Of a DNA stretch of 64,000 bases, positions 1 through 64,000 are shown piece by piece. Below the pieces are notes generated by a model. It saw only the letters and a list, made by a program, of their open reading frames with translations. It did not search any database and was not told where the DNA came from. Origin of the DNA: Bombella pluederhausensis (GTDB taxonomy: Bacteria; Pseudomonadota; Alphaproteobacteria; Acetobacterales; Acetobacteraceae); the NCBI RefSeq assembly GCF_026385525.1, contig NZ_JANIDY010000002.1, positions 124,001 through 188,000 on the forward strand. The letters are read 5' to 3'. Position 1 is the stretch's first letter. Each line of letters starts with the position of its first letter. The position numbers and the translations under genes are program-made.

Positions 1-1041
1 GGCATCACATGGCGGAACATGCAGACTCTGTCCCTGAAGCTGCCGCTGGGTGTTCTGGTGAGCGTGACGGGTGTTTCAGGCTCTGGCAAATCCAGCCTTA
101 TCAGTCAGGCTCTGGTGAGTCTGGTGGGGCGTGCTCTGGGGCAGAAGATTGAAGAAGCGGATGAACCGCAGGATGATGAAGACACCACACCGCTGGCTGG
201 TGAGGCGGTAGATGCGCAGCCGGAAGGGCGTATCGTGGCAGGGCTGGAACATGTCCGCCGTCTGTCCATCATCACGCAGAAGCCCATCGGGCGGACGTCA
301 CGCTCCAATCTGGCGACCTATACGGGCATTTTCGACCAGATACGCAAGCTCTTTGCCGCAACGGAAGCGGCCCGCACGGCAAAACTGGATGAAAGCTGCT
401 TCAGCTTCAATGTTGCCAAAGGGCGGTGTCCGCATTGTGAGGGGCTGGGAACAGTCTCGGTCGGGTTGCTTTTCATGCCCGGTGTGGAGGCTCCCTGCCC
501 GGTTTGTCACGGAGCACGCTATAAGGATGAGGTTCTGGACATCACGCTGCGGGAGAAAAATATCGCTGATGTACTGGCCATGACGGTGGAGGAGGCCTGC
601 ATTTTCTTTGCCGGGGAAGGTGCGCTGGCCCGTGGTTTGGAAACGCTGGAACAGTCTGGTCTGGGTTATCTCCGTCTTGGTCAGCCTGCGCCGGAACTTT
701 CGGGCGGTGAGGCGCAGCGGCTTAAACTGGCAACAGAGCTACAGAAGCGCCGACCAGCCCCCATGCTCTATATTCTGGATGAACCTACGACTGGCTTGCA
801 TCCCTCCGATACAGACCGGCTGCTGGGGCAGCTTCAGACATTGGTAGAGCAGGGGCATAGCGTGGTCGTGACCGAACATAACATGCGTGTCGCAGCGGCG
901 AGTGACTGGGTGATTGATATTGGCCCCGGCAGCGGGGAGAAAGGTGGGAAGATCATTGCCTCTGGTCCACCGGAAGACGTAGCTCGGAATAAGGCCAGCC
1001 GCACCGGGCCCTACCTGAAGGAAGTTCTGGCTGGAGAGTGA
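1..1041 (+). CDS. UvrA-like excinuclease ABC subunit A, C-terminal part (5' end outside window)
   Basis: The reading frame is open from base 1, so this is the 3' part of a longer gene. It holds the second ABC ATPase of a UvrA-type protein: Walker A GVSGSGKSS near bases 73-99, a C-x2-C pair (CPHC, about 427-438) and a second pair (CPVC, about 499-510) forming the zinc finger, the signature LSGGEAQR near 697-720 and Walker B with the D-loop (YILDEPTTGLHP, about 769-804). UvrA recognises DNA lesions in nucleotide excision repair. An acidic low-complexity stretch (about 145-230) follows Walker A, and the usual DQSPIGRT is TQKPIGRT, so this may be a divergent UvrA paralogue (UvrA2-like) and not the housekeeping copy. 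It converges on the alcohol dehydrogenase gene. Confidence 0.85.
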   Translation, partial: GITWRNMQTLSLKLPLGVLVSVTGVSGSGKSSLISQALVSLVGRALGQKIEEADEPQDDEDTTPLAGEAVDAQPEGRIVAGLEHVRRLSIITQKPIGRTSRSNLATYTGIFDQIRKLFAATEAARTAKLDESCFSFNVAKGRCPHCEGLGTVSVGLLFMPGVEAPCPVCHGARYKDEVLDITLREKNIADVLAMTVEEACIFFAGEGALARGLETLEQSGLGYLRLGQPAPELSGGEAQRLKLATELQKRRPAPMLYILDEPTTGLHPSDTDRLLGQLQTLVEQGHSVVVTEHNMRVAAASDWVIDIGPGSGEKGGKIIASGPPEDVARNKASRTGPYLKEVLAGE

Positions 1042-1078
1042 CACCGGCCGCCCCACCATGTGAGGTGGGGCGGGGTGT
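1041..1078. terminator. Hairpin between convergent genes
   Basis: A perfect 9-bp stem CGCCCCACC / GGTGGGGCG (1049-1057 with 1064-1072, loop ATGTGA) is flanked by further pairing (ACACC with GGTGT). It sits between the UvrA-like stop and the convergent dehydrogenase stop, so it can serve both strands. There is no clear U-tract. Confidence 0.55.
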
Positions 1079-1087
1079 TCTGAAAGC

Positions 1088-2155
1088 TTAGTCGGCTTTC
1101 AGCGTGCTCATGTCGATGACAAAGCGATAATGTGAATCACCTTTTTGCAGCTCAGCGAAGGCCGCATTGATGTCCTGCATGGCGATGGTTTTCGTGTCAG
1201 GCAGGATGTTCTTGCGGGCGCAGAAATCCAGCAGTTCCTGTGTCTCACGAATACCCCCGATGAGGGACCCGGCAATGCGGCGGCGGCCATAGACCAGCGG
1301 CAGGCTGGAGCTTGGCGGCAGTGGGCCAATCTGGCCGACCATGGCGATTGTTCCATCTATGTCCAGCAGGGGGAGATAGGGGGTGATGTCGTGTTCCACG
1401 GGCACAGTGTCGATGATGAGGTCGAAACTGTCTGCGGCCTCCTGCATGGCCTTTTCATTGCTGGATGCCAGAAGGCGATCGGCACCAAGGGCGAGGGCCT
1501 CCTGCTTTTTTTTGTCACTGCGGGAAATGACAGTGACCTCTGCCCCAAGGGCAACAGCCAGCTTGACGGCCATCTGGCCCAGCCCGCCGAGACCGATGAC
1601 AGCAACATGCTTGCCCGGTCCGGCCTGCCATGTACGCAACGGTGACCATGTGGTGACACCGGCGCAGAGCAGGGGCGCAGCCTTGGCGATATCCAGTCCT
1701 TCCGGCACTTTCAGGGCGAATTCCTGACGGACAACCAGATGCTTGGAATAACCGCCCATGTTGGGGGTGTTGTCGAAGATATCAATGCCGCCATAGGTGC
1801 CATTCATGCCCAGAGGCTGCTTCTTGCCCTCACGGCAGTATTGTTCATCCCCTTTGCGGCACTGGTCGCATTCCAGACAGCTATCCACCATGCAGCCTAC
1901 GGCCACGATGTCCCCGACCTTGTGACGGGTGACGTCCGGCCCCGCCTCGATGACACGACCTACGATTTCATGGCCCGGAACGGTGGGATAAGCTGTATGG
2001 CCCCAGTCATTGCGTGCCCAGTGGAGGTCGGAGTGACAGACACCACAATAGAGAATCTCCATCACCACATCATTGGCGCGAGGGTTGCGGCGGTCGAAAT
2101 GGAAGGGGGTGAGGTCTTCCTCGGCGGAGGTGCAGGCAAAACCAATAGTACGCAT
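1088..2155 (-). CDS. Zinc-dependent NAD(P) alcohol dehydrogenase / aldehyde reductase (YahK/CAD type)
   Basis: A 355-aa medium-chain dehydrogenase. The catalytic zinc site is visible as C37 in CGVCHSDLH and H61/E62 in GHEIVG; the structural zinc site is four cysteines in C-LE-C-DQ-C-KGDEQY-C (about 93-107); the Rossmann fold shows GLGGLG near 183. Family members reduce aldehydes or oxidise primary alcohols in the cytoplasm; the exact substrate cannot be read from sequence. It is the last gene of a minus-strand group with an AraC regulator and an MdaB-like reductase, which fits an aldehyde, quinone or alcohol stress role. A direct repeat upstream (2212-2229) may be the regulator's site. Confidence 0.88.
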   Translation of the reverse strand: MRTIGFACTSAEEDLTPFHFDRRNPRANDVVMEILYCGVCHSDLHWARNDWGHTAYPTVPGHEIVGRVIEAGPDVTRHKVGDIVAVGCMVDSCLECDQCRKGDEQYCREGKKQPLGMNGTYGGIDIFDNTPNMGGYSKHLVVRQEFALKVPEGLDIAKAAPLLCAGVTTWSPLRTWQAGPGKHVAVIGLGGLGQMAVKLAVALGAEVTVISRSDKKKQEALALGADRLLASSNEKAMQEAADSFDLIIDTVPVEHDITPYLPLLDIDGTIAMVGQIGPLPPSSSLPLVYGRRRIAGSLIGGIRETQELLDFCARKNILPDTKTIAMQDINAAFAELQKGDSHYRFVIDMSTLKAD

Positions 2156-2211
2156 GGAATCATCCTTCTCTGGAACAGTGGCGGGATATGAGCCGGGTAC
2201 AAGCCTATGAC

Positions 2212-2229
2212 CTGTTCACGTTCTGTTCA
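2212..2229 (-). promoter_or_regulatory. Candidate AraC-family binding site
   Basis: CTGTTCA occurs twice as a direct repeat with a 4-base spacer (2212-2218 and 2223-2229), so the repeats are 11 bases apart, about one helical turn, as is usual for AraC-family sites. It lies 57-74 bases upstream of the dehydrogenase start and next to the araC-type gene. Function is inferred. Confidence 0.35.
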
Positions 2230-2257
2230 ATAATACAGAGGTGATGACCGCTCTGTT

Positions 2258-3214
2258 TTAGAACCAGACATTTTCATGCTGCTGCTTGTAGGTCTCCACG
2301 CCCATGCTGCGAATATAGCGGAGGTCCGCCTGTGGTGGGCGACCAAAAGTCTTTTTGTAATCCCGGCTGAACTGGGAAGGGCTGTCATAGCCGACCTGAA
2401 AGCCCGCACTGGCGGCCTTCATGTCCTCATGCACCATGAGGCGGCGGGCCTCCTGCAAGCGTAGCTTCGTGCGGTACTGAACAGGCGTCATGCCGGTCAG
2501 CTCTCCAAAGCGTTTATAGAAGCTGGATTGTCCCATTCCAGCGATGTCCACCAAGGTGCCGATCTCGAATTGCTCCTGAAAATGATTGCGGAGATGGCTT
2601 ATGGCTCGGTTGATGCGGGCAGTATCGCTTTTATCATGTGCAATTTCCCGAAGAACATGGCCTTGTTGGCCATGAAGAAACAGGTAGAGCAGCTCTTTTT
2701 TGTAAAGTTGAGCCAGAAATGTCTGGTCGCCTTCTTTGGCAAGTAGCCCGACTAGACGCAGAAGGGCATCAAGCAGTTCATCGGTAATCCGGCTTACCCC
2801 CATGGCAGAGATGGGAGAGCTGTTATTTTTCTGGAAGGCCATCTTCCGGGCCTGATGGCTGCTGGCAGACTGGCTTTCTCGCAGGAGCTGTTCCATCTCC
2901 GTAGGGGAAAAGCTGATGCACAGGGCCAGATAGGGCGCCTCGGCAGAGGCATGGGTGATCTGGCCAGAGACGGGAAGGTCCAGCGTGGAGATCAGGTACT
3001 GGCCTTCACCATAGGGCAGGGGATGGTCATGAAGATGGAGAACCTTCTGCCCTTGCACAACGATATAGATGCGGGGTTCATAAACGACCAGAACGGGATC
3101 AGTCACGGTTTCGGTGCGGTAGAGGGTCAGGAAGTCGAAAGCCGTGTGCGTCACTTTTTCCGGGCAGTGACGGCTAACGGCTTCCTGTAGGTCTGGCAGC
3201 AGGATATGTGACAT
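2258..3214 (-). CDS. AraC-family transcriptional regulator
   Basis: A 318-aa protein with an N-terminal cupin-like AraC sensor domain (roughly residues 15-170, of the type often paired with oxidoreductase genes) and a C-terminal double helix-turn-helix AraC domain (about 205-305, including GMGQSSFYKRFGELTGMTP and GFQVGYDSPSQFSRDYKKTF). It starts 4 bases after the stop of the upstream mdaB-like gene and is followed by the alcohol dehydrogenase, so it probably controls one or both. The ligand is unknown. Confidence 0.88.
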   Translation of the reverse strand: MSHILLPDLQEAVSRHCPEKVTHTAFDFLTLYRTETVTDPVLVVYEPRIYIVVQGQKVLHLHDHPLPYGEGQYLISTLDLPVSGQITHASAEAPYLALCISFSPTEMEQLLRESQSASSHQARKMAFQKNNSSPISAMGVSRITDELLDALLRLVGLLAKEGDQTFLAQLYKKELLYLFLHGQQGHVLREIAHDKSDTARINRAISHLRNHFQEQFEIGTLVDIAGMGQSSFYKRFGELTGMTPVQYRTKLRLQEARRLMVHEDMKAASAGFQVGYDSPSQFSRDYKKTFGRPPQADLRYIRSMGVETYKQQHENVWF

Positions 3215-3218
3215 CAGT

Positions 3219-3806
3219 CTATGGGGACAGGATGACCCGGTTGAGATGCTGCCGGTAGGCGTCCTTCAGCCTGTCCACATCCGGGTTCTTCATCACGTCT
3301 GTCGCCAGAAAGGTAGGCAGGCGTTCCATGCCGAGAAAGGCATGAGCCCGATAGAAGGGAAAGAGGACGGCATCAATGCCTCCACCATTGAAGAATTGAG
3401 CCTTGTCTTCAAAGGCTTCAAGCGGGGCGTTCCATGTGGTGGAGACCATGAAGCGTTTGCCGTGAAGCAGACCACCAGACCCGTAATGTTTTGAAGGGTC
3501 ATGCCGGCTGCGGCCATCATTGGCGTAGAAAATACCATGGGCCTGTGTGAAGACCTCATCCATATATTTCTTCAGGGGCCAGGGTGTGCCCATCCACCAG
3601 CCGGGAAACTGGTAGATGACGATTTCTGCCTTCTGGATAGCCTGAATCTCTTGGTCCACATCATAGCCGTCATCAATGACGGTCTGGCTGACGGTGAGTC
3701 CGGCCTTTTCAAGATGAGCAGCCGCAAGGGTCTGGAGCGTGTGGTTCAGGCGTCCGGGGGAGTGGGCGAATGGCTTGGCACCATTGATGAGATGGCAGTG
3801 CGACAT
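3219..3806 (-). CDS. mdaB: MdaB-like NAD(P)H:quinone oxidoreductase (flavodoxin fold)
   Basis: A 195-aa flavodoxin-like fold protein resembling MdaB: N-terminal INGAKPFAHSPGRLN, the YQFPGWWMGTPWPLKKYMDEVF segment typical of the family split here as FPGWWMGTPWPLKKY near residue 68, and GKRFMVSTTWNAP in the middle. Family members carry FAD and reduce quinones by two electrons, limiting radical formation in the cytoplasm. First gene of the mdaB-araC-adh minus-strand group and divergent from the flagellar regulator gene. Assignment to MdaB rather than another member of the flavodoxin_2 family is by overall resemblance. Confidence 0.82.
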   Translation of the reverse strand: MSHCHLINGAKPFAHSPGRLNHTLQTLAAAHLEKAGLTVSQTVIDDGYDVDQEIQAIQKAEIVIYQFPGWWMGTPWPLKKYMDEVFTQAHGIFYANDGRSRHDPSKHYGSGGLLHGKRFMVSTTWNAPLEAFEDKAQFFNGGGIDAVLFPFYRAHAFLGMERLPTFLATDVMKNPDVDRLKDAYRQHLNRVILSP

Positions 3807-3960
3807 GAGAGAGAATCCTATAGCCAGTGTCTTGCTGTTTCCAGTTCATTAAGCGGAAGGGAAGACGTCAAGAGAAAAGATGTGAGGGGCTCATCGGCAT
3901 AGCAGATCATGAAAATGACTTCATAAATCGGTTTTAGCTTTAAAAATGGTCTTAAATTAA

Positions 3961-3972
3961 AAGAATATTCTT
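3961..3972. promoter_or_regulatory. 12-bp perfect palindrome in the mdaB / regulator divergent region
   Basis: AAGAATATTCTT is self-complementary and lies in a strongly AT-rich 242-base intergenic stretch (3807-4048), 77 bases before the regulator gene. It could be an operator; AT-rich palindromes also arise by chance. Confidence 0.25.
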
Positions 3973-4048
3973 ATTGCATTCAAAACATATAAGGCTATTT
4001 TAATGTCGTATTAGCAATAAGCCTTGATAACGGAGAGGATAGGAAACG

Positions 4049-4924
4049 ATGACAAAAAGGAAAACTGCCATGCGGTTGATTTGTGTCGGTGACAGCCCGA
4101 AGAATATGGACGGTCGCCCCTGCTCTACTCTCTCCGAAGCTGTGTCTGAGGGCGGCATCTTTTTGCGTATTTCAGGGCGGGAAGGCGTGCTCAGTGCCCT
4201 GCGGAACGATCAGTCAGACGTAGCGGTTATCCAGCAGACAAGCCCGGACCCGCTTCTTATTCGGACAATCCGCAATAATCGTTTCAGCCTGCCGATTCTT
4301 GTCATTGCTCGGAACCTGACCTCCCAGAACGTGGCTGATGCGCTTGCTGCTGGTGCGGATGACTGTGTGCCCATTACGGTTGGGCCGGTTGAGCTTCTGG
4401 CACGGCTGAAGGCTATTGTCCGGCGTGTCATGGATCATGGCGTGACGAGCCAGATCATCACGGTGGGCCGCCTGACGGTGAAGGAAGATACCCGTGAAGT
4501 GCTGGTGGATGATGAGCTCCTGCCGCTGACACAGGGTGAATATGACATCATGTCTCTCATGGTGCGGCGGCGTGGCAGCTTGCTGAACAAGGCCGCCATT
4601 CTCTCTACCCTGTATGCTGGGCGGGAGAAGCCCATCAGCAAGACTATTGATGTCATGGTCTGCCGTATCCGTCAGAAGCTGCGTGTCCGTGGTATTCAGA
4701 AGCCTTTCATTACAAGCTGGGGCATGGGCTATCGCCTGAATGAAGAAGCATTCCTGCCGCTGGGGGCCAGAGCAGAAGATGAATGCGGCCCTGTACAGCA
4801 GGCTCTGCGTGAGGCCAGCATGCCGGTTTCGGCAGGGTTTGGTGTCACGGCCATGGCAGGCGAGACCGAAGGACGCACTGGTACGGAGGCTGCTGCTACC
4901 AGACAGCCAGTTCCCCATAGCTGA
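4049..4924 (+). CDS. OmpR/CtrA-type flagellar response regulator with degenerate receiver (FtcR-like)
   Basis: A 291-aa protein with an N-terminal receiver-like domain (about 8-128), a winged-helix DNA-binding domain (about 137-231: LTQGEYDIMSLM, KPISKTIDVMVCRIRQKL, WGMGYRL) close in style to CtrA and FtcR, and a 60-residue low-complexity tail. The phospho-acceptor position holds Q62 in VAVIQQTSPDP where Asp is expected, and the conserved Lys after GADD is missing (GADDCVPIT), so phosphorylation control looks lost. FtcR, a known flagellar class-I regulator of Rhizobiales, is likewise atypical. It lies 17 bases upstream of fliL, so it is probably co-transcribed with fliL-fliM and may be the master regulator of the island. 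An AGGA ribosome site precedes the ATG. Confidence 0.8.
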   Translation: MTKRKTAMRLICVGDSPKNMDGRPCSTLSEAVSEGGIFLRISGREGVLSALRNDQSDVAVIQQTSPDPLLIRTIRNNRFSLPILVIARNLTSQNVADALAAGADDCVPITVGPVELLARLKAIVRRVMDHGVTSQIITVGRLTVKEDTREVLVDDELLPLTQGEYDIMSLMVRRRGSLLNKAAILSTLYAGREKPISKTIDVMVCRIRQKLRVRGIQKPFITSWGMGYRLNEEAFLPLGARAEDECGPVQQALREASMPVSAGFGVTAMAGETEGRTGTEAAATRQPVPHS

Positions 4925-4941
4925 GAACGGAGCAGTACCGT

Positions 4942-5469
4942 ATGAGTGACGAGACAGCAGCCCCAGCTGCCGGAGAGGAAGGTAATGGCGCTCCGGCTGA
5001 GGGGCGGAAAGGACTGTCCAGAAAGAAGTTGATCCTGCTGTCTGCTGTGCCTCTACTTCTTGTAGGGGGAGGTATTGGCGCATGGCAGGCTCATCTCCTG
5101 CCTTTTGGCGGGAGTGGCAAGGCGGCTGCCCATAATGGGCAGCCAGCCAGCAGTGAGGCGGCATCTCAGCGTCTCCTGCTGTCTGTACCGTCTGCTACGG
5201 CCAATCTGGATAACGGGGCTGGCCGGACGATGTATGTCAAAATGACAGCCAGTGTTGAGGTGGAAGGTGCCCAGAATCTGACGGCTCTGCAAGCCCGTAT
5301 CCCGGAGATACAGGACATCTTTCAGACCTACCTGCATGAGAGCCGCCCGCAGGACCTGCATGGCAGTGGCTTCTATCGTCTGCGAGAGGCCCTGCTGCGG
5401 CGCTTGCGTGTGGCCTTTGCTCCGCTGACGATCAGCAACATCTACATCACAGAACTTCTAACCCAGTAA
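4942..5469 (+). CDS. fliL: Flagellar basal-body-associated protein FliL
   Basis: A 175-aa protein with a cytoplasmic N-terminus, one membrane segment (about 30-50) and a periplasmic FliL domain ending in the characteristic LREALLRRLRVAFAP and IYITELLTQ. FliL surrounds stator units and helps motor torque. It sits 17 bases after the regulator gene and 16 bases before fliM, as in many alphaproteobacterial fliL-fliM operons. Confidence 0.9.
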   Translation: MSDETAAPAAGEEGNGAPAEGRKGLSRKKLILLSAVPLLLVGGGIGAWQAHLLPFGGSGKAAAHNGQPASSEAASQRLLLSVPSATANLDNGAGRTMYVKMTASVEVEGAQNLTALQARIPEIQDIFQTYLHESRPQDLHGSGFYRLREALLRRLRVAFAPLTISNIYITELLTQ

Positions 5470-5485
5470 GGTGGACCCAGACCCA

Positions 5486-6718
5486 ATGGCGGATGAAGAC
5501 GAGCAGGCCCGGGCCGAGCAGCCCGACCTGACAGAAGCGCCGGGCCCGATGGACCAGTCCGGCCCGGATGGAACAGAAACAGCTGACTGGAATGACGCCC
5601 CGGGAGAGGATGACCCCCCTCTTGCCGGGGCCGATGCGCATGAGGGCCCTGATGGTGGGGAGGATGGCCATGCGCTGGACCAGTCTGCCATTGATGCCAT
5701 GCTGGGCAATGCGTTCTCCGCATCTGCCATGCGGGAAGAAAGTGGCATGGAACGCATCGTCAAGGCCGGTTTTGTGGCTTATGAGCGTATGCCCATGCTG
5801 GAGAACGTGTTCGACAGGCTCGTGCGTTTTCTGTCCTCGACATTGCGTGGTTTTACAAACGACAATGTCGATATCACCATGGAGAACATGCGGTCCCTGC
5901 GTTTTGGGGATTATATGGGAGAGGTGCCGTCATCATCCCTGTTCTCCGTTTTCCGTGCGGAACAGTGGAAGAATTATGGCCTCGTCGTTGTAGACTCGGC
6001 TCTGTCCTATTCCATTGTGGACATATTGATGGGCGGTGAGCGGGGTGCTGGCCCAAAGATCATTGAGAATCGCCCCCATACAGCCCTTGAGCGTGCCTTG
6101 ATCGAGAAGCTGATCGTCATCACGCTGGCTGATCTCTCCGAGGCCTTTGCGCCGGTTGGTAAAGTTGATCTGTGCTTCGAGAGGCTGGAGATCAGTTCAA
6201 GCCTTGCCGTAATTGCCCGTCCCTCCAATGCGGCTATTGCGGCCCGTTTCCATATCGATATGGGAGACAGGAGTGGTGATCTGGATATCGTCATCCCCTA
6301 TGCCACGATGGAGCCGGTGCGGGAGAAGCTGACCCAGCAGTTCATGGGGGAAAATTTCGGCAATGACTCCATCTGGGAAAGTCATCTTATTTCCGAAATC
6401 ATGGAAACGAGCGTGACAGTCTCTACTGTGTTCGAGACGGCGGATTTCCCACTCTCCCAGATTCTTGACCTGAAAAAGGGGAGTGTCCTCCATCTGCCCA
6501 GCAAGGGGGAATCACCGCATCATGTGCGGATGGAATGTGACGGCATACCGATCTTTGAGGGCACGTTAGGGCGGCTGCATAAGATGCAGGCGGTTCGGAT
6601 CGATCAGAGGCTGATCCCCCCCGAAGAAGAACTGACGCCGGAGCTTCTGGCGTCTCTGGGCGGGATGGTCGGTCATCATTCAGTAGAGCAGGAGGAGCAT
6701 CATGCTTCTGAAAAATAG
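5486..6718 (+). CDS. fliM: Flagellar motor switch protein FliM
   Basis: About 410 aa. The N-terminus is an acidic low-complexity stretch of about 60 residues, longer than usual, followed by the switch-complex motif DQSAIDAMLGNAF, the middle CheC-like domain (GFTNDNVDITMENMRSLRFGDY onward) and a C-terminal FliN-like domain (FPLSQILDLKKGSVLHL). FliM links the C ring to FliG and CheY. I prefer the ATG at 5486, 11 bases after AAGGTGG; an in-frame GTG at 5471 would add five residues. It overlaps the next gene by 17 bases. Confidence 0.92.
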   Translation: MADEDEQARAEQPDLTEAPGPMDQSGPDGTETADWNDAPGEDDPPLAGADAHEGPDGGEDGHALDQSAIDAMLGNAFSASAMREESGMERIVKAGFVAYERMPMLENVFDRLVRFLSSTLRGFTNDNVDITMENMRSLRFGDYMGEVPSSSLFSVFRAEQWKNYGLVVVDSALSYSIVDILMGGERGAGPKIIENRPHTALERALIEKLIVITLADLSEAFAPVGKVDLCFERLEISSSLAVIARPSNAAIAARFHIDMGDRSGDLDIVIPYATMEPVREKLTQQFMGENFGNDSIWESHLISEIMETSVTVSTVFETADFPLSQILDLKKGSVLHLPSKGESPHHVRMECDGIPIFEGTLGRLHKMQAVRIDQRLIPPEEELTPELLASLGGMVGHHSVEQEEHHASEK

Positions 6719-7295
6719 TCAGCTCATCATCGAGATCCTCCTGATGATCGTTCTGATAGCGGGAATTATCAGCTCCCGCCTTATTGTCCGGCGTCTGGGG
6801 GTGATCCGGGAATCTTACACGGCGCTGAACGAGATGGTGGCAACGCTCGATTCGTCAACCGAGCAGGTCAACAGTATGTTCGAGCGGGTTCGGCATGAGG
6901 TCAGTCAGGGTGACAGACGCCTTTCTGTCCTGCTGGATCGTGCCCGGAATGTGGAGGAAGACCTGCTGGACCAGAAGAAGATGACGCAGGAAACTGCCGA
7001 TTCGCTGTCAGCCCTTCTGGAACGGGCTGAAAAGCAGGAAGCAGGGATGGGCACTGCTATGGAGGCAGCACAGGCCCTGCTGCGCCAGTTTGAGGAGCAG
7101 GTGGAAAAACAGCAGGAACTTCTTGAACAGGCCAGACATGCCGTTACCGAATCGGTGGAAAGTGCTGCTGGTGTGAAAGACGGGCAGGCCCCGCATTTTT
7201 CCGACCAGATCGCCGTACCTGTTCCGGGGCGTCTGCGGGGGCCACGGCCTTATCTGCGTCAGAAAGATGGTGAGGATCAGGCACGAACCATTTAA
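6702..7295 (+). CDS. DUF6468-type flagellar-operon membrane protein
   Basis: A 197-aa protein with an N-terminal membrane anchor (about 8-30, LIIEILLMIVLIAGIISSRL) and a long predicted coiled coil (about 40-165, rich in E, Q, L). It starts inside the fliM 3' end behind a GGAGG site, so the two are translationally coupled. Proteins of this shape directly downstream of fliM are common in Rhodospirillales-like alphaproteobacteria and carry DUF6468; no molecular function is established. The DUF name is from memory. Confidence 0.65.
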   Translation: MLLKNSQLIIEILLMIVLIAGIISSRLIVRRLGVIRESYTALNEMVATLDSSTEQVNSMFERVRHEVSQGDRRLSVLLDRARNVEEDLLDQKKMTQETADSLSALLERAEKQEAGMGTAMEAAQALLRQFEEQVEKQQELLEQARHAVTESVESAAGVKDGQAPHFSDQIAVPVPGRLRGPRPYLRQKDGEDQARTI

Positions 7296-7360
7296 GCCTG
7301 TGTAATTTCAGGAAGGCCTTGTAAGAATCATGTAAAACTTCTGTGTTTCTATCCATCTGT

Positions 7361-7375
7361 CAACGCAATGCGTTG
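7361..7375. promoter_or_regulatory. Perfect palindrome in the flagellin 5' region
   Basis: CAACGCAATGCGTTG is a 7-bp inverted repeat around a central A, 33-47 bases before the flagellin ATG. As RNA it can form a 6-bp stem with an AAU loop; as DNA it resembles an operator. In Caulobacter, FlaF and FlbT act on the flagellin mRNA leader, and a flaF gene is in this island, so a leader hairpin is plausible. Confidence 0.45.
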
Positions 7376-7407
7376 GTTCTTAAACAGATGCGCAAGGAGA
7401 GAAGACC

Positions 7408-8370
7408 ATGAGTCTTTCCATCAATACCAACCAGTCCTCAATGGTTGCTCTGGAAACACTGAACACCACACAGAGCGATCTGGCCAAGACAGAAAACGCC
7501 GTCTCCACTGGTAAGAAGGTTGCTAATGCTTCCGACAACCCGGCTGCTTTCGGTATTTCTTCCCAGATCGGTGGTGACATTGCCGGTCAGAGCGCTGTCA
7601 ATGATGGTCTGAGCTATGCATCCCAGATTGTCAGCTCCACAAACTCCGCTGCCAACAGCATCATCAACATCCTTCAGAACGTTCAGAACGCTGTGACGAC
7701 TGTTGGTAACAATCTGGGCAACTCCTCATCTCTCGGTCAGCTCGACAAGGAGCTGACAGGTTACATGAAAAGTATCGACACCATTGCCCGTAACGCCACG
7801 ACAAAGGGGATCAACCTGCTGTCCGGCGGTACATCTGGCGGTACGGCTGATGGTCTGGGCATCACCTCCAACAGCCTGACCTTCGTTACGGGTCTTCAGG
7901 GTGATACACAGACACTGACCGGCTATGGCAGCCTGATCTCCGCTACGACAGGTGCTTCAGGTGCTACCCTGACCGATGTTCTGGGCCTGACAAGCAGCGG
8001 CAAGGCTGGTTCTGACCCGACATCCAACGTCTTCCTGACAGCCAGCGCCACGGGTGCTTCCCTTGCTTTTGGCTCCAGCGATCCGAAGCAGGCCGTTGCT
8101 GATATGATCGGTCGTGTTCAGAAGGCTATCGTTGCCATGACGAACGTGACGTCTGATCTGGGTTCCAACCAGCAGACCATTGATTCCATGAGTGCCTACG
8201 GTCAGAAGTCCTCCGACTCCCTGACAGCGGCTTCTGGTGCCCTGACGGATGCTGATATGTCCGCTGAATCCGCCAAGCTGACATCTCTGCAGACCAAGCA
8301 GTCCCTCGGCATTAAGTCTCTGTCCATTGCAAATGGTCAGTCTCAGAACATTCTTTCCCTGTTCCAGTAA
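7408..8370 (+). CDS. fliC: Flagellin
   Basis: A 320-aa flagellin. The conserved D0/D1 N-terminus is clear (SLSINTNQSSMVALETLNTT, then STGKKVANASDNPAAFGIS) and the C-terminal helix is present (QTKQSLGIKSLSIANGQSQNILSLFQ split around residues 295-320). The central surface domain is short and rich in S, T, G, giving possible O-glycosylation sites. It is the only flagellin in the window, is expressed from its own 112-base leader (GGAGAG ribosome site) and is followed by two hairpins. Two GT8-type genes lie immediately downstream on the other strand. Confidence 0.95.
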   Translation: MSLSINTNQSSMVALETLNTTQSDLAKTENAVSTGKKVANASDNPAAFGISSQIGGDIAGQSAVNDGLSYASQIVSSTNSAANSIINILQNVQNAVTTVGNNLGNSSSLGQLDKELTGYMKSIDTIARNATTKGINLLSGGTSGGTADGLGITSNSLTFVTGLQGDTQTLTGYGSLISATTGASGATLTDVLGLTSSGKAGSDPTSNVFLTASATGASLAFGSSDPKQAVADMIGRVQKAIVAMTNVTSDLGSNQQTIDSMSAYGQKSSDSLTAASGALTDADMSAESAKLTSLQTKQSLGIKSLSIANGQSQNILSLFQ

Positions 8371-8378
8371 GGGGTATG

Positions 8379-8400
8379 GGCCGGTCCTTCGGGGCCGGTC
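8379..8400 (+). terminator. TTCG-loop hairpin after flagellin
   Basis: CCGGTCC (8381-8387) pairs with GGGCCGG (8392-8398), with one G-T pair, closing a TTCG tetraloop just 10 bases after the flagellin stop. It has no U-tract and could be an mRNA-stabilising 3' hairpin ahead of the main terminator. Confidence 0.5.
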
Positions 8401-8424
8401 GTCTCTGGGTGATGATTGTGCCAG

Positions 8425-8455
8425 ACGCCACCGTGTTTTCACGGTGGCGTTTTTT
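8425..8455 (+). terminator. Rho-independent terminator of flagellin
   Basis: An 11-bp perfect stem ACGCCACCGTG / CACGGTGGCGT (8425-8435 and 8440-8450) with a TTTT loop and a run of six T (8450-8455). A strong intrinsic terminator for the flagellin transcript; it overlaps the end of the convergent GT8 gene. Confidence 0.85.
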
Positions 8456-9386
8456 AGTGGCTGCTGGTCATGATGTTCCATGAGGGGCCGCAGATAATCG
8501 GTGGTGCCACGAGGGCAATATCCTGCATGATTGCTTGACAGACCTTCCTGTAATCATTCCGATGTTCAGTGAAAGTAGTGGGATAGAGATTATCTCGGAA
8601 CCATCCGGCATGGTGTTTGCTCCATGGTTTGGAAGGCCCAAGAAAATGGCACATTTTGATATGGCTACGACTGGTCTGTAGATCATCCCGGATAGTGGGA
8701 TTGAACAGTGCCGGTGATTCAGCGATGATCATCATGGGGAAATTCCAGCGCAATGAGAAGAAATGTAGGGAATGCTGGAACACATGATTGAGGATGCTTT
8801 CCCCATATCCCGGCCAGTTCCGGGAGATGAGCTGTAGGCAGCGTCTGCCATCTTCGCTGGAAATAGCTCTCATGTTGAACAGGATGAGACCGGCATTGAA
8901 ATAGTCACATATGGATTCAACTTCTACCAGTGCCGTTTCCTGATAGAGAGGGGATGTCGGGTTCTGGTTGTGTAGGTAATTGCGGAACAGGCAGCGGACA
9001 GCCCCTATCTTTTTATCCGGTGGCATGGCGCCAGTGAGTGAAAGGATGTCGTCCTTCATAAGTGTATCGGCATCCAGCCAGAAAACGTATCTGTGGTCCG
9101 TAAAGTGGACGGGGATCAGAATGGAGGCGAGCATTTCCATTTTGTCGGGTGGGTTCTGCCCATGAGCCATGAATATGTGGGTCATATTCAGGAAAGAGAT
9201 ACTGCCGCCATGGTGCGTCACGATTTTTTCCAGAATAGCGATCGTCTGGCTGTCCAATGCGCTGTGCAATATGACGAACTCAATGCGGTTCTTGTCTGAT
9301 ACTGTGTCCAGCACGGACTTCATGGCGGTGAGGGCCGGGATGATATAGTTGCTGTTGAGGGACAGAACGACAGGAATACGAGACAT
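8454..9386 (-). CDS. GT8-family glycosyltransferase (active-site motif intact)
   Basis: A 310-aa GT-A fold enzyme of the GT8 type. Residues 103-107 read WLDAD, the DxD motif that binds metal and nucleotide sugar; later come DYFNAGLILFNM (about 166) and HFLGPSKPW, the GT8 C-terminal His/Gly/Lys signature. Family members transfer Glc, Gal or GlcNAc from UDP-sugars. It is convergent with flagellin and about 28 bases downstream of a paralogue on the same strand. Acceptor unknown; flagellin or a surface glycan is an inference from position. Confidence 0.82.
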   Translation of the reverse strand: MSRIPVVLSLNSNYIIPALTAMKSVLDTVSDKNRIEFVILHSALDSQTIAILEKIVTHHGGSISFLNMTHIFMAHGQNPPDKMEMLASILIPVHFTDHRYVFWLDADTLMKDDILSLTGAMPPDKKIGAVRCLFRNYLHNQNPTSPLYQETALVEVESICDYFNAGLILFNMRAISSEDGRRCLQLISRNWPGYGESILNHVFQHSLHFFSLRWNFPMMIIAESPALFNPTIRDDLQTSRSHIKMCHFLGPSKPWSKHHAGWFRDNLYPTTFTEHRNDYRKVCQAIMQDIALVAPPIICGPSWNIMTSSH

Positions 9387-9414
9387 GATGACCTTCGTTT
9401 TATAGATGAGAATC

Positions 9415-10320
9415 TCAGATAGCGCTCATCGTGTCCCACATAGGGCCACACAGGGCTTGCGGAGCATAGTCCGCCATAGCGTGCATGATGGTTCGGGCGA
9501 TGGCTTTATAGTCCTGAGCATGGTTGTTTGTCTGGTTCAGGCCGATGTCGATCCTGTTTGGATGCAGTGAGGATGAGAACTGGCAGATTTTCACGTCTTT
9601 TCTGCCTTCTGTGACGGCCTGTCGGGCAGAAGGAATGAAACTATCTTCAGGTTCGGTGAATAGTTCCATCGGGATATTCCATGATTGCGGAAAGAGATGG
9701 AGTTCCTGCTGAAACAGATGATTCAGGATGGCCTCATCACGGGCACGCCAGCCTTTATCAAGAAGCTGGATGCAGGTCTGTCCCTCCATGGTGGAAATGG
9801 CGTTTCGGTTGAACAGAAGAAGGTTCCGGCTGAAATAACGTTCTGGTTGTGTCAGTCCTATGTCTTGTTCTGCCTCGCGGGTGAGGCCATAAAAGGCATC
9901 ATGCTGCTTGTGGGCGTGATAGAGGCAGCGAACGGCCCCCAGTTTTTTCTCGGTTGGGAATTGTTCCAATAATGTGGTGATGTCATCTCGTACCAGAGCT
10001 CCAGCACCGAGGCTGAGCACGAACGTCCGTGATGTAAAATATTGCGGAATGAGCAGGGGATAGAGCATCTCATCGCAGATGATGTCCTTATAGGCGAAGC
10101 CGGACAGGATGCGGGGCATGTCGATGAGCGTGAAGGCTGTACCACAGGAGGACAGGACGTGTTTGACCATGCTGGCCATGGGGCTGGCGATGCCATCATG
10201 AAAGAGGGCAATGGCTAGGTCATGAGGGTTTCGGGTCGTGGCGAGCAGCGATTTTATGGAGACAAGAACAGGGATCAGGTTGGTTTCACTCAGGCCCATG
10301 GCGATAGTCAGGTGAGGCAT
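9415..10320 (-). CDS. GT8-like protein lacking the DxD motif (probable pseudo-glycosyltransferase)
   Basis: A 301-aa paralogue of the next gene: matching blocks include KIGAVRCL/KLGAVRCL and ILNHVFQ.LH/ILNHLFQ.LH, and both end ...CGP.W..M. At the aligned residues 105-107 the metal-binding DAD is GAG (VLSLGAGALVRDD against VFWLDADTLMKDD), FNAGL is FSRNL, and the HFLGPSKPW motif has become QFSSSLHPN. All three catalytic signatures are lost while length and frame are kept, so it is probably a non-catalytic partner or a protein with a new function and not a decayed pseudogene. A TTAACCAT site lies 49 bases upstream. Confidence 0.75.
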   Translation of the reverse strand: MPHLTIAMGLSETNLIPVLVSIKSLLATTRNPHDLAIALFHDGIASPMASMVKHVLSSCGTAFTLIDMPRILSGFAYKDIICDEMLYPLLIPQYFTSRTFVLSLGAGALVRDDITTLLEQFPTEKKLGAVRCLYHAHKQHDAFYGLTREAEQDIGLTQPERYFSRNLLLFNRNAISTMEGQTCIQLLDKGWRARDEAILNHLFQQELHLFPQSWNIPMELFTEPEDSFIPSARQAVTEGRKDVKICQFSSSLHPNRIDIGLNQTNNHAQDYKAIARTIMHAMADYAPQALCGPMWDTMSAI

Positions 10321-10368
10321 TGCAGGATCCCCGTTCGTGGTAACTCTTTGTCTCCCTTCTATGATGGA

Positions 10369-10376
10369 TTAACCAT
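10369..10376 (-). promoter_or_regulatory. TTAACCAT half-site upstream of the GT8-like gene
   Basis: An exact TTAACCAT, the half-site known for CtrA-type regulators in alphaproteobacteria, 49 bases before the GT8-like start. It is one of several in the island and could be read by the CtrA/FtcR-like regulator at 4049. Confidence 0.35.
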
Positions 10377-10389
10377 CTCTCAACAAGTA

Positions 10390-10405
10390 TCAGGCCAGGG
10401 CCTGA
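10390..10405 (-). terminator. Hairpin downstream of the GlcG-like gene
   Basis: TCAGGCC-AG-GGCCTGA, a 7-bp inverted repeat 9 bases after the stop of the minus-strand GlcG-like gene. There is no U-tract, so it is only a possible terminator. Confidence 0.3.
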
Positions 10406-10413
10406 ATGGTCTG

Positions 10414-10854
10414 TCAGGAAAGTTCAAACCCCAGATCAGTTAGGGCCTGTTCAGCGATGGTACGGTCTTGTTCATGCGTGCCACCAGAGACACCAAGCCC
10501 CCCAATGACCTGATGGTTTGCGATGATGGGATAACCCCCGCCAACAGCAACCATCCGTGACCTGCTGGCTATGGGGGCCATATGCGGGTCCTGCACGAGC
10601 TGGTTCCAGATATGGGTAGGCTTGCCGAAGGAACAGGCCGTCCATGCTTTGTCCAGCGCCATATCGACCGTCAGAAAGGCGGCGAGATCATGTCGTCCAA
10701 AAGCCTGCAGATGCCCGCCCGCATCGGTCACGGAGACAGACAGATGTAGCCCCTGTGTCTCTCCGGCCTTCAGAACGCTCTTGATGAGCGCATTGGCGGC
10801 ATCCAGTGTGATCGTGGCCTTATTTTTGTAAGGGTCTCTGGTCATGTTTTTCAT
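10414..10854 (-). CDS. GlcG/HbpS-family protein
   Basis: A 146-aa protein of the GlcG/HbpS family: ITLDAANALIKSVLKAGE, then SVTDAGGHLQAFGR, KAWTACSFGKPT and the glycine-rich end GGGYPIIANHQVIGGLGVSGG. Some members bind haem or act as sensor accessories; others occur without known function in glycolate, diol and acetoin operons. It follows the acetoin-dehydrogenase-like E1 genes with a 34-base gap and is probably in that operon. Biochemical role here is unknown. Confidence 0.8.
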   Translation of the reverse strand: MKNMTRDPYKNKATITLDAANALIKSVLKAGETQGLHLSVSVTDAGGHLQAFGRHDLAAFLTVDMALDKAWTACSFGKPTHIWNQLVQDPHMAPIASRSRMVAVGGGYPIIANHQVIGGLGVSGGTHEQDRTIAEQALTDLGFELS

Positions 10855-10888
10855 ATCCCTGATCTGTTCTGAGGAAGGTGAGGGGCCG

Positions 10889-11902
10889 TCATGCGTGGGA
10901 GGCCATGGTCCTGCTCACGGCAGCGATGATCTGCTCAGCGCCGGGAATGTAGGCTTTCTCCAGAACAGGGGAGAATGGCACGGGTGTATGCGGTGCGCTG
11001 ACCATCTGGGGAGCGGCCTTCAGGGATGTGAAGCACTGTTCCGTCACCTGTGCCACGATGTCGGTCGCTATGTTGCAGCGGGGATGAGCTTCATCGGCAG
11101 CCACAAGACGTCCGGTTTTCATGACGGATTTCAGCACGGTGGTACGGTCCAGCGGGGAGAGGGTCCGCAGGTCAATCACTTCCGCACTGATGCCTTTCTG
11201 TTCCAGCTGGCTGGCGGCTTCCAGTGCTCGTGGCACCATCGGCCCATAGGTGACGATGGAGACGTCACGTCCTTCTTTAGCGATCCGGGCCTGTCCGAAG
11301 GGGATGGTGTACGGGTCTGCGGGGACAGCACCTGATGTTTCGTAAAGAAACTTGGGTTCGCAGAAGATGACGGGGTCTTTGTCCCGGATGGCCTCAATCA
11401 TCAGCCCCTTTGCGTCATGGGGTGTGCTGGGGCAGACGACCTTCAGGCCCGGAATATGGGTGAACATGGCTGTCAGCATCTGGGAATGCTGGGCGGCTCC
11501 ATTGATTCCTGCCCCGACCATCGTGCGGATCACGAGGGGGATTTCTGCCGTACCGCCGAACATATAGCGTATCTTGGCAGCCTGATTGAGAAGCTGGTCG
11601 AAGCAGACTCCCATGAAATCGATGAAGGGCACTTCCGCCACCACGGGCACACCGGAAAGGGCAGCGCCAACGGCAGCACCGACATAGGCCATTTCTGTCG
11701 GTGGGGCATCAATCACCCGGTCGCCATATTTGGTATAGAGGCCCTTGGTGACACCCAGCACGCCGCCCCATGTGTCGGCCACGCCGCCTGCACCAACACC
11801 GCCAGCCGTATCCTGACCGAAAAGGAGCAGTTTCGGGTCTCTGGCCATTTCCTGATCCAGAGCTTCATTGATGGCGGATTTCAGAGTGATATGTCTTGTC
11901 AT
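10889..11902 (-). CDS. acoB: Alpha-ketoacid/acetoin dehydrogenase E1 component, beta subunit
   Basis: About 337 aa, beginning MTRHITLKSAINEALDQEM. Typical E1-beta features: LLFGQDTAGGVGAGGVADTWG, DRVIDAPPTEMAYVGAAVGAA, and the C-terminal transketolase domain with DLRTLSPLDR. With the alpha subunit it forms the thiamine-diphosphate E1 that cleaves acetoin (or a 2-oxoacid). The start at 11902 follows GAAGGA by 9 bases; an upstream in-frame ATG at 11956 would overlap the alpha gene and lacks a site. acoB is chosen over pdhB from the sequence style and the GlcG-like neighbour; the substrate is not proven. Confidence 0.75.
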   Translation of the reverse strand: MTRHITLKSAINEALDQEMARDPKLLLFGQDTAGGVGAGGVADTWGGVLGVTKGLYTKYGDRVIDAPPTEMAYVGAAVGAALSGVPVVAEVPFIDFMGVCFDQLLNQAAKIRYMFGGTAEIPLVIRTMVGAGINGAAQHSQMLTAMFTHIPGLKVVCPSTPHDAKGLMIEAIRDKDPVIFCEPKFLYETSGAVPADPYTIPFGQARIAKEGRDVSIVTYGPMVPRALEAASQLEQKGISAEVIDLRTLSPLDRTTVLKSVMKTGRLVAADEAHPRCNIATDIVAQVTEQCFTSLKAAPQMVSAPHTPVPFSPVLEKAYIPGAEQIIAAVSRTMASHA

Positions 11903-11930
11903 GACTGATGGTCCTTCAGAATGGTTTTTT

Positions 11931-12932
11931 TCAGTAGGAGACGTACACGCCGTCATGGAGTTCGCTGAGGGCGGGATGAGGGGCCTTGAGGGATTCCTGC
12001 ACGGCCCGGTCGATCAGTTCCGCTACCTCATGGTCAATCCGGTCCAGCTCTGCCTGACTGATGCCCATGTTGCGGGCTGATTCTGCGAACAGCTTCAGGC
12101 AGTCGTGGTTTTTCCGGGCATCGTCCACTTCCCCGGCAGGGCGGTAAACCTGATCGTCCCCTTCAAAATGGCCATAGAAACGGACGGTCCGGCATTCCAG
12201 CAGGACAGGCCCATGCCCTTCACGCATCTTCTGGATGAGGGCGCCTGCCGTTTTGTACACGGCGAAGAAGTCCAGCCCGTCCACTGTTGCAGCAGGCATG
12301 CCGAAGCCTTTTGCACGGTCTTCGTAACTGCTGACGGATGTGGTTCTCTGCTGCGGTGTAGACTGGGCATAGCCATTCTGTTCCACCACGAACATCAGGG
12401 GCAGTTTCCAGACACTGGCGAGGTTCATGCTTTCCAGCACAGCCCCTTCATTCACGCCGCCATCCCCTCCAAAGACGATGGCGACATGGCCCTGTCCTGC
12501 CAGCTTGTCCGCAAGGGCTGCGCCGCAGGCCAGCGGTGCCCCAGCGCCCAGAATGCCATTGGCGCCCAGCATACCTTTCTTCAGGTCTGCAATATGCATG
12601 GAACCACCCTTGCCATTGCAGATGCCGCCCTGCCGCCCATAAATCTCTTTCATCATTGCCACGACACCCACACCCTTGGCGATGCAGTGGCCATGCCCAC
12701 GGTGCGTACTGGCGATTTGATCCTGATCTGTCAGATGACTACAGATTCCGACAGCGGTGGCCTCCTGCCCGGCATAGAGATGGGCAAAGCCCGGTACATT
12801 TCCTGTCTTGAAATCCTCGTGTAGGCGGTCCTCGAACATACGGATCGTCTTCATGCGCCGGTAGGCAGAGAGCACCGTGTCGTGTGGAATGGATGCGTTA
12901 TAGGCGTGTTGCTCTTTTTTATCGTGGCTCAT
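11931..12932 (-). CDS. acoA: Alpha-ketoacid/acetoin dehydrogenase E1 component, alpha subunit
   Basis: About 333 aa. The thiamine-diphosphate motif is GDGGVNEGAVLESMNLASVW with the closing VVEQN (about residues 155-190); STHRGHGHCIAKG and GGICNGKGGSMHI are standard E1-alpha blocks. Start chosen at 12932, where GGAGG lies 5 bases upstream; the ATG at 12944 contains that site itself. The operon continues with the beta subunit (28-base gap) and the GlcG-like gene; no E2 or E3 gene is in the window, so the partner enzymes must be elsewhere or another electron acceptor is used. Confidence 0.78.
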   Translation of the reverse strand: MSHDKKEQHAYNASIPHDTVLSAYRRMKTIRMFEDRLHEDFKTGNVPGFAHLYAGQEATAVGICSHLTDQDQIASTHRGHGHCIAKGVGVVAMMKEIYGRQGGICNGKGGSMHIADLKKGMLGANGILGAGAPLACGAALADKLAGQGHVAIVFGGDGGVNEGAVLESMNLASVWKLPLMFVVEQNGYAQSTPQQRTTSVSSYEDRAKGFGMPAATVDGLDFFAVYKTAGALIQKMREGHGPVLLECRTVRFYGHFEGDDQVYRPAGEVDDARKNHDCLKLFAESARNMGISQAELDRIDHEVAELIDRAVQESLKAPHPALSELHDGVYVSY

Positions 12933-13110
12933 GACTGCCTCCATAATAATTCTATTACGGGTAACACCTGTATTTCTAAGGTGTTTTCTGGATAGGACAG
13001 GCCGTTTCCGGTCTCCTTTCCGTTGTTAGACAGTCTTTTTCTATGGTTTTTTCTCTTATGGGCGGTAGAAAGATTCTCCGTAAAACTTGCCTTATTTTCC
13101 ATAAATACAG

Positions 13111-13151
13111 AACGGGCCATTCACCCTTTTCATTCAGGTGAATGGCCCGTT
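13111..13151 (-). terminator. 15-bp stem terminator after flgL
   Basis: AACGGGCCATTCACC (13111-13125) pairs perfectly with 13137-13151 around an 11-base loop. It lies 29 bases after the flgL stop in the direction of transcription and about 180 bases upstream of the acoA start, so it separates the flagellar and aco units. Confidence 0.75.
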
Positions 13152-13179
13152 TCTGTCATGTGGCCGTATGACAGGGGGG

Positions 13180-14265
13180 TCAGATATAATCGGCTAGAGA
13201 CATGGTTTTCGTATCGGCAATGAGGGAGAAAGAGGCTTTCAACTGGAGGCTGAGATCAGAAGAACGGCTTGCTACATCTGCAAGATTGACGTTCAGATTG
13301 GTGGAAAGCTGTTCTTTGATTGTCAGCTGGAGGCTGGAGAAAATGCCTTGCTGGCGGGTCAGAGTATTCTGGGTTACGCCGATGCCGCTATTCATGTCGA
13401 TGAGCTGATTGGTGGTCTGCCCCAGTGAATCGTGAAGCTGACGGACAAGGCTTGTAAAGCCTGGTGTTGTGTTGCTCATGCCTTTCATAGAGGACATGAC
13501 CATCATATCTCGCATCAGGTCTCGGATGGGGGAGCCGGTGGATGTGCTGGAGGCGGCTTCACCCTCTGTTGCAACGATCCCTACGGTCATGTTGCCGTCA
13601 TCCGGCCCTGTGATGGCCGAAGCTCTCATGCCCCGTGCCTGATCGGCAGGAAGGGAAAGAGTGGAGGAAAATACGCTCATGCCTGCACTATTGTCTGCAC
13701 TGGCAGAGGTGGCCTGACTGAGGATTGTGCTGCTGTTGCTGTCTGTCAGCCCGGAGACAAGGCCGGAAATGGTGTGGGCAAGCTGGCTGTTATATAATGT
13801 AGACGGCGATGTGACGGGTGGGTTGGATGGGCTATGCCCTGCAAAGATGAAGCCATTGCCATCGGTTGTATTGAGGATGGTGCCAAGACTGGAGAGGCCG
13901 TTCTGGGCGCTGCCTGCTGCTGCATTCGTACTGGTGGTGCTGCTTCCCTCTGAAGACAGCATACCCAGAAGCTGCGTGTTGAGGGACTGTGCAAGGTCTG
14001 TGATCTGTTTGAGAGCTGTGGAGCTGAGGGACAGGCGGTTCTGTATGGATGACAGATTATCCTGATAGCTGTTGAGTGCAGCCAGTTTCGGACTGAGGGA
14101 AAGCGCTGTCTGTCCATCATCATCCAGCCCGGCAATACTGGATGATGATGTCCCTTGTGATGTCTGCCAGGCAATGAGACTCTGCTGTGATTGAATCTGC
14201 TTGATGCCTGCATTGAGGATCAGGTTAGCGCCTGCTGCACCATACTGGCCGACAGTCATGCTCAT
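13180..14265 (-). CDS. flgL: Flagellar hook-associated protein 3 (hook-filament junction) FlgL
   Basis: A 361-aa flagellin-like protein: N-terminal helix with QSQQSLIAWQTSQG and C-terminal half with LSTNLNVNLADVASRSSDLSLQLKASFSLIADTKTMSLADYI split over residues 318-361. FlgL joins FlgK to the filament. It lies 51 bases downstream of flgK on the same strand, the usual flgK-flgL arrangement. The C-terminus has the flagellin-superfamily helix, but the protein lacks the SDNPAAF motif of true flagellin. Confidence 0.85.
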   Translation of the reverse strand: MSMTVGQYGAAGANLILNAGIKQIQSQQSLIAWQTSQGTSSSSIAGLDDDGQTALSLSPKLAALNSYQDNLSSIQNRLSLSSTALKQITDLAQSLNTQLLGMLSSEGSSTTSTNAAAGSAQNGLSSLGTILNTTDGNGFIFAGHSPSNPPVTSPSTLYNSQLAHTISGLVSGLTDSNSSTILSQATSASADNSAGMSVFSSTLSLPADQARGMRASAITGPDDGNMTVGIVATEGEAASSTSTGSPIRDLMRDMMVMSSMKGMSNTTPGFTSLVRQLHDSLGQTTNQLIDMNSGIGVTQNTLTRQQGIFSSLQLTIKEQLSTNLNVNLADVASRSSDLSLQLKASFSLIADTKTMSLADYI

Positions 14266-14316
14266 GGGGCTGGGTTCCTATGAATGATGAGAGATGAAGG
14301 ACGGGATGGCGGACTG

Positions 14317-15864
14317 TCAGTGCACGGCATCCAGCAGGGTGTTGAACATGGTCTGCACCATGGAGACGACCTTGGCGTTAGCGGAATAGGAGTTCTTCAG
14401 TGCTACGACCGTGGCCATCTGGCTGTTGACATCCACGCCGGAGACATTGGCCACTTTCGTGGACAGGGATGTCTGGATGGATGTTGCCGTGGAGAGGTTG
14501 CTGCTGGCCGTGCTGATGACCCCGGCCTGACTTGTGGTCAGTGATGTGGCGAGCTGGACAAGGCTCTGTGTTCCTTCATAGCCGGTGCTCTGTGTACCAT
14601 CCGGCCCCAGAGAGGTGGATGGAGCCGCTAGAGCGCCAGAAACGGCGGATAGGCTGCTGCCCATGACCTGATTCAGCACGGCATTGGGTGCGAAATTGAC
14701 GTGACTGTTGTCAGCCCCGAATGCTGTCAGAAGATAAGGGGACTGCTGGTACGTTCCGGATACGGCGAGTTGGGAGGAAAGGCCAACCAGGCCAGCCGGT
14801 GATGTTTTTGTCGGGTCGGATGAGAGGGATGATGAGGTGCCATTGGTAAAGAGAGGCACTCCGGCCGCATTGAAGCGGTTGACGAGTGTGTAGGTGAAGG
14901 AATCAAGCTGAGCTTGCATCTGCGGGTATGTGTTGTCGCGCAGGGTGAGGGCTGCCCCGAGTGTTCCGTCTGTTAGATGAGACGTAATGTCCCGTCCTGC
15001 CAGCATGATGCCCGGTACGCCTTTGTCGCTGCCATCGGTGGCATGGTACATGCTGGGGGTCAGATTGGTGGCTTTTGTGGAGAGTGGCCAGCTGGCGTTA
15101 GGGGCTGTGAACTGGCCATCCGGGAGGCCAAGCTGGTCTGGCCGTGTGGGGAGGCGTGTGCCGTCCTGCGTGCTGACCAGCATGTCGCCATTGGGTTTCT
15201 CTGTGAAGGTAACACCCAGTTTGCTGGAAAGCCCCTGCATAACCTCCAGCCGTTTATTGGCCAGGTCTGTCGTATTGGCATGGGAGGTACGGGCCAGCAT
15301 GATCTGTTGAGAAATCTGCCCGATGGTGGTCAGGTCGGTATTGATACCGGAGACCGTGTTGGTGACGGTATCCTGAGCGCCCTGTCGCTGGGCCTGATAG
15401 ACGGAAGACAGCGTATGGATGTTGCTGACCAGAGTCTGCGCTGCGGAGATAACCCCCTGCTGCGAGGCGCTGTTCTGCGGTGTGTTGCTCAGGGAGATGA
15501 AGGCCGTGCTGACATTCTGCAGGTTGTTGGTCAGGGTGCCGATGGTATTGGCACCATCAGACCCTGTTGTCGTACCCTGCACAGAGGAAACGGCAGCAAG
15601 GGAGTTATCGGTGACTGTCAGGCCGGCAACATGGGCATTTTGCTGGTAGAGCGCATCCTGTAAAGGCTGTGAGATGTTGAGCCGGCTTGTACCAGAGGTT
15701 GTCCCGACCCCGATACCGGACACCACGGCAGATGACGTGACGGGGGAAGCCGCCACATAGCCCGGTGTGGAGGCATTGGTGACATTGTCGGAGGTCGTTG
15801 CCAGCTCATTCTCAATGGCCTTGAGGCCCGTTGAAGCAATGTTGAGGGACAGGCCAAGATCCAT
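14317..15864 (-). CDS. flgK: Flagellar hook-associated protein 1 FlgK
   Basis: About 515 aa, starting MDLGLSLNIASTGLKAIENE with the flagellar rod/hook N-terminal motif (ATTSDNVTNASTPGYV) and ending with the matching C-terminal domain (VSGVDVNSQMATVVALKNSYSA region). FlgK is the first hook-filament junction ring. The start at 15864 follows AGGAG by 7-8 bases; an upstream in-frame ATG (15924) lacks a site. The final YSANAKVVSMVQTMFNTLLDAV is standard for the family. Confidence 0.92.
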   Translation of the reverse strand: MDLGLSLNIASTGLKAIENELATTSDNVTNASTPGYVAASPVTSSAVVSGIGVGTTSGTSRLNISQPLQDALYQQNAHVAGLTVTDNSLAAVSSVQGTTTGSDGANTIGTLTNNLQNVSTAFISLSNTPQNSASQQGVISAAQTLVSNIHTLSSVYQAQRQGAQDTVTNTVSGINTDLTTIGQISQQIMLARTSHANTTDLANKRLEVMQGLSSKLGVTFTEKPNGDMLVSTQDGTRLPTRPDQLGLPDGQFTAPNASWPLSTKATNLTPSMYHATDGSDKGVPGIMLAGRDITSHLTDGTLGAALTLRDNTYPQMQAQLDSFTYTLVNRFNAAGVPLFTNGTSSSLSSDPTKTSPAGLVGLSSQLAVSGTYQQSPYLLTAFGADNSHVNFAPNAVLNQVMGSSLSAVSGALAAPSTSLGPDGTQSTGYEGTQSLVQLATSLTTSQAGVISTASSNLSTATSIQTSLSTKVANVSGVDVNSQMATVVALKNSYSANAKVVSMVQTMFNTLLDAVH

Positions 15865-16023
15865 ATTCTTTCTCCTGGAATGAGGAATTGGCCTGATGGC
15901 CATCATGATTCTGATGAAAGACAAAGAGCTCTCATCAGTGGCCAGATTACGGCTGGAATATTACAGGAAGTTAAACACAAGGCCTATATTTCAGTGTTAT
16001 TTCTTGATCTATGTCAAATAGTC

Positions 16024-16779
16024 TTATGTCGTTACCTCTGTTGCTATTTTATCAATGGCATTCAGGCGGCGGGTAAATTCGGTCTGAAGAAGCTGGAAAT
16101 TTAGGTCATATTCCCTCTGTGTTTTTATCATGGTCGTTGTTTCTTCCACGGCATTGACGTTGCTGGATTCCAGCATGCCCTGTCGTATTTCCTGTGTTGG
16201 AACAGGGCGTAGATCATTCTCATTGGCAGGGCTGAACAGGTGGTTGCCTTCGGCATGAAGTGTGTTGGGATTGTCCACCGTAGCGAGACCAAGGCGGGCA
16301 ATATCCCCTTTTTCCGTGGAAATGATGCCATCAGAACCAATGCCGAGTGGCAGAACTTGATCGTCCGGTGTGAGGGTAATGGGGCGGCGCTGGTCATCCA
16401 GCAGGGCATTGCCAGACGAATCCACCAGTGTGCCATTCTCGCTGCGGTGGAACTGCCCGTTACGGGTCAGTCTGATTCCCTGCTGTGTGCGCACGGCGAA
16501 GTAGCCTGCTCCATTAATGGCAAGGTCCAGAGGGTTGCCTGTCTGGCGCAGCTCACCCTGCAATGTGTCCATATAGGTGGACCTGTCCTGATTATAGGTC
16601 AGGACTTTCTCGCCATTGACCAGATGGTCGCCGTGCTGGCGTGAGAGATAATCCGAGAAAAGGACACGCTGTTCCTTAAAGCCATCCGTGCTGCTGTTGG
16701 CCAGATTGTTGGCCGTAACCTCAAGCCCGCGTGTCAGTGCATCAATGCGTGAGAGGGCAAGATAGCCGGTTACATCCAT
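16024..16779 (-). CDS. flgF: Flagellar proximal/distal rod protein FlgF
   Basis: A 251-aa rod protein: N-terminal LEVTANNLANSSTDGFKEQR, central GNPLDLAINGAGYFAVRT and C-terminal MLESSNVNAVEETTTMIKTQREYD. It is divergent from flgG across a 290-base region, unlike the common adjacent flgF-flgG order. It lies 159 bases upstream of flgK on the same strand, so the minus unit may be flgF-flgK-flgL. Confidence 0.9.
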   Translation of the reverse strand: MDVTGYLALSRIDALTRGLEVTANNLANSSTDGFKEQRVLFSDYLSRQHGDHLVNGEKVLTYNQDRSTYMDTLQGELRQTGNPLDLAINGAGYFAVRTQQGIRLTRNGQFHRSENGTLVDSSGNALLDDQRRPITLTPDDQVLPLGIGSDGIISTEKGDIARLGLATVDNPNTLHAEGNHLFSPANENDLRPVPTQEIRQGMLESSNVNAVEETTTMIKTQREYDLNFQLLQTEFTRRLNAIDKIATEVTT

Positions 16780-16937
16780 GAAGAGTCTTCCTCAAGGCTA
16801 TATTTATGTATGAATCACCATATCATGACCTGTTAAACATGAAATTGGAAGGTTTTTTGTCTTAATATAGTCTTTAAAAGTCAATATTTGCTAACAGCTC
16901 TTTATTTTGAAGGGCTGTTTATGGTCTGTTTTCAGAA

Positions 16938-16953
16938 TTAACCTTGATAATGG
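16938..16953 (+). promoter_or_regulatory. TTAACCTTGATAATGG element in the flgF/flgG divergent region
   Basis: A TTAACC-type site in the AT-rich 290-base gap (16780-17069). A very similar string, AGCCTTGATAACGG, precedes the regulator gene at 4019-4032, and TTAACCTTG in reverse lies before fliF. It could be a regulator site; no sigma-54 or sigma-28 promoter was recognisable here. Confidence 0.35.
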
Positions 16954-17069
16954 TTTTTGTGTCGGTCTATGAGAAAGGCCAGTTAATGTATTTTCTGTGC
17001 CTGCCATGATCGTGATGGCCTTTCGTCCCTGAGGCGTGGATGGTGGCAGAGTCGTGAGGATGTTCATCT

Positions 17070-17858
17070 ATGCTGAGATCACTTGATGTTGCTTCAACGG
17101 GGATGCAGGCCCAGTCCACCAATGTGGAGACCATATCTCACAACATCGCCAATATGACGACAACCGGCTACAAACGGCGCCGTGCTGAGTTTCAGGATCT
17201 GATCTATCAGGACCTCCGCCGGGTTGGGACAATGAGCTCCGATACAGGGTATCGTGTGCCAGCCGGGGCACAGGTGGGGCTGGGTGTGCGGACGGCAGCC
17301 ATTTACCGTATCAACGAGCAGGGAACCCTCTCCCAGACCGGCAATGCGCTGGACCTCGCCGTGGAAGGGCGGGGCTATTTCCGTATTCTGCTGCCTAATG
17401 GGGAATATGCCTATACGAGAGACGGTACCTTTTCCCTGTCGCAGGATGGGACGATCGTGACGGCAGACGGGTACCCGCTGACACCTAACATCTCCATTCC
17501 GAATAATGCCGAGAACATTACGATCGATCAGACGGGGCAGGTGCAGTACACGCTTTCGGGCCAGCCTAATTCTCAGGTGGCCGGCCAGATTCAGCTGACG
17601 ACCTTTCAGAACGAGAATGGTCTGGCGGCTATGGGGCAGAACCTCTTTACCGAGACCACATCATCGGGTGACCCCATCATCGGCAATCCTGAGACGACAG
17701 GTTTTGGAACAATCCGTCAGGGGTTTGTGGAGGAATCGGCCGTTAATGCGGTGACGGAAATTACCGACCTCATCACGGCTCAGCGTGCTTATGAAATGAA
17801 CAGTAAAAGCATCACCGCCTCCGATGAGATGCTCCAGACATTGACCAACCTGCGTTGA
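17070..17858 (+). CDS. flgG: Flagellar distal rod protein FlgG
   Basis: A 262-aa protein with the rod motif TNVETISHNIANMTTTGYKR, GNALDLAVEGRGYFRILLP, and the C-terminal FVEESAVNAVTEITDLITAQRAYEMNS segment (split in the gene at about residues 219-245). FlgG forms the distal rod that crosses the P and L rings. It is the first gene of flgG-flgA-flgH; gap to flgA 17 bases. Confidence 0.95.
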   Translation: MLRSLDVASTGMQAQSTNVETISHNIANMTTTGYKRRRAEFQDLIYQDLRRVGTMSSDTGYRVPAGAQVGLGVRTAAIYRINEQGTLSQTGNALDLAVEGRGYFRILLPNGEYAYTRDGTFSLSQDGTIVTADGYPLTPNISIPNNAENITIDQTGQVQYTLSGQPNSQVAGQIQLTTFQNENGLAAMGQNLFTETTSSGDPIIGNPETTGFGTIRQGFVEESAVNAVTEITDLITAQRAYEMNSKSITASDEMLQTLTNLR

Positions 17859-17875
17859 GGCTGGGGAGCGGCTGT

Positions 17876-18934
17876 ATGGTATCTCTCATCAGACACCAGA
17901 GGAATGGGCAGCGTGTTCTGTTGGTTTTGTCTCGGCTGGGGGCAGGGCTGGCACTGGCGGGCAGTCTGCTTTCAGGCGTGGTCGCAGCGGCGACTTTGCG
18001 GCCTTCTGGTGTGGTGCATGGACCGTCCGTTTATCTGTCAGACGTGTTCAGCGGTCTGGAGAGTGGGCAGGATCGTCTGCTTGGTCCAGCCCCCGCACCG
18101 GGAAAAACCATCACCATTGGCGGCGGACAACTCATTGCTCTGGCGGACCAGTATGGTGTGGATTGGGACGACCAGTCATCATCTACCAGCCTGTCACTGA
18201 CCCGTGCCGGGCGTGTGCTGGGGCGGGATGATTATGCGTCCCTTGTGCGTAAGGCCATCTCCCAGGATGAAGGTGGCGTTGTGGTGGATGTGACCAGCTT
18301 CACGCCGCTGGTGACGGGTGAAAGCGAAAAGGACCCGGCCACACTCTCCAATCTGAATTGGGATCACAAGACAGGCCAGTTTTCGGCGACTGTACAGCCC
18401 GTTCATCCTGCGGGAGAGATGGCGGCGGACAGCTTCACGCTGCGGGGCAGCATCAGGCCGGTACAGCCCGTGATGGTGTATGACCATGCCCTGCCGTCCG
18501 GTCATATCATTCAGCCGGATGACATGCATATAGACCCCGCCTTCACGGGGACAGTGCCCCCTCTGGCTCGTACCCTGCCGGAACCTGACCATATGATTGG
18601 CATGGCACTTGTTCGTACGGTTGGGGCGGGGCAGCCTGTGCAGGGGACAGACCTGCGGCGGGCTGTGCTTGTGCATCGGGGAGACCCGGTTCTGTTGAGT
18701 TATGACAGCACGGGCATCCGGCTGACGGCAACAGGCCGTGCGCTGGAAGATGGTGGCAGCGGCCAGTTCATCCATGCGCTGAATCTGGGCAGCAAGATGG
18801 TTCTTATTGGGAAAGTCTCTGCCTCCGGAGAGGTGCGGGTTGATGCGTCCTCCACGGCCATTCCACCTGATTCGGAGGAAGTCAGGCGGTTGGGTATCAG
18901 CAGCCTGATGCTGGGGGACAGGAACAGGCCATGA
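17876..18934 (+). CDS. flgA: P-ring assembly chaperone FlgA
   Basis: About 352 aa, longer than typical FlgA. It has an export signal (about 15-38, GAGLALAGSLLSGVVAAA) and the C-terminal SAF domain of FlgA (PVMVYDHALPSGHIIQPDDM, then GQPVQGTDLRRAVLVHRGD). FlgA is a periplasmic chaperone for FlgI polymerisation. The ATG at 17876 follows GGGGAG by 7 bases; an in-frame TTG at 17855 overlaps flgG. It overlaps flgH by 4 bases. Confidence 0.9.
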   Translation: MVSLIRHQRNGQRVLLVLSRLGAGLALAGSLLSGVVAAATLRPSGVVHGPSVYLSDVFSGLESGQDRLLGPAPAPGKTITIGGGQLIALADQYGVDWDDQSSSTSLSLTRAGRVLGRDDYASLVRKAISQDEGGVVVDVTSFTPLVTGESEKDPATLSNLNWDHKTGQFSATVQPVHPAGEMAADSFTLRGSIRPVQPVMVYDHALPSGHIIQPDDMHIDPAFTGTVPPLARTLPEPDHMIGMALVRTVGAGQPVQGTDLRRAVLVHRGDPVLLSYDSTGIRLTATGRALEDGGSGQFIHALNLGSKMVLIGKVSASGEVRVDASSTAIPPDSEEVRRLGISSLMLGDRNRP

Positions 18935-19710
18935 TGTATCCCGTACGCATGCTGTTTCGTGATCTCTCATGGCAGAGACTGTCCCGGCTCTGGCGGAAGG
19001 CCGTGCCAGTGGCTCTGGTGGGGCTTTCGGGCTGCATGGGGGCTGGAACCATGAGTGAGCTGGGGCATCTCCCCCGTATGACACGTACGGCCGATCCAAC
19101 ACAGGCACCGGATTATCGCCCTGTGACAATGCCTACGCCGCCGCTTCAGGCACCACCAACGGAGGCTGGTAGCCTCTGGCGGCCGGGTAGCCGTGCCTTC
19201 TTCAAGGACCAGCGGGCTGCACAGGCCGGTGACCTGCTGACGGTGAAGATACAGGTGGCGGATACGGCCAATGTGACCAACAACACGACAGCTTCTGGCA
19301 GCGGTGCAGAAGTGTTCGGGATTCCCAGTCTGTTCGGCTTCAAAGGGAAGACTCTGTCCCATCTGACCAGCGCAGACGCTCTCCAGACCAACAGTTCCAG
19401 CTCCAATAACGGCGCTGGGACGATCCGGCGGATTGATACGGTCACGCTGACATTGGCGGGGGTGATTACGCAGGTGTTGCCCAACGGGAATTTCGTGGTG
19501 GTTGCCCGGCAGGAAGTCCGTGTGAATGGCGAGCTGCGGCAGATTATGGTCAGTGGTGTCGTCCGTCCGCAGGACATCTCGGAGGATAACGTGGTGACGC
19601 ATGACCGTATTGCGGAGGCTCGGATTTCATACGGGGGGCGGGGGCAGCTCTCGCAGTATCAGCAGCCCCGTTATGGCCAGAAGGTACTGGATAGTGTCCT
19701 GCCCTTCTGA
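18931..19710 (+). CDS. flgH: Flagellar L-ring lipoprotein FlgH
   Basis: A 259-aa lipoprotein with lipobox LSGC near residues 33-36, then SLWRPGSRAFFKDQRAAQAGD and the FlgH core (DTVTLTLAGVITQVLPNGN, RQEVRVNGELRQIMVSGVVR). It forms the outer-membrane L ring. Start overlaps the flgA stop (ATGA). Gap of 76 bases to the next gene. Confidence 0.95.
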   Translation: MMYPVRMLFRDLSWQRLSRLWRKAVPVALVGLSGCMGAGTMSELGHLPRMTRTADPTQAPDYRPVTMPTPPLQAPPTEAGSLWRPGSRAFFKDQRAAQAGDLLTVKIQVADTANVTNNTTASGSGAEVFGIPSLFGFKGKTLSHLTSADALQTNSSSSNNGAGTIRRIDTVTLTLAGVITQVLPNGNFVVVARQEVRVNGELRQIMVSGVVRPQDISEDNVVTHDRIAEARISYGGRGQLSQYQQPRYGQKVLDSVLPF

Positions 19711-19786
19711 GGGCTGGGAGGCTGTTCTTGTCTGATGTTGTGAAACTGTAAGCCATCATGATGGCATGGAAATGAGAGGCACATGA

Positions 19787-20308
19787 ATGTCTGAGTCAAA
19801 ACAGCTGGAAGGATTCATCCCCGGCGGACTTGTTGTGGAGAATCTGTACGGCACGCTGGAAGGCAGCCTGAGCATTGCCGGAGAGGTGGAGCATATTGAG
19901 CTTCAAGCTGGGCAGCTTCATCTTGCTGAGACAGGCGTGATGAAGGACGGACGGGTTGAGGCTGCTTCTGTCATGATTGATGGTTGTGTGTCTGGGGTGA
20001 CGTTCACCACACCACGGCTTTCCGCGGGGGCTGGTGCCCGCATTTCGGACTGCGTGATTGAAATGGGAAACCCGACAGGTTGCGCCATTCATGAAGATGC
20101 CTGTTTTGAGGGCGATGTACGCATTTCCGTCTCCCGTAAGGGGGGTGGTGACACAGCCATCGGAAAAGCGGCAGCAGGAAAGCAGGATGCTTCCCTTATG
20201 AAGGCCGATACACTGGTTGGTGATGATGAGCCTGACCCGCATTGGCCCGCTCAGACACCTGATATCAGCGAGGCGGATAAAGACGCCGACATTCCGTTGG
20301 GGGGCTGA
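19787..20308 (+). CDS. Bactofilin-like protein in the flgH-motE operon
   Basis: A 173-aa protein. Residues about 15-90 show short hydrophobic/Gly repeats (NLYGTLEGSLSIAGEVEHIEL, HLAETGVMKDGRVEAASVMIDG split over positions 18-68) that resemble the right-handed beta helix of bactofilins, polymer-forming cytoskeletal proteins; the C-terminal 60 residues are acidic and low complexity. No membrane segment. It is followed by the motE-like gene with a one-base overlap. In some bacteria bactofilins are needed for flagellar placement. The fold assignment is by eye. Confidence 0.5.
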   Translation: MSESKQLEGFIPGGLVVENLYGTLEGSLSIAGEVEHIELQAGQLHLAETGVMKDGRVEAASVMIDGCVSGVTFTTPRLSAGAGARISDCVIEMGNPTGCAIHEDACFEGDVRISVSRKGGGDTAIGKAAAGKQDASLMKADTLVGDDEPDPHWPAQTPDISEADKDADIPLGG

Positions 20309-20922
20309 TGCGCAGGGCGTGCTTTCATCCTGCAGGAGTGGGGGCAGGGGTCTGTCTGGCTCTGACCCTGACCCTGTGGCCTGTTGCGGCTGCCCAGTCT
20401 GCCGTACCCGAGGAAACCCTGCCTATGGATGGGGTGGAACAGCAGATGCAGGAGCAGCAGCGCATTCTGGGGTCAGCCCGCAAGGCGCTGGAAATGCGCT
20501 TTCATGTGTTGAATCAGTCCATGGCAGCGCTTTCCGAGCATGTGGATAATCACAAGCTCGTTCCGCAGGAGGCTGTGACCCGACTTGTTGGTATTTACGA
20601 GGCTATGCGCCCCCGTGAGGCCGCTACGGTCTTTAATGTGATGGACCCGCATGTGCTGATCGCCATTGCGACCGCCATGAACATTCGCCGGCTGTCGGGC
20701 ATCATGGCGCATATGACGCCAGACCGTGTGAATCTGGTGTCCCAGTATCTGGTGGGTGTGCGGCATTTTCATCATGCCGTGCTGTCGGTGCCTGTCATGA
20801 TGAACGGCTCTGATGCCTCTCTGCCAGCAGGGCAGGAAGCCAGTACGGAATCGGGTATGTTGGAGGCCCTACATTATGAAAGCATGGCACAGCATGGGCC
20901 GCTTCTGCCTTCACGGCAGTAA
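20308..20922 (+). CDS. MotE-like flagellar protein, copy 1
   Basis: A 204-aa protein with an export signal (about 10-30) and, at about 90-155, the MgtE-N/MotE-type domain: YEAMRPREAATVFNVMD, then MNIRRLSGIMAHMTPDR and VSQYLVG. In Rhizobium, MotE is a periplasmic chaperone of the stator-linked MotC. A paralogue lies at 58283 (the same blocks, YEQMPPRDAAAMFNILD and RISDVIGNMQPDR); this copy has a shorter coiled coil and an extra His-rich tail. Its gene overlaps the bactofilin-like gene by one base. Confidence 0.72.
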   Translation: MRRACFHPAGVGAGVCLALTLTLWPVAAAQSAVPEETLPMDGVEQQMQEQQRILGSARKALEMRFHVLNQSMAALSEHVDNHKLVPQEAVTRLVGIYEAMRPREAATVFNVMDPHVLIAIATAMNIRRLSGIMAHMTPDRVNLVSQYLVGVRHFHHAVLSVPVMMNGSDASLPAGQEASTESGMLEALHYESMAQHGPLLPSRQ

Positions 20923-20949
20923 GGGGCGGCAATGGGAGACAGATAAGAG

Positions 20950-21315
20950 ATGAAGCGTTCCTGTTCCATGCGTGCATCATGGAAGCGCATGATGATGTTT
21001 CTGCCCGTTCTTGTAGGGATGACGGCCTGTGCGCCGGATTACATAGCCAGCAAGCTGACAGGGCGGGAATGTCAGGCTGGCTATCTGGAAGAAGGGGAAG
21101 ACTGGTGCAATCCGCCAGAACGGACACCACCCCCGCAGCCATACTGTACACAAAGCTGGAACGGTGTGGATTGCTGGGCCCGACCAGAACTGACGCCCAA
21201 CATGGCGCATGAAGCCTATGAAGGCCCGCGAGGGCTTACGGCACAGCAAAATGCCAATCGCCTCATGATGCCGGAAGGTAAAGTTCCTCCTTCCAACCCT
21301 TACTATACGCCATAA
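20950..21315 (+). CDS. Small Cys-rich lipoprotein
   Basis: A 121-aa protein with a lipobox (VGMTAC, about residues 22-27) after a hydrophobic segment; the mature part has paired cysteines (REC, DWC, then YCTQSWNGVDCW) and ends in a Pro/Tyr tail. The YC-x6-VDCW pattern occurs in small envelope proteins of alphaproteobacteria whose function is unknown. It is the last gene of the flgG-to-motE unit. Confidence 0.65.
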   Translation: MKRSCSMRASWKRMMMFLPVLVGMTACAPDYIASKLTGRECQAGYLEEGEDWCNPPERTPPPQPYCTQSWNGVDCWARPELTPNMAHEAYEGPRGLTAQQNANRLMMPEGKVPPSNPYYTP

Positions 21316-21365
21316 AGGTTTAATGTAAGGGAAGTGTTTATAATTGGCCTTATATATTACTTTAC

Positions 21366-21387
21366 ACCTTGTCTTTTGCAAGGTTAA
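21366..21387 (+). promoter_or_regulatory. Inverted ACCTTG/CAAGGT with TTAACC element upstream of fliF
   Basis: ACCTTG (21366-21371) and CAAGGT (21379-21384) form a 6-bp inverted repeat with 7-base spacer, and the right arm continues as GGTTAA, the reverse of TTAACC. It lies about 105 bases before the preferred fliF start and may bind a dimeric regulator. Confidence 0.35.
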
Positions 21388-21490
21388 TTGAGGCGCTCAG
21401 GTGTCCTCTCTCCAGTAGGGCAGATCATGGAAAGTCCGGGAACAACCTATGTTGTTTCTGGGGATAGAGAAGCAGGTAGATACCTTTCAT

Positions 21491-23116
21491 ATGAATTTCG
21501 ATAAGCTCCGATTGCCGAAGATTATGGAAGGCCTGAAGTGTCTGGGCCGGATGAGGCTCATGGCTCTTGGGGTTGTTGGTGTGCTTCTGCTTCTGTCTCT
21601 GGGCGTGATTGCCTTTCATAATCGGGCAGCGCCCATGTCCCTGCTCTACGGGGATTTGGAGTTGAATGAAGCCGCCGAGATGGTGGATGACCTGACAAAA
21701 GCGCACATTCCCACAACAACCGGGCCGGATGGGCGCAGCCTGTATGTCCCGGCGAATGATGTGGCACAGGCTCGTTTGCTTCTGGCCAAGGCTGGTCTGC
21801 CCGGCGGTGGGGCCGTGGGGTACGAGCTGTTCGATAAGAGCGGGACCCTTACCAGTACGCAGTTTGAACAGGGCATTGATGAGACCCGTGCGTTGGAGGG
21901 TGAGCTGGAGCGGTCCATCCGGCTGATTCATGGTGTGCGTAATGTGCGTGTGCATCTTGTCCTGCCTCATCGTGATCTCTTTTCCACGGAGACAAACCCG
22001 TCCCAGGCCAGTGTTATTCTGGACGTAGGCCGGTCCGGTGCCGTGTCTGAGGATGCCATTGCGGCGATCCAGAATCTGGTATCAGCCGCCGTGCCGGGGC
22101 TGCGGATGCATGGTATTTCCATTGTCGATACACGGGGTGATGTGCTGGCCCGTCCGGGTGACCCGGACAGCCTTGCCGGGGAAGAGTCGTCACTGGAAAA
22201 GCAGCGTCATTCTGAAGAACAGCGTCTGGCGCAGGCTGTTGAAGATATTCTGACGCCCACGCTCGGTATGGGGCATGTGCGGGCTCGTGCTGCCGTGACC
22301 ATGAACACGGATATCATCCACGAGACGGATGAATCTTATGACCCCAATCAGCAGGTTCTGCGTTCCCAGAGCACAAGTTCGGATAAGAGTGCCAATAGCG
22401 AGGCGAACCAGAATACCAGCGTAGGCAACAACCTGCCGAATGCTAATGCAGGGAATAACCGTACCGGCTCCAGCGAGGAGCGGACGGATGAAACCAATAA
22501 TTACGAGATCGGCAAACGGACCCGTGTCATCAACCAGACACGGCCCCGTGTGTCCCGGATCAGCCTTGCTGTCATGGTCGATGGCACTGTCACGACAGAT
22601 AAGGGTGGTAAGCCCTCATGGAAGCCGCTGGATGAAGCCGAGGTCAAGCGTCTGACCCAGCTCGTTCAGACAGCTATCGGCTATGACAAGAGCCGGGGTG
22701 ATGAGGTCAATGTGGTGTCCATGCCGTTCCGTGTGGATGGCGGGGCTGACCTGCCGCATGAAGACACGCCGTTCTTTACACGGGACATGCTGATCTATCT
22801 GGCTGAGTGGATTGTTCCCATCCTGCTCATTCTGGGGGCTGCGGCCATGCTGCTGGGGCCGATCCTGCGGCGTGCCCGCAAGGGGAATGAGGAGGAAGGA
22901 GAAGCTGCCTCTGACATCTCCGCGGCAGAAACCGGCATGGGCATGGCTGGTGGAACGCCGGACCGTGTCAGTGTTGACGGGGTAGAAGGCGAGATGCGCC
23001 GTGAGGCTCTGGCCCGTGTGACGCAGCGTGTTGAGGAAAATCCTGACGATGCGGTCGCCGTTGTCCGTAACTGGCTGGCGGAGCCTGAACCTTCCAAAAA
23101 ATCGGCAGAGAGCTGA
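21491..23116 (+). CDS. fliF: Flagellar MS-ring protein FliF
   Basis: About 541 aa from the ATG at 21491 (an in-frame ATG at 21449 has no better site). First membrane segment at about 20-42 (MALGVVGVLLLLSLGVIAF), then the YscJ-like domain (SLLYGDLELNEAAEMVDDL; RNVRVHLVLPHRDLFS), a Ser/Asn-rich linker, and a second membrane segment near 450 (WIVPILLILGAAAMLLGPIL). FliF forms the MS ring that houses the export apparatus. First gene of fliF-G-H-N-O-P. Confidence 0.95.
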   Translation: MNFDKLRLPKIMEGLKCLGRMRLMALGVVGVLLLLSLGVIAFHNRAAPMSLLYGDLELNEAAEMVDDLTKAHIPTTTGPDGRSLYVPANDVAQARLLLAKAGLPGGGAVGYELFDKSGTLTSTQFEQGIDETRALEGELERSIRLIHGVRNVRVHLVLPHRDLFSTETNPSQASVILDVGRSGAVSEDAIAAIQNLVSAAVPGLRMHGISIVDTRGDVLARPGDPDSLAGEESSLEKQRHSEEQRLAQAVEDILTPTLGMGHVRARAAVTMNTDIIHETDESYDPNQQVLRSQSTSSDKSANSEANQNTSVGNNLPNANAGNNRTGSSEERTDETNNYEIGKRTRVINQTRPRVSRISLAVMVDGTVTTDKGGKPSWKPLDEAEVKRLTQLVQTAIGYDKSRGDEVNVVSMPFRVDGGADLPHEDTPFFTRDMLIYLAEWIVPILLILGAAAMLLGPILRRARKGNEEEGEAASDISAAETGMGMAGGTPDRVSVDGVEGEMRREALARVTQRVEENPDDAVAVVRNWLAEPEPSKKSAES

Positions 23117-23128
23117 GGAGGCGCAACC

Positions 23129-24214
23129 ATGGCAGAACAGGGTATTGCTGTCGGAGCAGGTGAGGAGGGAGGACAGTCCGACACGGCATCTTCCAGCCTG
23201 ACTACCGGAATGAGCGGCAGCCGTAAGGCCGCCATCCTGATGCTGGCGATCGGGCAGGAACGCTCGGCCCGTATCTTCCGTTCTTTGCAGGAAGATGAGG
23301 TCCGGGACATTTCACGGGCCATGTCATCGTTGGGGCTGGTCAAGGCGTCTGTTGTGGAAGCTGTCTGCAACGAGTTCTCTCAGAAATTCGCCAGTTCGGA
23401 TGGTTTTGTCGGCAGTTATGAAACGACCGAGGATTATCTGAAGCGGGCCCTCCCTGCCGAAATGGTCGAGAAGATCATGGAGGATATTCGTGGTCCTTCA
23501 GGGCGGAGTGTCTGGGCGAAGATGGGGAATATGCCGGAGGCTGCTCTGGCCAACTATCTGCGCAATGAACAGCCGCAGACGGTTGCTGTTATCCTCAGCT
23601 ACATTTCACCGGCGCATGTAGCCCGTGTTCTGTCGCTCTTTCCGGAAGATTTTGCCACGGATGTCATCATGCGCATCCTGCATATGAGTCCGGTCAGCAA
23701 GGATGTGCTGGAAAGTTTGGAAATGACGCTCCGCAAGGAGCTGATAACCGCCTTTGGCCGGTCCACGAAACGGGACAGCTATGCCTTTGTGGCCGAGGTG
23801 TACAACAATTTCGACCGCAAGACGGAGGCCAGCCTGACAGAACAGCTTGGTCGCCGCAGCGAGGAGGATATGGAAAAGGTGAACAAGCTGAAGTTCACCT
23901 TTGATGACATCAAGCGTCTGACACCGGATGACATGATGCGCGTCATGGCCGCCATCAACCGGGATGGCGAGGCCAAGAGCCGTCTGCCTCTGGCCCTCAA
24001 GGGCGCTAATGAGAGCATTCGCCAGCTGTTCTTCAACTGTGTTTCCAAACGTGCGGCGGGCCTCATGGAGGATGAAATTCGGGGGCTTGGGGCCGTGCGT
24101 TTGCGGGATGCTGAGGCCGCCCAGATGGAGCTCATCACGCTCATCAAGACCATGGCCAATGATGGGGAGATCGATATTTCGCCATCCTCGTCTGATGATG
24201 AGATTATCGAGTGA
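23129..24214 (+). CDS. fliG: Flagellar motor switch protein FliG
   Basis: A 361-aa protein: N-terminal FliF-binding domain (SGSRKAAILMLAIGQERSAR), middle ARM domain with LRNEQPQTVAVILSYI, and the C-terminal torque domain with TFDDIKRLTPDDMMRVM and MEDEIRGLGAVRLRDAEAAQ (charged residues that meet MotA). The C-terminus is acidic with serines. Overlaps fliH by 4 bases. Confidence 0.95.
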   Translation: MAEQGIAVGAGEEGGQSDTASSSLTTGMSGSRKAAILMLAIGQERSARIFRSLQEDEVRDISRAMSSLGLVKASVVEAVCNEFSQKFASSDGFVGSYETTEDYLKRALPAEMVEKIMEDIRGPSGRSVWAKMGNMPEAALANYLRNEQPQTVAVILSYISPAHVARVLSLFPEDFATDVIMRILHMSPVSKDVLESLEMTLRKELITAFGRSTKRDSYAFVAEVYNNFDRKTEASLTEQLGRRSEEDMEKVNKLKFTFDDIKRLTPDDMMRVMAAINRDGEAKSRLPLALKGANESIRQLFFNCVSKRAAGLMEDEIRGLGAVRLRDAEAAQMELITLIKTMANDGEIDISPSSSDDEIIE

Positions 24215-24984
24215 CACCGATGGAGCAGGCCATGGCGCATCCACCGGAATCTTCTGATGGTCCTGTCGCTGGAAGTCCGACTTTCAGCGACACGCTGGAA
24301 GATTTTTCACGTCATGACATGTCCGGCATGGGTGCAGAGCCGGTGGAAGACGGGTCTGTTCCCGAGGATGAACAGCCCGAGCCGGAGCCCGTCATCAGCC
24401 TGCATCCTGACGAGCTGGAACGGCTGAAGGATGAAGCCCGTCAGGCGGGATATGAGGCTGGGGAGCGTGCGGCTGAGCAGGCCCTGTCCGGCCAGATGGC
24501 CGAAGCCGTGCAGCAGGTCTTTGCCTTCATGGCGGAGGAAGAAGCCCGGCGGACGGACAGCATGATGCATATGGCGGAGCTGTTCGTTCAGTCTGTCTGT
24601 CAGACGGTGGAGCAGCTCGTTTCCGGCGATCTCTCAGCTACTATGCTGGGTCGGCAACTGGCTGATGATGCGGTGGACATGGTGCGGCGCTGTGAAGGGC
24701 CGGTCAGCCTTTCCTGTTCCCTCCATGACGAACCGGCCTTGCGGGCAGCTCTGGAGGGCATGGAGGGCGTGACCCTGCATGTGGTGGAGGACAGGCCCGC
24801 AGGGCATCTCACGGTTTCGGCAGCAGATACACGGATGGTTCTGGATAAGGACAGATGGATGGAGATGGTCCGTCAGCGTGTGGCGGAGGCGATTCAGGCA
24901 CTGGCCCGCTCATCGTCCACCGAGACGTCCTCTGACAGTCCAAGACCATCCGATGAACAGATAGCAGAGCATGAAGGAGACTGA
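24211..24984 (+). CDS. fliH: Flagellar export ATPase regulator FliH
   Basis: A 257-aa protein starting at a GTG overlapping the fliG stop; ATG at 24220 or 24232 (GGAG 7-10 bases before) is also possible. An acidic N-terminal region is followed by a helical E/A-rich segment (ELERLKDEARQAGYEAGERA) and a C-terminal domain ending near ALARSSS. FliH forms the peripheral stalk of the FliI ATPase. Assigned by position between fliG and fliN and by architecture more than by strong motifs. Confidence 0.78.
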   Translation: MTPMEQAMAHPPESSDGPVAGSPTFSDTLEDFSRHDMSGMGAEPVEDGSVPEDEQPEPEPVISLHPDELERLKDEARQAGYEAGERAAEQALSGQMAEAVQQVFAFMAEEEARRTDSMMHMAELFVQSVCQTVEQLVSGDLSATMLGRQLADDAVDMVRRCEGPVSLSCSLHDEPALRAALEGMEGVTLHVVEDRPAGHLTVSAADTRMVLDKDRWMEMVRQRVAEAIQALARSSSTETSSDSPRPSDEQIAEHEGD

Positions 24985-24986
24985 AC

Positions 24987-25364
24987 ATGCCAGAAGGTAA
25001 CAGCGCAGCGGAAGACATGCAGCAGACCCATACTCCAGAAGTCGATCTGTCCGACTTTGCTTCTGACGTGCGGGAGGGCGGTGATGTTCAGCCACCCGGC
25101 GGGCAGGAAAAGGAGTGGGAACGGGAAGCTATTCTGGACGTTCCGGTCAAGATCACGGCTGTCGTGGGGGATGTGAAGATGCCCGTGCGGGACCTTGTCC
25201 GTCTTGGTCGTGGCGCCGTTGTTCCGCTGAACCGCAAGTTGGGTGCGTCCATTGATATTTACGCCAATGACCGGCTGATCGCCCGTGGTGAAATCACCAT
25301 CATTGAAGATGACAATATTGCGGTCACGATGACGGAGATCATGTCATCTTCCGCCAGCTCCTGA
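24987..25364 (+). CDS. fliN: Flagellar motor switch protein FliN
   Basis: A 125-aa protein with a disordered N-terminus (about 1-45) and the SpoA domain: ILDVPVKITAVVGDVKMPVRDLVRLGRGAVV, split at about 48-80, and LIARGEITIIEDDNIAVTMT. FliN completes the C ring with FliM. Gaps are 2 bases to fliH and a one-base overlap to fliO. Confidence 0.93.
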   Translation: MPEGNSAAEDMQQTHTPEVDLSDFASDVREGGDVQPPGGQEKEWEREAILDVPVKITAVVGDVKMPVRDLVRLGRGAVVPLNRKLGASIDIYANDRLIARGEITIIEDDNIAVTMTEIMSSSASS

Positions 25365-25729
25365 TGTCGGATGGAGCGGGAGGACATGGTGGTGACGTCA
25401 TGATGCAGGTCATTACGGGATTTCATGTGAATCCGCTGCTGGCACTGTTCCTTGTTGTAGGGCTGATCTTTGTGACGCCATGGTGCCTGAGGCGGCTGAA
25501 GCACCGTATGCCATCCCTGCTGAAAGAGGGAGATGGGCAGGGACGGGCCCTGAGCGTGCAGGACGCTATCCCACTGGGTGCGAAACGGACACTGTTTTCC
25601 GTAGCGGTGCGAGGAGCGGACGGTCAGCGGGCCACGGCTATCATCCTGACAGGGGGGCCGTCTGACCTGTGTGTTGGCTGGATGAAGGAAAACGGCCCTG
25701 CACGGCAGGAAATGCAGGAGACAAGCTGA
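25364..25729 (+). CDS. fliO: FliO-like flagellar export membrane protein
   Basis: A 121-aa protein with one membrane segment (about 24-43, LLALFLVVGLIFVTPWCL) and a short cytoplasmic domain (SVQDAIPLGAKRTLFSVAV, typical of the FliO C-terminus). FliO helps FliP assemble. Its position between fliN and fliP with one-base overlaps on both sides supports the call; the sequence alone is weakly conserved. The short periplasmic N-terminus is as in many alphaproteobacteria. Confidence 0.8.
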   Translation: MSDGAGGHGGDVMMQVITGFHVNPLLALFLVVGLIFVTPWCLRRLKHRMPSLLKEGDGQGRALSVQDAIPLGAKRTLFSVAVRGADGQRATAIILTGGPSDLCVGWMKENGPARQEMQETS

Positions 25730-26595
25730 TGACGGACTATGGAAGGACAGGCTCTACGGATACTGACAGGATTATGGAAGATGTACCTGCCTGCCAGAAG
25801 CGGCTGTGGCGTGCCTTGCTTTTGGGTTGTGTGGGGCTGTGTGGTCTGGTTGTGGCCATCACCATGCTCTGTCTTCTGGCGCATCCGGCGGCGGCGCAGT
25901 CCATTACGCTTGATATGGGGAAAGGCGGTGGGATTGGTGAGGCCGGAACAACCAGCCGCCTCATCCAGCTGACGGCGATTGTGGCCTTCCTGTCCCTTGC
26001 GCCCAGCCTGTTGGTTATGATGACGGCCTTTACCCGCATCATCATCACGCTCTCCCTGTTACGGAGTGCCATCGGGGCACAGGGAACACCTCCCAACATG
26101 GTGCTGATTGCTCTGGCGCTGATTCTGACTCTGTTTGTCATGCAGCCTACGCTGGAACGCTCATGGCAGCAGGGTATCGAGCCACTGATGGATGGTCGTG
26201 TGGAAGAAGTGACTGGTCTTCAGGCGGCGGCGGAGCCGTTCCGGGACTTCATGATTCATAATGCCCGCCCGAATGATGTGGCCATTTTCTATCATCTGGC
26301 TGGGCTGAAGCCGCAGCCTGCTCCGGCTAATGGTGCCTCTCTAGCGATACCGTGGCGGGTCATCGTGCCGGCTTTCATGGTCGGTGAAATGAGCCGTGGG
26401 TTTGAGATGGGCTTCCTGCTCTATCTGCCGTTTTTGGTGATTGACCTTGTCACTTCCAGCGTCCTGATGAGTCTGGGCATGATGATGCTCCCCCCGCCGA
26501 CCATCTCCCTTCCGTTCAAGCTGATCTTCTTCGTGCTGGTGGATGGGTTCCAGATGGTGTCCGGTGGGCTGGTACGGAGTTTCGGCGGGGGGTAG
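25729..26595 (+). CDS. fliP: Flagellar export gate protein FliP
   Basis: About 288 aa from ATG 25729, which overlaps the fliO stop and follows AGGAGA by 8 bases. A signal-like N-terminal segment (LLGCVGLCGLVVAITMLCLL) is followed by the FliP core: LIQLTAIVAFLSLAPSLLVM, FTRIIITLSLLRSAIGAQG, PNMVLIALALILTLFVM, and a C-terminal half with MSLGMMMLPPPTISLPFKL. FliP forms the export pore with FliQ and FliR, which are encoded at 52.5-53.7 kb, not next to it as in many genomes. It ends 13 bases from the convergent flhF-like gene. Confidence 0.95.
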   Translation: MTDYGRTGSTDTDRIMEDVPACQKRLWRALLLGCVGLCGLVVAITMLCLLAHPAAAQSITLDMGKGGGIGEAGTTSRLIQLTAIVAFLSLAPSLLVMMTAFTRIIITLSLLRSAIGAQGTPPNMVLIALALILTLFVMQPTLERSWQQGIEPLMDGRVEEVTGLQAAAEPFRDFMIHNARPNDVAIFYHLAGLKPQPAPANGASLAIPWRVIVPAFMVGEMSRGFEMGFLLYLPFLVIDLVTSSVLMSLGMMMLPPPTISLPFKLIFFVLVDGFQMVSGGLVRSFGGG

Positions 26596-26608
26596 GCCCT
26601 CGCCACTC

Positions 26609-27463
26609 TCACCCCGGCAGCACCAGTAACCGCCGTGCCAGAATGGTCGGGGTAAGCTGGGTGAAGCCCTCATTGATGCTGCCGGAATAGCTGCCATAGG
26701 TCAGGGCCAGACCGCAGGCAGCGGCGGTGATGATGCTGCCAATACGGCCAGACTGTTCCATACGGCTGGCTATCATGGATTTTGCTCCGCATTGATGGAA
26801 AGCAGCTGCAATGTCCGTGCTTTCCTCCGGGTCCATCCCGGCCGGAATGACGAGGGAGAGGCTGGCCCTCGTGCGTTCCACCACCTCTTTCATTTCTGCC
26901 ATGGCGGTGGGCGAATAGACGCAGAGACCCGGCAGGTCCACCAGAATGATGCGGTTATAGCCGTCAATCAGGTCCGGGCTCAGCCCGCCATAGGCTTTTA
27001 TCAGGTCAATGTCACAGCCCCGTAGGATGGAGGCCAGTTTGATGTAACTGCCCGGCGTGCTGTCGCAGGCCAGCACGAGCGGCCGTCTTATCCTGCCGTT
27101 AGATTGCCGAGCCTGCCGTGCGTAGCGGGCGGCCAGCTTGGCCAGTGTAAGGGACTTGCCAGACCCTGATGCCCCGCCCAGAGCCATGGGAATACCGGGC
27201 AGGAGCGGAAAGGGTGAAAAGGTAATCATCCGCTCCAGCCCAGCCGCCAGACTGCTGCCTGCCATGGCATTGATGAGGTCCTGCGGGATGGAATGCCACG
27301 CCAGAATGTCCGGTATGCTTAGGGAGTTGGAGGGAAGGGCGACTTCTCCAGCCTCCGCTTGCGGGGTGGCGGGCTGTGGCGGCGGGCTGGCAGGCTGTGT
27401 TTTTGCCACGGTGGTGCTGGCAGGGTGGGGATAGTGTGTATGGTAGGAAAAAGAGCTGTTCAT
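26609..27463 (-). CDS. FlhF-like SRP-type GTPase, short and degenerate
   Basis: A 284-aa protein. After a Pro/Ala-rich N-terminus it has an SRP-GTPase-type P-loop GGASGSGKS (96-104), ACDSTPGSY (about 132), DLPG in place of DTAG (176-179), and SRMEQ (233-237) where the TKLDE specificity motif should be. The B domain found in most FlhF proteins is shortened or absent. FlhF fixes flagellar number and position. The changed G2-G4 motifs suggest weak or no GTP hydrolysis. It follows flhA by 25 bases on the same strand, the usual flhA-flhF order. Confidence 0.68.
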   Translation of the reverse strand: MNSSFSYHTHYPHPASTTVAKTQPASPPPQPATPQAEAGEVALPSNSLSIPDILAWHSIPQDLINAMAGSSLAAGLERMITFSPFPLLPGIPMALGGASGSGKSLTLAKLAARYARQARQSNGRIRRPLVLACDSTPGSYIKLASILRGCDIDLIKAYGGLSPDLIDGYNRIILVDLPGLCVYSPTAMAEMKEVVERTRASLSLVIPAGMDPEESTDIAAAFHQCGAKSMIASRMEQSGRIGSIITAAACGLALTYGSYSGSINEGFTQLTPTILARRLLVLPG

Positions 27464-27488
27464 GTTTCTGGTCCAGTTCAGGAGACGA

Positions 27489-29687
27489 TCAGTTCACCGT
27501 GGCAACGGTACGGATGCGGGTACGGGGATAGATTTCCGCCTGTGCCATGACGGCGACTGAAGGGCGGATGCGGTCCACGATCATCCGCACGGAGTCCCGT
27601 GTGGCGGAGGTCGTGACGATGACGGGCATTTCCCCAAGGGTGGCGGTTTGGTCGAACGCACGGCGTAGAGCCGTGACGAAACGGTCCAGCATGGCAGGTG
27701 GCATGGCCAGTGTGCGGTCATCACCCTGCCCGACCGTGTTGTTGAGGATGTTGCTTTCCCAGTCCGCCGAGAGGGTAATCATGGAAATGCAGCTGGAGGG
27801 GCCGACATAGCTGTTGCATATCTGCCGGGCGAGGCGGATGCGGACATGGGCTGTCAGGGCCTTGATGCCCTTGGCAGCGAGGGCGTGGCCCTCCTGTATG
27901 CTTTCCAGAATGGTGGGCAGGTCACGGATTGAAATGCGCTCCTGTAGCAGGGACTGGAGAACACGCTGGACCGTGCTGAGGGATACCTGCGAGGGGATGA
28001 GCTCGTTGACGAGCTTCTGCTCCTCGGCAGGCAGGTCATCCAGCAGGGACTGGGTGGCGGCATAGGTCAGCAGGTCTCCCAGATTCTGACTGATGGATTC
28101 CGTCAGATGGGTGATGATGACCGTGACAGGGTCCACGACCGTATAGCCGGCATCCGTGGCCTTTTTCTTCAGTTCAGGAGTGATCCATATGGCGGGCAGG
28201 TTGAAGGAAGGTTCGGTCGTCCTTTCACCCGGCAGGGTGGCTTCGTCAGTCCTGTGAGAGGGGCAGATGGCCAGAAGATGGTTCGGGCGTATCTCGCCTG
28301 AAGCGATGTCGATTTCCTTGAGCTTGATGACATAGCGTTCCGTAGGAAGCTGGATGTTATCCTGAATCCGCACGGAGGGCGTGATGAAGCCCATATCCGC
28401 CGCCATCTTCCGGCGGAGTGCTTTGATCTGTTTGGTGATCTGGGCATTGTCGCCACTGGCGAGCGGCAGCAGGCCATAGCCGATCTCCAGCCGTAGCAGG
28501 TCAATCTTCAGAAGGTCGGAAATGGGCTGCGTGGTGGGAGCTGCAGGCTGGGTCAGGTCCTGTTCTCCATCATCCTGACGGGGTGTCTTGTAGCGTATCC
28601 AGGCCCCGGTACCCGCCACGGCAGCAATCATGAGGAAGGGGAAGGCGGGCAGGCCGGGCATGACGGCAAAAATGGCCGACAGCATGGCGGCAATGGCCAG
28701 CGGCTTGGCGTTTCCACCGAGCTGGCGGAACAGCGTGACGTCTGCCGAGCCATCCGTGCCTCCTTTCGTCACCACGATACCGGCTGCCAGTGAGACCAGC
28801 AGAGCCGGAATCTGAGAGACCAGACCATCACCAATGGTCAGGGTCGTGAAGGTCTGTGCAGCTTCGCTGATGGGCATATCATGGCGCAGCACGCCAATGG
28901 CCAGCCCCCCCAGAATGTTGATGGCTGTGATGAGAATCCCCGCAATGGCATCATTACGGACGAACTTCGCAGCCCCATCCATGGCCCCGTAGAAGGAGCT
29001 TTCTTCTTCCAGCTCTTTGCGTTTGGAGCGGGCCACACGCTCGTTGATGGCGCCGGAGGCCAGATCAGCATCAATGGCCATCTGTTTTCCGGGCATGGCA
29101 TCCAGAAAGAAGCGGGCGGAGACTTCAGCAATGCGTCCTGACCCTTTGGTAATGACCATGAAGTTCACCACAAGCAGGATGCAGAAGACGATTCCGCCAA
29201 TCACCACATCATTGCCCATGAGGAAGCCGCCAAAGGAAGCCACGACATGCCCGGCTGCATAGGCGCCTTCATTACCATGGCTGAGGATGAGCCGTGTCGT
29301 GGCCACTTCCAGCGACAGGCGGAACATGGTCGTCAGCAGGAGCAGCGTGGGGAATGATGTGAAATCCAGTGGTCGTTCCAGAAACAGCGCCACCATGAGG
29401 ATCAGCACGGATGAGGTGATGGAGAGCGACAGCCCGATATCCAGAATCAGCGTGGGCAGGGGCACGATGAGAATGGAGATGAGCAGAATCACACCCAGAG
29501 CGAGAAGAATATCCGTCCCCGGCAGGCGTGCCGTAAGGGGGGAGGCGATTCCATCTCTTTTGAACAGGCTGGTCGGGTTGTTCAGCAAGGTGCCCAGCCA
29601 TCCGGTCAGCCCGTCAGCCCGCCCCGTGCCGGATTTTCTGGGCAGGGGAGCACCGGATGGCGGGGGAGCAGAAGGGGAAGCGGACAT
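27489..29687 (-). CDS. flhA: Flagellar export apparatus protein FlhA
   Basis: A 732-aa protein with a Pro-rich N-terminus, about eight membrane segments (residues 55-360), the FHIPEP domain with RLSLEVATTRLILSHGNEG and DAMPGKQMAIDADL, and a cytoplasmic C-terminus that binds export substrates. Transcribed together with the flhF-like gene. Starting codon ATG at 29687 has only a weak ribosome site. Confidence 0.95.
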   Translation of the reverse strand: MSASPSAPPPSGAPLPRKSGTGRADGLTGWLGTLLNNPTSLFKRDGIASPLTARLPGTDILLALGVILLISILIVPLPTLILDIGLSLSITSSVLILMVALFLERPLDFTSFPTLLLLTTMFRLSLEVATTRLILSHGNEGAYAAGHVVASFGGFLMGNDVVIGGIVFCILLVVNFMVITKGSGRIAEVSARFFLDAMPGKQMAIDADLASGAINERVARSKRKELEEESSFYGAMDGAAKFVRNDAIAGILITAINILGGLAIGVLRHDMPISEAAQTFTTLTIGDGLVSQIPALLVSLAAGIVVTKGGTDGSADVTLFRQLGGNAKPLAIAAMLSAIFAVMPGLPAFPFLMIAAVAGTGAWIRYKTPRQDDGEQDLTQPAAPTTQPISDLLKIDLLRLEIGYGLLPLASGDNAQITKQIKALRRKMAADMGFITPSVRIQDNIQLPTERYVIKLKEIDIASGEIRPNHLLAICPSHRTDEATLPGERTTEPSFNLPAIWITPELKKKATDAGYTVVDPVTVIITHLTESISQNLGDLLTYAATQSLLDDLPAEEQKLVNELIPSQVSLSTVQRVLQSLLQERISIRDLPTILESIQEGHALAAKGIKALTAHVRIRLARQICNSYVGPSSCISMITLSADWESNILNNTVGQGDDRTLAMPPAMLDRFVTALRRAFDQTATLGEMPVIVTTSATRDSVRMIVDRIRPSVAVMAQAEIYPRTRIRTVATVN

Positions 29688-29788
29688 GGGTATCCTGACT
29701 GGTCATGTACAGCTCTACCTTCCAGTAAAGGGGGTGAAGGCAGAGTGTCTCAAGGTTTGTTAAGGCCTGTTATCTGTGGATTTGCAAT

Positions 29789-29796
29789 TTAACCAT
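29789..29796. promoter_or_regulatory. TTAACCAT half-site between flhA and the TPR/GT gene
   Basis: An exact TTAACCAT followed by TAAAACCTTG, in the 208-base divergent region between flhA (minus) and the TPR/GT9-like gene (plus). It could act on either. Confidence 0.4.
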
Positions 29797-29895
29797 TAAA
29801 ACCTTGCCCATCAAGATTTGAAAGGACATGATATTTCAATGAAGTTATGGCCTGTCTGGTCATTTATAGAACAAACCATGCAGGGAGGTGGTGCC

Positions 29896-31503
29896 ATGGC
29901 AGAAACAGAGCAAGGCGGAGGAGCGGAAGACCGCATGCAGGGCATGGATGAGCGGCCTATGACGCCACAGGCCCTTACTGCTTGCTGTCAGAAGCTTTTT
30001 TCCTGCGGGGAAGGCGAGCAGGCGATCGGTTTGGCGATACAGGCGGCGCAGGCGAGTCAGGATGCCTCGGTCCTGCTGGCAGCGGGCATGTTTCTGGCCC
30101 GGTGCAGTGCTCGGCATGAGGTGACGGTGGCTGTGTTCCGTAAGGCCCTGCTGCTTCTGCCGGAAGCTCGACCAGAAATGACCTCGGTACGGGGAGAGGT
30201 GAAGATTTTTCTGGCCGGTGCGCTCATGGCGGCTGGCCAGAATGATGAAGCCATGTCCCTGTTTATGGAAGTGGCCAGAACGTGCCCGCAGCATCGTGTT
30301 CTAGTGGGTGAACATCTTTCCATGGCTCTGCTGGAAGCAGGGCTGGCAAAGGAGGCCGAGCAGATTCTGGCTGTATGGCTGAGAGACGGGCCGCCATCTG
30401 TATCGCTGTACAATAATATGGGCTGTGCTCTGGAACGTCTGAATCGTTCACGGGAGGCCATGACCTATTATCGTAAGGGCATTGAGCTTTCATCACGGCA
30501 CGAGATGGTATCATTTGGCTATGCCATCGCTCTGTTGAAGGCTGGCGATTATGAAGAAGGATTTGCACGCTACGCACGGCGTGTGCCCCGCATGCCCAGT
30601 CTGGACTGTTGGTTTTATCAGGACCTGCCACGGCTGACGAAGGATGTATCACTAAAGGGCCGTCATATCCTGTTTTATCAGGAGCAGGGACTTGGGGACA
30701 CCATTCAGTTCATCCGTTTCCTGCCGGAGATTGTCCGCCGGGGAGGGCGTGTCACGCTGGCCGTTCTGCCGTCATTGCTGCGGTTGCTGCGGGAAAGTTA
30801 CCCCATGGTGCAGGTCAGTCTCATTACGGATATTCTGGAACAGCCGGAGCAGGCTGCGGATTATGATTTCTCCTGCCCGATCCCGGACCTGCCTTATATT
30901 TGCGATCTGAAAGGACCGGAGGAGATTCCGTCTTTCAGTCCTTATCTGGAAGTTCCAGCCCAACGGCAGGAGCGTTTTGCCCGACTTGTGAATGAAGCTG
31001 TGGCACGGGAGAGACCATCTTCAGGGCGCCGCCTGCGGGTGGGGCTAGTGTGGGCGGGAGATGCCCGTTCCAGTGCAGAGGATGTCGCTGCGGATCGGCG
31101 GCGTTCGACTAGCCTGACGGAGATGCTGGAGGCACTTGGTCCTGTGGATGCCGATTTGTTCAGCCTTCAGTATGGCAGAAGACGGGGTGAGCTGGTCCAT
31201 GCAGCCGGGCAGTCGGTTCATGACCTGATGGAGTCCGTGCAGGATATGGCAGATACGGCGGCCCTTATGGAAAGTCTGGACCTTGTGATTTCCGTGGATA
31301 CAGCACCGCTGCATCTGGCGGGGGCTCTGGGGAAGGAGGTCTGGCTGGTCAGCCGCTGGGACGCCTGTTGGCGCTGGGGCGATCAAGGAGAGCGGACGCC
31401 GTGGTATCCGACCATGCGCATCTTCCGGGCGCAGGAGCTTTCTCTTGTGCCGGTCATGCGTGAGGTGGGGCTGTGTCTGAAACGGCGGATTGCGGAGGGT
31501 TAA
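29896..31503 (+). CDS. TPR protein with GT9/heptosyltransferase-like C-terminal domain
   Basis: About 535 aa. Residues 20-220 form helical repeats with TPR character (NNMGCALERLNRSREAMTYY, GYAIALLKAGDYEEGFARY). The C-terminal 200 residues resemble GT9-type glycosyltransferases: LFYQEQGLGDTIQFIRFLP, then DLVISVDTAPLHLAGALGKE and WRWGDQGERTPWYPTMRIF. Such TPR-GT fusions are common near flagellar genes and may modify flagellin or act on a glycolipid. The start at 29896 follows GGAGG by 7 bases; a TTG at 29818 and ATG at 29839 lie in frame upstream. It ends 3 bases before the GT2 gene. Confidence 0.72.
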   Translation: MAETEQGGGAEDRMQGMDERPMTPQALTACCQKLFSCGEGEQAIGLAIQAAQASQDASVLLAAGMFLARCSARHEVTVAVFRKALLLLPEARPEMTSVRGEVKIFLAGALMAAGQNDEAMSLFMEVARTCPQHRVLVGEHLSMALLEAGLAKEAEQILAVWLRDGPPSVSLYNNMGCALERLNRSREAMTYYRKGIELSSRHEMVSFGYAIALLKAGDYEEGFARYARRVPRMPSLDCWFYQDLPRLTKDVSLKGRHILFYQEQGLGDTIQFIRFLPEIVRRGGRVTLAVLPSLLRLLRESYPMVQVSLITDILEQPEQAADYDFSCPIPDLPYICDLKGPEEIPSFSPYLEVPAQRQERFARLVNEAVARERPSSGRRLRVGLVWAGDARSSAEDVAADRRRSTSLTEMLEALGPVDADLFSLQYGRRRGELVHAAGQSVHDLMESVQDMADTAALMESLDLVISVDTAPLHLAGALGKEVWLVSRWDACWRWGDQGERTPWYPTMRIFRAQELSLVPVMREVGLCLKRRIAEG

Positions 31504-31506
31504 GTC

Positions 31507-32424
31507 ATGTCACCCTATAAAGTGGCTGTCCTGCTGCGGACAAAGAACCGTCCGATCTTTTTGCGCCGGGCTCTGGAAAGTCTGCACCGCCAGAGTTTTC
31601 AGGATTTCCGTATTCACGTCATTAATGACGGGGGAGACCTCACGGAGTTGCGGCATTGTGTGGAGGCACATGGCGCCGTATGGGGAGACCGTCTTTCCTG
31701 CGTGGACTTGCCTCGGTCGGTAGGGCGCAGCAAGGCGCTGGCGCTCGCTCTGGCCGTATCTGAGGAGCCCTATATTCTCATTCATGATGATGATGACACG
31801 CTGGAGCCTGCCTTTCTGGCCGAGACCGTGGCCTATCTGGAGCGTGATGAGGTGGGTTTTTATGCAGGTGTCACGACCAGCAATTATGACGTGTATGAGC
31901 ATCTTGAGGATGATTGCATCATCACGGACAGGAAGACGGATCAGTATGGCCTGAAGACAGGTACGATCATGGATTACGGCCTGTATCTGTCCCATATATG
32001 CGTTGTCATGCCGATCACGTTTCTGTTCCGCCGGTCAGCTCTGGCTGTTGCGGGAGAGGTGGAGACACGGCTGGATTATGTTGAGGATCATGATCTGTTC
32101 CTACGCATCATGATGGCGGGGGAGATCGGGATCATCGGGGCGTTTCTCTGTTCCTATCATCACCGCCGCCAGACAGGGGATGATAACGACACTAGTAAGC
32201 ATGAAGTGCAGCATGATTATGCGCTGGCTTACAAAAACAGCATCATCCGCAAGGCTATACAGGGCGGAGATGCGCTGAAACAGTTGCAGGCCGGGTTTAT
32301 TCAGAGCCACCATCTGGGGCGTGCCCAGTTGGGGCAGCTATCGCAACAGGTTGTTCAGCTACAGGAAGGTTTTGCCAGTATGTCGCAGGTGCTGGTCCAG
32401 CTGCTGGAGCATATCAGGCGTTGA
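31507..32424 (+). CDS. GT2-family glycosyltransferase
   Basis: A 305-aa GT-A enzyme: N-terminal VAVLLRTKNRPIFLRRALES, the DxD-type motif IHDDDDTLEPAF (about 93), and EDHDLFLRIMMAG (about 190) where the base-like acidic residue lies. The C-terminal 60 residues are helical with Gln-rich repeats (LGQLSQQVVQLQEGF). Transfers a sugar from a nucleotide donor; acceptor unknown. Co-transcribed with the TPR/GT9-like gene, and convergent with the transglycosylase gene 11 bases on. Confidence 0.8.
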   Translation: MSPYKVAVLLRTKNRPIFLRRALESLHRQSFQDFRIHVINDGGDLTELRHCVEAHGAVWGDRLSCVDLPRSVGRSKALALALAVSEEPYILIHDDDDTLEPAFLAETVAYLERDEVGFYAGVTTSNYDVYEHLEDDCIITDRKTDQYGLKTGTIMDYGLYLSHICVVMPITFLFRRSALAVAGEVETRLDYVEDHDLFLRIMMAGEIGIIGAFLCSYHHRRQTGDDNDTSKHEVQHDYALAYKNSIIRKAIQGGDALKQLQAGFIQSHHLGRAQLGQLSQQVVQLQEGFASMSQVLVQLLEHIRR

Positions 32425-32435
32425 ACTCTGCCATT

Positions 32436-33452
32436 TCAGTAAGCCGGAGCATAGGGCATGGTCTGGATGGTATGGACAGGCATGGCCCGGTAAGCGGCAA
32501 GGCTGCGTCCGTTCTGCGTGCTTTTCATCCTCTGATGGGGTGGCGGAGGTAGAACGGGCCGGAACATGCCACGGAATGGCCGAAACTGACGGTGGTTATA
32601 TGGGCCACTTCCTGCCTGTGCTGAAGGCGTGGTGGGAACGGGCTGGCGGACCGTGCTCGTTTCCTGATGATGCAGCGCTGCCAGAAAGGCGGCTGATCCC
32701 GTTTCAGCATGGTTGATGCCGGTCTCGGAAGGGGATGATGTGGCTGGCCGGATGATGAAAGGCCGGTATGGCATGGGGGCGTGTGGCGCAGTGGTTCGTG
32801 CAGGGGGAACAGCCCTGCCCGTGATGCCATGTGGCGGCATGGGCAGGGCCGAGGAATGGTCTGAATGAGCATCCTGCGGTGTTGCCCATTGCTGGAGAAC
32901 CTGTTGCAGATAGGCCGTGCCGTTGCTGGCTGTTTGGGAGTGGTAGGCAGCGGCGGCACGAGGCCAGCTCCCTGTCTGTTCTTTCATTTTCTGCAGGAAC
33001 ATCCCGGCATAGCGGGCATTGCTGTAGGGGTCGAAGGCACTGTCCAGTGAGGGAAACGCCGTGGGGTGGTGAAGAAGATTGACCTGCATGCAGCCTACAT
33101 CAATGGAGGTCACACCCTGTTGCTGAAAGGCTCTGACGGCATCAATCGCTTCCTGCCGTGTGGCGTAATAATAGCCTTTTCCTGCGGCATTGATGCTCCA
33201 TGGCCATGGTAGAAGCGTGCCATTTTCATCAGGTCTGCCAGTTTCCACGCGGCTGATGGCGGCAAGGAAGCCATCTGGCAGGCGAAGGGCCCGCTCGACC
33301 TGTGCCGTCGCCTCCCGGCAGAGGCGGGATGCTGTGTGGTCGGCAGGCATGTCCGGTGTTTGCGCCATGGCCGGAACGCTCAGGCTCATGCTGAACAGGC
33401 AGCTCAGAAGGACATGGCGATAATTGGATAATAAAGCCTTTATCATGGTCAT
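32436..33452 (-). CDS. Secreted lytic transglycosylase
   Basis: A 338-aa protein with a signal peptide (about 8-31, LLSCLFSMSLSVPAMAQ) and an SLT domain (about 44-185): AAISRVETGRPD with the catalytic Glu, DVGCMQVNLLHHP and YHSQTAS. The C-terminal 150 residues are Pro/Ser/Thr rich and low complexity. It cleaves peptidoglycan so the rod can pass. It is divergent from flgI, beside flgJ, and supplies the muramidase activity missing from the short FlgJ here. Start at 33452 or 33446. Confidence 0.82.
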   Translation of the reverse strand: MTMIKALLSNYRHVLLSCLFSMSLSVPAMAQTPDMPADHTASRLCREATAQVERALRLPDGFLAAISRVETGRPDENGTLLPWPWSINAAGKGYYYATRQEAIDAVRAFQQQGVTSIDVGCMQVNLLHHPTAFPSLDSAFDPYSNARYAGMFLQKMKEQTGSWPRAAAAYHSQTASNGTAYLQQVLQQWATPQDAHSDHSSALPMPPHGITGRAVPPARTTAPHAPMPYRPFIIRPATSSPSETGINHAETGSAAFLAALHHQETSTVRQPVPTTPSAQAGSGPYNHRQFRPFRGMFRPVLPPPPHQRMKSTQNGRSLAAYRAMPVHTIQTMPYAPAY

Positions 33453-33460
33453 TTTATACG

Positions 33461-33516
33461 TTAACCAAAGACAGTTTGTGAAATTATTTCCTTGTGTATT
33501 CCATATATAAGGTTAA
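33461..33516. promoter_or_regulatory. Two TTAACC-type elements between the transglycosylase gene and flgI
   Basis: TTAACCAAAG at 33461-33470 and, 38 bases further, the reverse element AAGGTTAA at 33509-33516, in the 89-base divergent region. Either orientation could control slt and flgI. Confidence 0.35.
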
Positions 33517-33541
33517 GTTTGGGCGTAGGAGACTATGCTTG

Positions 33542-34714
33542 ATGTTTTTGAGACGCTGTTGCGTGAGGCTGTTCCGGGGCGTGGATGGCACCCGGCCTGC
33601 CTGTCGTTATGTCCTGTTGGCGACCCTCGGATGTGTGCTGTCTGGCATTTTCTGGGATGGTTCGGCTCGTGCTTCTGCGGTGCGGATCAAGGATATTGTG
33701 GATTATGAAGGCGTGCGGGATAACCAGCTTGTAGGATACGGGCTGGTTGTCGGGCTGAATGGTACCGGAGACAGGCTGACCAATACGCTTTTCACGCGTG
33801 AGACGCTGGTTGGTATGCTCAACCGTCTCGGTGTGAATATCCGGGACAAGGCTATCCAGCTTCAGACACACAACACGGCCGCCGTTATGGTCACAGCAAC
33901 CTTGCCGCCTTTCTCCCATGGGGGCAGCCGCATTGACGTGACGGTTTCCGCCGTTGGGGATGCGCAGAGCCTGACAGGCGGTACGCTGGTCGTCACGCCA
34001 TTGCAGGCGGCGGATGGTGAGGTCTATGCCGTTGCGCAGGGCTCACTCGTGACCAACGCCTTCACGGCACGAGGGCCGGGGGCCACGGCAACACGCAATG
34101 TCCCCACCAGTGGCCATATTGCCAACGGCGCCGTTGTGGAACGGGAAGTGCCTGTCATGCTCGGTGCTGGGGGTATCATTCATCTTTCCTTAAAGAATTC
34201 TAATTATACAACGGCTGTTCGCATAGCGGAGGTTATCAACCGGCATATGGGGCGGGGGACGGCACGCGTGAATGACCCGAGAACAGTGGCCGTCAATCTT
34301 GCTGGGCGTAATGTATCTGAGGCGCTTTATGAGATCGGCGATCTGACCGTCACGCCTGATACGATGGCAAAGGTGATTGTTGATGAGGCAGCCGGGACGA
34401 TTGTCATCGGCGATAATGTCCGCATCACGACCGTGGCGATCGCACAGGGGAACCTGACCATACAGGTGACGAACAGCCCGGAAGTTGTTCAACCTAATGC
34501 GTTTGGGGCAGGGCAGACGGCAGTTGTGCCGAGAACGCAGATCAATGCCACGACCGATCGCGATCACAAGATGGGTATCCTGTCGGACGGACCATCTCTG
34601 GCGAATCTCGTAACAGGGTTGAATGCGCTCGGCGTAGGGCCACGGGACATGATCAGCATCCTTCAGGCCATCAAGGCGGATGGTGCATTACAGGCCGAGC
34701 TGGAAGTCCGCTGA
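33542..34714 (+). CDS. flgI: Flagellar P-ring protein FlgI
   Basis: About 390 aa. A signal peptide (about 20-40) precedes the mature start AVRIKDIVDYEGVRDNQLVGYGLVVGLNGTGD, split over residues 43-75, with the P-ring core SRIDVTVSAVGDAQSLTGGTL and a C-terminus ELEVR. FlgI forms the periplasmic P ring with FlgA as chaperone. The ATG at 33542 follows AGGAG by 10 bases; an in-frame GTG at 33494 gives an unlikely long leader. The gap to flgJ is 56 bases. Confidence 0.95.
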   Translation: MFLRRCCVRLFRGVDGTRPACRYVLLATLGCVLSGIFWDGSARASAVRIKDIVDYEGVRDNQLVGYGLVVGLNGTGDRLTNTLFTRETLVGMLNRLGVNIRDKAIQLQTHNTAAVMVTATLPPFSHGGSRIDVTVSAVGDAQSLTGGTLVVTPLQAADGEVYAVAQGSLVTNAFTARGPGATATRNVPTSGHIANGAVVEREVPVMLGAGGIIHLSLKNSNYTTAVRIAEVINRHMGRGTARVNDPRTVAVNLAGRNVSEALYEIGDLTVTPDTMAKVIVDEAAGTIVIGDNVRITTVAIAQGNLTIQVTNSPEVVQPNAFGAGQTAVVPRTQINATTDRDHKMGILSDGPSLANLVTGLNALGVGPRDMISILQAIKADGALQAELEVR

Positions 34715-34770
34715 GTGTGATGAGGGGGCAGTCTGATGAATCTGTCACCCAGAAGAAGGAATGTTGTCTG

Positions 34771-35130
34771 ATGAGTGCTGTATCATCACTCTCTGCCATA
34801 TCCGTACGGAATACGGGTCATGCTGGCAGCCACCCTGCGGCACCGTCACAGAAGGATGACGGTAAGATACGCAAGACGGCGCAGGACTTCGAGGCCATGG
34901 CGCTGGGTGAGATGCTTCAGCCCATGTTTGATACTGTGGATAATTCTGCGGCTCCCTTTGGGGGAGGCAATGCGGAGAAGCAGTTTCGCTCCATGCAGGT
35001 GTTGGAATTGGGCAAGGAAGTAGCCCGTAACGGGGGCGTGGGGATCGCCCATCAGGTCTATGGCCGGATGAAGGAGATGCAGGAGAAAGCATCACGGTCC
35101 GGGAAAGAAACGGAAGGGCGCAGACCATGA
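34771..35130 (+). CDS. flgJ: Rod-binding protein FlgJ (N-terminal domain only)
   Basis: About 119 aa, corresponding to the FlgJ rod-capping domain (TAQDFEAMALGEMLQPMF, GNAEKQFRSMQVLELGKEVA). The C-terminal muramidase found in gammaproteobacterial FlgJ is absent, as is usual in alphaproteobacteria; a stand-alone transglycosylase is encoded across flgI. Start at 34771 follows AAGGA; an upstream GTG/ATG pair at 34717-34722 is in frame. Overlaps the next gene by 4 bases. Confidence 0.85.
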   Translation: MSAVSSLSAISVRNTGHAGSHPAAPSQKDDGKIRKTAQDFEAMALGEMLQPMFDTVDNSAAPFGGGNAEKQFRSMQVLELGKEVARNGGVGIAHQVYGRMKEMQEKASRSGKETEGRRP

Positions 35131-35609
35131 AAATGCTGCATCTGGGTAAAGTTGTCCGCCGTCTGTCAGGGCGTTTTTCTAGTCGAAATGAGGAGGAGAT
35201 GGATGATTTCTCCCTCTCACGGCTGACTGACGCCTTTACCAGAGCCACGGACATTATGGCGCAGGAAAATCATTTCCTGATGGAAAAAGATGTTGCCGGG
35301 GCGGCTGCTCTCCTGCCGGAAAAGACGGTGCTCATTGAGGAGCTGGGAGCGCTGGTTACCCATGCCCGCAAGACAGGTGTGCGGGCTGAGAATCTGCCTG
35401 CGAGCTTCAGGCAGGTACAAGGGCGCTTTATGGATATTGCAACCCAGAACCGTGAGCTTCTTCAGGAAGCGATGACAACGCAAGAAGCCGTGATGAAGCT
35501 GCTTATTGATAGTGCTGTGGAAGAAAATCGTCATGGGTATGGTCGAACGGGCGAAGTGGGGTCTGATACATCATCCCGTGGCGTGTTCTCCCTGAATGAC
35601 CGGGCCTGA
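35127..35609 (+). CDS. FlgN-like flagellar chaperone
   Basis: A 160-aa mostly helical protein (LTDAFTRATDIMAQENHFLM, then LLPEKTVLIEELGALVTHAR) in the place where FlgN, the export chaperone of FlgK and FlgL, is usually encoded after flgJ. The FlgN pattern of long helices with repeated E/L is present but there are no unique residues, so the call leans on context. ATG overlaps the flgJ stop and follows GGAAGG; an inner ATG at 35199 also has AGGAGG upstream. Confidence 0.62.
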   Translation: MKMLHLGKVVRRLSGRFSSRNEEEMDDFSLSRLTDAFTRATDIMAQENHFLMEKDVAGAAALLPEKTVLIEELGALVTHARKTGVRAENLPASFRQVQGRFMDIATQNRELLQEAMTTQEAVMKLLIDSAVEENRHGYGRTGEVGSDTSSRGVFSLNDRA

Positions 35610-35617
35610 AGGGAGAT

Positions 35618-35644
35618 AGCCAGCCAGTCAGGCTGGCTTTTTTT
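35618..35644 (+). terminator. Rho-independent terminator after the flgI-flgJ-flgN unit
   Basis: AGCCAGCC (35618-35625) pairs with GGCTGGCT (35631-35638), loop AGTCA, followed by seven T (35638-35644). A strong intrinsic terminator for the plus-strand operon. Confidence 0.85.
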
Positions 35645-35648
35645 CTGC

Positions 35649-36122
35649 TTACCAGTAATCGCCAATCATGTGGCGGGGCTGGTTGTTGCCTGGGTCGGCG
35701 GCAGGGCTCCAGATCGTCCAGTCCCATGGGGTCGTGTCCCGGTAATTTTCTGCCGTCATGGCAGGCAGGGGCGGGTCCTGTGGCGGGTGATGGGCATGTT
35801 TACGCTGCCCTATAGCCTGCATATGTGCCTGCAGGGTTCTGTAGGCTGTTTCATCCCCCATATAGACACAACCGCAGGCGAGAGGATCAGCATAGAGGTA
35901 GATGGGCTGGCCGTCTGGTGCCATGCGGTAGGTCAGGCTGCCGGGGGGCAGGCTGTTCATCAGCCCATACCGGGCTGTTGTATTGGCGGGATGTGCTACA
36001 AAGCCAGCATGGCTGAGCAGGCTGCCTTTTTCCAGATAGGGCGTAGCAGGGCGTGTGCAGCCTGTCAGGCAGAATAGTGCGGCTGCGGCAATGGATGTGA
36101 TGAGGGACAGAGGGTGCTTCAT
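35649..36122 (-). CDS. Predicted lipoprotein of unknown function
   Basis: A 157-aa protein with a lipobox (CLTGC, about residues 18-22) after a hydrophobic segment. The mature region contains PDGQPIYLYADPLACGCVYMGD and ends in a Trp/Pro-rich tail (PWDWTIWSP, GDYW). No family recognised. It follows the GT25 gene by 7 bases, so the two are probably co-transcribed. Confidence 0.6.
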   Translation of the reverse strand: MKHPLSLITSIAAAALFCLTGCTRPATPYLEKGSLLSHAGFVAHPANTTARYGLMNSLPPGSLTYRMAPDGQPIYLYADPLACGCVYMGDETAYRTLQAHMQAIGQRKHAHHPPQDPPLPAMTAENYRDTTPWDWTIWSPAADPGNNQPRHMIGDYW

Positions 36123-36129
36123 GGCTGTT

Positions 36130-36855
36130 TCAGTCCCTGTTGAGGCTCTGGCTGGTCAGATTGTCCGTCAGGACGAGAGGGGGCACGCAGCAATAGGCTT
36201 TCATGTCCACATAATGGCGGTTCATGATATGGTCGATGCTGGTGCTGATGAGCGTTCGCCCGCCCAGTGAAGGGTAATGGATGGGCAGGGAAACCATCGG
36301 CAGGCAGCGCTGCATCAAAGAGAGGGCGCCACGTGGCGAGAGGGCATAGCCACAGATTCCGAAGGTCTGGCGGAGGCGGAAAGGGAGTGTCTCGACCTGC
36401 TGGTGACGGAAATTTTCAATTCCCCGGCGGACATCATCCTGGCTGAATTGGGCGAAACAGTCCGTCTGCCCTGGCAGAACTTCGTAATGCAGCGGTGCAT
36501 CCGAGTTTTGCCCCCACAGGATAATTTCCCAGTCTTCTGGAAGCTGGTTGATGATCTGGCGGCTTTTTTCTTCAAAGTTGGCGCAGAGGAAGGCGTCATC
36601 CTCAAAGATGTTGGCTGGTTCTCCACTCTGGGCAATGCTGCCCCATAGGGCGACATGGGTCAGGCCGGAGCCTACTGCTCCAGCGGTGAACTGGCAGTCT
36701 GCTGCGAGAAGGCCGGCCTTGATGGTCTCTTGCCTATCCAGAGTTTGGCCATCAATGCCGGGAGCATGGATGATGCCGGGAATATGATGATTGACCCGTT
36801 GGAAGCGTTCCAGCCGCTCCGGTGTACGGGCAAGGCTGATGACATAATGTTTCAC
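36130..36855 (-). CDS. GT25-family glycosyltransferase
   Basis: A 241-aa protein: N-terminal HYVISLARTPERLERFQ, THVALWGSIAQSGEPANIFEDDAFL (split near residues 66-90) with the acidic FEDDA motif, and GICGYALSPRGALSLMQ near 165, all typical of the GT25 family, which includes beta-galactosyltransferases of LPS and collagen. Acceptor unknown. The upstream 201-base region holds a TTAACCAT site shared with the DUF1217-fliI operon. Confidence 0.82.
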   Translation of the reverse strand: MKHYVISLARTPERLERFQRVNHHIPGIIHAPGIDGQTLDRQETIKAGLLAADCQFTAGAVGSGLTHVALWGSIAQSGEPANIFEDDAFLCANFEEKSRQIINQLPEDWEIILWGQNSDAPLHYEVLPGQTDCFAQFSQDDVRRGIENFRHQQVETLPFRLRQTFGICGYALSPRGALSLMQRCLPMVSLPIHYPSLGGRTLISTSIDHIMNRHYVDMKAYCCVPPLVLTDNLTSQSLNRD

Positions 36856-36938
36856 GTAAGACCTTTTCCATCATGATGGTATATGGCATGAAATATACTG
36901 AAAACATGACGTGTTTTCATGGAATAATAAATTTATAC

Positions 36939-36946
36939 ATGGTTAA
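36939..36946 (-). promoter_or_regulatory. TTAACCAT half-site (reverse) between GT25 and DUF1217 genes
   Basis: ATGGTTAA, the reverse of TTAACCAT, lies 84 bases after the GT25 start and 111 bases before the DUF1217 start. The surrounding AT-rich sequence also has GATGGTTTAATC at about 36981-36992. A candidate site for the fliI operon. Confidence 0.4.
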
Positions 36947-37056
36947 ATTATGAAAAATGCAGCATTCTGTTAATGGTTGATGGTTTAATCTGTGCCTTCC
37001 GGATGCTGGCAGGAGTGTGACTGTGCCAGTTGAAAGCTGTATGAGGGAGGTGGCTT

Positions 37057-37890
37057 ATGGGACTGAGTGGTATCTCACCAGTGGCCCAGTTTCTGATCGC
37101 TCGCAAGAATGAGGCACAGACGGCCGCAGAGAGTGTGAAGGGTGACGGCGAAGCGAAGCGCATGGTGGCTGATTTCCAGCAGAAGGCCCCTTCCATCCGC
37201 TCTGCGGACCAGCTTATGAAGAATTATTCCGTCAATCAGGTGGTTCTGGGGGCTTATAACCTTAGTTCTTTAGGGTCACAGCAGGCCGTGGAACGGGCGT
37301 TGCTGACGCAGGACCCCACATCATCGTCATCTCTGGCCCAGACATCCCATAATGCCAGCTGGCTGGCCTTTGCAGATGCCTTTGCCAGTATGGGCGCCGG
37401 GAAAGGGACGGCATCAGCCTCGCCTTTTACGTCAGACATGATTGCTTCCACGCTCAGCTCCTATGAGCAGCGTCATTATGAGACGAGCGATGCCCAGCAG
37501 AAAAGCGGGGTGGGGGATGCGCTCTATTTCACCCGGAAGATGCAGTCTGGTAGCGTGAAGACCCTCAATGATCTCATGTCCGATGCGACATTGCTGCGTG
37601 TGGCGGAAGTGGTCAGCGGGTATGACCCGGACCAGTTCGGGGCTCTCGATTTCAGCCAGCAGCAGCGCATCTTGAGCAAAAAAGTGGATATGAAGGCATT
37701 CTCTGATCCTGATCGTGTGCAGCGTTACGCCGAGCAGTATCTGACACAGATTCAGATGCATCCTAACTATAATGATGATGACAAGCCCGCCAGCATGATG
37801 GACCTGTTCGGTGGGGATGATGGAGGGGATGGCATTCTGTCCCTGTTCGGGGGCAGTGGTGACGGATCATCTTCCTCTGGTCTGTTCTGA
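37057..37890 (+). CDS. DUF1217-family motility protein
   Basis: A 277-aa protein of the DUF1217 type found in alphaproteobacterial flagellar clusters: LSGISPVAQFLIARKNEAQ, SIRSADQLMKNYSVNQVVLG, and a middle segment SGVGDALYFTRKMQSGSVKT. It has no signal peptide; the C-terminus is Gly/Asp/Ser-rich. No molecular role is established in the literature I recall, though it co-occurs with fliI. It overlaps fliI by one base. Confidence 0.72.
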   Translation: MGLSGISPVAQFLIARKNEAQTAAESVKGDGEAKRMVADFQQKAPSIRSADQLMKNYSVNQVVLGAYNLSSLGSQQAVERALLTQDPTSSSSLAQTSHNASWLAFADAFASMGAGKGTASASPFTSDMIASTLSSYEQRHYETSDAQQKSGVGDALYFTRKMQSGSVKTLNDLMSDATLLRVAEVVSGYDPDQFGALDFSQQQRILSKKVDMKAFSDPDRVQRYAEQYLTQIQMHPNYNDDDKPASMMDLFGGDDGGDGILSLFGGSGDGSSSSGLF

Positions 37891-39404
37891 TGGCTGTATC
37901 GCTTGGTCTGCCAGATGGTGAGGAAGCGTTTCAGGCAGTAAGGGCACGGCGGGAGGCCCTGTCTGGGTCTTGGGTTCGGCAGGAGAGGATGATGGCAGCC
38001 CTGCCGGGTGTGAGTCACCCTGCGGCGGCGACCGTGCCTATTGGGGAGCTCTCTGGCCGTGTCGTGGATGTTTCCGGCCTGTGTGTTACCGTGGCGGGTC
38101 TGACCTCCTTTACGGCTGTGGGGGATCATGTGCGGGTCCAGACTTTGGATGGTCGTGACGTTCTGGCAGAGATTGTTGCGTTCCGTCAGGGACAGGCATT
38201 GGCCATGACGTATGAGTCCATTGAGGGCATAGGGGCAGGCTGTCCTGTCTTCTTTGCCCTTTATGGGCAGGAACAGCGGATGAATGCCGTGTCCGGTGGT
38301 CTGGCTGTCAATGAATCATGGATCGGGCGTGTTGTGGACCCTATGGGGCAGCCGTTGGATGGAAAAGGGCCATTGCTGCCTTCCAGCAACAGGCAGAAGC
38401 GCCATGCTGTTCCGCCCGCAGCGGCAGATCGTGCTCGGTTGGGGCCTCGGATTGACCTTGGCGTCAAGGCGCTGAATCTGTTTGCAACCTGTCGTCAGGG
38501 GCAGCGTCTGGGCCTGTTTGCCGGGTCAGGCGTGGGAAAATCGACCCTGATGGGAATGCTGGCCCGGGAAACTGCCTGTGATGTGGCTGTCATTTCCCTT
38601 GTGGGGGAACGGGGGCGTGAGGTCCGGGAGTTCATAGAGGATGATCTGGGGCCGGAAGGTTTGGCACGGTCCGTTCTGGTCGTGGCAACGTCCGACAGTT
38701 CCGCTCTGATGCGGCGGGAGGCAGCCTATGGTGCCATGGCCGTTGCCGAATATTTCCGGGATCAGGGGAAGTCTGTCCTGCTGCTGATGGATAGCGTGAC
38801 TCGCTTCTGTCAGGCATTGCGGGAGATTGGTCTTTCTGCGGGTGAAGTCCCGGCAACTCGTGGGTATCCTCCCAGTGTTTTTGCTGCTTTGCCTCGCCTG
38901 TTGGAGCGTGCCGGACCGGGTCGCCGGAATGGGCAGGAGCAGGCAGGGCAGATGACAGCCCTGTTCTCCGTTCTTGTGGAGGGGGATGACCAGAACGAGC
39001 CTGTTACTGACACGGTACGGGGGATTCTGGATGGTCATGTGGTGCTGGACCGTGCGATTGCCGAGGCGGGCCGTTATCCAGCCATCAATGTCCTGCAATC
39101 TCTGTCCCGTTCTGTGCCGGGCTGCAACAGTGAGGCAGAGAATGAGCTGACGGTTCGGGCACGCCGCCTCCTTGCTCAATGGGAGGACATGCGGGACCTC
39201 GTACGCTTGGGCGCCTACAAGGCGGGCAATGATGCCGAGGCCGATCAGGCTGTTCAGCTTGGCCCGCAGCTTGAAACTTATCTGATGCAGAAGAAAACGG
39301 AACATGTCCCGCTTGAGGACGCTTTTGCCGGTCTGGCGCAGCTTCTTGGCCCCGGTGAGGCAGGAGAATCAGCTGCGATCACCGGGACGCAGGCGGTGGA
39401 ATGA
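37890..39404 (+). CDS. fliI: Flagellum-specific export ATPase FliI
   Basis: A 504-aa F1-type ATPase with Walker A GLFAGSGVGKST (about residue 207-218), VISLVGERGREVREFIEDDL, Walker B LLLMDSVTRFCQALREIGL and the export-type GYPPSVFAALPRLLERAGPG. Longer than E. coli FliI (457 aa) because of both an N-terminal extension and a C-terminal tail. FliI energises export with FliH and FliJ. First overlaps DUF1217 by one base; followed by fliJ after 52 bases. Confidence 0.95.
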   Translation: MAVSLGLPDGEEAFQAVRARREALSGSWVRQERMMAALPGVSHPAAATVPIGELSGRVVDVSGLCVTVAGLTSFTAVGDHVRVQTLDGRDVLAEIVAFRQGQALAMTYESIEGIGAGCPVFFALYGQEQRMNAVSGGLAVNESWIGRVVDPMGQPLDGKGPLLPSSNRQKRHAVPPAAADRARLGPRIDLGVKALNLFATCRQGQRLGLFAGSGVGKSTLMGMLARETACDVAVISLVGERGREVREFIEDDLGPEGLARSVLVVATSDSSALMRREAAYGAMAVAEYFRDQGKSVLLLMDSVTRFCQALREIGLSAGEVPATRGYPPSVFAALPRLLERAGPGRRNGQEQAGQMTALFSVLVEGDDQNEPVTDTVRGILDGHVVLDRAIAEAGRYPAINVLQSLSRSVPGCNSEAENELTVRARRLLAQWEDMRDLVRLGAYKAGNDAEADQAVQLGPQLETYLMQKKTEHVPLEDAFAGLAQLLGPGEAGESAAITGTQAVE

Positions 39405-39456
39405 CAGGATGCAGAAGCACCTCATACGGGAATAGGCCGTTCAGGGAGAGACGATT

Positions 39457-39906
39457 ATGAAACCAGCACGTCACAAGGCGCTGACATCATTGGTTACGCT
39501 TCAGAAGCGGAGCAGTACCATAGCAAGAACGCAGCTTGCCCGCTGTCTGGCTGAAGAAAAACGCATCGAGGCGCAGATTATCGAGCTGAAAACCCAGATG
39601 CAGGAGAACAGGATTCTCGTCAGTGCAGCACGAGAGGAGCAGGCGCAGGACCTGACCTTATGGAACGGGTACCGTTACTGGTTGCCCGTTGCACAGGAGG
39701 AGCTGGAACGGCTGGAGCAAAAACGGGCCGAGGCTGAGCAGCGGAGTGACTCTGTTCGACAGACTGTGATGGAATCGGTCCGTCAGCATGAGGCGACATC
39801 TGGCCTTCTGCGAAAAGACAGGGAGACCCGGATGCAGCAGAGGCAGCGCCAGGAACAGGCCGTGCTGGATGAGAGAGCGCAATATTGCGTTATGGCGGAG
39901 ATGTAG
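39457..39906 (+). CDS. fliJ: FliJ-like flagellar export chaperone
   Basis: A 149-aa, almost wholly helical, coiled-coil protein (SLVTLQKRSSTIARTQLARC, QEELERLEQKRAEAEQRSDS) directly after fliI, where FliJ is found in nearly all clusters. FliJ is the central stalk of the FliHI ATPase. FliJ is poorly conserved, so position carries much of the assignment. It ends before a 212-base AT-rich gap. Confidence 0.72.
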   Translation: MKPARHKALTSLVTLQKRSSTIARTQLARCLAEEKRIEAQIIELKTQMQENRILVSAAREEQAQDLTLWNGYRYWLPVAQEELERLEQKRAEAEQRSDSVRQTVMESVRQHEATSGLLRKDRETRMQQRQRQEQAVLDERAQYCVMAEM

Positions 39907-40118
39907 CGGGTAGAATAGTAAGGCGAATATTGCATCATCATGACGTGGTCGTCACAATATGATGTATAGGACATTAAAATAGTACAATTTTGATATGTAG
40001 TTAATAACTAGCCTTATAAAAACCTTGAGAAGCATGAATTATGTGAGGTAATTTAAGGCCACAACAAGTTTTGGTCATGTCTTTGTTGTGGTATCTTTTT
40101 TACAGAGGGGTTGCATTG

Positions 40119-40883
40119 ATGCAGATGGGTAATTCACCTTCGGGGAAGATCATGCTGGCGACGCCCTGTTTCGGTGGGATGGTGACGACAGGCTATATGC
40201 TGTCCGTCATCGGCTATGCCTCCAGCGGTCAGAGCATTCCCATGACCGTCATGCATGTTGGTGATGATGCGCTGGTGACACGGGCACGGAACACGCTTCT
40301 CTCCAATTTCTATTTTCGGTCGGACTGCTCTCATATTCTTTTTGTGGATGCTGACATCAGCTTCCCAGCTAATGCGCCGACACGTCTTTTTCAGGCTGGC
40401 AAGGATGTGATTGCCGGGATGTACCCCTTGCGGGACCGTTACTGGGATGATCAGACAAAGCGTAATATTCTGGCCGGTGAACGCCAGCAGACAGCCTCCC
40501 TGCGTTATGTCGGGGAAACGGCTGCCATGCATGAGACATACGAGCACGGCCCGCTATTGCAGACAGCCTATGCGGGTACGGGCTTCATGATGATAAGCCG
40601 GAATGCTGTCAGCCGCATGATAAAGGCTTATCCAGAACTGGAATATAAACGCATTGATGCCCCTGCTGGTGAGGATGGACGCCGCTTTGCTTTGTTCGAG
40701 GGCAGTGTGGATGCGGAAAGCGGCACTTACCTCAGCGAGGATTATACGTTCTGTAAACGGTGGCGTGAGATTGGCGGCGAAGTCTGGCTGGATACTGCCA
40801 TCGAGCTGACCCATACGGGTACGGCGTCTTTTGCGGGTATGCCTTCCGTACGTGTGGGCATTGCTCATAACAGAGGTCGCTGA
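40119..40883 (+). CDS. GT-A-fold glycosyltransferase-like protein
   Basis: About 254 aa. ILFVDADISFPANAPTRLF (about residue 65) has a DxD motif like GT-A glycosyltransferases, and LSEDYTFCKRW (about 207) is the typical later acidic motif; KIMLATPCFGG at the start resembles the Anp1-like/GT62 and related families. It probably adds a sugar to a protein or lipid. The start at 40119 follows GAGGGG by 9 bases; an in-frame TTG at 40071 is less likely. Located 39 bases before motB, so it may be co-expressed with the stator genes. Confidence 0.65.
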   Translation: MQMGNSPSGKIMLATPCFGGMVTTGYMLSVIGYASSGQSIPMTVMHVGDDALVTRARNTLLSNFYFRSDCSHILFVDADISFPANAPTRLFQAGKDVIAGMYPLRDRYWDDQTKRNILAGERQQTASLRYVGETAAMHETYEHGPLLQTAYAGTGFMMISRNAVSRMIKAYPELEYKRIDAPAGEDGRRFALFEGSVDAESGTYLSEDYTFCKRWREIGGEVWLDTAIELTHTGTASFAGMPSVRVGIAHNRGR

Positions 40884-40922
40884 TGGTCTCTGTTTCTGTC
40901 ATCCAGATGCTGACATGGTGGT

Positions 40923-42146
40923 ATGACCATGGCTGAGCGCAAGAACACGCCCCCCATCATCATAAAGCGGGAGGAGGTGGTGGAGGCCGGTCACCATGGT
41001 GGTGCATGGAAAGTAGCTTATGCTGATTTCATGACGGCCATGATGGCGTTCTTCCTGCTCATGTGGCTGCTCAACATCACCACGGATGAGCAGAAACGGG
41101 GGATTGCCCTGTTCTTTAATCCCATGGCGGATAAGACAGGTAAGGCGACATCCAACCAGGCCCTTCTGGAAACATCGCCCCTTTCGGCACCGTCTTCCCT
41201 GCGGACAATTCATAATTCTGACCATGAACCACCACCGAAACCGGATGCCTCACAGACTCATCCAGAGGATCAGGGGCGTGATGGTCAGAAAGCCGGGCAG
41301 GCTGATGATGGAATCCTGACCAGCAGTGGCGTCAGCATTCTTCCCCCCGGAATGCAGGATCATCCTGATGAGGATGAAGCCCGTATAGGGCGTGCAGAGA
41401 TTATTCCTCTGGGCGGGCCGAAAACGGGGGCGGCAGAAAATGTCGGTCAGGTTGGTGAAGGCAATGTTGCAGATGATGGGAGTGCCGGAACGGGCACAAC
41501 GGTCGCTGGAGCCCCGCCAGCTGATGAAGGACCGCATGACGCCACGGCTGCATCGGGGCACGGTGCGGAAACGCTCCGTCAGGCAGCACAGGAGGACGCC
41601 CATCTCCAGCAGACGATGAAGGAGCTGAAAGGCAGCCTCGCTCATGAAGCCGGACTGAGTGGGTTGAAAGATAATCTCGGGTTCGAGATGGGCACGGATG
41701 AGATCCGTATTGAAGTGCAGGATACGGCGCATAGGCCCATGTTCGATAATGGCGAGACCATGCCCAACAAGGATGGCCGGGTGCTGTTGGGGCAGATCGG
41801 GGCATGGCTGGGAACATTGCCAGAAGACATCTCCATCATCGGGGAGACGGATGGCGTGCCGTATCATCTGCGGCAGGTGGGCAGCCATGGCCTTTCCAAC
41901 TGGACTCTTTCGGAAATGCGGGCAGACCGTGTGCGGGAAATTCTGGTCCGATCTGGTTACCCGGACCGGCGTATCAGAAGTGTGGAAGGGCGGGCGGATC
42001 GCAGTCTTGCCGACCCGGCCCATCCTGAAGCGCCTGAGAACCGGCGCATCGTTCTGCTGATTCACCGTCTCCATCCGTTGCCAGCGTCTTTTCAGACAGC
42101 AGAGCCGTCAGCGCATTCAGCACCGGAACAGGGGAAGGCACGATGA
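40923..42146 (+). CDS. motB: Stator protein MotB
   Basis: A 407-aa protein with a cytoplasmic N-terminus, one membrane segment (about 33-52) containing the proton-binding Asp (D35 in AYADFMTAMMAFFLLMWL), a long Gly/Asp/Pro-rich periplasmic linker (about 80-215) and an OmpA-like peptidoglycan-binding domain (about 265-395, with HRPMFDNGETMPNKDGRVLL). The linker is longer than in E. coli MotB. It precedes motA, the reverse of the usual order. Start 40923 or 40929. Confidence 0.93.
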   Translation: MTMAERKNTPPIIIKREEVVEAGHHGGAWKVAYADFMTAMMAFFLLMWLLNITTDEQKRGIALFFNPMADKTGKATSNQALLETSPLSAPSSLRTIHNSDHEPPPKPDASQTHPEDQGRDGQKAGQADDGILTSSGVSILPPGMQDHPDEDEARIGRAEIIPLGGPKTGAAENVGQVGEGNVADDGSAGTGTTVAGAPPADEGPHDATAASGHGAETLRQAAQEDAHLQQTMKELKGSLAHEAGLSGLKDNLGFEMGTDEIRIEVQDTAHRPMFDNGETMPNKDGRVLLGQIGAWLGTLPEDISIIGETDGVPYHLRQVGSHGLSNWTLSEMRADRVREILVRSGYPDRRIRSVEGRADRSLADPAHPEAPENRRIVLLIHRLHPLPASFQTAEPSAHSAPEQGKAR

Positions 42147-42188
42147 AACAGTCAGGGAACAGGGCCGTTTTGAGAGAGGAACGATAAG

Positions 42189-43049
42189 ATGCTGTATATC
42201 GGTGGGCTGATTTTTGCACTTCTATGCGTATTTGGCTCCTTTGCGGCTTCCGGCGGTGCGCTGGCGCCGCTTCTGGCCTCCATGCCCTTTGAGCTCCTGA
42301 CTATTCTGGGGGCAGCCGTTGGCGTGTTTGTCATGAGTAACAGCATGTCGGCACTGAAATCCGTTTTTGGATATCTGATGCTGGTTGTGAAAGGCCCCCG
42401 GCACAGCCAACAGAGTTATATGGACCTTCTGGCCCTGCTGTACCGCCTGCTGAGGCAGGCCAATATGAAGGGTATTGCCTCTCTGGAAAATGACTTTGAG
42501 GAGCCGCAGGAGAGCAGCATTTTCGCCACGTCACCCCGGATCAAGCAGGACGCCAAGACACGGGACATGATCTGCGACTATCTGCGGCTCATCAGCATGA
42601 ATCTTGATGAGAGCCACCAGCTTGATGAGATCATGGGGCGTGAGCTGAAAAAGAACCTGCATGAGGACCTGCACATTGCTGAATCCCTCTCTGGTATCTC
42701 CGATGCTTTGCCAGCGCTGGGGATCGTGGCGGCCGTTCTCGGTGTGGTGAAGACCATGGCCGCCATCAGCAAGCCGCCTGCCGTTCTGGGTGAGATGATT
42801 GCCGGGGCGCTTGTGGGGACCTTTCTGGGCGTGCTGCTGGCCTATGGGGTTGTTGGCCCTCTGGCCTCCCGGATGCAGGCCATCGTGAAGATGGACAACC
42901 GTTATTATGACACCATCCGTACCGTGCTTGTGGCGTTCCTTCAGGGGCAGCCTCCGCAGGTTTGTATTGAGATCGGGCGTAAGGACATTCCTGAGGAGTT
43001 CATGCCCGATTTTGCGGCTGTCGACAGCATGCTGAATGAACTGACATGA
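42189..43049 (+). CDS. motA: Stator protein MotA
   Basis: A 286-aa protein with four membrane segments: IGGLIFALLCVFGSFAASGG at the start, LLTILGAAVGVFVMS (about 33-48), ALPALGIVAAVLGVVKTM (about 173-192) and GEMIAGALVGTFLGVLLAYG (about 199-218). The cytoplasmic loop (about 60-170) contains charged residues that contact FliG. MotA with MotB is the proton-driven stator. Gap to fliK is 40 bases. Confidence 0.95.
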   Translation: MLYIGGLIFALLCVFGSFAASGGALAPLLASMPFELLTILGAAVGVFVMSNSMSALKSVFGYLMLVVKGPRHSQQSYMDLLALLYRLLRQANMKGIASLENDFEEPQESSIFATSPRIKQDAKTRDMICDYLRLISMNLDESHQLDEIMGRELKKNLHEDLHIAESLSGISDALPALGIVAAVLGVVKTMAAISKPPAVLGEMIAGALVGTFLGVLLAYGVVGPLASRMQAIVKMDNRYYDTIRTVLVAFLQGQPPQVCIEIGRKDIPEEFMPDFAAVDSMLNELT

Positions 43050-43051
43050 CC

Positions 43052-43066
43052 GGCACCGCCGGTGCC
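43052..43066 (+). terminator. GC-rich hairpin between motA and fliK
   Basis: GGCACC-GCC-GGTGCC starts 3 bases after the motA stop. There is no U-tract, so attenuation is possible but weak; it may also stabilise motBA mRNA. Confidence 0.3.
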
Positions 43067-43089
43067 CGTACTGAAATTGTGAGACGTTT

Positions 43090-45033
43090 ATGGTGATGCC
43101 TCGTCCTTCTCTTTCCAGCCCGGTCATGCCTGATCTGGGAAAGACCCAGCCTGTAGCCTCTGCCCCTTCCGGCAGGAAGGTGGCCCTGCCAGTGACGGCG
43201 AAGCGTGCGGGTTTTGCCCGTGTTCTGGCAAAGCAGGAATCAGCCTCACAACTGCCTCAGACGCAGGATACAGGGGAGCCCGTAGACCAGCAGCCGTCTC
43301 AGGAGCCGCCACAGAAACAGGGTGGAACAGAGCAGGACAAAGGGAAAGAGACCCAGCCTTCTGCTCCGTCCACCATGGTGGCTGATGTGACGCCGCCGCC
43401 CGCGCCTCAGGCAGTCTCGGATACGGGGCAGAGTGAGTCCGGCAGCCCTCCATCTGCACAGGCCGCCTCTCATGATGAGCCGCAGAAGACTGACGATCAG
43501 GACAGGAAAACAGATACAGGGAACGATAGTCTTACCATGCAGGAACAATCTCTGGCGGCTCTGATGGCCGCATCATCACAGCCTATGCAGGATACAGGGC
43601 CAGCGGCAGCCTATGCGGTCTCCCAGTCTGATAGAACAGCCAGTACGGTGATCGCATCGACTTCGTCTTCGGTCGGGGCGGTACGTATCAAGGCTGATGA
43701 TTTGTTTGTCATTACGCCAGCGGCTGCCAGTGTTCATGGGGTATCACGGGCTGATGTCAGAACAGGGACAGCTGGTAGCGTGGTGGGGCAACCTTCATCA
43801 TCTATGCAGTCTGTTCTGCAGCAGCGTGCCGGGAATGGTCCGGCTGGGCTTGTCTCTGCCATGGCGGAACCAGCACAGGCCGCCGCCGTGCAGCCCCGGG
43901 TCCTTCTGCCACGGGGGAAGGATTACGCCATTAAGGATGAAACGACTCTCCGGGCAGCGGATGGTGGCGGGAAAACCATATTCCAGACACCGGATATACG
44001 TCATGCTTCGGTGGTACCGTCACAGGGGATTCAAGGGAGTGGAAGCTGGCCTGCATCTTCTGTGAAGATGGTGGGGTTTCTGGCAAGTGCGGCCAGCATA
44101 TCGGGAACATCCATGACGGATAGGGCTGTGGCGGCCTCTCGTTCAGTGGATACGGTGCCGGGTGCTGGCGGCCAGTCTGACTCTCTGTTCGGCCTTATGG
44201 TGAAGACCTCATCAGGCGGAGCCGAAGCGTCTTTTTCAGAGTCCGGCAAACAGCAGGGAGGGTCTGGGGACGGGCAGGCCATGGCAGGTCACGATAGTGA
44301 GTCTGTGGCCTCTGCCAGTGAGTCAGATGTGAAGACACAGACCGCTGGGGAACCGTCATCTTTTGCCGGACTCGCCACGGTTCTTCATGGGAGTGAGGCG
44401 GCTCCTCTGACGGAAACACATTCTGTCCCTGCCAGCAGTAGCCCCCATGACATGATGAAGCCTGATACGGCAGAGGTTACATCTCTGCATGGCTCTGCCC
44501 TGCCCGGGTTGGCGGGTAAGGAATCTGGCGGTCCGGCAGGGACCCTGAGCATGACCGTCATGACGTCTGATGAGGCTCCCGTACATGTTCAGATCAACCG
44601 TTCCGCTGAAGGGCTTTCAGCTCTTTCCCTTCAGGGGCGGGATGATGGCACGACTGAGGTGTTGCAGAAGACTCATCATGTTCTGGCTAAGCAGTTGGAT
44701 GAAGCTGGACTGCATGGCAGCACAATGAAGATTGATGTCCTGCCAGCCGATTCAGGTCAGATGGCAGGCGGGCAGGAGCAGAACATGCCGCAGCATCAGC
44801 GTCAGGCACCGGATCAGACCATGGGGCAGGGTGCTGGCGATCCATCGTCTTTCCAGATGGGCGGGTCCTTTGCTGGAGGTGATGGAAGCGCACGGCAAGG
44901 GCCGCAGACCCGTCAGACAGCGGCTTTTTCTGGTGTGTCACAGCAGGACACAGCATCATGGCCGGATGAGCAGGATGGCGGATCGGCAGAGGGATCATCA
45001 GGTCGGACAGGACGCCTGAATATTTCAGTCTGA
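43090..45033 (+). CDS. fliK: Flagellar hook-length control protein FliK
   Basis: A 647-aa protein, very rich in S, Q, G, A, P over about 530 residues, then a FliK-type C-terminal domain (about 500-580: VHVQINRSAEGLSALSLQGR, LAKQLDEAGLHGSTMKIDV). FliK acts as molecular ruler and switches export from hook to filament substrates. The ruler region is long, in line with a 585-aa FlgE. The position next to flgD, and the C-terminal domain, make the call firm. Confidence 0.85.
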   Translation: MVMPRPSLSSPVMPDLGKTQPVASAPSGRKVALPVTAKRAGFARVLAKQESASQLPQTQDTGEPVDQQPSQEPPQKQGGTEQDKGKETQPSAPSTMVADVTPPPAPQAVSDTGQSESGSPPSAQAASHDEPQKTDDQDRKTDTGNDSLTMQEQSLAALMAASSQPMQDTGPAAAYAVSQSDRTASTVIASTSSSVGAVRIKADDLFVITPAAASVHGVSRADVRTGTAGSVVGQPSSSMQSVLQQRAGNGPAGLVSAMAEPAQAAAVQPRVLLPRGKDYAIKDETTLRAADGGGKTIFQTPDIRHASVVPSQGIQGSGSWPASSVKMVGFLASAASISGTSMTDRAVAASRSVDTVPGAGGQSDSLFGLMVKTSSGGAEASFSESGKQQGGSGDGQAMAGHDSESVASASESDVKTQTAGEPSSFAGLATVLHGSEAAPLTETHSVPASSSPHDMMKPDTAEVTSLHGSALPGLAGKESGGPAGTLSMTVMTSDEAPVHVQINRSAEGLSALSLQGRDDGTTEVLQKTHHVLAKQLDEAGLHGSTMKIDVLPADSGQMAGGQEQNMPQHQRQAPDQTMGQGAGDPSSFQMGGSFAGGDGSARQGPQTRQTAAFSGVSQQDTASWPDEQDGGSAEGSSGRTGRLNISV

Positions 45034-45059
45034 AGTAAGTTGCGGAGAAGGAGACGATC

Positions 45060-45782
45060 ATGGCTAATTCACTTTCCACCAATATTCTGGCCTTGCAGCA
45101 GGCTACGGATAGTGCAGCCCGTAGCGGGGCGGCTTCTCTGGGGAAGGCGGGGCAGAGCGGGTCTTCTGCCGGGAGCACGGCCGGGGCTTTTGCCTCTATG
45201 GCGAATAATGAAAACAACTTCCTGACATTGCTGACGGCCCAGCTGAAGCATCAGGACCCCAGCAGCCCGATGAATACGGAGAATATGGCGGCACAGCTTG
45301 CCCAGTTCTCCACTGTGGAGCAGCAGGTTCAGACCAACAGCAATCTCAACACGTTGATCTCCCTGAACGAAACAGCCCAGCTGACGCAGGATAAGGGGCT
45401 GGTCGGGCGTCAGGTCAGCGTGTCCGGTACAACGCTGCCTCTCCAGTCTGGGTCTGCGGGGCTGTCCTTTCAGGCAGGTGCCGGGCAGACGGTGGGGATT
45501 TCTGTTGCCAACAGTGCTGGGCAGGTGGTTCGTCATGATGTGCTGCGGGCTGGTACGGGCCAGACATCATGGACATGGGATGGCAAGGATGACAGCGGCA
45601 CGAGCTTGTCTGATGGTGCGTACAGTGTCGCCGTGAAGACGGTGGATAGTCAGGGCAATACGTCTGATGTGCCCTTCACTATCAAGGGGACTGTCACGGG
45701 TATGAAGAAAAGCAGCACGGGCATGAATGTGCTGATGGGCGATGCGGAGATTCCGATGTCCAGCGTACAGGCCACGAGCTGA
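45060..45782 (+). CDS. flgD: Flagellar hook-capping protein FlgD
   Basis: A 240-aa protein with NNFLTLLTAQLKHQDPSSPM and LAQFSTVEQQVQTNSNL at about 50-95, then the FLG_D fold (WTWDGKDDSGTSLSDGAYSV). FlgD is the scaffold cap for hook assembly. It follows fliK by 26 bases. A 95-base gap with a leader hairpin separates it from flaF. Confidence 0.93.
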   Translation: MANSLSTNILALQQATDSAARSGAASLGKAGQSGSSAGSTAGAFASMANNENNFLTLLTAQLKHQDPSSPMNTENMAAQLAQFSTVEQQVQTNSNLNTLISLNETAQLTQDKGLVGRQVSVSGTTLPLQSGSAGLSFQAGAGQTVGISVANSAGQVVRHDVLRAGTGQTSWTWDGKDDSGTSLSDGAYSVAVKTVDSQGNTSDVPFTIKGTVTGMKKSSTGMNVLMGDAEIPMSSVQATS

Positions 45783-45847
45783 CAGCATATCAGCCGGACG
45801 GTCGTTGAGACTGCGGGGTAGGGTGGCTTCATCGGGAGAGAGAGTCA

Positions 45848-45870
45848 CCCGCCAGAAGAAAGGAGGCGGG
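45848..45870 (+). promoter_or_regulatory. Leader hairpin touching the flaF ribosome site
   Basis: CCCGCC (45848-45853) pairs with GGCGGG (45865-45870) and the stem takes in the end of AAAGGAGG (45859-45866), 8 bases before the flaF ATG at 45878. If formed, it would partly hide the ribosome site. Functional role is speculative. Confidence 0.3.
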
Positions 45871-45877
45871 AGGGTGT

Positions 45878-46246
45878 ATGTATCAGAATAATGCCATGAA
45901 TGTTTATCGTCTGGCTGCCAGCACATCGCTGACAGACCGGGAAGCAGACGCTGAATGTTTTCGCCGTCTGATTGCTGTGCTGGAAAGTGTGGTGCATGGC
46001 CGGGATGTCGTGCAGCGCAATCAGGCCATTGCCACGCACCAGCGCCTCTGGTCTTTGATCCAGAGAGCCAATGCAGTGGAAACGGGTGTCGTGGAAACGG
46101 AGGATCGGCTGCTCTTTGCCCGTATGGCGGATCAGGCGCAGAGATATGGCATACGGGCCATGCTGGACCCAGATCTCAGCCTTGTTCCTTTGATTGAGAC
46201 TGCCCGTAATGTGCTGGAAGGACTGGAACAGGCCGGAGACGATTGA
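45878..46246 (+). CDS. flaF: Flagellar biosynthesis regulator FlaF
   Basis: A 122-aa protein with the FlaF pattern: MNVYRLAAS near the N-terminus, then LWSLIQRANAVETGVVETED... and LIETARNVLEGL. In Caulobacter FlaF, with FlbT, controls flagellin translation. FlbT was not found in the window. An alternative start is 45896 (MNVYRL). It is convergent with glf 10 bases on. Confidence 0.8.
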   Translation: MYQNNAMNVYRLAASTSLTDREADAECFRRLIAVLESVVHGRDVVQRNQAIATHQRLWSLIQRANAVETGVVETEDRLLFARMADQAQRYGIRAMLDPDLSLVPLIETARNVLEGLEQAGDD

Positions 46247-46256
46247 ACGCTCTTTT

Positions 46257-47411
46257 TTAATCCGGAGATGTGAAGAAAACCGGCAGAGGTTTTTGCTGGG
46301 CGATATAGTCATCCATGATGCGGCAGGCATCAAGCGCTTCGGCAATGGTGGTGTCCATGTCCAGATAGCGGTATGTGCCCAGCCGCCCCAGAAAAGAGAC
46401 GTTCTCTGTAACCATGGCCGTACGGATGTACTGGCTGAGCATAGCTGTTTCTGTTGCGAGACGGATGGGATAATAGGGTGTGTCCTTTGGCCCAGCCAGA
46501 CGGCTATATTCCCGGAAACAGACTGTCTTTGTGAAGTGTGATGCCTCCCACGGGGCGAAGTGTTTATGTTCGCTTATGCGGGTATAGGGCACGTCCTCAT
46601 CGCAGTAATTCATGACGGCCGTTCCCTGATAGTCGCCTTCTGCGTCAATACGCTCAAAATCCAGTGTACGATAGCCGAGGCGGCCATGACAGAACTGGAA
46701 GTAGCGATCCAGCGGCCCTGTATAGAACGTATGATCCATGCTGTCCCGGTGTGGGAAGGTTTCAAAGGCTGTGTTGAGATGCACGGTGATGCGGGGATGT
46801 GTCAGGATCGTTTCAATCAGTGCTGTATAGCCTTCAACAGGAATGCCCTGATGGGGATGACTGAAATAGTTGTCATCGTAGTTAAAACGAACAGGAAGTC
46901 TTTTCAGGATTGATGCGGGTAGGGAAGAAGGGGCCATTCCCCATTGTTTTGTCGTGTAGCCTTTAAAGAAGGCGTCATATAGCGCCGGGCCGACCATATG
47001 GAGGGCCTGTTCTTCAAAATTGCGGGGGGACGTGATGTGTCGGGCCGCCTGCTGCCTGATGAACTCTCTGGCCTCTGTGGGGTGCAGGGCCTTATTGAAA
47101 AACTGATTGATGGTCAGAAGCGTGATGGGCAGCGTATAGACCCGTCCCCGGCTGATGGCCTTTACCCTATTGATGTAGGGGGCAAAGTGACCAAAACGCT
47201 GCACGTACCGCCAGACATGGTCATGTGCCGTATGGAAGATATGCGGCCCATAGTGATGGAGCATAATGCCTGTTTGCGGGTCTCGTGCCGTATGGCAGTT
47301 GCCCCCAAGGTGTGAGCGTTCATCAATCAAGGTGATGTGATGGCCCCGCTCGGCGAGATGGCGCGCCGTGACAGCCCCGCTGAATCCCGCCCCAACGATA
47401 CAGAACTTCAT
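46257..47411 (-). CDS. glf: UDP-galactopyranose mutase Glf
   Basis: A 384-aa flavoprotein: N-terminal FAD-binding VGAGFSGAVTARHLAERG, then HHYGPHIFHTAHDHVW, YKGYTTKQWG-like FFKGYTTKQWGM and VNCDEDVPYTR-like MNYCDEDVPYTRISEHKHF, and the C-terminal ending GTYRYLDMDTTIAEAL. It converts UDP-galactopyranose to UDP-galactofuranose in the cytoplasm. It lies between flaF and mucR inside the flagellar island, so galactofuranose may enter a flagellar or surface glycan. No galactofuranosyltransferase was identified with confidence. Confidence 0.93.
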   Translation of the reverse strand: MKFCIVGAGFSGAVTARHLAERGHHITLIDERSHLGGNCHTARDPQTGIMLHHYGPHIFHTAHDHVWRYVQRFGHFAPYINRVKAISRGRVYTLPITLLTINQFFNKALHPTEAREFIRQQAARHITSPRNFEEQALHMVGPALYDAFFKGYTTKQWGMAPSSLPASILKRLPVRFNYDDNYFSHPHQGIPVEGYTALIETILTHPRITVHLNTAFETFPHRDSMDHTFYTGPLDRYFQFCHGRLGYRTLDFERIDAEGDYQGTAVMNYCDEDVPYTRISEHKHFAPWEASHFTKTVCFREYSRLAGPKDTPYYPIRLATETAMLSQYIRTAMVTENVSFLGRLGTYRYLDMDTTIAEALDACRIMDDYIAQQKPLPVFFTSPD

Positions 47412-47424
47412 GGCCGTTTTTGTC

Positions 47425-47850
47425 TCAGGGGCCTGTGCAGCTTTGATCTATGCAGCTGCGACTAGGGGGTGCCGGAGGATAAGGGAGACCGGGATAAGGC
47501 GCCTGAGAGGGGACATAAGTCCCCCATGGGAGGAAATCCGGTGCATTCCAGCCATTCTGGGGTGAAACGGTAGGGTTCTGATAGGTACCCCATAGGGGGG
47601 CTGCCCATGGTGCTGGCAGGGATTTGGGGCGATAGCCGTCACGCTGCCATGTTCCTGCCAGTGAGGATGGAGGAGGTGGTGGCGGAGGGAGATGTGTGAA
47701 CTCCCTGACGGGAGGCGGCGGCGGTGATGGTGGGCTGAGCAGATATTCATTACCGCCATAGAAGCCCTGAGCCATGGCGGATACAGGGAGGAGGCAAAGA
47801 AGCCCCAGATACAATGAATGATGCGCTGGCATGCGCCTGAATGTGATCAT
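47425..47850 (-). CDS. Secreted proline-rich protein of unknown function
   Basis: A 141-aa protein with a signal peptide (about 10-28, LYLGLLCLLPVSAMA) and a mature part rich in Pro, Tyr and Trp (LLSPPSPPPPPVREF, HLPPPPPPPSSLAGTW). No catalytic motif or family recognised. It starts upstream of glf on the same strand with a 13-base gap, so they may be co-transcribed. The sequence is low complexity and could be a poorly conserved envelope protein. Confidence 0.45.
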   Translation of the reverse strand: MITFRRMPAHHSLYLGLLCLLPVSAMAQGFYGGNEYLLSPPSPPPPPVREFTHLPPPPPPPSSLAGTWQRDGYRPKSLPAPWAAPLWGTYQNPTVSPQNGWNAPDFLPWGTYVPSQAPYPGLPYPPAPPSRSCIDQSCTGP

Positions 47851-48181
47851 ATCATGGTCCTTGCAGTGCAGGTCCGGGGTAAGTCGCCATCATATGGCCT
47901 TGTGGCCTATAATAGGATGTCATTATTAAATGATGGAAAATTGCGCCGCTTTTTTTGTGTTTTACTTGTTTATGGCTCATTGATTTTGTTTGGCTAAAAT
48001 TTGGCTATTTAATAGATATTTAATACTATTATAGTATATGAATGTTCGTGTTTTGATCTTGTTTAAGTCTTTGGGTGGCTTCCATGTCTTGTGTTTTTAT
48101 GATCCTGTATACCAGGGTCATGGTGACATGATATGGGCATGATGGTCGGCCATGGCGAAGTTTTGGAAGAAGGATTACCCG
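47851..48181. other. 331-base AT-rich intergenic region
   Basis: No gene seen. It is markedly AT-rich, with TTGGCTA repeated directly near 47990-48004, a run of poly-T and the palindrome at 48023-48037. It separates a minus-strand from a plus-strand gene and probably holds promoters for both. Confidence 0.5.
48023..48037. promoter_or_regulatory. Perfect AT palindrome in the 47.9-48.2 kb gap
   Basis: ATACTAT-T-ATAGTAT is a 7-bp inverted repeat around one base, 145 bases before the small gene at 48182. The spacing is like that of the flagellin-leader palindrome, but the sequences differ. Confidence 0.3.
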
Positions 48182-48436
48182 ATGCCTCGTATAGCTGGTT
48201 CTCCCTATCCTATGGAAATGGAAGACCGGATAGAAGATTTCCTTGCGGATATGCGTGAAATTGCCACGGGAGGACTTGCGGAAAGCGTAGAGGAGAAACC
48301 GGCTGATGTGCATTCTTCAGCACAGCTGTGCCTTACGATCCGTGAACAGGACAGACGTCTGTACGAGTACGCTCTTGCGGTGGGGATGAGGGCTGCCGGG
48401 ATGGTGGCGTTCAGTGTGGATAGCGTCATGGAGTGA
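48182..48436 (+). CDS. Small hypothetical protein
   Basis: An 84-aa acidic protein (MPRIAGSPYPMEMEDRIEDF at the start; CLTIREQDRRLYEYALAVGM near the middle). AAGGA lies 7 bases before the ATG at 48182, better than for the ATG at 48152. No family recognised; composition and a following terminator support a real gene. It precedes mucR by 316 bases. Confidence 0.5.
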   Translation: MPRIAGSPYPMEMEDRIEDFLADMREIATGGLAESVEEKPADVHSSAQLCLTIREQDRRLYEYALAVGMRAAGMVAFSVDSVME

Positions 48437-48752
48437 TGCTGATCTTGGTTCCGTCATGGTGAGCATGACCTGTTCTAGGGGAGGTAGGCGTTTTTTGCAG
48501 GCCTGCCGGGAGATTTCCCGGCGGGTCTTTCTGTTTTTGAAAGGCTATTTTTCCATAAAATTATGGCTATGCCATTTTTTTGGCTTTTTCAGGGGGTATG
48601 ACTTCGCCTGCTCAGATTGGTGTGTCTTGTCTGTTTGATATGGGAGCCTGTTGTTCCTATATAGTACTCTGGCCTTATGAAAGGTCTTGTAGGCAAGACG
48701 ACAACAATCATTTAATATGGTGCAAAGAACAGGCCGGAGAAGGGAGTGGGAT
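48437..48752 (+). other. 316-base region before mucR
   Basis: Holds a terminator for the small gene at 48182 (48501-48538), then T-rich sequence with short inverted repeats CCATAA-AA-TTATGG (48553-48566) and ATGGC-TAT-GCCAT followed by seven T (48563-48582). Probably includes the mucR promoter; no gene seen. Confidence 0.5.
48501..48538 (+). terminator. Terminator after the small gene at 48182
   Basis: GCCTGCCGGG (48501-48510) pairs with CCCGGCGGGT (48517-48526), loop AGATTT, with a T-rich tail (TCTTTCTGTTTTT). Confidence 0.7.
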
Positions 48753-49463
48753 ATGACATCACAACCAGCCAGTACGTTTATCGAAAAAGGAATAGGGCGT
48801 CTTCTGTCACGGTTCCAGCAGGATTTTCTGCCATCCCAGACATTAAGTGATATTGTTGGGCAGGCAGAACGTCTGCGTAACATGACAGAAACATTGCTGG
48901 AACTATCCCGGCAGTATCCTGAACGGGCAGGGACGGTCCTGAATGTCCTTTCCGGTCTTGCTGATGTCGGTGTCATTCATGATATGGCCAGTGCTGCAGA
49001 GGAAGTCTCCAGCCTTGCCCGAAAGATGATGGGCAGCCTTCCTTCTGGTACGAAAGGAACAGGTGATACGTTTGCTGGTCTTCCAGCCTTGGCAGGGCAG
49101 CATGACGGCATGACGTCCAGCGCTCTGGGCAGTCATTTCGTTCAGGGCATGTCACCGGAAGTCAAAGAAAAGCCGGGCCAGTGGATCGCCAGCCGTGATG
49201 AACCCTACTGTGCCCCCGAGGATTCCGTTTTCAGTGATGAGATCATCTGTCTGCATTGCGGCGGAGCATTCAGCATGCTGAAACGTCACATTGAGCGTCA
49301 GCACAGGCAGAGCCCGGACGGGTATCGTGTCTATTGGGGGCTGGCACCAGATTATCCCATGGCTTGCGAAAGCTATTCGACCATGAAGAAGCTGGAAGCG
49401 TCCAGAACTGGTCTCGGTCATTATGATCGGAAAAAGAAGGGCCGCTCCCGCATCAAGGCCTGA
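48753..49463 (+). CDS. mucR: MucR/Ros-type zinc-finger regulator with long N-terminal extension
   Basis: About 236 aa. The C-terminal 75 residues match MucR/Ros: C166-x2-C169-x9-H179-x4-H184 in CLHCGGAFSMLKRHIERQH, followed by YRVYWGLAPDYPMACESY. MucR/Ros are alphaproteobacterial DNA-bending regulators of exopolysaccharide and motility genes; typical members are about 140 aa. The extra 150 N-terminal residues are helical (ETLLELSRQYPERAGTVL) with a Gly/Ser linker. The ATG at 48753 follows AAGGGAG by 7 bases. It may regulate the surrounding surface-glycan and flagellar genes. Confidence 0.8.
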   Translation: MTSQPASTFIEKGIGRLLSRFQQDFLPSQTLSDIVGQAERLRNMTETLLELSRQYPERAGTVLNVLSGLADVGVIHDMASAAEEVSSLARKMMGSLPSGTKGTGDTFAGLPALAGQHDGMTSSALGSHFVQGMSPEVKEKPGQWIASRDEPYCAPEDSVFSDEIICLHCGGAFSMLKRHIERQHRQSPDGYRVYWGLAPDYPMACESYSTMKKLEASRTGLGHYDRKKKGRSRIKA

Positions 49464-49524
49464 AATCCAGAGTGACCGTACGTTCTGCCGATACGGGTTT
49501 TCTGGTGTATGTGAAGATAATGCA

Positions 49525-49561
49525 GAAAAGGGCGCAGGAGGATAACTTCTGCGCCCTTTTC
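49525..49561. terminator. Bidirectional terminator between mucR and flgE
   Basis: GAAAAGGGCGCAG (49525-49537) pairs perfectly with CTGCGCCCTTTTC (49549-49561), loop of 11 bases; A/T-rich outer ends give U-tracts on both strands. It lies between convergent mucR and flgE. Confidence 0.8.
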
Positions 49562-49582
49562 ATATGGCCTGTTCGTGCAGTT

Positions 49583-51340
49583 TTACTGCTTCATGGCAAT
49601 GGTCTGCTGGAGCAGATTGTCGGCTGTTGTGACTGTTTTCGTGTTGGCACTATAGGCTTCCTGCGCCACGATGAGGGCAGAAAGATCGCCTGTCAGGTTT
49701 GTGGTGGAGGACTCAACATACCCGACAGCAAGGGACCCTGTACCATTCTCACCAACAAGGCCTGTTTTTGGCGTGCCAGAGCGGGCTGTGGCCAGATAGG
49801 CCTGACCATCTACGGCCTGAAGCCCGTTGACGTTGTTGAAGTTCGTCAGGGCAACCTTGCCGATAAGCTGGCTGTAACCATTGTCGAACTGCGCCATGAC
49901 AGAGCCATCACTTTCGATTTCTGCGCCTTTGTAGGTGCCGGATGTGATGCTGTCATTGGTCAGGGCTGTCGTGTCGGCCCCGGTGGATGTGCCGGTTGTC
50001 AGCGAGGCATTGGAGAGATCAAGGCTGTAATTGGTGCCATTGACTGTCAGGCTGGCAGAAACAGGGCTACCTTTGCTGACAGCCTGCCCATCAAAGCTTT
50101 TCATGCTGCCATCTTTATTGAAGACGACAGAATGAACCTTGTCCGCCTGCACGGGAGAGGTGGCGGAACTGTCATAAGGGTCAACAGCCTGTACGGACCA
50201 TGTTGGCGGGGAGGCTGCTGTCTGGGTCCATTTTACGGCAACGGGTGTGGTCGTTGTCGTACCGTTCTTGTCCGTGCTGCTGATGGGGAGTGGAGAGCTC
50301 ATGTAGCTCTGCATGCTGTCTGTTGTCGTACCGATGGTGGTCGGGCTCATGGCCAGACTGGTACCGGATAGGGTAAGTGGATTGGCCTGATTGGCCGCTG
50401 TCGTGTTGTTGGAGGACACCATGGTCGTCCCGCTGGTACCACCGATGGTACCCAGAGAGAGGGTCATGGTCTGTTCTTCATTATTGCCATAATGGGCTGT
50501 AACGGGGATTTCCGCTGCCGAGCCAGAGGTTGATGACCCGACTTCCTTGCCTGTCTGAAGATCAGTGATGGAAGAAAGAGCCCCGGAATGGTCGAATGCG
50601 ACCTGATAGCTGTTAGGGGCAATGGTGCCGTTACCATCCGCATCATAGGCGGAGACATTCCAGATCAGCGGATTGGTATCACTTTGCTGCCATTGCACGG
50701 CAATTTTGTGCGGGTTGGAGCTGGAATCATAAGTCGTGGTGGGGGCTGTGGTGTAGTTCTGCGGTGTGTAGTTTGTGGAATCCGTGGGGAGCTTCCCAAT
50801 GGCGGCATTCAGCGTCATGGTCGTTGTGGCTGTCGGCTTGAAGCCGATATTGCTGACATTGATGGGCGTCAGCTTGTTGGTCAGCGTGCCTGTCTGGTCA
50901 GCCATGTAACCATCCAGATAATAGCCGGATGTGTTGACGAGATAGCCCTTCTTGTCCTGCTGAAAATCACCGTTTCTTGTGTAGAACTTCTGGTCGGAGA
51001 AGTTGGTCACCCCTGCATTGGCCGTGCCTGCCCCTGTCGGCTTGGAGGTGACGAACATGCCGCTGCCAGAGATGTCCATGGCAAGGCCGTTAGTGCTGCT
51101 GGTGGCTGTACCGGAATTATCAACATGCTGGACCGTGATGGCCTGAACGGTGTTGGATTCTGCCTGCGAGGCTGAATTACCCGTGATGTTGCCTGCCACG
51201 AAGTCTGCAAAGGAGGTCGTGTTAGCCTTGTAGCCGACCGTCTGACTGTTGGCGATGTTGTTACTGAGGTTGGTGAAGGCGTCTGACTGGGCATTGATGC
51301 CACTGACAGCCGTCGTAAGTGCATTGAATACACCGGACAT
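49583..51340 (-). CDS. flgE: Flagellar hook protein FlgE
   Basis: A 585-aa hook protein, longer than E. coli FlgE (402). N-terminal rod motif NLSNNIANSQTVGYKANTTS and the C-terminal matching segment SSTTNLTGDLSALIVAQEAYS are present. The middle is a large Thr/Ser/Asn-rich insertion (about 130-460), rich in possible glycosylation sites. Separately transcribed from the flhB-fliR-fliQ-fliE genes by a 107-base gap. A high-quality family match. Confidence 0.93.
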   Translation of the reverse strand: MSGVFNALTTAVSGINAQSDAFTNLSNNIANSQTVGYKANTTSFADFVAGNITGNSASQAESNTVQAITVQHVDNSGTATSSTNGLAMDISGSGMFVTSKPTGAGTANAGVTNFSDQKFYTRNGDFQQDKKGYLVNTSGYYLDGYMADQTGTLTNKLTPINVSNIGFKPTATTTMTLNAAIGKLPTDSTNYTPQNYTTAPTTTYDSSSNPHKIAVQWQQSDTNPLIWNVSAYDADGNGTIAPNSYQVAFDHSGALSSITDLQTGKEVGSSTSGSAAEIPVTAHYGNNEEQTMTLSLGTIGGTSGTTMVSSNNTTAANQANPLTLSGTSLAMSPTTIGTTTDSMQSYMSSPLPISSTDKNGTTTTTPVAVKWTQTAASPPTWSVQAVDPYDSSATSPVQADKVHSVVFNKDGSMKSFDGQAVSKGSPVSASLTVNGTNYSLDLSNASLTTGTSTGADTTALTNDSITSGTYKGAEIESDGSVMAQFDNGYSQLIGKVALTNFNNVNGLQAVDGQAYLATARSGTPKTGLVGENGTGSLAVGYVESSTTNLTGDLSALIVAQEAYSANTKTVTTADNLLQQTIAMKQ

Positions 51341-51447
51341 AGTTTTATCCTTGATCTTTACCTGATATTTAAGGCTATTCCTTCATCAAGCCTATGAAAC
51401 GGCATTTTTAAAATCAAATATAACATCATTTTTTCCTGAACAGGCGA

Positions 51448-52560
51448 TTAAAGCCCGGACATATCCGTTCCTTGTGGCAGAACAGCACGGGAGCCGGGCG
51501 TTTTCAGCCGGACGACATAGGCGATGATGGTGGCGACTGGCTTCCAGAATTCTTCAGGGATTTCAGTATCAAGTGGCAGGCTATGCAGGGCACGGGCTAG
51601 CGGCGGGTTGGAAATGACGGGAATTTTTTCCTCTCGTGCGACTTCACGGATGCGGAAGGCGAGCTCATCCATCCCTTTGGCCACGACCGTGGGAGCAGAG
51701 CCGCTGGCCTGATCGTACCGGATGGCAACGGCATAGTGAGTCGGGTTGACCACAATGACCGTAGCATCCTTCACGGCTTTCTTCATGTGACGGCGGGAAC
51801 GACTCAGGCGGAGCTGTTTGAGGCGGGCCTTCATCTGCGGGTCGCCCTCGCTCTGCTTCATCTCATCCTTGATGTCCTGAAGGCTCATTTTCAGCTTGGA
51901 GAAGCGATGATAGCGGGACCAGACTTCATCCAGCCCGGTGATGACGCATTGTATGGCCAGCACCATGAAGCCCGCATAGATGAACCATGACTTCATGGCG
52001 GCAATGAGCTGATAGGGTGTCCAGCGTTCCGTCTGTGGGGCGAGGGCGATGGTCTGGAGAGCCACCTTATAGAGAATCAGCCCGAACACGGCGAACTTGG
52101 CCAGAGTCTTGAGCATTTCGATCAGATTATTGAGGCTGATGATCCGCTTGATTCCCTTCAGGGGGGATAGGCGCCCGATATCGGGTTTCAGCGCTTCTGG
52201 CCGAAAGAGAAAGCCCGTCTGTAAAAGCCCACCGATCAGGATGGCGCAGGCTCCTGCTCCCATGAGTGGGCCTATCAGATGCAGTCCGATCATGAAGGCG
52301 TTAAGGCTGAATCGATACAGGGCAGTCGGGTCATTTGGTACGAGGCCGAAATTGATGAAAATTCCGCTCATATCGTGAGTAAACTGCCGGGCAGAGGCCG
52401 GGATGCTCAGGGCAAAGACAAGCAGGAAGGTGCCTAGTGCCACAAGAATCAGCAGTTCTTTGGATTGCGCAACATTGCCTTCTTCACGGGCTTTCTGGAG
52501 GCGTTTTTCTGTTGGGGCCTGCGACTTCTCGCCGCCTCCGCTGCCATTTTCCTCAGCCAT
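51448..52560 (-). CDS. flhB: Flagellar export switch protein FlhB
   Basis: A 370-aa protein with KSQAPTEKRLQKAREEGNVAQSKEL split at residues 11-35, four membrane segments (about 37-210) and the autocleavage motif NPTH (about 270) in VNPTHYAVAIRY. FlhB controls substrate specificity of the export gate together with FliK. Overlaps fliR by 8 bases. Confidence 0.95.
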   Translation of the reverse strand: MAEENGSGGGEKSQAPTEKRLQKAREEGNVAQSKELLILVALGTFLLVFALSIPASARQFTHDMSGIFINFGLVPNDPTALYRFSLNAFMIGLHLIGPLMGAGACAILIGGLLQTGFLFRPEALKPDIGRLSPLKGIKRIISLNNLIEMLKTLAKFAVFGLILYKVALQTIALAPQTERWTPYQLIAAMKSWFIYAGFMVLAIQCVITGLDEVWSRYHRFSKLKMSLQDIKDEMKQSEGDPQMKARLKQLRLSRSRRHMKKAVKDATVIVVNPTHYAVAIRYDQASGSAPTVVAKGMDELAFRIREVAREEKIPVISNPPLARALHSLPLDTEIPEEFWKPVATIIAYVVRLKTPGSRAVLPQGTDMSGL

Positions 52561-53386
52561 GCGGCATCAGGCCGGGAAGGGCCGAGAGATAGAGCTGCAT
52601 TTTCTCGGCCCATGTGCCCGTCAGAATCTGGATCAGCAGGGCCATGAGCAGGATGCCTCCCAGAATCTGGGCCGGAATGGCGAGGGAATAGACCTGTATG
52701 GAGGGCATGAGACGGTTTAGCACGCCCAACATGGCAGGCCAGAGCGTGCCAAGCAGCAGATAGGGAGCTGCCAGCTGCATGGCGATGAGGAAACTGGTGC
52801 TGACGGCCCGGACCATGTCCGTGGTCATGTCCCCGATCAGCATGGTGGTGACATGGCCTGCGGGAAAGAGCGTATAGGAGCCGGACAGGGCCATGAGGGG
52901 CAGGGCATACAGCCCGGTGGAAAAGAGAATGATGGGCCCCAGCGCACTGGCCATATGGCTGATGGCTGTGCTGGAAGCCCCAAGCTGGCTGTCCGTCTGT
53001 ATGACGCTGGCCATACCCGTGAAAACGGCGATGATCTGCCCGGCAATGGCGAGGGACATGGCGAGGAGACGGGCCAGCATCCCCAGAAAGAATCCGCAGA
53101 GCAGCTCACCAGCGATTAGTTTGAGCACCATGGCGGGCATACGCAGGGCCTCACCAGACACGGCGACCAGCCGCTGCTGAAGAACGGGTAGGAGGGTGAG
53201 GGTGATCATCAGGCAAAGTCCTGCCCGCACCCGTGCTGGGGCTCCGCTTTCCCCCAGCCCCGGCGCCACCATGACAACGGCACTGACACGGCAGAGAATA
53301 ATAACGAACATACCCGTCAGCACGGCGAGCGACCCATGAGGGGTGGCAAGGTCCGGTGAACCAAAGAAGTCGGACAGGGAGAGCAT
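52553..53386 (-). CDS. fliR: Flagellar export gate protein FliR
   Basis: A 277-aa protein with about six membrane segments; FVIILCRVSAVVMVAPGLGE near residue 27, the family pattern GAPARVRAGLCLMITL near 48 and the second half with LPLMALSGSYTLFPAG. FliR with FliP and FliQ forms the pore. Start directly abuts fliQ. It is encoded with fliQ and flhB, away from fliP. Confidence 0.93.
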   Translation of the reverse strand: MLSLSDFFGSPDLATPHGSLAVLTGMFVIILCRVSAVVMVAPGLGESGAPARVRAGLCLMITLTLLPVLQQRLVAVSGEALRMPAMVLKLIAGELLCGFFLGMLARLLAMSLAIAGQIIAVFTGMASVIQTDSQLGASSTAISHMASALGPIILFSTGLYALPLMALSGSYTLFPAGHVTTMLIGDMTTDMVRAVSTSFLIAMQLAAPYLLLGTLWPAMLGVLNRLMPSIQVYSLAIPAQILGGILLMALLIQILTGTWAEKMQLYLSALPGLMPHG

Positions 53387-53662
53387 TCAGACGCCCCCAG
53401 CTTTGATGAGTTGATCGAAGATCATTTCAGCATAAGCGTGGATGGTGGCATGCATGAAGGAGGCTGTCAGAATCAGCGTGGCCGTGGCAGCTATGAATTT
53501 CGGCACGAAGGACAGCGTAGCTTCGCTGACCTGCGTCATGGCCTGAAACAGGGAGACACACAGCCCTGCCAGCAGGGAGGCCAGTAGGGACGGCGCTCCC
53601 AGCTTGACGGCAACAATGAGCGTCTGGCGCAGGATTTCCTGAACATCAACAGCATGCCCCAT
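53387..53662 (-). CDS. fliQ: Flagellar export gate protein FliQ
   Basis: A 91-aa protein with two membrane segments (LIVAVKLGAPSLLASLLAGL; FIAATATLILTASFMHATIH) and FQAMTQVSEATLSFVPK between them, the FliQ pattern. It is 29 bases downstream of fliE. Confidence 0.95.
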   Translation of the reverse strand: MGHAVDVQEILRQTLIVAVKLGAPSLLASLLAGLCVSLFQAMTQVSEATLSFVPKFIAATATLILTASFMHATIHAYAEMIFDQLIKAGGV

Positions 53663-53691
53663 GAGTGTCCTCCTGTTTCCGGCCTTATCGG

Positions 53692-54048
53692 TCAGACAGA
53701 CATCCGCATGACATCCTGATAAGCGCTGACAAAACGGTCCCGCAGGGTCGTTACGGTCTGGAGGGTCAGCTTGGCTTCTTCAACAGAGGCCACAACGTCC
53801 GACATATTGCCTTTGCCGGAAAGCGCCTGTGCTGTCTGGCTCTCGGCCACCTTTCCGGTATTGATGGCCCCTTTGATGGCGCTGCTCAGAACAGTGCTGA
53901 AGCTGGAGACGGCGTCAGATGTTTCCGTCTCCCCCATCAGGTCACCATTGGCGGGGAGGTTGGTCTGGCTGAGCTGCTGCGCACGCCCATAGGCCTGCCC
54001 GGCATCAAAGCTCTGGGCGGAGGAACTGGCAATGCTGGAGATGGACAT
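53692..54048 (-). CDS. fliE: Flagellar hook-basal body protein FliE
   Basis: About 118 aa, ending VEEAKLTLQTVTTLRDRFVSAYQDVMRMSV over residues 88-118, the diagnostic FliE C-terminus (cf. LQAVVQVRNKLVSAYQEIMNM of other species). FliE links the MS ring to the rod. ATG at 54048 follows AAAGGAGG by 12 bases; the ATG at 54072 contains that site. Here fliE heads fliE-fliQ-fliR-flhB, separate from flgBC. Confidence 0.92.
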   Translation of the reverse strand: MSISSIASSSAQSFDAGQAYGRAQQLSQTNLPANGDLMGETETSDAVSSFSTVLSSAIKGAINTGKVAESQTAQALSGKGNMSDVVASVEEAKLTLQTVTTLRDRFVSAYQDVMRMSV

Positions 54049-54284
54049 GAGGTGATCTGGCCTCCTTTGCATTCAGGAAAATGATGTGTCGTGTGTTTGA
54101 TACGCTATACAGCTTTACTTGTAATGACTATTTTTAAAATATTCCATGTTTTTTCTTTTAATAGAAGGTTTATGTAAGTCTGTTTTCATCTATAGGCATG
54201 TAAATAGCTTTGTTTTTTCCTTGTATGTTCGGTATCAGGAACTGCCATCAGAATGAATGGATGGCTCATGAAGGAGAGAAAATC

Positions 54285-54527
54285 ATGTCAGCACCATCAG
54301 TAGCGTCCGAGCTGGCTTCTGCCATGCGTCTCAAGACGTCTCAGCAGGCAAATGAAATGCGTAAGGCCGCTATGTCGGAGAAGGCCGCTCGTGTGCAGCT
54401 TTCTTCCAGTCGTACCAAAGGGGGCGAGGCAACCATGCAGTTTGATGCCACAGGGCAGGTTGTTCCCAGTGCCAAGGGTGTGCGGAAGAACTCTGCCACG
54501 AGCAGTTTCGTCAACCTGCTGGCCTGA
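54285..54527 (+). CDS. Small basic hypothetical protein
   Basis: An 80-aa basic, Ser/Ala-rich protein (AMRLKTSQQANEMRKAAMSE; KGVRKNSATSSFVNLLA at the end) with a good site (AAGGAGAG, 7 bases from ATG). No family recognised; it is not FlgM-like. Its location between fliE (divergent) and the flgB operon suggests a motility link. It may be a leader gene of the 54.3-59.1 kb operon. Confidence 0.5.
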   Translation: MSAPSVASELASAMRLKTSQQANEMRKAAMSEKAARVQLSSSRTKGGEATMQFDATGQVVPSAKGVRKNSATSSFVNLLA

Positions 54528-54598
54528 GGCCAGTCATGTCGGGTGGGCTGGTTTCTGGCCCGTCTGGGTAAAGGGATGAAGGAACGGATTTGAGGATC

Positions 54599-57400
54599 AT
54601 GAGGGATCGCAGCATCATGCCATGCATTGTCCATAAGGCTGACTCCGGGTTTCCGGCAGGAGACGGACCCTGGCGTAGAGTCGGCTATGGTGTTGCCGGT
54701 CTCATCATGTTGGGCCTGACAGCTGGAGGCGGGCAGGGCTGGCTGTGTGGTACGGCTCTGGCAGCGCAGACTCCAGCTCGTGCTTCGTTCTTTATGGATG
54801 CAGTACCGTCTGCTTCGGCCCAGACACGGCCAGATGAAGCGGAGCAGAAGCGGTCTCCTGTACATCTTCATCACGGCCATCCTCATCATGCTCCCGCAGC
54901 TGGTACTCAGCCCGTACCGGCAGCAGAGCCGGTGCAGAACCATGTAAAGCCGGGTGACCCTCTCCTTCAGGGTGTTCCCTCTGGTTGGGGGGCGCATGTT
55001 CTGGGTGTTGGTAAGGCGCAGGGCGAGATGCCTGCTGCGGCCCAGAAACAGGCCCCTGCCACCCCAGAGAAGAAGGATCAGTCTCTCAGTCAGTTTCTGG
55101 AAGCTGCCGGGAAAGATCAGGCCGTGCTGCGGTTGGGAGTAGGCAGGATAGACCATGCGCCTTCATCCCGTAGAACAGGGAATGAAGCACCTGTTACGGC
55201 TCCGTCACGAAACCGGATTTTGATCCCCGTGCCGGGGCAGATGGGCATTGCCGCCTATCAGAGTGGTGACCGTTTCATCATTCTGGTGGATGCCAGTCAA
55301 CCTATGGATGTATCGGCTCTGCATGGTGATGGCATTTTCTCTCGCCTGAATGTCACGACCCTGCCAGAGCTGACGATGATAAGCCTGCCCGTGCCGGATA
55401 CCCGCCAGCTTTATCTGTCGCAGCAGAGTGACGGCTGGGTGCTGGGCGATCAGCCACCTCCGGGCATGGATTATATGGACAGGCCAGATATTACCCCCGA
55501 ATTGCGGGGAAATGGGCTTTTGTTCCCCATGCGGCGGCCGGGGCGGGTCTTCTCCATCAAGGACCCTGTTTCTGGCACGCCCCTGATTGTGGGGACTTCA
55601 GCGCTGGATGATGGCGGGATGCTCTCCCTGCGTAAGGGTAAGGATTACGATGTCTGGCCATCTCTGGAAGGTGTGGTGATTGCCCAGCATGAACCGCCAC
55701 AGGTGGTTATGCGGGCCACCATGCAGGGGGACCTGCTTCAGAGGGCTGATGATCGCCCGCTGGCGGATATGGACAGGGCTGTCTATGCCAGTGATGTGGA
55801 TTTGAACTGGCTGGGGCTGAAACAGCTTACGGCTCCACAGGCGCAGGAGCGCTATCGAAAGGCCCTTGTGGCAGCGGCAGATTCATCACCAAAGGATCGT
55901 TTTCAGAAGCGTCTGGAAGCTGCACAGGCAGCACTGGGTGCCGGTGCTTTCCCCGATGCACGGGCCATCATGGACGTGGCTCTGGAGGATGATCCGGAAG
56001 AAGCCTTCCGTCCGGATGTACGTTTCTTTCTGGCAGCGGTGGATCTGCTGACAGGCCGCATGAAGGGGGCTGCCCAGCTGATGCAGGAATGGCCGGAAGA
56101 AGCCATGCGGGCCACGAAACTCTGGCAGGGGCTGTACGAGGCCAAGGCTGGCGGCAAGGATGCGGAAGCGACCCGTCTGCTGGCACGGGACATGCCCCGC
56201 CTGCTGAACTACCCTGCTTCTCTGCGTGCTTCCCTGCTGCCTGTGGCGGCGGAGGTCATTGCCCGCCGGGGGACGCCATCTGACAGGCAGGCCCTGAATC
56301 ATCTTCCCGCAGGAAGTGATACCCGTTTCGTTCAGGCTGTCCGTGCGCTGCGTGATGGTGATGAAAAAGAGGCCACCCATCTGCTGGAAGCACTGTCCAT
56401 CGACCATGACCCCATCATTGCTGAAAAAGCGATGGAGGAGGGTGTAGCCTTAAGCCTGCGTGATGGGCACCTGACATCAGAAAAAGCCGCTCGGCAATAT
56501 GCATCCCTTCTGCCCGATGCCTGCCTTTCTGGTCGGGATGGCATCGTGAATATGTTGAGAGCCGGGGCGCATATAAGGGCGCATCAGTGGGAGTCTGCCT
56601 TGCAGGCTCTGGATCAGGCCCAGCAGGCACCAGCACCCCATGATGAGGCCCGGATGCAGGCTCTGACATCTGCCGCACTGGCCGGTGTCGTTCAGGGGTT
56701 TTCGGGAGCAGATGGGGCGCTTGTATCATCGCAGGATCAGGCGGCTCTGCTGCATGGGGCTGCCTTGTTGCGGGCGCATCTGCCGGACCTGCCTGCCAGC
56801 GACCAGAAGGGAAGCCTTCTGCTGGATTATGGGCGGGTTCTGGGTAGGTTGGGGCTGGAGAAAAGAGCCGGAGAGGCTATGAGCACGGCCATCCCCATGA
56901 TGACGGACCCGCAGCACAGGGCTGCTGCCGGGGATGAACTGGCAGAGAATGAAATCCGGCGGGGTTTGTTCGATAAGGCTTCTGAGACCCTGTCGAGCAC
57001 GGGCGGAGCACATCTACCCCCGCAGGAGGCGGCCCGGAGAAACCGCATCATGGCCAGTATGGCTGCTGCTTCCGGCAAGCCGGAAGTTGCCCTGTATCTT
57101 CTGGGAGCGGATCAGGACCCGCAGGCGGCGGACATGCGGGCGCATATTCATGAGAACCGGGAGGAATGGTCTCCCGCCGTCACAGACCTGCGCAGCATGG
57201 TGGAGCAGCTTCTCCCACCCAAAGGAACGCTGACTGTCTCTCAACAGCTTCTGGCGCTTCGTCTGGCATCTGATGCCTCTCGTGCTGGTGATGCAGGAAC
57301 ATTGGACTGGATACGCAACCGCATAGGGGACCGCCCCTTTGAGGGAGACGCCGGGCAGATGTTCCGTCTGTTGGTGTCCGCACAACAGACGGGCCAGTGA
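54599..57400 (+). CDS. Large secreted TPR-rich protein upstream of flgB
   Basis: About 933 aa. A hydrophobic segment (about 30-55) is followed by a His/Pro-rich linker (residues ~90-110), a beta-rich region (about 190-400: ILIPVPGQMGIAAYQSGDRF, FIILVDASQPMDV) and a helical, TPR-like second half (about 430-930; repeated AxxxLxxG units). No catalytic motif. It directly precedes flgB (19-base gap), so it probably helps the basal body or peptidoglycan step. TTG at 54590 and ATG at 54617 are other starts. Similar large TPR proteins occur in alphaproteobacterial flagellar clusters, uncharacterised as far as I know. Confidence 0.6.
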   Translation: MRDRSIMPCIVHKADSGFPAGDGPWRRVGYGVAGLIMLGLTAGGGQGWLCGTALAAQTPARASFFMDAVPSASAQTRPDEAEQKRSPVHLHHGHPHHAPAAGTQPVPAAEPVQNHVKPGDPLLQGVPSGWGAHVLGVGKAQGEMPAAAQKQAPATPEKKDQSLSQFLEAAGKDQAVLRLGVGRIDHAPSSRRTGNEAPVTAPSRNRILIPVPGQMGIAAYQSGDRFIILVDASQPMDVSALHGDGIFSRLNVTTLPELTMISLPVPDTRQLYLSQQSDGWVLGDQPPPGMDYMDRPDITPELRGNGLLFPMRRPGRVFSIKDPVSGTPLIVGTSALDDGGMLSLRKGKDYDVWPSLEGVVIAQHEPPQVVMRATMQGDLLQRADDRPLADMDRAVYASDVDLNWLGLKQLTAPQAQERYRKALVAAADSSPKDRFQKRLEAAQAALGAGAFPDARAIMDVALEDDPEEAFRPDVRFFLAAVDLLTGRMKGAAQLMQEWPEEAMRATKLWQGLYEAKAGGKDAEATRLLARDMPRLLNYPASLRASLLPVAAEVIARRGTPSDRQALNHLPAGSDTRFVQAVRALRDGDEKEATHLLEALSIDHDPIIAEKAMEEGVALSLRDGHLTSEKAARQYASLLPDACLSGRDGIVNMLRAGAHIRAHQWESALQALDQAQQAPAPHDEARMQALTSAALAGVVQGFSGADGALVSSQDQAALLHGAALLRAHLPDLPASDQKGSLLLDYGRVLGRLGLEKRAGEAMSTAIPMMTDPQHRAAAGDELAENEIRRGLFDKASETLSSTGGAHLPPQEAARRNRIMASMAAASGKPEVALYLLGADQDPQAADMRAHIHENREEWSPAVTDLRSMVEQLLPPKGTLTVSQQLLALRLASDASRAGDAGTLDWIRNRIGDRPFEGDAGQMFRLLVSAQQTGQ

Positions 57401-57419
57401 GGAAAGGGAATAAAAGACA

Positions 57420-57815
57420 ATGAGCATGACGCAGACAGGCGGGACAGACCTTTTGAATCTGGCGGAGCGGCGGATGAGCTGGCTTCAAAACCGTGAGTCC
57501 GTTCTTGCAGGGAATGTCGCTAATGCGAATACGCCCCATTACAGCCCGAAGGATGTATCGCCTTTTCAGGGGGTGTTGAATGCGGCTCATGGCGTGGCTC
57601 TGAAGCGCACCAATCCGGCCCATATGCTGGGGCCAGCAGGGGAGACCCATGCCCACAAACAGGGCGGTCGTGCCTCGCTGGATGGCAATCGTGTCGTGCT
57701 GGAGGATGAGCTGGGCAAGATTGCCCAGACGAGCGATCAACAGCGTTTCGCCACGACTGTTTATGGCCGGTACATGGGGCTTTACGGCATGGCCCTCGGG
57801 GGAGGCGGGCAGTGA
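57420..57815 (+). CDS. flgB: Flagellar proximal rod protein FlgB
   Basis: A 131-aa rod protein with VLAGNVANANTPHYSPKDV and a C-terminal region RFATTVYGRYMGLYGMALGG. FlgB is the first rod subunit outside FliE. Gap of 45 bases to flgC. Confidence 0.93.
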   Translation: MSMTQTGGTDLLNLAERRMSWLQNRESVLAGNVANANTPHYSPKDVSPFQGVLNAAHGVALKRTNPAHMLGPAGETHAHKQGGRASLDGNRVVLEDELGKIAQTSDQQRFATTVYGRYMGLYGMALGGGGQ

Positions 57816-57860
57816 TGCCCTGCCCGTGATGCAAGAGCGGTAAGAAGAGAGGAGAACAGG

Positions 57861-58271
57861 ATGGATTTTTCGGATACGATTGGCGTTTCAGCCGCTGGGA
57901 TGCGGGCCCAGACAGCCCGTTTGCGGGTTGCGGCTGAAAATCTGGCAAATGCGGAGACAACGGGGTCATCACCTGGCGCAGACCCGTATCGCCGTAAGAT
58001 CGTGACGTTTCGGGAGGCGCTGGACCGTGCCAGTGGTGTCTCCAGCGTGACGGTGCGCTCTGTTGGGGAGGATCAGTCTGACTTTCAGATGCGTTACGAC
58101 CCGGCTCATCCTGCTGCCAATGAGCAGGGCTATGTGAAGATGCCTAATGTCAGCTCCATCGTGGAAATCATGGATAGCCACGATGCCCAGCATTCTTATG
58201 AGGCCAATCTCAACACCATGCAGGTTACCCGGTCCATGCTGGCACGGGCCATCAATCTGATGAAGGATTGA
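57861..58271 (+). CDS. flgC: Flagellar proximal rod protein FlgC
   Basis: A 136-aa rod protein: DTIGVSAAGMRAQTARLRVA, LANAETTGSSPGADPYRRK and the C-terminal VEIMDSHDAQHSYEANLNTM. Completes the flgB-flgC pair; fliE, usually next, is elsewhere. Gap of 11 bases to the MotE-like gene. Confidence 0.95.
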   Translation: MDFSDTIGVSAAGMRAQTARLRVAAENLANAETTGSSPGADPYRRKIVTFREALDRASGVSSVTVRSVGEDQSDFQMRYDPAHPAANEQGYVKMPNVSSIVEIMDSHDAQHSYEANLNTMQVTRSMLARAINLMKD

Positions 58272-58282
58272 GGAGTAACGCC

Positions 58283-59089
58283 ATGAGAGGGAATGTCAGA
58301 CCCATGAGAAAACCCGGATTCTCCCTGAGCAAGATCACCAATCTCGCCTCTTGCCTGATGACGGTGCTGCTGGCGTTGAATCTTCATTCTCTTGCGGCGC
58401 AGATCAGCAGTCCCTCCGCACAGAATGAAACGCCTCCAGAGACTCCCCCCAAGCCCGAACCGCACGGCACGGGTGCCAGTGTCGTACCTGCCGGTGTGAA
58501 GGCGCCTGAAAGTGTGAAGCCCAGCAGCCAGCGTATCCTGATGAACCGTCTTCAGGGATGGACGCCAGCCAATGGGCTGGCTGAGGATGACCCCGCTACC
58601 GGGCAGGCTGATGAGGAACTGCCGGACTCCCGTGTCCGTCTGGCCGAGCAGGGGTTGAGCGGGGAGTTGGCGAGCCATCGGCAGGCCATGCAGGGGCAGG
58701 CGGAAAGCCTTCAACACCAGCAGAAGGCCCTTGAACAGGAACAGAAGGAACTGGACGAAAAGTTACAGGCTCTTGGGCGCAATGCCTCCGAACTTTCTGC
58801 CCAGCAGGAGAAGCGCCGTCAGGATGTGGAGCAGAGCATTGCCCGTCTGGCGCACATCTATGAGCAGATGCCGCCCCGTGATGCAGCGGCGATGTTTAAT
58901 ATTCTGGATATGCGGGTGCTGGTGCCCGTGGCCCAGCATATGATTCCCCGCCGGATTTCCGATGTCATCGGCAACATGCAGCCGGATCGGGCGAATATTC
59001 TGTCCCAGTATTTGGCAGGCATCCGCAAGCTCAGCCCTGATACGATTAACCGGCTGAACAGCCCGGTTGATACCAATATCGCACCGTGA
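58283..59089 (+). CDS. motE: MotE-like flagellar protein, copy 2
   Basis: About 268 aa with an N-terminal hydrophobic signal (about 10-35), a low-complexity Pro-rich region, a long coiled coil (about 110-185, AESLQHQQKALEQEQKELDE) and the MgtE-N/MotE domain (YEQMPPRDAAAMFNILDMR, RISDVIGNMQPDRANILSQY). This is the more canonical MotE, as the coiled coil is present. MotE is a periplasmic stator-associated chaperone in Rhizobiales. ATG 58283 follows GAGGAG by 8 bases. Paralogue at 20308. Confidence 0.75.
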   Translation: MRGNVRPMRKPGFSLSKITNLASCLMTVLLALNLHSLAAQISSPSAQNETPPETPPKPEPHGTGASVVPAGVKAPESVKPSSQRILMNRLQGWTPANGLAEDDPATGQADEELPDSRVRLAEQGLSGELASHRQAMQGQAESLQHQQKALEQEQKELDEKLQALGRNASELSAQQEKRRQDVEQSIARLAHIYEQMPPRDAAAMFNILDMRVLVPVAQHMIPRRISDVIGNMQPDRANILSQYLAGIRKLSPDTINRLNSPVDTNIAP

Positions 59090-59101
59090 GTCAGCCGTGT
59101 T

Positions 59102-59743
59102 TCACTGGCCCTGCATACATCCATCCGGTGATGTCGTACCGGGTGGCAGAGGCTGGTTGAGGAAAGTGGTAAGGGCGACAGTACTGTTGCAGTAACTGCC
59201 AACCGGCAGGGTGGCGATTTCTGCGAAGTAATTATTTTCCGGCATGGCCGCATCCGGCGCCTGTGGAGCCAGCTTGAACAAACTGACATGGGCGGTTGTT
59301 GCCGTTTTGGAGTAAGCTGAATCGCCTGATGAGCGTTCCATACGGATCATGAACAGATTCCAGCGGCCTTGAGCGCTCTGGACGGTATAGAAGCCGACCG
59401 TGGTGAGGGCATCTTCATCGGCATGCAGAGCATCTTGCAGGCTGTATGCATTGTTCTGTGCATCCAGAAAAGGCACGGCGCAGAGGGTGTTGTTGTCACG
59501 GGGGCAGGGCTCGAAGGCGATATACTCATTCCACGACCATGCATTGCCACTGTCGTGGTAGAGCCTGAGAAGATGAAGTGTCTCCCCCTTCTTGATGGGC
59601 ACCTTGGCCTCTGCATCCAGTTTTATGGGAATGACCCGGACAGTATCACGGACATCCCGGATAGTGGGAGCCGCATGGCCTGCATTGGGCAGGCATGTCA
59701 GTGCAAGAGCAAGCGCCGCCCCGAAGGTTTTCTGCTTTGTCAT
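59102..59743 (-). CDS. Secreted protein of unknown function
   Basis: About 213 aa starting MTKQKTFGAALALALTCLPN with a signal peptide cleaved near NAGHAA. The mature part contains VRVIPIKLDAEAKVPIKKGE, AWSWNEYIAFEPC and a final SYCNSTVALTTFLNQP; the Cys pairs suggest disulfides. The frame is open to 60010, giving a 302-aa product with a second signal peptide, but a GGAA site 6 bases before the ATG at 59743 makes this the likely start. No family recognised. Confidence 0.6.
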   Translation of the reverse strand: MTKQKTFGAALALALTCLPNAGHAAPTIRDVRDTVRVIPIKLDAEAKVPIKKGETLHLLRLYHDSGNAWSWNEYIAFEPCPRDNNTLCAVPFLDAQNNAYSLQDALHADEDALTTVGFYTVQSAQGRWNLFMIRMERSSGDSAYSKTATTAHVSLFKLAPQAPDAAMPENNYFAEIATLPVGSYCNSTVALTTFLNQPLPPGTTSPDGCMQGQ

Positions 59744-59763
59744 GGTGATTCCGGAAAAATGAC

Positions 59764-59995
59764 TTAATTGAAGAAATAGGCCGGTACCGTAACGGGGCGG
59801 CATGTCCAGTAACGGTTGTTGGGGCCGTTCAGTTGGTTGGCTATGTTCCAGCAGACATTTGCGCTTTTTATATATGGGCGCCAGACCGCCATCTTTGTTG
59901 CACAATACCCATCCGGGGACGAGTTGTTCTGCCGCCTGTGTAATGATGGGGGTGGCGAAGCCTAATAAACATATCAGTTGTAAAATACGCCGCAT
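59764..59995 (-). pseudogene. Small secreted-protein gene, apparently frameshifted
   Basis: From ATG 59995 frame A reads a clean signal peptide (MRRILQLICLLGFATPIITQA) and then a less natural sequence. One base on, frame B is open from the signal-peptidase region to TAA at 59764-59766, reading NNSSPDGYCATKMAVW, RPYIKSANVCWNIANQLNG and NNRYWTCRPVTVPAYFFN. Frame B has a higher share of G/C at third positions (about two thirds against about half), three Cys, and ends 20 bases before the next gene, as in an operon. This points to a single-base insertion (mutation or sequence error) or to a programmed shift. It could instead be a true N-terminal extension of the 59102 gene. Confidence 0.5.
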
Positions 59996-60114
59996 GTGAA
60001 GGTGCCTCATTTCAGGGTCTGATCCGAGATGGATGAACGGACATGATTTTAGGTTGAAACGGCATCAATGCCAGCCTGTTGTTTCAGGTACATGACCGTT
60101 TCTGTCGTGTTAAC

Positions 60115-60135
60115 CTACGTCCGAAAATGACGTAG
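60115..60135. promoter_or_regulatory. Inverted repeat upstream of the dynamin-like gene
   Basis: CTACGTC (60115-60121) and GACGTAG (60129-60135) are perfect inverted arms around CGAAAAT, 104 bases before the dynamin-like start. GTTAACCTAC overlaps the left arm, and GTTAACTTAC recurs at 60207-60216, just before the gene. A candidate operator for the module. Confidence 0.4.
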
Positions 60136-60238
60136 CTATATTGTAAGGAAAGATTAATGAATGGACTTGCCAATATTTTGGGGTAGGTCTAGCGTGTTTT
60201 CGTTTTGTTAACTTACCCAGCGTTGGAAGTGCAATCTG

Positions 60239-62485
60239 ATGATTGATGTGTCTTTGGTTTATGACCCATTTTCCCCGGAAAATCGTTCTATTACGGTGAA
60301 TGGCAAAACACTGGAGAAGTCATTGCCACTGGCGGATATGAGCCGGAGGATGCTCCAGAGCTGGATTCATAAATTGCCAGATGAGCTGGAAAAACAGTTT
60401 CACGGGGAAAAGATCATCAACCTGACGTTTTCTGGCACGAAGTCCGATCAGGAAGATGTCGAGACAATGGTCCGTGATGCCAATCGCAGGGGCTTTAAAA
60501 TTACCGTCAAGCGGTATGTAACGATGGAGTCCCCTGAAGAGAAGTTCAGGGCTTTTACAGGCTGGCTGAATGCGCAGTATGAGAAACCATTTTTTAAAAA
60601 GCTACTGAAAGAGCATCCGGATAAGCAGGCCAAAATTAATGAGGCACTGGGGGATCGTTTTGACATTTACGTCATTGCGACCATGTCTTCTGGTAAGTCA
60701 ACCCTGATTAATGCTTTCCTTCATAAGGAACTGATGCCGGCTGCTAATGAGGCAACAACGGCCGTCATAACAGAAATTAAAAATGAAGCGACTCCTTCAT
60801 ATGCAGGGATTGCTTATGAAGGGGTACCCGGAGCTAAAGATTCTCGGGAGATTGATCGCTCTGGTAATGTCACTCTTGATATGATGCAGGAGTGGAATCG
60901 TGATGAGCGTGTTCAGACAATTACGATAGAAGGGCCTCTTCCTTTTGTGTTGGGAGAACAGGATCTCAATGTTGTCCTGACAGACACTCCTGGCCCGAAT
61001 AATAGCCGTGATGATCGTCATCGTGTTATTACTATGAATAAGATTTCTGATAATAAAAGGAAGCCTCTTATTCTATATGTGCTTAATGCCCAGCAGCTGG
61101 GCATTAATGATGACAAGAATCTGCTGGAAACTATTGGGAGAGAAATAAAAGAAGACCCACAGGCACGGGATCGCTTTCTTTTTGTCCTGAACAAGGCAGA
61201 CACGTTTGATCCGGAGAGAGAGAATATTGATGCTGTTCTCGGTAGGTGCCGCTCTTATTTAGATGATGTAGGTATTAAAAATCCCTTTATCTATCCAGTA
61301 TCAGCCCGTCTGGCACTGCTGTCCCGGAAGTCTGCCAGTAATTTTACGCGGGCGGATAAAGGGGATTTACCAAGGCTTGAGATGGCTTTTCTGCCAGAGC
61401 CATCGGAGAATTGGGCAGGCATTGATCTTAGCGCCAAGGCACCTACTACATTTTCCATGTCGGTTGATAAGAAAAATGAGCTTGCCTATCGCTCCGGTAT
61501 GGCGGCTCTGGAGGCAGCCATCAAGGGGTATGCCCGCAAATATAACTACCCATTCCGTCTGCATCGTGTAGCGTCTGTTGCGAAAGAGGTGCTGGATATT
61601 GGTAGAGGTGAAGAACAGTTTCAGAAGCTGATTGCTGAAAATGAGGAGCAAATCCAGAAGATCCGGAAGGTTTGTGATCAGTTACGGAATGAGTCTGCAA
61701 AAGTATGGGAGAGCCAGTCTTTTTTGGATGAACTGAGGGGAGTGGAAACACTCCCTCGTGAATTCGTGGAGCAGATACAGAAGAAGCGGACCGAGCGGGA
61801 GATGTTTCTGGCAGCGACCGGGAATAGGCTGCCAGATGGGCTTGTTGAGCCTTCCAAGGTTGAGTCAGTCTTAAACAAGGCCAAGACTGAGTTTGAAGGT
61901 TATTTTGAACAATATCTGGCATTTTTGAATACTCTGATGGAAGAGTCTAATGAGCAGATTGGAAAAGAGCTTGAGTCCTTCTACGCAAATAAGGTGAAGG
62001 ACATGTTCAAGGGCCTGGATGATGGCACGATGAGCCGCCCTTTGTGGAGTGCATTGGGGGATGTGGCCTTCAACATGGATACGGAGCTTGATTCAAGTGA
62101 AATTGTAAAAGAAGCTCGGCAGGTTTCAGTGTCGAGATGGTGGAATCCATTCACGTGGGGGGATGAAAAGACGGTCTATGACAGGAAGGCCAATGTTAGG
62201 GCTATCTGGCGTAAAAGGCAGCAGTCAATTGAACTGAATTTTGAAGACGCTACCAGAATAGCTGAAGATAAAATTATCACATATCGCAAGGACTATGTGG
62301 AGCTGTTCAAGAAACGTGTGAAGACGCTGCTGCCCAAGAAGCTGGATGAGCTGTCAGAGAGTATTCAGAGGCAGGAAGATAATGTGAAGGCCAGGGCTGT
62401 GGCGCAAGCAGAAGCGGAGGAGCGGCTTGAAGAAATTGGTGAAGTAAAAGCCCGTCTGGACGAGATCCTCAGTAATAAGGCCTGA
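60239..62485 (+). CDS. Dynamin-like large GTPase
   Basis: A 748-aa protein. After an N-terminal alpha/beta domain (about 1-110, including LTFSGTKSDQEDVETMV) comes a dynamin-type G domain: G1 ATMSSGKST (147-155), G2 NEATTAVIT (170-178), G3 DTPG (249-252), G4 NKAD (318-321). The rest is helical, with long coiled segments at about 460-560 and 690-745. No clear transmembrane segment. Bacterial dynamin-like proteins remodel membranes, and some act in phage defence. Codon use is more AT-rich than in the flagellar genes. It is the first gene of a three-gene run. The next gene has a membrane segment and may anchor it. Confidence 0.82.
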   Translation: MIDVSLVYDPFSPENRSITVNGKTLEKSLPLADMSRRMLQSWIHKLPDELEKQFHGEKIINLTFSGTKSDQEDVETMVRDANRRGFKITVKRYVTMESPEEKFRAFTGWLNAQYEKPFFKKLLKEHPDKQAKINEALGDRFDIYVIATMSSGKSTLINAFLHKELMPAANEATTAVITEIKNEATPSYAGIAYEGVPGAKDSREIDRSGNVTLDMMQEWNRDERVQTITIEGPLPFVLGEQDLNVVLTDTPGPNNSRDDRHRVITMNKISDNKRKPLILYVLNAQQLGINDDKNLLETIGREIKEDPQARDRFLFVLNKADTFDPERENIDAVLGRCRSYLDDVGIKNPFIYPVSARLALLSRKSASNFTRADKGDLPRLEMAFLPEPSENWAGIDLSAKAPTTFSMSVDKKNELAYRSGMAALEAAIKGYARKYNYPFRLHRVASVAKEVLDIGRGEEQFQKLIAENEEQIQKIRKVCDQLRNESAKVWESQSFLDELRGVETLPREFVEQIQKKRTEREMFLAATGNRLPDGLVEPSKVESVLNKAKTEFEGYFEQYLAFLNTLMEESNEQIGKELESFYANKVKDMFKGLDDGTMSRPLWSALGDVAFNMDTELDSSEIVKEARQVSVSRWWNPFTWGDEKTVYDRKANVRAIWRKRQQSIELNFEDATRIAEDKIITYRKDYVELFKKRVKTLLPKKLDELSESIQRQEDNVKARAVAQAEAEERLEEIGEVKARLDEILSNKA

Positions 62486-62518
62486 TGAGTTTTATGAGAG
62501 AGGAAGGAAGGTAAGAAA

Positions 62519-63589
62519 ATGGCAGATACACAAAAATCGCTGTATGAATTCTTTAAGGAGTTTGAAGACCCCTCGGTCGAATCAATTTTCCTTCAAAAAA
62601 AATGGTGTCTCGCCTCTCCGGAAGGAGAGGTGAGGATGTCGGCCAAGAATCTCAACCCAGAGATGCTAAGTGTTGAGACGTGGCAGTCTTATAAAAAATA
62701 TTGTGCTGAGCCTAAATCTCTCTTGCCCGAGAACGAGGTGATGATGTTGCTCGGTAAGCGGGAAGCGATTCTGGCAGTTATTCAGAAGCAGGAAAAAACG
62801 GCATCTGTGGAGAAAACGTCAGAGTCTACTTCAGCTGGACGGTCTGGTGGGGAGCAGTCGATTAAGACTGCTCAGCCCTCGCCGTTGTCCGGTGGAAGCT
62901 CCGAACCACAACAGAAGGATGCCCCTTTGCCTGTAAAGGAGGCTGTGCAGCCGAAGTTGTTAGAAAACCGTGATCGTTCTCAGGTTTCGGCAGGTGCTGC
63001 AAGCAAAGAGCAGGGGCAGATTCCCGCAGACTTTGAAGATCTCTTTGGCCGTAAGACCGAACCTGTGACTGGTGCACGCCTTGCGATGCTCTCGATCCTG
63101 AATGATCCTGCTATCAGCACGGCGGATCTGTATACGACATTGGACTGGTGCAAAGAGCAGCGTCCTCATGACCTGTTTGAGACTTATGCCGTCACCATGT
63201 TGGCGGAACCGTTGCCAGAGCCTGAAAAAGAGCCGCTTGTAGAAAGAGATTTATATGAGCAGACGGCATGGACACGAGATAATTTCTCGGAGGAACGCTA
63301 TAGAGCCCTGATTGCATTGAGGCATCGCCTACGGAAGGCAGGGTTACTTCCTGTTAGTGAAAGGGCTCAGCCATCCCATGCCACACAGGGAGGGGAGAAT
63401 AACAGTGGCCCTTTCGTGGGGAAAAAGGGAGGGGGCAGCTCCTCCGCAAGGGAGGACTGCGCCGTAAAAAAGGTTCTGCAAGTGGGGGGGATGATTCTCC
63501 TCATTCTCGGTGGTAGCGTTGTTGCGTATTTGTACACGCATTCTGCACCACAGGCGGGGGTACAGCCTGCATCTAGTGGAAAACAGTAA
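62519..63589 (+). CDS. Predicted tail-anchored membrane protein in the dynamin module
   Basis: A 356-aa protein: an N-terminal domain (about 1-95, SIFLQKKWCLASPEGEVRMS), a Ser/Glu/Lys-rich linker (95-165), a second helical domain (about 165-290, RLAMLSILNDPAISTADLYT and YRALIALRHRLRKAGLLPVS), and a membrane segment near the C-terminus (about 316-338, VGGMILLILGGSVVAYLY). Cytosolic domains on a C-terminal anchor would place the GTPase at the membrane. Gap of 33 bases after the dynamin-like gene; its stop overlaps the next start. No family recognised. Confidence 0.65.
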   Translation: MADTQKSLYEFFKEFEDPSVESIFLQKKWCLASPEGEVRMSAKNLNPEMLSVETWQSYKKYCAEPKSLLPENEVMMLLGKREAILAVIQKQEKTASVEKTSESTSAGRSGGEQSIKTAQPSPLSGGSSEPQQKDAPLPVKEAVQPKLLENRDRSQVSAGAASKEQGQIPADFEDLFGRKTEPVTGARLAMLSILNDPAISTADLYTTLDWCKEQRPHDLFETYAVTMLAEPLPEPEKEPLVERDLYEQTAWTRDNFSEERYRALIALRHRLRKAGLLPVSERAQPSHATQGGENNSGPFVGKKGGGSSSAREDCAVKKVLQVGGMILLILGGSVVAYLYTHSAPQAGVQPASSGKQ

Positions 63590-64000
63590 TGTTACAGAAA
63601 GAAGGTGGCCAGATGCTGGCGCCGGAGCAGGTTAAGGCAGAACGTAGTCTTACACTGGCACAGTCCGTTATTTCGCAGGATTATCTGTCACAGCTGGGAC
63701 GTTGCGAGGTTTTGCTGCCCCAGTTGAGGGATGAGGAAGGATTCACTCTAGAGGGAGATGTGCGCATCTTCCGGCTTGCACGCCTTGTGCAGGAAAACCG
63801 TGAGGCTGTTCTTGAGAGTGCAATAGCAGCCTATTCTGCTCTTGGTGCTGCGAAAAGCTCCGTATTCTTCTATCTCCATTCTTCAGGTAATGAGACGACC
63901 TTTTACATTGGTGTACGTGGTCAATCCGGGACCGTTACGGGTGAGCAGAAGGGGCAGCTCCTGCAGGAAGTGTTTCGTGGGCACTTTCCCGGTAGCAGAT
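63589..64000 (+). CDS. Third gene of the dynamin module, N-terminal part (cut by window end)
   Basis: The frame runs open from ATG 63589 (TAATG overlap with the previous stop) to the window end, at least 137 residues; ATG 63613 after AAGGTGG is a second possible start. It contains SVFFYLHSSGNETTFYIGVR and ends VFRGHFPGSR. The YIGVR/FRGHFPGS pattern recalls the N-terminal region before the ATPase domain of some FtsK/HerA-like proteins, but no P-loop is in view. Treat the product as unknown. Confidence 0.5.
   Translation, partial: MLQKEGGQMLAPEQVKAERSLTLAQSVISQDYLSQLGRCEVLLPQLRDEEGFTLEGDVRIFRLARLVQENREAVLESAIAAYSALGAAKSSVFFYLHSSGNETTFYIGVRGQSGTVTGEQKGQLLQEVFRGHFPGSR

Follow-up and report, generated by a model that had tools for sequence, protein, structure and literature searches.

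A dynamin-like GTPase, a membrane-anchored helical protein and a HerA/DUF87-type ATPase lie at the right end of the window (the whole 64,000-nucleotide stretch of Bombella pluederhausensis DNA analyzed here), and we judge it somewhat probable that they are the first three genes of a five-gene operon belonging to a polymorphic toxin/immunity system that is widespread and acts through the mechanism proposed below. The operon family itself is a polymorphic toxin/immunity operon, since its effectors are swapped across toxin classes and an N-terminal signal is common to different classes; by computation, its members have a recurrent gene order, exchanged toxin domains, the signal in part of the effectors and known immunity families next door. 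It may represent an undescribed bacterial way to deliver or hold toxins.

Layout of the operon and its first three products

The GTPase, which corresponds to the family's "dynamin 2" (60239..62485, + strand, 748 aa; Pfam Dynamin_N 1e-13; 700 bits to the dynamin-2 profile), is separated by 33 bases from the anchored helical protein (62519..63589, + strand, 356 aa), whose gene overlaps by one base that of the ATPase. The window contains the 5′ part of the ATPase gene (63589..64000, + strand); the full product has 1091 aa, matches DUF87 (1.4e-9) and ends at L002:8864 (window-equivalent 66864, L002 coordinates being converted by adding 58000). Outside the window and co-directional with these three genes are an LHH-fold effector (L002:8861-9568, + strand; Pfam LHH 2.8e-9), overlapping the ATPase gene by 4 bases, and, after a gap of 18 bases, a SUKH immunity protein (L002:9587-9991, + strand; Pfam SUKH_5 6.6e-11), followed by a WYL regulator on the opposite strand (L002:9998-10981, − strand; Pfam WYL 2.3e-11). 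The left neighbor, a 302 aa protein without a Pfam match (59102..60010, − strand), is outside the operon and forms the left flank of a variable site, which in other genomes of the genus is empty, or harbors a LeoA/LeoBC dynamin pair (L107) or another GTPase module. A sequence-only reading had described the three window genes as a tightly packed, AT-richer trio at an island edge. The gene coordinates agree with the packing, GC and GC3 are lower in the trio (0.47-0.51 and 0.47-0.52) than in the two genes before it (0.59-0.60 and 0.60-0.68), and the trio does lie at the edge of the variable site.

The GTPase domain and G motifs point to a bacterial dynamin-like protein. All four G motifs described earlier are present, three by pattern (ATMSSGKS, DTPG and NKAD) and the switch 1 threonine by eye, with a deviating G1 in which alanine replaces the first glycine of the consensus; a region of ~120 aa precedes the GTPase domain. 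No PADLOC 2.0.0 model matched the GTPase or the anchored protein at E ≤ 1, including the LeoA, LeoB and LeoBC models in the case of the GTPase; PADLOC includes the Leo dynamins, and relatives match these models only weakly or partially. The second protein had been described as two soluble domains with a C-terminal anchor, which is consistent with its two modeled helical regions (high confidence at residues ~171-280 only) and a hydrophobic segment at residues 319-337 of 356, ending 19 residues before the C-terminus. It has no Pfam family above its cut-off, and its fold gave no PDB match at E ≤ 0.001 (Foldseek, with a model that is good only at ~171-280). The third gene, tentatively likened to FtsK/HerA proteins from its first codons, proved to encode a HerA/DUF87 ATPase with a P-loop once it was read past position 64000. 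The sequence-only reading had been staked on such a P-loop and on the co-occurrence of the three genes elsewhere, and it survives in this respect because the P-loop is there and the genes are kept together across phyla.

Gene order and exchange of toxin/immunity cassettes

The recurrent order is dynamin 1, dynamin 2, tail-anchored protein, ATPase, effector and immunity protein, often with a WYL regulator upstream, and it is found in Pseudomonadota, Bacillota, Spirochaetota and Fusobacteriota. Among the loci of the 80 best ATPases (out of 538 relatives), dynamin 2 is intact upstream in 72 and both dynamins are intact in 67, the fused pair of Moraxella (L058) being counted; dynamin 1 was called in 68/80, one of which is the dynamin-2 piece of L092, hence the figure of 67. 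Outside the intact-pair count, L076 has a downstream dynamin, and L057 and L092 carry pieces of dynamin genes. The anchored protein has a hydrophobic segment in 68/74 cases, located ≤12 residues from the C-terminus in 57/74 (the more hydrophobic gene was taken where two candidates existed). Distribution is rare and patchy: among 398 Pseudomonadota genomes the operon was found in one, which is the window genome itself (E ≤ 1e-80), and it was found in 2/150 genomes of the taxonomic family at 1e-20, 2/11 genomes of the genus and, for the E. coli operon, 1 of 5426 E. coli genomes. Named E. coli, Lactococcus and Treponema plasmids carry the genes in a similar order, some carriers are plasmids typed as conjugative, and seven relatives were found on viral contigs and two in phage records.

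For the analysis of cassettes, 93 loci were reduced to 87 by skipping duplicates of the window genome (L001, L003) and loci whose ATPases have 27-28% identity and lack a dynamin pair (L010-L013), and then to 82 effectors by dropping L007, L081 and L085 (a gene of 515-807 aa after the ATPase), L053 (broken ATPase gene) and L027 (contig end). Pfam assigned these effectors to Colicin-DNase (36, with WHH in 35), LHH (27), Endonuclea_NS_2 (7), GH-E (2) and a papain-fold toxin (1), and the 82 next genes to SMI1_KNR4/SUKH (49), DUF6985 (13), YezG-like (3) and SUFU (2); some of these "immunity" genes are without a known immunity family, and one matches polysaccharide deacetylase. Motifs divide the effectors into nine classes, of which the related WHH and WHEx together comprise 36, as do the Colicin-DNase matches, whereas the REase-like and two small HNH types are motif-based without Pfam confirmation. 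On an ATPase tree of 81 rows (quick search; L055 omitted as short), class changes number 28 with nine labels (minimum possible 8), 22 with WHH and WHEx merged and 11 with the six HNH-type labels merged. A pair of relatives illustrates the exchange: the ATPases of L074 and L080 are 76% identical and their effector N-termini 53% identical over 49 columns, but the alignment stops before the C-termini (WHEx in one, REase-like in the other) and the alignment of the immunity proteins is limited to 16 columns. L069 carries two different cassettes in tandem, including the papain-fold effector.

The N-terminal signal was judged by held-out profile tests, which were preferred over a first regular expression because the latter had been chosen after the sequences were seen. 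With a profile built from the N-termini of 24 LHH effectors, 17/55 effectors of other classes scored higher than the 99% shuffle level, compared with 0/55 C-termini, 1/55 immunity proteins and 0/52 anchors, and two other training sets gave 8/60 and 6/60. None of the 82 effectors has a hydrophobic segment or signal-peptide-like start in a simple hydropathy scan.

Classical polymorphic toxins cover a wider range of toxin types than these effectors, which counts against the toxin reading. Polymorphic toxin systems offer the same toxin and immunity families with the immunity gene adjoining the toxin (Tox-LHH, Tox-WHH and Imm-SUKH; PMC3482391), and the toxin domain varies behind a common N-terminus here as well, in some of the effectors; that of the window has neither the signal nor an intact toxin motif. 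They differ in that the effectors described here are short and without a Sec-type start, and in that apparatus genes adjoin the cassette. The word "dynamin" does not occur in 300,000 of the 357,715 characters of PMC3482391. The earlier reading is supported in part: its trio holds, but a toxin/immunity cassette adjoins the trio, and the exchange of that cassette between relatives favors a polymorphic toxin system over a generic membrane-stress module, with anti-phage defense as a possibility.

The motor, the proposed mechanism and its competitors

We infer that a ring assembles, that effectors are recruited to the ATPase and cross the membrane, and that they target other cells, as follows. The tail-anchored protein and the dynamin (two in most relatives) would together provide the membrane platform that carries a ring-shaped HerA/VirB4-fold ATPase, to which the short N-terminal signal would recruit effectors devoid of signal peptides; ATPase and dynamins would then push or carry them through the membrane, most likely to neighboring cells, while the adjacent immunity protein would guard producer and kin. 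If true, this adds a trafficking route for polymorphic toxins. To our knowledge, no function has been assigned to many bacterial dynamins, which often come in pairs; the operon gives one dynamin family defined partners, with toxin and antidote as a cargo that brings its own read-out, and dynamin-driven protein movement across membranes between cells becomes a question for co-culture. LeoABC offers a precedent for dynamin-aided release by vesicles: according to an excerpt of PMC4159319, LeoA promotes toxin release and deletion of leoAB lowers the release of periplasmic and outer-membrane markers. The dynamin-like GTPases of LeoABC are paired as in the operon family, whereas the HerA ATPase and the toxin/immunity cassette, which belong to the operon, are not met in that excerpt's description.

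When the B. favorum ATPase is modeled, its motor is matched in fold by DndH (Z 34.0), by VirB4 (Z 32.8 over 351 residues), by HerA of the anti-phage Sir2-HerA (Nezha) and HerA-DUF4297 complexes at somewhat lower values (Z ~23-27), and also by TrwB. By hhalign, the motor aligns with that of VirB4 with a probability of 93.5, this motor being common to HerA and DndH, and ATPase residues 1-240 and 386-545 align with the VirB4 N-terminal domain with 0.1, a weak test on 12 VirB4 proteins that apparently include duplicates. This value gives no support to toxin delivery by a VirB4-like machine argued from N-terminal homology. Since the N-terminal domain is unlike that of VirB4, the analogy with secretion rests on the motor, which is common to DNA translocases; full-length alignments to TrwK/VirB4 (Foldseek, VIA-align) are long but fit poorly (rmsd 15-22). 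Type VII (EssC/EccC) and type IV (VirB4/VirD4) secretion share with the operon a motor of the FtsK/HerA/VirB4 superfamily beside toxin genes, but here there is one motor region, no WXG/LXG domain among the 82 effectors (Pfam, E ≤ 0.01, 15 families found), and the operon showed no further secretion gene. Also counting against the toxin-delivery proposal, no outer-membrane, needle or receptor-binding gene was seen in Gram-negative operons (flanks: 25 commonest families). A hydrophobic segment occurs somewhere in 38/82 family ATPases.

HerA motors and WYL regulators are common in phage defense. The latter co-localize with it according to an extract of PMC9122601, and in 41/80 loci such a regulator is encoded upstream in the same orientation. 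Intracellular defense is the competing explanation with the most weight, possible but distinctly less probable than the toxin system: a HerA-type ring and dynamins would sense phage or plasmid entry at the membrane and release or activate, within the cell, a nuclease restrained until then by the immunity protein as an antitoxin. It would agree with a motor about as near to DndH as to VirB4, with effectors that nearly all belong to nuclease classes (81/82 by motif labels), with the PADLOC-listed Leo pair that a further genome of the genus has at this site and with single defense-like genes near some loci (Abi on a Lactococcus plasmid, McrC on an Exiguobacterium plasmid and, among 66 downstream genes, ResIII in three, GmrSD in one and an AbiEii-like gene in one). 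If true, the operon would be an effector-swapping phage-defense system. However, polymorphic toxins habitually exchange their toxin and immunity genes downstream of an N-terminal signal, as has happened repeatedly here, the tandem cassettes and papain-fold toxin of L069 fit them too, and the flanks contain no frequent family besides WYL/WCX and other helix-turn-helix genes (25 commonest families). The operon shares the HerA-fold motor (Z 23-34) with HerA-effector complexes and DndH but has no Sir2, DUF4297 or Dnd partner among scanned neighbors (LHH, SUKH, WYL, dynamin); it adds dynamins, an anchor and an immunity gene, and its ATPase has a separate N-terminal domain and a Ser-rich stretch of 145 residues (241-385) modeled at pLDDT <50. 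Very unlikely, in our view, is a machine that acts on DNA entering the cell (or imports it), in which the translocase threads DNA, the nuclease cuts it and the cassette is not a usual toxin. The best NCBIfam score of the ATPase is indeed to the DNA-translocating ATPase CedD (7.6e-21; 74 bits, where the cut-off is 600) and the operon resides on conjugative-type plasmids, yet the papain-fold effector of L069 and immunity proteins of SUKH, SUFU and YezG type would be needless for DNA cutting.

No published account of the apparatus was found in a search whose coverage excludes bioRxiv and most subscription papers: no paper combined dynamin with DUF87 or with HerA and polymorphic toxin, nor did four-way combinations of dynamin, HNH, SMI1, FtsK and operon return one, and the matches for dynamin and polymorphic toxin concern, by their titles, Neisseria meningitidis.

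The effector of the acetic acid bacteria

The window's clade consists of three genomes with a single dynamin and an effector that has a glycine-rich N-terminus in place of the common signal; no dynamin 1 or remnant of it was detected by profile in the three Acetobacteraceae loci (L002, L014, L106). In all three effectors the second histidine of LHH, two further histidines and one asparagine are replaced, while these four residues are invariant in the other 24/24 LHH effectors. Because three of the altered residues are motif histidines, the effector is probably no longer an LHH nuclease. As a guess, it acts through its glycine-rich N-terminus and retains the LHH fold for binding to the immunity protein or the apparatus. 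Orphan SUKH or LHH proteins of the window's type were absent from relatives without the apparatus (E ≤ 1e-5, 200 genomes of the family each, with matches only in G000 and G135), an observation that tells neither way.

A bolder version, which we regard as doubtful, would see here a new class of toxin-delivery machine in which paired dynamins, a tail-anchored adaptor and a HerA-fold ATPase read the short N-terminal signal and pass signal-peptide-less, swappable toxins across membranes into neighbors, in bacteria with one or two membranes; in acetic acid bacteria, the nuclease would have become a non-catalytic fold binding immunity protein or apparatus, with the glycine-rich segment as the weapon and a single dynamin. 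It is rated lower because that segment falls below a plain hydropathy threshold (best 19-residue mean 1.35 against 1.6). The lost dynamin and the four replaced residues might instead mark the window genome's operon as a decaying or repurposed remnant, minus one dynamin and the nuclease activity, which we hold to be the least probable explanation of all. Against decay, the reading frames are intact in all three genomes and, relative to B. favorum, the five genes have dN/dS values of 0.12-0.23 and the LHH part one of 0.10, all approximate because dS is near saturation. The clade is a natural experiment, as its effector is under constraint yet lacks the motif histidines.

Gene order and apparatus of the operon family

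The window belongs to a 2.0-Mb genome (C7:124001-188000) and, when the sequence is followed past base 64000 in its locus L002 (adding 58000 to an L002 coordinate gives the window equivalent), the operon comprises a dynamin-like GTPase (748 aa), an anchored protein (356 aa), a HerA/DUF87 ATPase (1091 aa), an LHH-fold effector (235 aa) and a SUKH immunity protein (134 aa), followed by an oppositely oriented WYL regulator gene. The intergenic distances across these five genes are, in order, 33, -1, -4 and 18 bases, and their GC3 is 0.37–0.52 compared to 0.58–0.68 in the WYL gene and the four other neighbours measured (the surrounding genes are presumably MCP, CheY, CheA, CheW and flagellar genes, names read from sequence and not from database matches). 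A family scan with one genome per species gave at least 538 ATPase relatives, and among the best 80, which were analysed, the closest named match is Bombella favorum (73% identity).

Dynamin 2, the counterpart of the 748-aa GTPase, lies intact directly upstream of the ATPase in 72 of these best 80 loci, and both dynamins are intact in 67 (counting the fusion in L058). Dynamin 1 is missing from L014 (B. favorum), L036 and L088 and in pieces in L057, and L076 carries a large dynamin downstream in place of the upstream one; the 13 loci without both dynamins intact also include L053 (broken), L092 (split), L071, L084 and L091 (at contig edges) and the deviating L081 and L085. In L060, also one of the 13, a protein of 408 aa similar to the dynamin-2 N-terminal region precedes the ATPase; this locus and the plasmid loci L007 (7330-8961) and L009 (6998-8974) harbor weak dynamin-2 relatives (64–97 bits), those of L007 and L009 showing no Pfam GTPase domain. 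The constant link to the ATPase may be the N-terminal region of dynamin 2 rather than GTP hydrolysis.

The ATPase of B. favorum was modelled with a pLDDT of 78 and a pTM of 0.69 (a 145-residue stretch falls below pLDDT 50), and its motor region matches DndH (Z 34.0), VirB4 (32.8), HerA (28.4) and TrwB (26.5); profile comparison found no link between the N-terminal domain and VirB4. The P-loop GxGKS and the EE of Walker B (motif names are ours) are invariant across 55 aligned relatives. The anchor is helical, with a hydrophobic C-terminal segment in most relatives. In 41 of the best 80 loci a WYL gene of the same orientation lies no more than 8 kb upstream; WYL was found in 36 of 125 upstream proteins (19 of them with WCX too), the other upstream families among the 25 commonest being helix-turn-helix (up to 10) or occurring at most twice, and ResIII (n = 3) is the commonest family among 66 downstream proteins. 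In L053 (Actinobacillus ureae) and L055 (Ursidibacter maritimus) the ATPase frame is in pieces and effector-like and immunity-like genes come after it, so that either the apparatus is decaying or the frames were interrupted by errors in sequencing.

Toxin and immunity classes and their exchange

The family is well supported as a polymorphic toxin/immunity operon. By our own motif labels, the 82 effectors include LHH (27), WHH (22), WHEx (14), NS2 (7), REase-like (6), GH-E (2), HNH-ADHR (2), HNH-DHVTP (1) and papain (1) classes, and Pfam matches them to Colicin-DNase (36), WHH (35), LHH (27), Endonuclea_NS_2 (7), GH-E (2) and Gln_amidase of papain fold (1). The gene after the effector matches SMI1_KNR4 in 49 of the 82 loci, DUF6985 in 13, DUF7832 in 4, YezG-like in 3, SUFU in 2 and polysaccharide deacetylase in one. 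On the ATPase tree (n = 81; a quick search with some long branches) the nine effector classes require 28 changes, the least possible being 8; since the shuffled mean is 46.8, the classes are also clustered on the tree. The starred branches force minima of 5 changes for LHH, 9 for WHH, 9 for WHEx, 5 for NS2 and 5 for REase-like, and 22 changes are left after merging WHH with WHEx and 11 after merging all HNH-type labels. The cleanest swap is between L074 and L080, where the ATPases share 76% identity and the effector N-termini 53% over 49 columns, with no local alignment beyond the N-terminus. The operons of L077 (Veillonella caviae) and L079 ([Clostridium] aminophilum), records from different families, are near-identical, toxin included; either the operon was transferred horizontally not long ago or one of the two assemblies is contaminated.

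A common stretch, typically A[KR]xM...ELD[KR]P[IL], recurs at about residues 20–40 of many effectors. With a profile from 24 LHH N-termini, 17 of the 55 other effectors scored higher than the 99% level of shuffled sequences and 11 higher than the 99.9% level, with controls at 99% of 0/55 (C-termini), 1/55 (immunity proteins) and 0/52 (anchors); profiles from NS2/WHEx/papain and from WHH N-termini recovered 8/60 (controls 0, 0, 0) and 6/60 (controls 0, 1, 1) other effectors. The signal is not universal, since the effectors of Salinicola L071 and Pseudomonas L019 have no common N-terminus. A simple hydropathy scan found no hydrophobic segment in any of the 82 effectors. Delivery of the cargo to neighbouring cells is slightly favoured, with its use in intracellular defence as a less probable but serious alternative. 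The toxin and immunity kinds are already known; the apparatus appears to be the new part, not having been met in the literature searched on dynamins with polymorphic toxins or DUF87.

The divergent effectors of Acetobacteraceae

The window, B. favorum and genome G135, all of one family, lack dynamin 1, and their effectors lack the common N-terminal signal and start with a glycine-rich stretch (15–17 Gly within residues 21–65) that stays under the transmembrane threshold in hydropathy and for which Pfam yields no more than weak hints of a glycine zipper. The Tox-LHH signature, as published, comprises N, LHH, E, H, H and W (PMC3482391). Its positions, as we mapped them, are kept in 24/24 other LHH effectors (Glu in 23/24). 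All three Acetobacteraceae effectors keep the Asn, first His, Glu and Trp; in the order L002, L004, L014, the second His is replaced by Q/R/Q, the later His residues by I/F/M and F/F/F, and a further Asn, invariant elsewhere, by T/K/T. Within the effector, constraint is nonetheless stronger on the LHH part than on the other half (dN/dS about 0.10 vs 0.28, from one species pair with dS near saturation). Because signature residues are replaced yet the LHH part is constrained, the effector is read from sequence as a probably functional protein that would have lost its LHH nuclease role; that the glycine-rich part does the killing is a guess.

A variable site between flagellar and chemotaxis genes

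The variable site in the genus is the stretch between the flagellar and chemotaxis genes, and of 11 genomes of the genus two, one of them the window's own, carry the ATPase anywhere. The site was compared in eight relatives (G157, and G032 with its left flank unmatched, stand outside this sample). The same operon occupies it in one (G151); in five (G150, G153, G154, G155 and G156) the stretch compared lacks both the operon and WYL, its flanks lying at most about half a kilobase apart, and two (G118 and G152) carry WYL with other GTPase genes. The site of G118 holds a LeoA and LeoBC dynamin pair (L107:9338-13062; PADLOC 1.8e-99 and 5.2e-94) beside a WYL gene with 80% identity to that of the window. 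Two dynamin systems, the toxin operon and the Leo pair, thus alternate at one locus of the genus. The site of G152 (L110:3290-5044) harbors a third module, consisting of a small GTPase-like protein of 293 aa and a second protein, of 289 aa, with no Pfam match. WYL is found at the site in 4/4 genomes with a GTPase module there (the window included) and 0/5 without. A small ORF of 73 codons, seen by eye, lies to the right of the WYL gene (L002:11481-11702, equivalent to 69481-69702 of the window); matching DNA is present in 3/3 WYL-bearing relatives (L107, L108 and L110) and 0/5 WYL-less ones, and the ORF may be a member of the WYL module.
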